In this document: positions 1-11,643 of the stretch, piece by piece
Numbering within the stretch: position 1 is the stretch's first letter
How the letters are laid out: each line of letters starts with the position of its first letter
Assembly: GCA_016193065.1 (NCBI GenBank)
Contig: JACPSX010000246.1
Coordinates: 1 to 11,643 of the forward strand
DNA length: 11,643 bases
Reading direction: 5' to 3'
Origin: Candidatus Tectimicrobiota bacterium
GTDB taxonomy: Bacteria > JACPSX01
Translations under genes and position numbers: made by a program
Notes under the pieces: generated by a model
What the model was told of the DNA's origin: nothing
Database searches by the model: none
The model's input: only the letters and a program-made list of their open reading frames with translations

Positions 1-962
1 TCCATCGTGTTAATGGGAGCACAGGGGATCCCCTCGACGTTTAAGAGTTCGATCCACTCGTCTCGGGTTTTGGTCTTCATGATCGGGGCCAGGATCCCGA
101 TGCACTCCTTGCGGTTCTCGACCCGCAAGGGGTTGGTGCGAAAACGCGGATCATCGATCAGTTCCGGAACTCCAAGGACTTTACAGAACCTGGCCCAGAG
201 CTGGTCGTTGCCTGCCGTGATGATGACGTATTTATCCTGGGCCTCAAACCCCTGGTAAGGAACAATGGTTTCGTGGGCTGTCCCCCAGCGCCGGGGAATC
301 TCGCCGGAGATCAGGTAGGAGCTGGCCATGTTGACCAGGGCCGCCACCTGAGTCTCCAGGAGGGAGAGGTCGATGCGCTGCCCCTTTCCCGTCTTTTCCC
401 GGGCATAGAGAGCCGCACAAATCGCCCCCTGAGCCGAGATTCCGGTGCACACGTCGGTGATCGCCACACCTACCTTGACGGGAGGACCCTCGGGCTCTCC
501 GGTAATTCCCATGAGCCCCCCGATGGCCGACACCACCAGATCATACCCCGAGCGGTTGCGGTAGGGGCCATCCGGGCCGAAGCCGGTGATGGAGCAGTAA
601 ATGATCCCCGGGTTCACGTCCCGGATCGCCTCGTAACCAATCCCCAGTTCATCCGTTGTGCCCGGAGAGAAATTTTCCAGAAGCACGTCCGATTTGCGGG
701 CCAGGGCCTTGATGATCTCGACCCCCTCCGGGGCCTTCAGATTCACCGTGACGCTGCGTTTGTTGCGGTTGGCGCAAAGAAAGTAAGCGCTTTCTCCGGG
801 GGCTGCAAATGGAGGTCCCCAGTGCCGGGTTTCATCGCCAATCCCCGGGCGCTCGATCTTAATGACATCAGCCCCCAGGTCCCCCAGGATCATGGAGCAG
901 TAAGGCCCTGCCAGTACGCGGGAGAGGTCTAAAACCCGAATGCCTTCTAGTGCCCCTGCCAT
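1..962 (-). CDS. CaiB/BaiF family (family III) CoA-transferase, 3' end cut by the window
   Basis: Family III CoA-transferases move CoA from one acyl-CoA to a carboxylic acid in the cytoplasm, often as the activating step of a degradation pathway. I translated the open frame from the ATG at 962 to the window edge: 320 codons without a stop. The N-terminus has the family pattern (GIRVLDLSRVLAGPYCSMILGDLGADVIKIE-type Rossmann start, residues 7-37), then LLENFSPG near residue 95 and the motif around GVAITDVCTG, where D170 lines up with the catalytic aspartate (Asp169 in formyl-CoA transferase). The family is usually near 400 residues, so roughly the last 75-80 are missing. The start is supported by AAAAGGGG seven bases upstream. 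It lies 136 bases after nrfD with a GC-rich hairpin between, so it may or may not share that transcript. The substrate acid is unknown; the family call is firm. Confidence 0.93.
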   Translation of the reverse strand, partial: MAGALEGIRVLDLSRVLAGPYCSMILGDLGADVIKIERPGIGDETRHWGPPFAAPGESAYFLCANRNKRSVTVNLKAPEGVEIIKALARKSDVLLENFSPGTTDELGIGYEAIRDVNPGIIYCSITGFGPDGPYRNRSGYDLVVSAIGGLMGITGEPEGPPVKVGVAITDVCTGISAQGAICAALYAREKTGKGQRIDLSLLETQVAALVNMASSYLISGEIPRRWGTAHETIVPYQGFEAQDKYVIITAGNDQLWARFCKVLGVPELIDDPRFRTNPLRVENRKECIGILAPIMKTKTRDEWIELLNVEGIPCAPINTM

Positions 963-1007
963 CAACCTGCCCCTTTTATTCTGGTCTGAAAATCCCCCTC
1001 ACCCTCC

Positions 1008-1031
1008 CCCTCTCCCCCGGCGGGGAGAGGG
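1008..1031. repeat. GC-rich perfect hairpin between nrfD and the CoA-transferase gene
   Basis: CCCTCTCCCC (1008-1017) pairs perfectly with GGGGAGAGGG (1022-1031) around a four-base loop, CGGC. Flanking CTCACC (998-1003) and GATGAG (1031-1036) nearly pair as well. The wording of this block (CCCTCACCCTCCCCCTCTCCCC then GGGGAGAGGG, split here by the loop) resembles a short interspersed repeat I recall from many bacterial intergenic regions. No uninterrupted T-run follows the stem on either strand, so it is not a standard intrinsic terminator. It could stabilise the 3' end of the nrfD message. Only one copy is in the window. Confidence 0.6.
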
Positions 1032-1098
1032 ATGAGAAGAGAGAAGAAAAGCCGGGGGATTGGACAGAACTTCTGCCCGAAAGTCCCCCGGTCAAAGT

Positions 1099-2037
1099 TT
1101 ACCGCAAGATGGGCGAGGGGAAGGTGTACTCAATTCCCGCCGCTCGCAGGGGCGCCTTGACTCCCGCAGCCAGGACCAGGCGCCTGAGTATGAGACCGCC
1201 AAACAACCCCAGGATGGCGGCAATCCGGGTCACCCACAATGTGGAGGAGAGGTCCCCTTCCGCCACCGCAGCCACCTCGATGATCATCAAGGCCAGGGGG
1301 ATCAGCAGGCCAGCCACAATGAGCCCGAACCAGAAGGTCCCCGCCAGCCGTCCCTTCAGCAGAAGGCGGGCCGAGGCACGAGACTCATCGGTGCGATGGG
1401 AGGACTGGACGTAGAAAGCAATCACGATGCACTGAACAACAAGGAGAACCAGAAGCACTTGGGAGAGGAGTCTGAAGGCCCCGGAGAGGGCCGGGCTCGA
1501 TGGGGTCAGAAGGATAACTGCCATGACTCCCGTGCTGCCGGCCGACACCAGAAACAGCAAAGGAAGCATGGCCGTGTTCCAGAAGGCGATGACCCGGGAA
1601 GCTCCCAGGAGAACCCCTGTGTAGATCATCACCAGGATCGCAAACACGAAGTTCACTACACCAATCACTCGAAGTAGGGGAGCGTTAACGGCCATCTGCC
1701 CCGGCCACACCATCAGGACCAGGTGGAGAAAGCCCAGGGTCATGAACACGGAGATGATCAGGCTCCCCCGGGTCATCCAGGAAGTTCCCGGATTGAGAAA
1801 GACCCGCAAAGCGCGCATCTTCACTCCAAGGTCCAGGATCAGGAACAGGCTAGCGATGAGCAGAAGCGGGAACGCCAAGGCGACCCCTGTCCTAGCTACG
1901 GGCTCCCAGTCCGCACCGCCATAGCTCGCCAGCACACCCATGGCGTAGCCGCCGGCCCCTGTTCCCGCCAGGAACAAATCGGCGGCAACAGGCCATTTCC
2001 ATTCATTCTGGACTTGACTCTCCAATTTGTTTGCCAT
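1099..2037 (-). CDS. NrfD/PsrC-type integral membrane subunit of a molybdoenzyme complex
   Basis: NrfD-type subunits anchor iron-sulfur molybdoenzymes to the membrane and exchange electrons with the quinone pool. The protein is 312 residues, with about eight hydrophobic segments (near residues 17-38, 48-69, 88-110, 123-145, 152-174, 188-210, 232-255, 266-286), which fits the family's length and topology. The N-terminal AADLFLAGTGAGGYAMG segment is typical of NrfD proteins. I chose the ATG at 2037 because AAAGGGGTGATCGCG precedes it. A longer frame to 2091 would start inside the upstream ferredoxin coding region. The gene follows the ferredoxin fragment by 13 bases, and the ribosome binding site overlaps that gene's stop codon, so the two are translationally linked. 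The order catalytic subunit, ferredoxin, NrfD is standard for polysulfide, thiosulfate and tetrathionate reductase-type complexes; which substrate applies here cannot be told. Confidence 0.88.
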   Translation of the reverse strand: MANKLESQVQNEWKWPVAADLFLAGTGAGGYAMGVLASYGGADWEPVARTGVALAFPLLLIASLFLILDLGVKMRALRVFLNPGTSWMTRGSLIISVFMTLGFLHLVLMVWPGQMAVNAPLLRVIGVVNFVFAILVMIYTGVLLGASRVIAFWNTAMLPLLFLVSAGSTGVMAVILLTPSSPALSGAFRLLSQVLLVLLVVQCIVIAFYVQSSHRTDESRASARLLLKGRLAGTFWFGLIVAGLLIPLALMIIEVAAVAEGDLSSTLWVTRIAAILGLFGGLILRRLVLAAGVKAPLRAAGIEYTFPSPILR

Positions 2038-2050
2038 CGCGATCACCCCT

Positions 2051-2527
2051 TTATCTCGGCGACAGGTAGTAAACCCGCGGGTTCGTCCCAAATTCAGGCG
2101 CTAACTGGAAGCCTCGCTCGGTCTTGATGAGCCGGGAGACCTCGCTTTCCGGATCATCCAGATCCCCGAAATAACGGGCGTTGGCAGGACATCCGGGGAT
2201 GCAGGCAGGCTTTAACCCCTTCTCCACCCGCTCGACGCAGAAGTCGCACTTCGTTGAGGTCCCCTCCCCGAACTTCTCAATCCACTTTTTCTTGCCGTAC
2301 TCTTCCAGGGGGGACAGGGGTTGGTCATCGCCGAAGTAGCTGGTCCACTTCTCCACGAAGTTGCGGGCGCCATAAGGACAGGCGATTGCGCAATATTTGC
2401 AGCCCACGCACAGATCCTTGTCCACAGTGACAATCCCGTCGGAGCGCTGCTGCGTGGCCTGGGTCGGACACACCTTCATGCACTCAGGATCCTCGCACTG
2501 CATGCACAGGATGGGGATCCGTGTGAG
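2051..2527 (-). pseudogene. Four-cluster ferredoxin subunit (PsrB/PhsB-type), 5' end missing
   Basis: This is the electron-transfer subunit expected between the molybdoenzyme and NrfD. Three cysteine groups remain: LCMQC..EC..VCP, then CVGCKYCAIACP, then CDFC with AC..GCP near the middle, 12 cysteines in all. Family members have a fourth group at the N-terminus (CxxCxxC..C, roughly the first 60 residues), and it is absent here. The frame stays open only to 2527, where a TAG (2528-2530) closes it. The first ATG (2503) would give 150 residues, but it has no ribosome binding site, lies inside the 3' end of the molybdoenzyme gene and leaves out the first remaining cysteine. The sequence just upstream of that ATG reads TRIPILC, which is normal ferredoxin protein sequence. 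So coding sense continues past the ATG and is then cut off. I read it as a 5'-truncated gene produced by a deletion or by a misassembly at about 2510-2530. Confidence 0.8.
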
Positions 2528-5084
2528 CTAAATCGGCTTCCACCAGATCATTAAAGAAAACCCCCTTCCCCTTAGCAATGGGCTGGAACGGGGTCCAGTG
2601 ACCCGCGCAAGCCGCAATGGCCAAGTGCTGGGGCTCGATTCCTTCAGTAAGGCGAACCTGCCCCTTGACCCTGTGCCCTTCGGGGTTTTCCAACCAGACC
2701 CAATCCAGATCCTGCAGCCCCTTCTTCTTGGCTGTCTCCGTATGGATCTGGATCGTGTAGGCATAGGGATCCTGCTGGGCAATCTCGTCGAGCCAGGGGT
2801 TCTGCATCGTCAGTGAGTTCGTATGCATCACAGCCCGCCAGTAGAAGGGGTACAGGTCGTACTCCGTGCCGTCATACATGTGAGTGGGGCACGGATACCA
2901 GTCGGGAAGAGCCTTGAGCCGGGACCAGTCGAGCATATCGCCGGCGCCGAACTGTTCGGCGATCTTCTTGACCTTCTCCCTACCGACGGGGAAGAACTCG
3001 AAGTAGATGGGGACCCGGACGTTCAAAAACCACTTCCAGTAGATCTCATCCACCTTCTTAGGCCAGGTAATCACCCCGTCTTTCTTGGCGTACTCCAGCC
3101 CCTTGTCCGGGCCGAAACGGTCCCGGATCAGGCGGTCACAAATCTCCTGCCAGGTGTAATCCTCACCGGGCTTGAGCTTGTTCTCTTCGTTGAGCGGCCC
3201 GCCGTAGCGGGTGGGAACGGCCGCATTCAGGGCCTCATAGTATTTGTCGGCGATCCCGAGCCTCTTGGCCAACTCCAGCATAATCTCGTTGAAGTCCCGG
3301 CGCTCGTACATAGGCTCGATGACCGGCTGCCGGATCTGCCAGCCCCAGTTTCCGAGCCCCTGGGGGTGGCTGAAAATGGAGGGGAAGGTCACCGCCGGGG
3401 TGTAGCGCTCCAGGAAGCAGCAGTCGGGCAGGACAATGTCCGCCACAGCGTCCGTGAACTCCGTGAGGTAGATGTCAAAGGAGAACACGAATTTGAACTT
3501 CTTCAAGTAGTTCTCCGTGATGGCCTCGGCGTTGGAATTCGTCATGACCGAGTTGGAGCCGAAGTTGATCAGGATCTCCGGCCGGTAGGGGATCTTGAAC
3601 TGCTGCCAAAGCTTCTCGTTGTCCGGGGAACAAATGGTGAAGCAGTTGTAAATAGAAGTCGGGAACATGTCATGGAGATCCAGGCGGGTGGGAGCCTTGG
3701 GCTCGTGAAGGGGATACGCCTTGTGATCGTAGACCCACCCCTTGGCCACCATGAGGCCATCATCATCGGCATACATGACCGTATTCGGTTTGCCTGTGTC
3801 CGGATATCCATGAGAGTTAGGAGGTCCCAGACCCAGGGAACTTCCCACGGTGTCCGCCGCCCCGACGATGTGATTGAGAAGATCGATGGACAGGCAGGTC
3901 CAGCCCGAGTTCACGTGTCCCTGAGCGCCGCGGAAGAAGATAGCCGCCACAGGGCGATAGGGGATTTCTTTGCCGTCGATAACAATCTTGCTGCCGATGC
4001 GGGCCTCCTCGGCAAATTCCTTAGCAATCCGGCGCAGTGTGGAAGCCGGCACTCCCGTGATCTTTTCCGCTTTTTCCGGGGGATAAGATTTCACGTGGTC
4101 CTTGAGGAGACGGAACGCCGGGGTGCAAGTCTCCCCGTCCACATTCACCGACTCGAGGAGTTCGTAGTCCACGATGCTGGGGTCATCAAAGGTCTTGGCC
4201 TTCCCCTCGACTCGGTCCCAAATCATGGGCTTGTTTGTCTTCGGATCCCGTTTGTAGAAGCCGTCTGGCTTGATCAGGTAGGAGCCGTTGGTCTTGAGCT
4301 TGATATACTCTGCGTCGTAAATGCCGAGCTCGTTCAGGATCACGTTGATCATGGCCAGGGCTGCAGCCCCATCGGTACCCACACGGATGGGCACCCACTC
4401 ATGGCCTTTGGCAGCCTGGGCACTCAGGAAGGGGTCAAAGACCACCGTGCGGCACCCCCGGGCCCGGGCGTCGGCGGCCTGGAAGGCGTTCTCGACGGCC
4501 ACGTGACCCGCCCCGTGTCCCTTGGAACAGCCAAAATTAAGGACGTAGTTGCAGTGCTGGAAGTCGGGGACGATGGACCAGGCTGCGTGCATGATCCCGT
4601 TCATAAAGTGCGCCCCGTTGCCGCAGTGCACCCCGCCTCCGGAGACCCAGTAGTTTGTAAAACCGAAGGCCTTCATGAACCCGGTTACTGCAAAGCGGAT
4701 CTCGCTGGTCTGCGTCGTCGTGGCCTGGAATAAGCAGGCCCGCGGGTCTTTTTTATAGGTCTCGCGCAGCTTCTCGACGATGGTGTCCATCGCCTCTTCC
4801 CAGCTTATGCGCTGCCACTGGGGATCAACACCTATCCCTTTCTTTGGATTGCCTCGCTTGAGAGGATAGTTCACCCGGTAAGGATCATAGAGAAGCATCG
4901 GACCCGCCACCCCTTTCGGGCAGATTCTCCCCTGGCCCGCCGCCGCTTTGGGATTCCCCTCCACCCGGATCACGACCCCGTCGACCCGGTGGGCCCGGAC
5001 GCCGCACTGGCAATAGCATTGTCCGCAGGAGGTTCCTATCCATACATCCTCTTTCACCACGCTTTGCCCCTTCTCTAGTGCCAT
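2484..5084 (-). CDS. Molybdopterin oxidoreductase catalytic subunit (DMSO reductase superfamily), no Tat signal
   Basis: This is the 866-residue catalytic subunit of a complex iron-sulfur molybdoenzyme carrying bis-MGD cofactor (Mo or W). The N-terminus has an FS0-type [4Fe-4S] motif (C20-x2-C23-x3-C27 ... C55), followed by the domain opening ISWEEAMDTIVEKL (93-106). C154, in GVHCGNGAHF, sits where a metal-coordinating cysteine is expected in PsrA/PhsA-like enzymes. The C-terminal part (GHWTPFQPIAKGKGVFFN) is the usual cofactor-binding cap. The ATG is preceded by GAGGTGATCG, and an in-frame TGA lies six bases upstream, so no Tat signal peptide can precede it; a cytoplasmic enzyme is the simplest reading. 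The C-terminus is abnormal: after HTDP (854-857) the frame runs into ferredoxin-gene sequence read out of phase and stops. About 15-25 native residues are probably missing. Candidates include sulfur-compound reductases, hydroxylase or transhydroxylase-like enzymes and acetylene-hydratase-like enzymes. I cannot choose among them. Confidence 0.9.
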   Translation of the reverse strand: MALEKGQSVVKEDVWIGTSCGQCYCQCGVRAHRVDGVVIRVEGNPKAAAGQGRICPKGVAGPMLLYDPYRVNYPLKRGNPKKGIGVDPQWQRISWEEAMDTIVEKLRETYKKDPRACLFQATTTQTSEIRFAVTGFMKAFGFTNYWVSGGGVHCGNGAHFMNGIMHAAWSIVPDFQHCNYVLNFGCSKGHGAGHVAVENAFQAADARARGCRTVVFDPFLSAQAAKGHEWVPIRVGTDGAAALAMINVILNELGIYDAEYIKLKTNGSYLIKPDGFYKRDPKTNKPMIWDRVEGKAKTFDDPSIVDYELLESVNVDGETCTPAFRLLKDHVKSYPPEKAEKITGVPASTLRRIAKEFAEEARIGSKIVIDGKEIPYRPVAAIFFRGAQGHVNSGWTCLSIDLLNHIVGAADTVGSSLGLGPPNSHGYPDTGKPNTVMYADDDGLMVAKGWVYDHKAYPLHEPKAPTRLDLHDMFPTSIYNCFTICSPDNEKLWQQFKIPYRPEILINFGSNSVMTNSNAEAITENYLKKFKFVFSFDIYLTEFTDAVADIVLPDCCFLERYTPAVTFPSIFSHPQGLGNWGWQIRQPVIEPMYERRDFNEIMLELAKRLGIADKYYEALNAAVPTRYGGPLNEENKLKPGEDYTWQEICDRLIRDRFGPDKGLEYAKKDGVITWPKKVDEIYWKWFLNVRVPIYFEFFPVGREKVKKIAEQFGAGDMLDWSRLKALPDWYPCPTHMYDGTEYDLYPFYWRAVMHTNSLTMQNPWLDEIAQQDPYAYTIQIHTETAKKKGLQDLDWVWLENPEGHRVKGQVRLTEGIEPQHLAIAACAGHWTPFQPIAKGKGVFFNDLVEADLAHTDPHPVHAVRGS

Positions 5085-5103
5085 CGATCACCTCGTTTGT
5101 TGA

Positions 5104-5116
5104 AGTTCCCGGAACT
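5104..5116. promoter_or_regulatory. Palindrome AGTTCCCGGAACT upstream of the molybdoenzyme gene, possible operator
   Basis: AGTTCC-C-GGAACT is a perfect inverted repeat 20 bases before the molybdoenzyme start codon. It overlaps a second small hairpin (CCGGA at 5109-5113 with TCCGG at 5118-5122), and the word CCGGAA occurs twice (5109-5114, 5119-5124). The position fits an operator or a small leader structure near the ribosome binding site. There is no regulator gene in the window to match to it, and palindromes of this size occur by chance in GC-rich DNA. Confidence 0.3.
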
Positions 5117-5392
5117 CTCCGGAAAACGATTCCCCGAGCCTTAGGCCCTGGAGCTCAAACTTTCCTCAGCGGGAGGCTGTTTGATCAAGGGCTGGCCTTG
5201 GCCGCTCTTCCCTCCTGTGGGTAGAAATCGCGGGTCTCACCGGACTGGGAATGGGATTTACAAACAAACAGTCGAAACGCCCCTGCAGAGTCAGGTTGGT
5301 CTCCCTCGGATGACGAGCGGTTTCTGCATCCCTCCGGCCAGGATCGTCCAGCGGAGCAACATGCAGATTGGACCGATCCAAGGCTGCCAGAA

Positions 5393-5421
5393 AACATAGC
5401 AAGATCCACCAACTGCTTAAA
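5393..5421 (-). promoter_or_regulatory. Weak sigma-70-type promoter candidate for the molybdoenzyme operon
   Basis: On the minus strand, TTTAAG (5416-5421) and an extended -10, TGCTATGTT (-10 hexamer 5393-5398), are separated by 17 bases. The -10 is fair; the -35 matches the consensus in only about half its positions. Transcription from here would give a leader of about 300 bases before the molybdoenzyme gene. It is the best pair I noticed in the gap, not a firm call. Confidence 0.2.
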
Positions 5422-5469
5422 TAAGGCGGTTACCTCATTTTGTTGATGAAATTTCCCCAAAGTTCCCGC

Positions 5470-6423
5470 TTACAATTTGGCCCCGCACTGCCCGCAGTAC
5501 GAGAACGATTCGGGAATTCCCTTGGCCCCGCACTTGGAACAGGTATGAACGTATGGGCCCCAGAGGAACTCACTGGACTTGCCCTCGGCGGCCAGACGGC
5601 GCACGCCAAGGTAATCGGGCTGGCGCTTCTCGACGAAGGCCTTCATGCCTTCGTAAGGCTCGATGGCCATGTAGTGCAACGAGAGCCAATCCTTGGCGTG
5701 CCCGATCGTCAGGTTCCAAACGAAATCCTTCCAGAAGTTGACCTGCTGCTTCGTGTAGCGGGTGCACTCGGGGAACTTATTGATGAGCTTCTGGCACAGC
5801 TCGTCCACGGCCTTGTCCAGATCGGCGTAGGGGACCACCTTGTTGACCAGCCCCCATTCCAAGGCCTGCTGGGCCGTAATGGGATCACAGGTAAACAGCA
5901 TTTCCCGGGCCCGGCGATCCCCGATCACGATGGGCAAAAACTGGCTAGCACCCCCGCAGGCCACGCTGCCCACCCGGGTTCCCACCTGGCGGATCGTGGC
6001 GTGGTCGGCGCAAACCGCCAGGTCCGCCGACAGGTTCCATTCGTTACCCCCGCCGGCCACCATGCCGTTGATGCGGGCAATGGTGGGCTTGCCGATGTTG
6101 CGGAACGTGTCGTGGGCCTGCACGAAGGCCCCCATCCACTTCCAATAATCCCGGGGTTTCTTCGTGAAAACGCTCTCGTATTCCTTCACGTCACCGCCTG
6201 TGCAAAACGCCTTGTCTCCGGCCCCCGTGAGCACCACGACGGCGATCCCGTCATCCCAGGAGGCGTCCAGGAAAGCCTGGGTCATCTCGAACAGGGTGAG
6301 CGTGCTGTAGGCGTTGTAGGCATGGGGCCGGTTGATCGTCACCCGGGCCACCCAGTCCTTCTTTTCGTAAATGATCTCCTTGAACTCGAAACTCTCGGCA
6401 GGACGCGGCTCAAAGTAACCCAT
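5470..6423 (-). CDS. Crotonase of the ring-cleaving BamA/BadI/MenB type with a C-terminal zinc ribbon
   Basis: The protein has 317 residues with a crotonase fold: NRPHAYNAYS (31-40), the first oxyanion-hole segment AFCTGGD (72-78) and the second at GMVAGGGNE (120-128). E128 matches rat enoyl-CoA hydratase Glu144. The usual second glutamate (QPE) is replaced by QVG (146-148), as in BadI and MenB, so a plain hydratase is unlikely. The following GSVACGGASQFLPIVIG (152-168) lacks the MenB/BadI aspartate and resembles the BamA pattern as I recall it (GSAAIGGATDFLPLMIG). BamA opens 6-oxocyclohex-1-ene-1-carbonyl-CoA and BadI opens 2-ketocyclohexane-carboxyl-CoA. The last 25 residues form a CxxC...CxxC zinc ribbon (C295, C298, C310, C313), which is not part of the crotonase fold. 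The start has GAAGGAG seven bases upstream. It follows the amidohydrolase by 64 bases and is the last gene before the large gap. Ring-opening hydrolase is an inference from motifs. Confidence 0.85.
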   Translation of the reverse strand: MGYFEPRPAESFEFKEIIYEKKDWVARVTINRPHAYNAYSTLTLFEMTQAFLDASWDDGIAVVVLTGAGDKAFCTGGDVKEYESVFTKKPRDYWKWMGAFVQAHDTFRNIGKPTIARINGMVAGGGNEWNLSADLAVCADHATIRQVGTRVGSVACGGASQFLPIVIGDRRAREMLFTCDPITAQQALEWGLVNKVVPYADLDKAVDELCQKLINKFPECTRYTKQQVNFWKDFVWNLTIGHAKDWLSLHYMAIEPYEGMKAFVEKRQPDYLGVRRLAAEGKSSEFLWGPYVHTCSKCGAKGIPESFSYCGQCGAKL

Positions 6424-6487
6424 TTGCTTCTCCTTCTTCCCTCGCGAAGATTAACCTTCCCCCTCCCTTTCCTCCAATACAACAAAC

Positions 6488-7354
6488 CTATGCCGAACGG
6501 TCCGGAAGCCTGAGAATCCTGCGGGCGTTCCCCTCGAGCACTTTCTCCCGCACCCCCTCTTTGAGCTCCAGTTCCTCAAAACCCTTGAGCCAGCGCTTCG
6601 GGTCAATGTAAGGATAATCGGAGCCGAAGACCATTTTATCCGCAAGCAGCGTGTTCATGTGGGAGATGACCGCCTTGGGAATGTACTTGGGGAGCCAGCC
6701 CGACAGATCGATGTAGAGGTTCGCTTTGTGCAGGCAAATGGCCAGCAGCTCGTTTTCCCAGGGCCAGCCGTTGTGGGCCGCGATGAGCGTAAGCTCGGGA
6801 AAATCAGCGGCCACGTCGTCCAGGTAGATGGGCCGGGCGTATTTCAGTTTGATCCCCATCCCGCCGACCTTCCCCATTCCCAAGCCCGTGAAACCGCAAT
6901 GGAACAGGATGGGAATATCGAGATCGATGCATTTCTCGTACAGCGGGTAGACCATCGGGTCGTTGGGATAGAAATCCTGAATCGGCGGATGAAGCTTGAG
7001 CCCTTTGAGGCCGAGGTCGCCGATGGCCCGCTCCAGCTCCGCCAGCGCGGCTTTTCCTTTCCAAGGATCGACGCTGGCAAAACCAATGAAACGGTCCGGG
7101 AATTCCGCCACCAGCTCGGCAATGTGATCGTTGGGGATCGGGGGAAGCCCCGTTGCGGATTCGGCATCCCAGCCAAAAATCACCCCCAGGGCCACGCCTG
7201 CACTGTCCATGTCCTCCACCACCTCGTCGACATCCTTCACCGGGTGATTCACCTTGAAGAACTCGTCGATGGCTTTCAGATAGTCCCCACCGCCGGCCAT
7301 AAAGAGGTCCGTGGAGGGGTGCATGTGGATGTCAATGGGACGGACGTCTGCCAT
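6488..7354 (-). CDS. Amidohydrolase-2 family (ACMSD-like) metal-dependent hydrolase or decarboxylase
   Basis: This is a 288-residue TIM-barrel protein of the amidohydrolase-2 family (PF04909 type), which includes ACMSD, gamma-resorcylate decarboxylase and 5-carboxyvanillate decarboxylase as well as hydrolases. The expected metal and catalytic residues are in order: IDIHMH (D8, H10, H12), LFHCG (H152), AAHNGWPW (H194) and GSDYPY (D246). Length is normal or slightly short. The start has AGAGGAGA upstream, and the gap to the acyl-CoA dehydrogenase is 14 bases, so it belongs to the same transcript. With a CoA-ester dehydrogenase and a ring-cleaving crotonase as neighbours, it may decarboxylate or hydrolyse an intermediate of the same pathway. 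The family is too broad for a substrate to be named. No signal peptide is visible. Confidence 0.85.
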   Translation of the reverse strand: MADVRPIDIHMHPSTDLFMAGGGDYLKAIDEFFKVNHPVKDVDEVVEDMDSAGVALGVIFGWDAESATGLPPIPNDHIAELVAEFPDRFIGFASVDPWKGKAALAELERAIGDLGLKGLKLHPPIQDFYPNDPMVYPLYEKCIDLDIPILFHCGFTGLGMGKVGGMGIKLKYARPIYLDDVAADFPELTLIAAHNGWPWENELLAICLHKANLYIDLSGWLPKYIPKAVISHMNTLLADKMVFGSDYPYIDPKRWLKGFEELELKEGVREKVLEGNARRILRLPDRSA

Positions 7355-7368
7355 GGGATGTCTCCTCT

Positions 7369-8523
7369 TTACTTCTTACCGGTACCCAGGAGGTCTCGGG
7401 CGATGATGATCCTCTGGATGAAGCTCGTCCCTTCGTAAATTTCAAAGCCCTTGATGTCCCGGTAGTAGCGCTCAACGGGGTAGAGATTCGTGTAGCCGTA
7501 GCTGCCGTGCAGGAAGACCGCCTTGGAAGCGGCCCGGGAAGCGGCCTCGGTGGCATAAAGCTTGGCGGCGGAGGTCTCGGATGTGGTTCTCACACCGGCA
7601 TCTTTGAGAGCAGCCGCCTTGTAGGTAAGCAACCGAGCGGCTTCGGTCTCCACGAACATGTCGGCCATGGCCTGCTGCACCATCTGAAAATCAGCCAGCC
7701 GCTGGCCAAACTGCTGGCGCTTGGTCAGGAACTCAACGCAGGCATCAATGCAGGCCTGAGCTACGCCTACAGCCCCGGCCGCCACTCCGAGCCTGCCGTG
7801 GTCCAGGGCCCCCATGGCCACCTTGAACCCTTCTCCTTCCTTGCCCAAAAGAGCGCTTTTGTGGACCCGGCAGTTCTGCAGACGGATCACCGCATGATCC
7901 GAGGCCCGGTGACCCAATTCCTGACCTTCCATCTTCTCCCGATGAAAGCCCGGAGCGGAGGTTTCCACGATGAAGGCGGTTACCCCCCGGTGCTTGAGGG
8001 AGCGGTCCACACTGGCGAAGACCAGAGCCACATCTGCGATGTTTCCGTTGCTGATCCAGATCTTGGTCCCGTTCAGGAGGTAGTGATCCCCATCCCGGGT
8101 CGCCGTGGATTCCATGCTTCCCACGTCGGAACCCGCGTTGGGCTCCGTGAGAGCGTAGCAGCCGATGATCTCGCCGCGGGCCAGTCTGGGAAGCAACGCC
8201 CGCTTTTGTTCCTCGGTCCCCCAGTCCTTGATGCACATGGAAACGAGCCCCAGATGCACAGCGATGAACCCCCGGGTCGAAGAGCAGGCCCGGCCGATTT
8301 CTTCATAGGCAATGGCCGTGCTCACGTAGTCCCACCCCTGGCCCCCGTATTCCCTGGGCAGTGGCCCTCCCAGGACCCCCAGTTCGGCCAGGCGACGGAT
8401 GATCTCCCGGGGCATGGCGCGGTTTTCATCCCACTGCCGGGCGAAGGGCGCCACTTCATTCTGGGCAAAAGCGCGCATCCTGGCCTGCAATTCCTTTTGA
8501 AGCGGGCTCAGTTGGAAATCCAT
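7369..8523 (-). CDS. Acyl-CoA dehydrogenase
   Basis: This FAD enzyme introduces a 2,3-double bond (or does a related oxidation) in an acyl-CoA and passes electrons to ETF. The 384-residue length is typical. The first family signature is present as YALTEPNAGSD (123-133), the flavin-contacting WISNG at 156-160, and the second signature region includes RQQFGQRLADFQ (269-280). The catalytic base is present as E364 in IYEGTSFIQR, the position used by short- and medium-chain enzymes. It starts six bases after the etfA stop, with AAGGGGTGAGAG as the ribosome binding site overlapping that stop, so it is translationally coupled to its own electron acceptor. Chain length or ring preference cannot be read from sequence alone; context suggests an alicyclic or otherwise unusual acyl-CoA. 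Confidence 0.95.
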   Translation of the reverse strand: MDFQLSPLQKELQARMRAFAQNEVAPFARQWDENRAMPREIIRRLAELGVLGGPLPREYGGQGWDYVSTAIAYEEIGRACSSTRGFIAVHLGLVSMCIKDWGTEEQKRALLPRLARGEIIGCYALTEPNAGSDVGSMESTATRDGDHYLLNGTKIWISNGNIADVALVFASVDRSLKHRGVTAFIVETSAPGFHREKMEGQELGHRASDHAVIRLQNCRVHKSALLGKEGEGFKVAMGALDHGRLGVAAGAVGVAQACIDACVEFLTKRQQFGQRLADFQMVQQAMADMFVETEAARLLTYKAAALKDAGVRTTSETSAAKLYATEAASRAASKAVFLHGSYGYTNLYPVERYYRDIKGFEIYEGTSFIQRIIIARDLLGTGKK

Positions 8524-8529
8524 GATCTC

Positions 8530-9483
8530 TCACCCCTTCAGCGCACGCAGCCGCTCGCTAAGTTTGGGGAGAACCTTGTAGAGGTCCCCGATGATGCCGT
8601 AATCGGCATATTTGAAAATAGGAGCATCCTTGCTGGAGTTGATGGCCACGATGACCTTGGCCCCTTGAATGGCCACGCTGTGCTGGATCTGCCCTGAGAG
8701 GCCCACGGCGAAATAGATTTCCGGTTTCACCCTCTTTCCCGACAGGCCGATCATGCGATACTCGGGCAGCCACTGCAGATCCGTGGCAACAGGGCGGGTG
8801 CAGCCCACCTCGGCCTGGGCGCTGCGGGCCAGATCCTCGACCAGAGCGAGATCCTCCTTTTTCTTCACGCCGCGCCCGAAGGCGACCACCCGGGAAGCCT
8901 CCTCCAGGTTCACCCCCTCCATGGCCTTAGGACGCCGCTCCACCACCCGGAGCGGGGAAGAAGGAGGAGTAAACTCCAGCAAGGTGGTCTCACCGCTGGC
9001 CGGAAAATCCTCATGGCTGGAGTACTTCCCGGGCAAAACCGCCACCACGAAGATCTCCCCGCCCAGGACCTCGGTGGCGACCGTACTTCCCCCTAGCGCG
9101 TAGCGTTCCGCTTCGATGCGCCCTTCCTGAACGCGCACTGCCAGGGCATCCGTAATGCAACCGGCGGTTAACTTTTGAGCCAGGCGCGGGGCCAGCTCCT
9201 TGCCGCGCTTGCTGGAGCTGATCAGAATCAGCTTGGCACCAGTGCTTCGGGTCATCAAGGCCAGAGCCTCTGCCACAACCTCTACAGCAGTTTCCGGGGC
9301 CAAAGGTTTCTGGAGCCCGAGAACCCGGCGGGCACCGCAACGGAAATACACCTCTGCATTTCCTTCTCCCCAGAGGGAAGCGACCGCTACCTCTCCACCC
9401 AGATCCTCCGCCAGCTCCCGGCCGCGAGTCACGAGCTCGCAGGCCTGGGCCACCTTGTCTGCGTATGCTAGTACCCCCCCCAT
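8530..9483 (-). CDS. etfA: Electron transfer flavoprotein alpha subunit
   Basis: EtfA carries the FAD that receives electrons from the acyl-CoA dehydrogenase and hands them to the ETF:quinone oxidoreductase. The protein is 317 residues. The C-terminal FAD domain is clear: RPVATDLQWLP (230-240), GLSGK (246-250), EIYFAVGLSGQIQH (255-268) and INSSKDAPIFKYADYGIIGDL (281-301, given in part). The start at 9483 is chosen because GAGGAGGTAGGG sits immediately upstream. An in-frame extension to 9612 exists, but its 43 extra codons only translate the palindromic repeat lying upstream and match no ETF sequence. The gene is separated from etfB by that repeat and followed closely by the acyl-CoA dehydrogenase gene. 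Confidence 0.95.
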   Translation of the reverse strand: MGGVLAYADKVAQACELVTRGRELAEDLGGEVAVASLWGEGNAEVYFRCGARRVLGLQKPLAPETAVEVVAEALALMTRSTGAKLILISSSKRGKELAPRLAQKLTAGCITDALAVRVQEGRIEAERYALGGSTVATEVLGGEIFVVAVLPGKYSSHEDFPASGETTLLEFTPPSSPLRVVERRPKAMEGVNLEEASRVVAFGRGVKKKEDLALVEDLARSAQAEVGCTRPVATDLQWLPEYRMIGLSGKRVKPEIYFAVGLSGQIQHSVAIQGAKVIVAINSSKDAPIFKYADYGIIGDLYKVLPKLSERLRALKG

Positions 9484-9497
9484 CCCTACCTCCTCAG

Positions 9498-9635
9498 CAG
9501 GCTGCTGAAAAACCGGGTACCCGTCCCGGGTGTGCGTTGTTGGCTGCGTCGTTCGTCGCTGCGGCGTACCTAACCGCGTACGCCTCGCTCCTCTCTCCTT
9601 GCCGCCTAGCATCCGGAACGTTTTTGAGCAGCCTG
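9498..9635. repeat. 138-base palindromic repeat element between etfB and etfA
   Basis: The element is bounded by 16-base inverted arms, CAGGCTGCTGAAAAAC (9498-9513) and its near-perfect complement GTTTTTGAGCAGCCTG (9620-9635), with 15 of 16 positions paired. Inside is a second inverted pair, GGCGTAC (9563-9569) and GTACGCC (9578-9584), and a 10-base palindrome CGGGTACCCG (9514-9523). It has no coding content. The layout and wording resemble a family of short dispersed palindromic repeats that I recall from many environmental bacterial genomes, similar to MITEs or REP-like elements. It fills almost the whole gap: five bases after the etfB stop and leaving only the etfA ribosome binding site. 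In the transcript it would fold into a long hairpin between two subunits needed in equal amounts. I see no flanking target duplication I would trust. Confidence 0.8.
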
Positions 9636-9639
9636 TAGA

Positions 9640-10413
9640 TCATCTTCTAAGGACCCCTTCGTTCTCCAGAGCCCGCACCAGTTCTTCAGCAACCTTGTCC
9701 GCATCCCCTTCCAGAAAGATCCCCTTGCGGGAAAGGGGAGGAGCCACGTTGCGGATCTGCTCCACGTAGGTTCCGTTGCGGACCTCCTGGAGCTCCGCGG
9801 GTGTGGTCACCGTTACGGGCTTTTTCGCCGCAGCCAGGATTTTGGTTAAAGAGGGAAGCCGCGGAGAGTTCAGCTCACTGGTTACGGAAATTAAAACTCC
9901 GAAGGGAGCTTCCACCACCTCGTAGCAATCCTCCAGATCCCGGGTGGCGCGGATCTTCCCGTCGACAAGCTCCAGGGCCCGTACGTAGGTGATCTGGGGG
10001 ATTCCCAGACGTTCCGCCAGCCGCGGCCCGACCTGGCCCGAATAGTTGTCGGCCGACCCCTCACCCACCAGGATCAGATCAAAGGTTCCCAACTTTTCAA
10101 CGGCGCGAACCAGCAGGCCGGCCGTTCTCCCCGGATCTCCGCCGGTCCAGCTTTCGTCTACGACCAGCAAAGCCTCATCGGCCCCCATGGCCAGAGATTC
10201 CTTGATCGTCTCTTTGATCTTGGGAGTACCGATCGAGACGGCCGTTACTTTGCCCCCGTGCTTTTCCTTGAGAGTGATCGCGGCCTCCAGAGCGTTCTTG
10301 TCGAACTCGCTCAGACGATAAGGAACTCCGTTAATCACGGGTTCGCCTGTGTCCCCTTTGATCCGGATCTGATTGAGATCCGGAACCTGCTTCACGCAAA
10401 CAACAATGTTCAT
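9640..10413 (-). CDS. etfB: Electron transfer flavoprotein beta subunit
   Basis: EtfB pairs with EtfA and binds AMP, or a second FAD in bifurcating forms. It is 257 residues, the normal length. Recognisable parts are the start MNIVVCVKQVPDLNQIRI, the FDKNALEAAITLKE segment (near 37-50), the nucleotide-binding stretch GEGSADNYSGQVGPRLAERLGIP (near 115-137, given in part) and the SELNSPRLPSLTKILAA segment. The loop at GSADNYSGQVGP differs from the DGDTAQVGP wording common in many EtfB proteins. The start ATG follows GGGGGATGAG, nine bases after the fixX stop. Together with fixX and fixC upstream it forms an EtfB-EtfA-FixC-FixX set. Confidence 0.95.
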   Translation of the reverse strand: MNIVVCVKQVPDLNQIRIKGDTGEPVINGVPYRLSEFDKNALEAAITLKEKHGGKVTAVSIGTPKIKETIKESLAMGADEALLVVDESWTGGDPGRTAGLLVRAVEKLGTFDLILVGEGSADNYSGQVGPRLAERLGIPQITYVRALELVDGKIRATRDLEDCYEVVEAPFGVLISVTSELNSPRLPSLTKILAAAKKPVTVTTPAELQEVRNGTYVEQIRNVAPPLSRKGIFLEGDADKVAEELVRALENEGVLRR

Positions 10414-10422
10414 CTCATCCCC

Positions 10423-10710
10423 CTACCCGAACCGAAAGCTGACTCCGTACCCGCCTTCGGGGTAATCCCAGGTCACCGCTTCGTGGGGACAGCCGACGCG
10501 GCAGGTGCCGCACTCCAGGCAACCATCGCAGTCGTGGACGATGTCCCCTTCCGCATTGAGCTTGAAAAGGTCCGCTGGACAAAAATAAAGACACGGTTTC
10601 TCTCGACACTTTTCCCGGCAGACCCGGGCGTCCACCAGGATATGGCGCTGGCCGCTTAGTTCGAAGACGTCTTTCCCCAAGCGCTCCGCGATGGACAGCT
10701 TCAAGCTCAT
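10423..10710 (-). CDS. fixX: FixX-like ferredoxin partner of the ETF:quinone oxidoreductase
   Basis: This is a small 95-residue iron-sulfur protein that works with FixC to pass ETF electrons to quinone. It has nine cysteines: C31, C35, C40 and C44 (C-x3-C-x4-C-x3-CP) and C61, C64, C67, C70 and C74 (DGCLECGTC...CP). The block GCLECGTCRVGCP and the C-terminal WDYPEGGYGVSFRFG ending are characteristic of FixX. The start ATG overlaps the fixC stop codon as ATGA, so translation is coupled. The cysteine count would permit two [4Fe-4S] clusters, though classical FixX is thought to carry one or two depending on lineage. Confidence 0.92.
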   Translation of the reverse strand: MSLKLSIAERLGKDVFELSGQRHILVDARVCREKCREKPCLYFCPADLFKLNAEGDIVHDCDGCLECGTCRVGCPHEAVTWDYPEGGYGVSFRFG

Positions 10711-11643
10711 AGGGCCCGGTATCCTCGGATGACATCCCCCAGGGCCTGGCCCAGAGGAATACGGGAGAAGAGGGAATTGCGAAAGCCCCGCAAGATCTTC
10801 CCCTTGGAGTTTTCCGTGACGCGATATAGATCCTTAAATGCCCCGGTCAGCGCCCTGGGATAGAGAGTGTAGAGCCGGGGATTGGCAAGGAAAGACGGCA
10901 CCTGCCGGTAGCTCTTGAAGTCTTTGCCGATAAAGCTCTCCTGGACGGACCGGTCGTAAGCCGAAAGGGTCTGGCGGGAAAAATCTCCCTGCTGGTGAGC
11001 CGCCAGGGCAGCCTGGCCCGCCAGAACACCGGAAGCCAGGGCGTAATCCATCCCCCGGACGGTCACCCCCAGATTCAGGCAAAACCCTGCTGCGTCCCCC
11101 ACGGTTAGAAAACCATCAGCGCTTAGAGGCGTTCCCGCGCCCGGACCCGCCTCAGGAATCAAGTGGGCCGAGTACTCGACCACGTTCCCCCCCCGCACGA
11201 GCGGGGCCACCGCAGGGTGCTCTTTAAACTCCTCGATCAGTTCGTGGATCGGCACCCCTGCTGATCCGGCGGCCTGGACTCCCACGACGACCCCCAACGA
11301 GAGGGTCTCCCGGTTTGTGTACAGGAAGCCGCCGCCCGGCATACCCCGGGTCACGGAGCCGGCAAAGAGCTGAGCCGCTCCTTCCCCTCTCTCCAACTGG
11401 AAACGCTCTTCAATGACGCCCCCGGACAGTTCGATGATCTCTTTGGCAGCCACCGCGAAGTGGGCGGGGTCATGGCGAGCTCGCAGCCCCGCCTTCTCAC
11501 TTAACAGAGAATTGACTCCATCGGCTGCGATGACCACGTTGGCTCCTATTTCATCCCCTGCAGCGCGGATCCCGCAGATCCTGCCATTTTCCCGAATGAC
11601 CCCATCGACCCGGATTTTGGGGACCACAAGGCCTCCCCATTCG
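10707..11643 (-). CDS. fixC: FixC-like ETF:quinone oxidoreductase, 5' end cut by the window
   Basis: This is the flavoprotein dehydrogenase that accepts electrons from ETF and reduces membrane quinone with FixX. The frame is open from the window edge; 311 residues are present of a usual length near 430. The N-terminal dinucleotide-binding GxGxxG region is outside the window. Visible motifs are VVIAADGVNS (36-45), the second FAD motif FLTVGDAAGF (178-187) and the following GVTVRGMDYALASG, which is typical of FixC and geranylgeranyl-reductase-like flavoproteins. A GTG at 11627 is not a start, because coding sense (EWGGL) continues upstream of it to the edge. It ends by overlapping fixX (ATGA). 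Linkage to fixX, etfB and etfA makes the FixC role more likely than a geranylgeranyl reductase. Confidence 0.92.
   Translation of the reverse strand, partial: EWGGLVVPKIRVDGVIRENGRICGIRAAGDEIGANVVIAADGVNSLLSEKAGLRARHDPAHFAVAAKEIIELSGGVIEERFQLERGEGAAQLFAGSVTRGMPGGGFLYTNRETLSLGVVVGVQAAGSAGVPIHELIEEFKEHPAVAPLVRGGNVVEYSAHLIPEAGPGAGTPLSADGFLTVGDAAGFCLNLGVTVRGMDYALASGVLAGQAALAAHQQGDFSRQTLSAYDRSVQESFIGKDFKSYRQVPSFLANPRLYTLYPRALTGAFKDLYRVTENSKGKILRGFRNSLFSRIPLGQALGDVIRGYRAL

Follow-up and report, generated by a model that had tools for sequence, protein, structure and literature searches.

A join across the catalytic and ferredoxin subunit genes of a Psr-like molybdoenzyme operon in a Candidatus Tectimicrobiota draft genome: deletion in the cell or in the assembly

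The stretch of DNA analysed here (11,643 nucleotides, hereafter the window) corresponds to an entire 11.6-kb contig, C149, of a 294-contig, 2.9-Mb draft bin of Candidatus Tectimicrobiota with a completeness of 86%. On its minus strand, the genes of a molybdopterin catalytic subunit (A), a ferredoxin subunit (B) and a membrane subunit (C) follow each other in this order and precede that of a CoA-transferase (Table 1). Genes encoding FixC- and FixX-like proteins, EtfB, EtfA, an acyl-CoA dehydrogenase, an amidohydrolase and an enoyl-CoA-hydratase-like protein lie before the A-B-C operon on the same strand. The three domains of a catalytic subunit (Fe4S4, molybdopterin and dinucleotide-binding) were all found in A above the respective cutoffs, and C was recovered as an NrfD/PsrC-type membrane subunit. 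Among solved structures, the best relative of A is chain A of Thermus thermophilus 2vpw, while B is closest to ArrB of 6cz7, chain B of 2vpw being second. A scores below the cutoff of the NCBIfam model NF012032 for thiosulfate reductase PhsA (236.7 bits for a cutoff of 694), and no twin-arginine leader was seen in A by eye. As it stands, B lacks the first of the four cysteine motifs, which is present in all 46 relatives described below, and it is matched by the DsrO model only from position 98 of the 235 positions of the model.

Table 1. Coordinates of the A-B-C operon, its neighbour and the join in the window
Feature	Positions	Strand	Support
A, Psr/Phs-like molybdopterin catalytic subunit, 866 aa	2484..5084	-	Pfam PF04879, PF00384, PF01568
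B, remnant of a four-cluster ferredoxin subunit (PsrB/DsrO/ArrB-like)	2051..2527	-	PF13247 and others
C, NrfD/PsrC-like membrane subunit, intact	1099..2037	-	PF03916, E 1.4e-27
Class III CoA-transferase adjoining C, truncated by the contig end	3..965	-	PF02515, E 2.2e-119
Join point GATCCCC, largest block assignable to both sides	2513..2519	-	Codon-by-codon comparison with relatives

Re-reading of the sequence bore out the coordinates and reading frames that the first-pass annotation had given for the A/B boundary. Residues 1-857 of A are family-like, up to the motif HTDP (2525-2514), after which the frame continues into nine unrelated residues (HPVHAVRGS), corresponding to B read out of frame, and ends at a TGA (2486-2484). 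In the frame of B, a TAG at 2530-2528 is followed by ferredoxin sequence, LTRIPILCMQCEDPEC, open from 2527. The earliest in-frame start remaining in B is the ATG at 2503-2501, located within CMQC of the second cysteine motif and just 5' of the new stop codon of A. RNA folding at the join gave nothing unusual (z -0.28).

A search of genome contigs yielded 64 loci with relatives of A, among which 46, including a few near-duplicates, were readable at the 3' end of A as well as at the 5' end of B, with 54-69% identity in A over the best segment. These 46 operons are spread over Zixibacteria, Acidobacteria, Gemmatimonadota, Planctomycetota, Bacteroidetes and other groups, and form an uncharacterised family. 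All of them display the same layout, i.e., [HY]T[DC][SP], a tail exemplified by LTQGSDACAKVKIYKA, a stop codon, a spacer and then B, which begins about 53 residues ahead of a conserved LP[TV]LC and includes a motif of the type CYGCYSCQVACK. Compared with these homologues, A of the window is devoid of its last 16-24 residues and of its stop codon, the spacer is gone, and B is deprived of about 53 N-terminal codons including the first CxxCxxCxxxC motif. Loss of the end of A, of the spacer and of the N-terminus of B had been proposed from the sequence alone and is thus confirmed, the earlier figure of 60 or so codons being close and corrected to about 53 by the homologue alignment. In the window, 7 nt separate the His codon of HTDP from the Ile codon of IPI, whereas the corresponding His to Ile (or Leu) spacing amounts to 230 or 236 nt for seven relatives out of the eight measured, and to 331 nt for the eighth. 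From this comparison, the net shortfall would be about 223-229 nt, assuming a tight spacer before the loss, and more relative to the wider-spaced operons. The alternative envisaged earlier, homologues sharing the C-terminus of A seen here together with a ferredoxin naturally deprived of its first cluster, was encountered in none of the 46 operons. The presence of the missing piece in every one of them gives firm support to an internal deletion by comparison with the gene family. The tail lost from A is itself conserved across the family. Comparison of the last Pfam domain of A with that of a relative gave no measure of this loss, the A of locus L061 matching even less of the model.

Codon-by-codon comparison also delimits the bases common to both sides of the join. 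In the relatives, the A side reads HTD[PS]LT and the B side RQ[MAS][LIV]P; the codon ahead of Ile/Leu-Pro in B is thus Met, Ala or Ser, and never Arg. Hence, the CGG that would specify Arg in the frame of B is assigned to A, being part of its ACG GAT. Because the A-side codon following Pro or Ser specifies Leu or Ile, the sequence of A cannot run past GATCCCC. Under these two limits, the common block amounts to 3-7 nt inside GATCCCC (2519-2513), so that the microhomology CGGATCC put forward in the first-pass annotation does not hold in that form. The join also contains GATC, a common restriction site (2516-2519), and libraries prepared by digestion and religation could yield such joins.

The remainder of the three genes is free of a second lesion. 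B retains 50 of 51 near-invariant positions, and C is 41% identical on average to the C of its relatives (49% at best). A deviates at 11 of 268 near-invariant positions, a number exceeded by just two sequences; decay of the gene was considered from these deviations and rejected, A being among the least similar lineages (mean identity of 64% versus a median of 71%).

A search for other genomes of the same phylum returned the source genome alone, and a DNA search of 59 genomes for close relatives gave distant matches only. The genome itself contains paralogous A genes on contigs C20 (51% identity), C84 (41%), C292 (49%, partial), C255 (36%) and C6 (42%, partial), that is, at least five molybdoenzyme genes of this type in 2.9 Mb, in addition to more distant ones. 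A query with an intact ferredoxin N-terminus matched the products encoded on C20, C84, C255 and C292. A shortened B as a lineage trait was ruled out, with no homologue supporting it and these four paralogous ferredoxins being intact. When the lost piece was sought elsewhere in the bin, only paralogues of at most 55% identity were recovered. Two relatives from other genomes have peculiarities of their own. At L023 (7664-8187), a normal A precedes an ABC-permease-like gene of opposite orientation, and neither B nor C occurs within about 5 kb, part of this stretch being masked. At L060 (5001-7557), from a Thermoleophilia genome, tblastn recovered A in three segments, of which two or more lie in different frames, probably owing to sequencing frameshifts.

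Taken together, sequence comparison indicates that the join is a lesion and not a design, through which about 225 nt would have been lost across the A/B boundary of an ordinary operon; it does not define a novel type of enzyme. We give an even chance to a real and recent gene-breaking deletion in the cell. In such a scenario, an A-B-C operon of a Psr-like molybdoenzyme would have lost about 225 nt through slippage or recombination at short matching sequences no longer than GATCCCC. A would thereby have been deprived of its last 16-24 residues and natural stop, and B of its start and first four-cysteine motif, while the other paralogous complexes of the genome could make this loss tolerable. 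Few shared bases at a join are typical of natural short-repeat deletions, and the k-mer overlap used by short-read assemblers is far longer than 7 nt. Therefore, an overlap of at most 7 nt, enough for a short-repeat deletion and well below an assembler k-mer, speaks for an event in the cell, as do the presence of the missing piece in all 46 homologous operons, the intact ferredoxin N-termini of the paralogous operons on C20, C84, C255 and C292, the spacing of 7 nt against 230-331 nt, and the absence of the lost piece from the bin apart from the above paralogues. If the deletion is real, the break must be recent, the rest of A, B and C being undamaged. This very integrity also weakens the case for a deletion, as an artefact explains it without any special timing.

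Indeed, a local misassembly, in which the assembly broke in this region and scaffolding or gap closing on a few fortuitously matching bases, or a chimeric read, brought the two ends together and left out about 225 nt of an operon that is normal in the organism, is quite plausible and falls somewhat short of an even chance. The window is a whole contig of a fragmented bin, and A and B are well conserved up to the join. Moreover, six N runs of 13-37 nt, i.e., about one per 67 kb, were found in the approximately 403 kb of the assembly that was sampled (L117, 4237-4249; L129, L132, L135, L139 and L140), which suggests that the assembly was probably scaffolded with read pairs and that joins lacking the backing of continuous sequence do occur in it. 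However, with such a short shared block, a scaffolding or chimeric-read error would be needed, and the lost piece lies on no other contig of the bin, though very short contigs may be excluded from it. A single N gap lent itself to comparison with homologues; it lies in a membrane-subunit gene of contig C115, where it preserves the frame and agrees with the homologues within a few codons, which argues against gap sizes being generally wrong; gross underestimates of size are not shown to be common. Contig C280 (L128) consists of N throughout. An ab initio scan for breaks over about 236 kb of the same assembly flagged 16 places, missed the join of the window and detected just 19 of 60 simulated deletions of 226 nt, and hence says nothing on the frequency of such breaks.

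A functional variant, in which A would end in a novel tail and coupled restart at the ATG 2503 inside the end of A would give a ferredoxin that functions without the full set of four clusters, is very improbable: conserved, uninterrupted frames flank the join on each side and this internal ATG lies just 5' of the new stop of A, but the arrangement occurs neither in the 46 family operons nor in the genome's own paralogues, the tail lost from A is conserved family-wide, and the motif lost from B ligates both FS1 and FS2 in the homologous NarH (PMC5338063).

In this homologous ferredoxin subunit, the first motif binds FS1 through Cys16, Cys19 and Cys22, and FS2 through Cys26 (PMC5338063). By analogy, three of the four FS1 ligands and a single FS2 ligand would come from the motif lost from B. 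The absence of this motif and of the start of B agrees with the initial description, whereas the view that a single cluster is concerned has to be widened to two. FS1, the cluster that faces the molybdoenzyme and accepts electrons from the latter's own cluster, would lose three ligands, and B could be made only by a chance restart at the internal ATG. As a consequence, no working complex would be expected if the deletion is real.

The surroundings of the operon give indications on the role of the intact family. A class III CoA-transferase, up to 82% identical to that of the window (3-965), accompanies the operon, in different phyla, at 12 of 33 long loci (L018, L024, L028, L030, L034, L035, L046, L048, L050, L053, L060 and L061). 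In some loci, it is more conserved than A. Together with the lack of an evident Tat signal, the recurrence of this gene suggests a cytoplasmic complex tied to CoA-thioester metabolism. At L017 (10010-11924), a relative of the operon is found near a gene for 6-hydroxycyclohex-1-ene-1-carbonyl-CoA dehydrogenase (TIGR03201, 469 bits for a cutoff of 339), and a dienoyl-CoA-hydratase-like gene is also nearby. These neighbours are no more than a lead towards a connection of the family to acyl-CoA or dearomatising metabolism. A broken gene pair known from one draft genome, in a phylum with no other sampled member, is no ground for claiming a new enzyme architecture; if real, the deletion would be the ordinary loss of one among several paralogous complexes. 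The intact family, with no evident export signal, a CoA-transferase neighbour and a distribution over many phyla, may outrank the join in interest.

Among known systems, PsrABC/PhsABC and the related ArrAB, of the complex iron-sulfur molybdoenzyme family, show the same A-B-C order and an NrfD-type membrane subunit. Unlike PsrABC/PhsABC, A of the window scores far under the curated PhsA cutoff and has no evident twin-arginine leader, and the missing first cluster motif of B is peculiar to the window among these systems and their relatives. The family of 46 operons is closer, with B behind A, C in most operons and the degree of identity in A and CoA-transferase neighbourhood reported above; in contrast to the window, all 46 carry a complete A tail and a complete B N-terminus. 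Finally, the join resembles bacterial pseudogenes arising by short-repeat deletion, which likewise show one clean loss of a few hundred bases, few shared bases and otherwise intact frames. The window has both a conserved segment absent relative to all homologues and a short shared block at the join, and differs from such pseudogenes in that its join is known from the assembly alone.
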